From assembly GCA_021161545.1 (NCBI GenBank), contig JAGHAJ010000269.1, forward strand, positions 1 to 5,159: DNA of 5,159 bases, in the 5' to 3' direction. A program made the position numbers and the translations under genes. Shown here piece after piece: positions 1-5,159 of the stretch (positions are counted from its first letter, which is position 1; each line of letters begins with the position of its first letter). The notes under the pieces are model-generated. The model did not search any database. It saw nothing but the letters and a program-made list of their open reading frames with translations, and had not been told where the DNA came from. The stretch comes from Synergistota bacterium (GTDB taxonomy: Bacteria; Synergistota; JAGHAJ01).

Positions 1-1031
1 GACTGGTCTGCCTTTATTTTCGCTCCTTTAAGACCGTCAAATTCCACCCTCACACCTCTTTTCTCAGCTATATCTGAAAACTCCTCTATCACACCCTCTA
101 TCATCTCAGATATATCAACTTCCTCAAGCTCCAGTTTATAACTCTTCTCATCAGCTTTGCTCAGCATGAGGAGTTGGGATATCAAATGTGCCATTCGATT
201 ACTCTCCCTCAATATCACACCAAGCGAAGATTTATACTCTTCAATATCCTTACTACCCGAAAGCGCTTCTTCTGCAGTAGCAGATATAATAGTAACAGGT
301 GTTCTAAGCTCATGGGATGCATCCGATGTAAACTGACGTTCCTTTTTAAATGCATCTTCCAACCTATCCAACATCTCATTAAAAGTCGTAGCCAATCTTC
401 CTATTTCATCATCGCTATTGGTCACCTGAATTCTTTTTGAGAGATCATCCCTACCTATTGCTCTTGTTGTAGCTATTATGTTATCTATGGGAGATAGGGC
501 TCTATTCGCGAGAAATAGCCCTCCAGCAATAGCTATAAGCAGTATTATAGGTATTGCAATAAACATTACTGTTTTTAAATTCTCCATAGGTCTATTCATC
601 AGCTTAAGAGGTCGAGCACACCTTACCCTTGCAACTACTGCATCATGTTGCCTCTTTACTACATCATAAACAAGCCACCTTTCAGATCTTACCTTGATCC
701 TTCTTATAGCTCCGTATCTGGGAAAGAGCTTTAAAAGTTCTGATGGCATACCACTTGTAGCAACAATACCCCCATACATGTCAAACACAGCAACAAGTGT
801 TCCAGAATTTACTATTCTATACAACTCACGAAAACCTTCAAAACGTATACTACTTTTCGTTATACTAATCATGGCAGAAACTTGGGCTGCGTGAGCCTTC
901 AAGAGACTTCTTTCACCCTGAAACATAAGATTTGACATATACACATACACAAAAGAGGAAAAGACTCCCAGTAAAAGCAAAAGCATACCTGTATACCACA
1001 CTACAAGTTTGAAACGAATCGTCATCTTCAT
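1..1031 (-). CDS. Sensor histidine kinase, HAMP-HisKA type, C-terminus cut by window edge
   Basis: Membrane sensor kinase that should autophosphorylate and pass phosphate to the response regulator encoded just upstream. Reading from ATG at 1031, 343 codons remain open to the window edge. Visible parts: transmembrane helix at about residues 9-31, an extracytoplasmic sensor region at about 32-153 with no PAS or other domain I can name, a second transmembrane helix at about 154-175, a HAMP linker at about 176-228 (ALSPID, then DEIGRL and FNEML), and the HisKA dimerisation helix pair from about 232. The motif SDASHELRTP gives phospho-acceptor His240. The N, G1 and G2 boxes of the ATPase domain lie outside the window. 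The start overlaps the regulator's TGA stop as ATGA, so the two are translationally coupled; AAGGG sits 7 nt upstream. Architecture matches BaeS/CpxA/CssS-like kinases. The signal sensed is unknown. Confidence 0.95.
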   Translation of the reverse strand, partial: MKMTIRFKLVVWYTGMLLLLLGVFSSFVYVYMSNLMFQGERSLLKAHAAQVSAMISITKSSIRFEGFRELYRIVNSGTLVAVFDMYGGIVATSGMPSELLKLFPRYGAIRRIKVRSERWLVYDVVKRQHDAVVARVRCARPLKLMNRPMENLKTVMFIAIPIILLIAIAGGLFLANRALSPIDNIIATTRAIGRDDLSKRIQVTNSDDEIGRLATTFNEMLDRLEDAFKKERQFTSDASHELRTPVTIISATAEEALSGSKDIEEYKSSLGVILRESNRMAHLISQLLMLSKADEKSYKLELEEVDISEMIEGVIEEFSDIAEKRGVRVEFDGLKGAKIKADQ

Positions 1032-1702
1032 GGCTGTTCCCTTATTGTATACCCTATACCTCTCACAGTATGAATAAGCTTTTTCTCAAAACCATCGTCT
1101 ATTTTTCGCCTCAGGTATCTTATGTATACCTCTACTATATTGGAGCTATACTCAAAATCATAATTCCACACATGGTCAAGAATCTGAAGTTTAGTGAGGA
1201 CCTGCCCTTTATTTCTCATGAGGTACTCCAATATAGCATATTCCTTAGCTGTAAGCTCTATAACTCTTCCACCTCTCATAACGACCTTCTTGCTCGTATC
1301 CAGCACAAGGTCTCCCACGCGTAAAACTGTCTCTCTGTTCTCAGTAGTCCGCCTGAGAAGCGCTCTAACCCTTGCCAGAAGTTCATCAAAGGAAAACGGC
1401 TTAGTTAAATAATCATCTGCACCCATATCCAATCCTTTTACCTTTACACTCACATCTCCTATTGCAGTCAATATAAGGACAGGTGTAGCCTTGCCTTCAT
1501 CGCGAAGCCTTTTTAGAAAAGTCATACCATCCATTACAGGAATCATAAGGTCTAATATTATACAATCATATTCAATCATCTCTACCAAAGACATTGCACT
1601 CTCTCCATCTGTCGCAGAATCAACAGCATAACCCTCCTCCTGAAGCCTTTTAGCAATAGCCTTCAAAAGAGAAGGTTCATCTTCAACAACTAATATCCTT
1701 AT
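1028..1702 (-). CDS. OmpR/PhoB-family response regulator
   Basis: DNA-binding response regulator paired with the downstream kinase. Numbered from codon 1702, it has 224 residues, the usual family length. Receiver domain about 1-115: acidic pocket E7/D8, phospho-acceptor Asp51 in ILDLMIP, Thr79 in LILTA and Lys101 in LTKPF. Winged-helix effector domain about 125-222: ELTAKEYAILEYL, recognition helix region SSNIVEVYIRYLRRKID, and the C-terminal wing HTVRGIGYTI. The start is unusual. A strong GGAGGAGGTGAT lies at 1718-1707, and the codon 8 nt after its second GGAGG is ATA (1702), exactly where homologues have the Met of MRILVVEDE. Alternatives are ATT at 1708 (giving MKIRILVVEDE), GTG at 1711 (inside the ribosome site) and ATG at 1741 (weak AGAG upstream, adds 13 unusual residues). 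The gene is divergent from htrA and probably autoregulated through the repeat array between them. Confidence 0.95.
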   Translation of the reverse strand: MRILVVEDEPSLLKAIAKRLQEEGYAVDSATDGESAMSLVEMIEYDCIILDLMIPVMDGMTFLKRLRDEGKATPVLILTAIGDVSVKVKGLDMGADDYLTKPFSFDELLARVRALLRRTTENRETVLRVGDLVLDTSKKVVMRGGRVIELTAKEYAILEYLMRNKGQVLTKLQILDHVWNYDFEYSSNIVEVYIRYLRRKIDDGFEKKLIHTVRGIGYTIREQP

Positions 1703-1706
1703 CTTA

Positions 1707-1718
1707 ATCACCTCCTCC
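1707..1718 (-). promoter_or_regulatory. Ribosome binding site that decides the response-regulator start
   Basis: The minus strand reads GGAGGAGGTGAT, nearly the full anti-16S complement. It lies inside the reading frame that would start at ATG 1741. Its second GGAGG is 8 nt from the ATA at 1702. The same 8-9 nt spacing is seen at 1855, 3419 and 4623, which argues that translation starts at 1702 (ATA), or at 1708 (ATT) using the first GGAGG, rather than at 1741. Confidence 0.7.
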
Positions 1719-1739
1719 AAAAAGATTCTAACACATGCC

Positions 1740-1745
1740 ATGTTA
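1740..1745 (-). promoter_or_regulatory. Possible -10 box for the response regulator-kinase operon
   Basis: TAACAT on the minus strand (4 of 6 consensus) starts 11 bp from the nearest TTAA block. This is the same distance as that between the opposite end of the array and the htrA -10. If used, transcription starts near 1733, downstream of the ATG at 1741, so that ATG could not be the start. An alternative is the extended -10 TGTTAGAAT at 1733-1725, which would place the transcript start at the ribosome site. No good -35 is seen for either, as expected for an activated promoter. Confidence 0.3.
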
Positions 1746-1753
1746 CTCTAAAA

Positions 1754-1807
1754 GAATTAAAGCAAGATTAAAAATCCTTAATGAGATTTTAACGCTCCTT
1801 TAAGGTT
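1754..1807. promoter_or_regulatory. Phased TTAA repeat array, candidate response-regulator operator
   Basis: TTAA occurs at 1757, 1768, 1778, 1789 and 1800, spaced 11, 10, 11 and 11 bp, so all five face the same side of the helix. OmpR/PhoB-family regulators bind tandem direct repeats with a 10-11 bp period, often in place of a -35 box. The last block ends 11 bp before the htrA -10, and no good -35 exists there. Inference: the divergent response regulator binds here, activating htrA and controlling its own operon. Flanking bases of the units vary, and the region is AT-rich, so chance contributes to some TTAA hits. Confidence 0.55.
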
Positions 1808-1814
1808 ATGATAT

Positions 1815-1820
1815 TATAAT
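1815..1820 (+). promoter_or_regulatory. -10 box of the htrA promoter
   Basis: Perfect TATAAT, 35 bp before the htrA ATG. The -35 position (about 1792-1797, ACGCTC) has no consensus match and falls within the TTAA array, which suggests an activator-dependent promoter. Expected transcription start is near 1827. The ribosome site AGGAGGTG at 1840-1847 follows. Confidence 0.65.
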
Positions 1821-1854
1821 GGCAGATACAGAAAAAATCAGGAGGTGGTTTTAG

Positions 1855-3240
1855 ATGTTTAAAAAGTTCAAAGCAACAACAATGATAGTGGTGCTGGTGG
1901 TGTTAACAAGCATTGCGGCGTATATGCCGGTATCCATAGCTGCAACCAATCCACTAAACCCATTCGTAGAAATAGTAAAGAAAGCAAGCCCTGCAGTGGT
2001 CAACATTGACACGCTCAGCTATGTAAAGCAAACTCTACCACCATTTTGGGACGATCCATTCTTCAGGCAATTCTTTGGAAACATACCACACAACAGAGTC
2101 GTGCCAATGAGAGGCAAGGGATCTGGGTTCATAATTTCACCAAATGGCTATATTCTAACAAACAACCATGTCGTAAGAAACGCAAAGGAGATTATAGTAA
2201 CTTTGAGCAATGGAAAAAGACACAAGGCAAGAGTTATAGGCACAGACCCAACCGCAGACATTGCAGTAATCAAAATTAAAGCAAAGAATCTGCCAACACT
2301 TCCTCTCGGAGATTCAGACAAACTACAGGTCGGAGAATGGGTTATAACCATAGGAAATCCCTATGGTCTCTCTCACACCGTAACAGTAGGAGTAGTAAGT
2401 GCACTGGGTAGAACTATTCGAGAAGAAGGGGGATACTTTGGTAACTTCATACAAACTGACGCTGCAATAAACCCCGGAAATAGTGGTGGTCCATTACTGA
2501 ACATAAAAGGAGAAGTTATAGGAATCAACACTGCCATAATTCCCTATGCACAAGGAATAGGATTTGCAATACCAATAAACACAGCAAAGAAAATCATGAA
2601 TGACTTAATTAAGTATGGCAAAGTGGAGAGGGGATGGTTGGGCGTATGGATACAACAACTTTCACCATCCCTTATCAAGGCATTCAAGCTACCCAAAAAC
2701 ACAAAAGGTGTGCTCATCGCAGATGTCATGCCAGGTAGCCCCGCAGAAAAGGCAGGTATTAAAAGAGGGGACATTATAACAAAAGTAAATGATAAGACAG
2801 TAGAATCACCCGGGCAACTTCAAGTAGCCATAAGATCACACAAGGCGGGAGAAACCGTAAAGATAACACTCCTCAGACACAGAAAGAGCCTTAGTATAAC
2901 CGTAAAATTGGGAAGCATACCTCAAAAGGTAGGCATGATACAAAGAAAAATCAGAAGAGCAAGACTCGGATTCACGGTAACAAATGTAACACCTCAGAGA
3001 GCAAAAAAATTAGGGTTACCAAAACCTGAAGGTGTAATCGTAACAAGTGTAAAACCAAACTCCCAAGCACAAGCAGCAGGATTAAGAGTAAACGATGTAA
3101 TACTACAAGCAAACGGTGAAAAGATAGGAAATTTAACAGATTGGGGCAGATTTGTCTCCAAGCTTAAAAAGGGAGATAGCGTAATTCTTGTAGTCTACAG
3201 ATTTAGCCATACATTCTTCATGATAATAAAAGTAGAGTAA
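1855..3240 (+). CDS. htrA: HtrA/DegP-type serine endoprotease with two PDZ domains
   Basis: Extracytoplasmic protease and chaperone that degrades misfolded envelope proteins. 461 residues, close to DegP/DegQ length. The N-terminus is a signal peptide or anchor: basic MFKKFK, hydrophobic core about 10-26, possible cleavage after Ala29 or Ala30. Trypsin-like domain about 36-255, with an LA-loop segment DDPFFRQFFGN typical of DegP-like proteins. Catalytic triad: His105 in LTNNHVV, Asp135 in TADIAVIKI, Ser210 in NPGNSGGPL. PDZ1 is about 262-352 (carboxylate-binding loop at WLGV) and PDZ2 about 369-458 (LGFTV). All catalytic residues are present, so it should be active. ATG is preceded by GGAGG at 9 nt. 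Divergent from a two-component system, with a repeat array in the shared promoter region, which fits stress control like CpxRA-degP or CssRS-htrA. A hairpin terminator follows at once, so it is monocistronic. No Cys residues are seen. Confidence 0.97.
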   Translation: MFKKFKATTMIVVLVVLTSIAAYMPVSIAATNPLNPFVEIVKKASPAVVNIDTLSYVKQTLPPFWDDPFFRQFFGNIPHNRVVPMRGKGSGFIISPNGYILTNNHVVRNAKEIIVTLSNGKRHKARVIGTDPTADIAVIKIKAKNLPTLPLGDSDKLQVGEWVITIGNPYGLSHTVTVGVVSALGRTIREEGGYFGNFIQTDAAINPGNSGGPLLNIKGEVIGINTAIIPYAQGIGFAIPINTAKKIMNDLIKYGKVERGWLGVWIQQLSPSLIKAFKLPKNTKGVLIADVMPGSPAEKAGIKRGDIITKVNDKTVESPGQLQVAIRSHKAGETVKITLLRHRKSLSITVKLGSIPQKVGMIQRKIRRARLGFTVTNVTPQRAKKLGLPKPEGVIVTSVKPNSQAQAAGLRVNDVILQANGEKIGNLTDWGRFVSKLKKGDSVILVVYRFSHTFFMIIKVE

Positions 3241-3277
3241 GGAGGAAGAGGGCATCTACCCTCTTCCTCCTTCTCTT
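3241..3277 (+). terminator. Intrinsic terminator of htrA
   Basis: A perfect 12-bp stem (3241-3252 with 3259-3270, GGAGGAAGAGGG and its complement) closes a 6-nt CATCTA loop and is followed by TTCTCTT. It begins on the base after the htrA stop codon. The T tract is interrupted, but stem length and position make it convincing. Confidence 0.85.
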
Positions 3278-3324
3278 AAAAATCCCTCCAAATACATTAT
3301 TTTAATAGTTGGGGATAGTGTGTA

Positions 3325-3350
3325 TATAGGGTAAAGAAATATTTACCCAA
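3325..3350 (+). promoter_or_regulatory. Palindromic operator upstream of the secreted-protein gene
   Basis: GGGTAAA (3329-3335), a 6-nt spacer, then TTTACCC (3342-3348). The 26-bp block matches the block at 4673-4648 (minus) at 22 positions. Similarity continues upstream to 3309, where TTGGGG sits 17 bp from TAAAGA at 3332, the degraded equivalents of the -35 and -10 of the other site. It lies just 5' of a separate good promoter at 3354-3381, centred near -50. Probably bound by the ArsR-like protein encoded at 4389-4081. Whether it represses or activates here is open. Confidence 0.6.
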
Positions 3351-3353
3351 GTA

Positions 3354-3381
3354 TTGATATTTTATAAAATGGTGCTATAAT
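3354..3381 (+). promoter_or_regulatory. Promoter of the secreted-protein gene
   Basis: TTGATA (3354-3359, 5 of 6) and TATAAT (3376-3381, 6 of 6) with a 16-bp spacer. Expected transcription start is near 3388, giving a leader of about 30 nt that carries GGAGGTGA at 3406-3413. Confidence 0.8.
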
Positions 3382-3418
3382 AAAGTTGTAAACCAAAAGT
3401 AAAATGGAGGTGAAAAGT

Positions 3419-4060
3419 ATGAGAAAGAGAGGAACAGCTTTATTGTTGATGCTGGTGCTACTGGGCGGAAGTAGCATAGCATATGCTCAGAACTTGCCAC
3501 CGCTGATTCTCCAGGGAAGTCAGACACCACCTCCTTCGGGAGGAAATCCACCACCCCCATCACCAGCACCTGGGACAAATCCACCGCCAGAGCCAAATCA
3601 GCCACCAGTATCTACAAACATGCCACAAAATCTCTTAGCAAACATACCAAGAGCAGTGCAAACAGCTGAAATCGTGCTAAAATATATACACCCAGGAAAA
3701 GTATGGCTGGTGAGAGGTCCACAGGGAGAAACCGTCCTAAAGGGTGCAATCCTATACCAAGGAGTAGCATTAGATACTATAAGGTTTGACCCCATGACCG
3801 GAAACACCATCCCTTGTGGATACAATCCCAGGGTACCCAATGCATCTGTATCTATCGAGTTAGTAAAAAGAAAACTCTGTGAGGTAATCAAAGGATTAAA
3901 AATCGCCCCCGGAGTGGAGTATAGGGAACCAGAAGCATGTATGATCATACCTATTATCCATGAATTTAAGATTGTCGCACATATCAAAATATACCAAGAC
4001 GGAATTCATGTGGTACCTGACTACATAGTCACACAGGAAATGAATGCTTATGGCAAGTAA
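3419..4060 (+). CDS. Secreted protein with proline-rich linker and unrecognised C-terminal domain
   Basis: I do not recognise this family. From ATG 3419 the product is 213 residues. GGAGG at 3406-3410 is 8 nt upstream; an in-frame ATG at 3404 overlaps that site and is rejected. Signal peptide about 1-23: MRKR, a Leu-rich core, then SSIAYA with likely cleavage before Gln24. Residues about 27-69 are low-complexity and Pro-rich (PPPSGGNPPPPSPAP, NPPPEPNQPP), like a spacer that lifts a domain off a membrane or through a wall. Residues about 70-213 look like one folded alpha/beta domain. It has three Cys (133, 154, 174), so one disulfide is possible, and no sortase, lipobox or second membrane signal. 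It has its own promoter with an upstream palindrome shared with the facing operon, which suggests joint regulation with the ArsR-like protein and the small membrane protein. Export is well supported; function is unknown. Confidence 0.85.
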   Translation: MRKRGTALLLMLVLLGGSSIAYAQNLPPLILQGSQTPPPSGGNPPPPSPAPGTNPPPEPNQPPVSTNMPQNLLANIPRAVQTAEIVLKYIHPGKVWLVRGPQGETVLKGAILYQGVALDTIRFDPMTGNTIPCGYNPRVPNASVSIELVKRKLCEVIKGLKIAPGVEYREPEACMIIPIIHEFKIVAHIKIYQDGIHVVPDYIVTQEMNAYGK

Positions 4061-4068
4061 AGAAAATA

Positions 4069-4096
4069 GTCGATGGGTGATTATCCACCCATCGAC
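4069..4096. terminator. Shared convergent terminator
   Basis: An 11-bp perfect stem (4069-4079 with 4086-4096, GTCGATGGGTG and its complement) closes a 6-nt loop. On the minus strand it is followed by TATTTTCTTT, a good U tract, so it mainly serves the regulator operon. On the plus strand the following CTCAACACTTCTTT is weaker. The minus-strand stop codon (4083-4081) lies partly in the loop, so the hairpin overlaps the last codons of the regulator gene. The plus gene ends 8 nt before it. Confidence 0.75.
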
Positions 4097-4389
4097 CTCA
4101 ACACTTCTTTATCAACTTTAACCTCAAAGTCATTCGTTGCATAGTACTTTCTTACTATTATCCTCTTACTATCAAATTCTACCCTATAAGAAAGAAAACC
4201 CATATTTACCAGTTTCTTAATGTGCGCTATCAATAATGGTTTAGATATTCCCAACATCTCTCTGAGCTGTTTCGTAGTCTTTTCTTCTTCCAAGCACAAT
4301 ATTAATATCTTTAACCTTATGGGATGAGCTAAAACCTGCAATGCCTCAGAGAGTCTATGCACAAGTTTTTCTTCCAAGATCGCACTCAT
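4081..4389 (-). CDS. ArsR-like winged-helix transcriptional regulator
   Basis: Small cytoplasmic DNA-binding protein of 102 residues. Residues about 12-32 form the family's first helices (LSEALQVLAHPIRLKILILC), with the ALAHPIRLKIL-type signature of ArsR proteins. Residues about 37-63 are the helix-turn-helix (TTKQLREMLGISKPLLIAHIKKLVNMGFL), followed by a beta wing (SYRVEFDSKRIIVRKYYAT) and a short C-terminal tail. The metal-sensing ELCVCD motif is absent and there is only one Cys, so this is not a classical arsenic or metal sensor. ATG starts 3 nt after the stop of the small membrane protein; GGA and AAGGA in that gene's end serve as ribosome site, implying coupling. It is probably the regulator of the two matching palindromes at 3325-3350 and 4648-4673, one of which covers its own -10, suggesting autorepression. 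A non-metal ligand or a partner protein may be the signal. Confidence 0.88.
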   Translation of the reverse strand: MSAILEEKLVHRLSEALQVLAHPIRLKILILCLEEEKTTKQLREMLGISKPLLIAHIKKLVNMGFLSYRVEFDSKRIIVRKYYATNDFEVKVDKEVLRSMGG

Positions 4390-4392
4390 TCC

Positions 4393-4623
4393 TCATTCCT
4401 TCAATTCTTCTTTTAGCTCTTCTATTTCTTTTCTGAGTTTTTCTATCTCCTCAATCATCTGGTTAATAGCTCCTTCAAGCTCCTTATTTGGGAGAGTAGA
4501 GGCTGCAAAACCAGAAACCCGTGGATACAAAAATTTAAACAACATAACAACAACACCAAGAATTACAACTACCATAAATATACCAAATATCCACTCAAAT
4601 ACACCAGGCGGCAAAGGTGGCAC
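4393..4623 (-). CDS. Small single-pass membrane protein with C-terminal coiled coil
   Basis: First gene of the operon with the ArsR-like regulator; not a family I can name. From GTG 4623 it is 76 residues: MPPLPPGVFEW, one strongly hydrophobic helix about 11-31 (IFGIFMVVVILGVVVMLFKFL), a short linker, then about 30 residues of K/E-rich heptad sequence (ELEGAINQMIEEIEKLRKEIEELKEELKE) to the C-terminus, a classic coiled coil. The basic residues (K30, R35) just after the helix favour the coiled coil in the cytoplasm. The start is chosen because GGAGG (4636-4632) lies 8 nt from this GTG; another GTG at 4632 overlaps that site. Three bases separate its stop from the regulator's ATG. It could be an oligomeric membrane scaffold or an anchor or anti-factor that binds the regulator; this is inference from position only. 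Its general shape recalls small phage-shock-type proteins, but without sequence support. Confidence 0.85.
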   Translation of the reverse strand: MPPLPPGVFEWIFGIFMVVVILGVVVMLFKFLYPRVSGFAASTLPNKELEGAINQMIEEIEKLRKEIEELKEELKE

Positions 4624-4647
4624 CCAAATCACCTCCAGTCAATTATA

Positions 4648-4673
4648 TTAGGTAAATAATATTTTACCCTATA
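4648..4673 (-). promoter_or_regulatory. Palindromic operator over the regulator-operon promoter
   Basis: Read on the minus strand: TATAGGGTAAA, six variable bases, TTTACC, then TAA. The palindrome covers the -10 box and the expected transcription start, a layout typical of repression. It matches the site at 3325-3350 at 22 of 26 positions. Most likely bound by the ArsR-like protein of this same operon. Confidence 0.65.
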
Positions 4674-4689
4674 AATTCACTTTTGTCAA
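4661..4689 (-). promoter_or_regulatory. Promoter of the membrane protein-regulator operon
   Basis: Minus strand TTGACA (4689-4684, 6 of 6), a 17-bp spacer and TAAAAT (4666-4661, 5 of 6). The start point is expected near 4654, leaving a leader of about 30 nt with GGAGG at 4636-4632. A TATAAT at 4647-4642 has no matching -35. Confidence 0.85.
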
Positions 4690-4840
4690 CTCTATAAAAC
4701 CCACCTCATTCATACCAACAGCTATCCGTGTACCCATCCCCACTTCTACTCCACTTTAAATCACCATCCCTCCCTGTTACATCAGCTTTATCACTAGACT
4801 ATATCTATACTCCATCTGCAAGTAACTGGTATTTCAACAC

Positions 4841-4869
4841 TTGACTAATCTCTCTACAGATAATATAAT
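4841..4869 (+). promoter_or_regulatory. Promoter of tRNA-Leu
   Basis: TTGACT (4841-4846, 5 of 6), a 17-bp spacer and TATAAT (4864-4869, 6 of 6). Transcription should start at about 4875-4877, giving almost no 5' leader before the mature tRNA at 4878. The downstream gene shows no promoter of its own, so this one may also serve it. Confidence 0.85.
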
Positions 4870-4877
4870 AAAAGTGC

Positions 4878-4963
4878 GCCGGGATGGTGGAATCTGGTAG
4901 ACACGCACGTTTGAGGGGCGTGTGGGGTGACCCGTGCGGGTTCAAATCCCGCTCCCGGCACCA
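4878..4963 (+). tRNA. tRNA-Leu (anticodon GAG)
   Basis: Full class II cloverleaf. The acceptor stem GCCGGGA (4878-4884) pairs perfectly with TCCCGGC (4953-4959); discriminator A at 4960 and an encoded CCA at 4961-4963. D arm from 4887 with GGTAGA. Anticodon stem CACGT/GCGTG (4906-4910, 4918-4922) around loop TTGAGGG, giving anticodon GAG at 4913-4915, which reads CUC/CUU. Long variable arm at 4923-4935 (GGG TGA CCC core), as in Leu tRNAs. T arm GCGGG-TTCAAAT-CCCGC at 4936-4952. A strong promoter lies upstream and no terminator follows; the ribosome site of the next gene begins 8 nt after the CCA. Confidence 0.97.
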
Positions 4964-4982
4964 TCTTACAAGGAGGTCTTCC

Positions 4983-5087
4983 TTGCACATAGGGATTATT
5001 GGGGGTTCAGTTTGTTCACCAACGCTACGTGACGATGCATATACTATCGGTTATCTAATAGGAAGAAAAGGACATACATTAGTCTGT
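4983..5087 (+). CDS. N-terminal fragment of a TIGR00725/LOG-like Rossmann protein, broken by an inverted repeat
   Basis: The start is TTG at 4983 with GGAGG (4972-4976) 6 nt upstream. The first 35 codons read [M]HIGIIGGSVCSP, then DDAYTIGYLIGRKGHTLVC. This fits the first beta strand, glycine loop (IGGS), helix and second strand of the TIGR00725 family (LOG/DprA-related nucleotide-binding fold), where VCGGLGGVM normally follows. Here the frame instead runs into PFLPIR and a stop at 5106-5108, because the sequence folds back on itself from 5085-5088. In an intact genome this gene very probably continues for about 120 further codons. LOG proteins include cytokinin-nucleotide phosphoribohydrolases; the TIGR00725 branch has no firm function. 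Family assignment rests on a short stretch recognised by eye. Confidence 0.65.
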
Positions 5088-5159
5088 CCTTTTCTTCCTA
5101 TTAGATAACCGATAGTATATGCATCGTCACGTAGCGTTGGTGAACAAACTGAACCCCCA
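5000..5159. repeat. Perfect 75-bp inverted repeat with 10-nt loop at the window end
   Basis: Positions 5000-5074 and 5085-5159 are exact reverse complements, separated by TACATTAGTC. The repeat reaches the last base, so its outer end is not defined. The left arm and loop read as normal coding sequence of the LOG-like gene, while the right arm only gives a missense tail. At the turn, TGT (5085-5087), which the reading frame suggests is native, is complementary to ACA (5072-5074). This fits a microhomology-primed fold-back. Most likely an amplification or assembly chimera at a contig end; a true inverted duplication is the alternative. Confidence 0.9.

Follow-up and report, generated by a model that had tools for sequence, protein, structure and literature searches.

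Several described systems resemble the locus reported here in part. The ArsR/SmtB autorepressors (PF01022) share with it a small winged-helix protein, encoded by the last gene of a short operon, and an inverted repeat over the −10 element; the present protein differs from them in having no classical metal-binding cysteines and in falling under the NF033788 cut-off. A literature search for ArsR together with GGTAAA found no GGGTAAA-N6-TTTACC operator associated with ArsR. In the SdpC/SdpI/SdpR system of Bacillus subtilis, as here, a secreted-protein gene is convergent to an operon encoding a membrane protein and an ArsR-type autorepressor (PMC1626106). SdpI is described as a polytopic membrane protein, whereas the membrane protein of the present locus has one hydrophobic segment in 76 aa and a single predicted helix; in addition, the gene order of the operon is reversed, the secreted protein is unrelated to any family tested, and the ArsR-like protein scores 16.6 bits against the SdpR model (NF033789), for which the cut-off is 100. 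The Pyrococcus heat-shock regulator Phr is an ArsR-type repressor of itself and of a few stress genes, with a site that lies over the start point and includes TGGTAA (PMC9133787, PMC6316755). Self-control in a stress-gene setting is common to both, with degP as a neighbor here and hsp20, dnaK, and degP in a related genome (G006). However, Phr has ~200 aa as opposed to 102, acts at an archaeal promoter, and has a model (NF053602) to which the ArsR-like protein aligns with 15.3 bits against a cut-off of 320; the present palindrome is a simple inverted repeat. CpxR is tied to envelope stress in Escherichia coli. With CpxR-type control of degP the locus shares an OmpR-type two-component system beside degP and direct repeats near the degP promoter, but this likeness concerns an array at 1757–1803 and not the palindromes, and the array consists of TTAA at 11-bp spacing rather than GTAAA.

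The window, that is, the whole stretch of 5,159 bases analyzed here, is one complete contig of a Synergistota draft genome of 1.58 Mb (288 contigs, 82% complete). Comparisons were made with 185 genomes of the phylum, the nearest of which share only the phylum with the source genome. Synergistota is also the probable phylum by the NCBIfam model T2SS_C_SYNERG, which exceeds its cut-off in four of twelve relatives and in none of 14 control genomes, and which matches the source genome partially. Judged from its sequence, the system is filed as a putative autorepressor of the ArsR family, in the wide sense, with one extra target. Specifically, we propose that a promoter–operator block present in two copies is bound by the ArsR-like protein, which would repress its own operon and exert added control over the gene for a secreted protein. 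Taken as a whole, this model is probably correct, if by no means secure. The features on which it is built are the following.

3305–3350, plus strand: block copy 1, upstream of the secreted-protein gene, with a degraded promoter (TTGGGG-17-TAAAGA)
3329–3348: proposed operator 1, GGGTAAA-GAAATA-TTTACCC, with 7+7 arms and no mismatches
3342–3370, plus strand: weaker alternative promoter, TTTACC-17-TAAAAT (9 of 12 consensus positions), its −35 inside operator 1
3354–3381, plus strand: promoter TTGATA-16-TATAAT with TG before the −10 (11 of 12 consensus positions); operator 1 is centered near −49
3419–4060, plus strand: secreted protein, 213 aa, with signal peptide MRKRGTALLLMLVLLGGSSIAYA, a proline-rich linker, and a core of ~140 aa
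4068–4097: hairpin resembling a terminator, at the point where the two units converge (minus-strand call)
4081–4389, minus strand: ArsR-like winged-helix protein, 102 aa, the proposed repressor (PF01022, 37 bits, cut-off 22)
4393–4623, minus strand: small membrane protein of 76 aa, whose gene opens the arsR-like operon and follows a ribosome site
4648–4693, minus strand: block copy 2, with the full promoter of the membrane-protein/arsR-like operon, TTGACA-17-TAAAAT
4650–4669: proposed operator 2, GGGTAAA-ATATTA-TTTACCT, with no mismatches to GGTAAA-N6-TTTACC and 6+6 arms at 4651–4668

The original prediction was that 3309–3350 on the plus strand and 4689–4648 on the minus strand align without gaps at about 31 of 42 positions, and this is borne out exactly. 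The pair (31/42 identities) is the top inverted 42-base match in the window, the best in each of 12 dinucleotide shuffles of the window being 26 or 27; 5,000 shuffles of both intergenic regions gave a maximum of 29/42, and none reached 31. The two copies are identical at 15 of the 22 bases upstream of the palindrome, a value equaled by 9 of 20,000 random pairs, and at 6 of the 22 bases downstream, which is the chance level. Since the likeness continues upstream and not downstream, what is shared is a block of ~46 bp comprising promoter and palindrome, rather than the palindrome alone; it starts at AGTTG and ends at TTTACC(C/T)AA, beyond which the likeness is absent.

The palindrome itself sets the two copies apart from the rest of the genome. 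In the draft, which is 82% complete and may therefore lack extra palindromes or regulators in genome-wide counts, perfect GGTAAA-N6-TTTACC occurs exactly twice, as against 0.15 expected from base composition, and both sites lie in the window and in promoters. A search for the palindrome upstream of genes had been suggested as a check on the claim that one regulator acts at both places, and its outcome supports that claim well at the level of sequence. All seven one-mismatch matches in the genome fall inside reading frames; one that had seemed intergenic (C114) was rejected when, on reading the sequence, it proved to fall in a frame that reaches the start of the next gene with an ATGA overlap. 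Two-mismatch matches number 137, compared with 90 for a reversed control pattern, and weaker sites are therefore indistinguishable from background. The pattern is uncommon in the 185 genomes of the phylum, where nearly all matches with inspected surroundings lie in reading frames or repeats. An identical 18-mer in G141 is within a coding frame and was set aside as a coincidence. Four sites in G143 (L112–L115) were likewise discarded as relatives, three of them adjoining a transposase-like gene or sitting in one repeat common to four loci. In that genome the pattern is found four times within repeated sequence, with a transposase-like gene beside two of the four.

Copy 2 is a full promoter with the palindrome over its −10, as had been predicted: the elements run from 4689 to 4661 on the minus strand with 11 of 12 consensus positions, the −10 occupies 4661–4666, and the palindrome spans both this hexamer and the expected start point. 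At the sequence level, the proposed operator thus lies over the promoter of the operon that encodes the proposed repressor. The first product of this operon has a single transmembrane helix (hydropathy peak 2.99 at residues 11–29) followed by a charged, coiled-coil-like tail, and matches no Pfam or NCBIfam family above cut-off; the arsR-like gene begins 3 bases past its stop codon. The 102-aa protein exceeds the curated cut-off of PF01022 (HTH_5), which places it in the ArsR family in the wide sense, and scores 37.9 bits against the metalloregulator model NF033788, under the cut-off of 55. Its one cysteine (Cys32) and its three histidines (His11, His22, and His56) all lie outside the classical helix 3 or helix 5 metal motifs. 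The protein thus appears to be without a classical ArsR/SmtB metal site and may conceivably have an atypical one. Its single-sequence fold is of low confidence (pLDDT 55), and the winged-helix order of its helices is unreliable. It is the sole PF01022 match found in the draft genome, in a count confined, among winged-helix families, to this one. This, together with the position of operator 2 across the −10 and start point of the operon, makes autorepression the best reading. Because operator 2 covers the −10, repression of the operon is what would be expected: the ArsR-like protein would bind GGGTAAA-N6-TTTACC as a dimer, and its binding at 4650–4669 would block RNA polymerase. The membrane protein, translationally close to the regulator, is a plausible signal partner, and would be the likeliest candidate for releasing or holding the repressor.

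At copy 1 the picture is one of a promoter in decay. The hexamers are degraded, with TTGGGG at 3309 and TAAAGA at 3332, and a good promoter starts just downstream, both as originally described. Copy 1 may formerly have held the same promoter as copy 2; the loss of promoter elements around an intact palindrome suggests that the palindrome, and not the promoter, has been kept. The candidate promoter at 3342–3370 had been overlooked, and the role of the regulator at the secreted-protein gene hinges on which of the two candidates is used. If the weaker one is used, a protein bound at 3329–3348 would cover the −35 and hence repress; from −49, a bound regulator could adjust the gene in either direction. 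We lean, without strong grounds, toward repression rather than activation. Translation of the gene is assigned to the start codon at 3419 in preference to the ATG at 3404, as the former agrees better with the ribosome site. The product belongs to no Pfam or NCBIfam family, and its structure prediction (pLDDT 40) is unusable.

The suggestion that the regulator was "probably the ArsR-like protein" receives indirect support from its being the only PF01022 match, from the better placement of the site at its own operon, and from the presence of a separate array for its nearest competitor. We infer from position and by exclusion that the palindromes belong to it. The competitor is the OmpR-type response regulator (1028–1741, minus strand) of the adjacent two-component system, which might bind the palindromes in the manner of CpxR: the half-site GTAAA is also the CpxR half-site, and degP adjoins the response-regulator gene. 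CpxR sites, of the form GTAAA-N5-6-GTAAA (PMC9600279), are however direct repeats, and the palindromes here are inverted. Moreover, the region between the response regulator and degP carries no palindrome and offers a different array:

1757–1803, plus strand: array of five TTAA boxes ahead of degP, spaced 11, 10, 11, and 11 bp apart; the site that we propose for the OmpR-type response regulator

None of 20,000 shuffles reaches even four such boxes, and helix-phased direct repeats near a target promoter are what is expected of an OmpR-type operator. Syntenic homologs of the response regulator in two other genomes (57 and 56% identical, at L016 and L017) have three-box TTAATC arrays before the regulator gene, matched in at most 3 of 3,000 shuffles, and a further homolog locus, L029, has no TTAA array. 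The array, which is absent at both palindromes, is probably the response regulator's site at degP and at its own gene. A protein with a site type of its own is weakened as a binder of the palindromes, and we regard this alternative as decidedly unlikely. A regulator encoded elsewhere in the genome could also be imagined to bind both sites, with the arsR-like gene merely one of its targets, given that the tie between the ArsR-like protein and the site is one of position and that the helix-turn-helix count was limited to PF01022. Yet the two perfect sites of the genome lie beside a single pair of units, and such a self-contained local pair would be typical of an autoregulated local repressor; a distant regulator thus appears unlikely.

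The remaining alternatives bear on what the locus as a whole might be, and are best judged against its relatives. At E 1e-3, the 185 genomes of the phylum yielded no ortholog of the ArsR-like regulator, apart from one weak match (32%) in a 264-aa frame, and none was found in plasmids, viral contigs, or the degP loci sampled from other phyla. Relatives of the secreted protein occur only in G006 (L091, 9626–10749), where two lie in tandem behind degP, near dnaK, a dnaJ-like gene, and hsp20; neither the palindrome at this locus nor the regulator and membrane protein in this genome were found. Of the two relatives, the first apparently carries a frameshift in a run of A close to its beginning; the second has no signal peptide at its start, and its far end is hydrophobic. 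In a loop of the Sdp type, the secreted protein would be a ligand, the membrane protein a receptor that sequesters the ArsR-like repressor at the membrane, and the operon would be induced by the secreted protein. The layout, in which a membrane protein–autorepressor operon is convergent to a secreted-protein gene, is that of sdpABC/sdpRI (PMC1626106), and the ArsR-like protein has a weak match to SdpR (E 0.0056); the score far below cut-off, the single helix, and the reversed order of the operon nevertheless count against such a loop, as do the G006 relatives, which have no regulator nearby and one of which, with no signal peptide and a hydrophobic end, is ill suited to the role of a dedicated ligand. 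We consider this loop quite unlikely. A small mobile cassette (3305–4693) might also have the blocks as its terminal inverted repeats, given their inverted orientation and the presence, in the module between them, of genes that relatives were not found to have; there is, however, no transposase, the copies coincide with promoters, and in G006 the secreted-protein gene likewise follows degP, which means that the gene is not part of an insertion. This very improbable reading was rejected. Chance likeness between two A+T-rich regions, both of them sigma-70-type promoters, is barely credible in view of the 5,000 shuffles and of two exact palindromes with no further copy in the genome.

The position of the secreted-protein relatives in G006 shows that the degP link is common to two families of the phylum; the protein family, which has no Pfam or NCBIfam entry, was not found in the other genomes searched. 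At the far end of the window, positions 5000–5159 form an almost perfect inverted repeat of 160 bp with 75-bp arms, which begins inside an open frame after a tRNA gene (tRNA-Leu by eye) and ends the contig. Its form suggests a fold-back produced in assembly or amplification rather than a biological feature.

The type of mechanism preferred here, in which a local autorepressor also controls a single additional gene, is a common bacterial switch, found in this case in a little-studied lineage. A bolder version, which we put forward as a long shot, is that the locus forms a three-part envelope loop in Synergistota from parts unrelated to Sdp. A degP-linked exported protein would be joined in it by a coiled-coil membrane sensor with a single helix, and this sensor would hold or release an ArsR-type repressor, whose operator had been copied to the exported-protein gene to close the loop. 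If the simpler model is true, it would provide a concrete operator for an ArsR-type repressor without a metal site in a poorly studied phylum. It would also represent the rewiring of a promoter copy, in which one copy has stayed intact and the promoter of the other has decayed and been replaced while its operator remained perfect. Furthermore, it would join an uncharacterized family of exported proteins to the degP locus.
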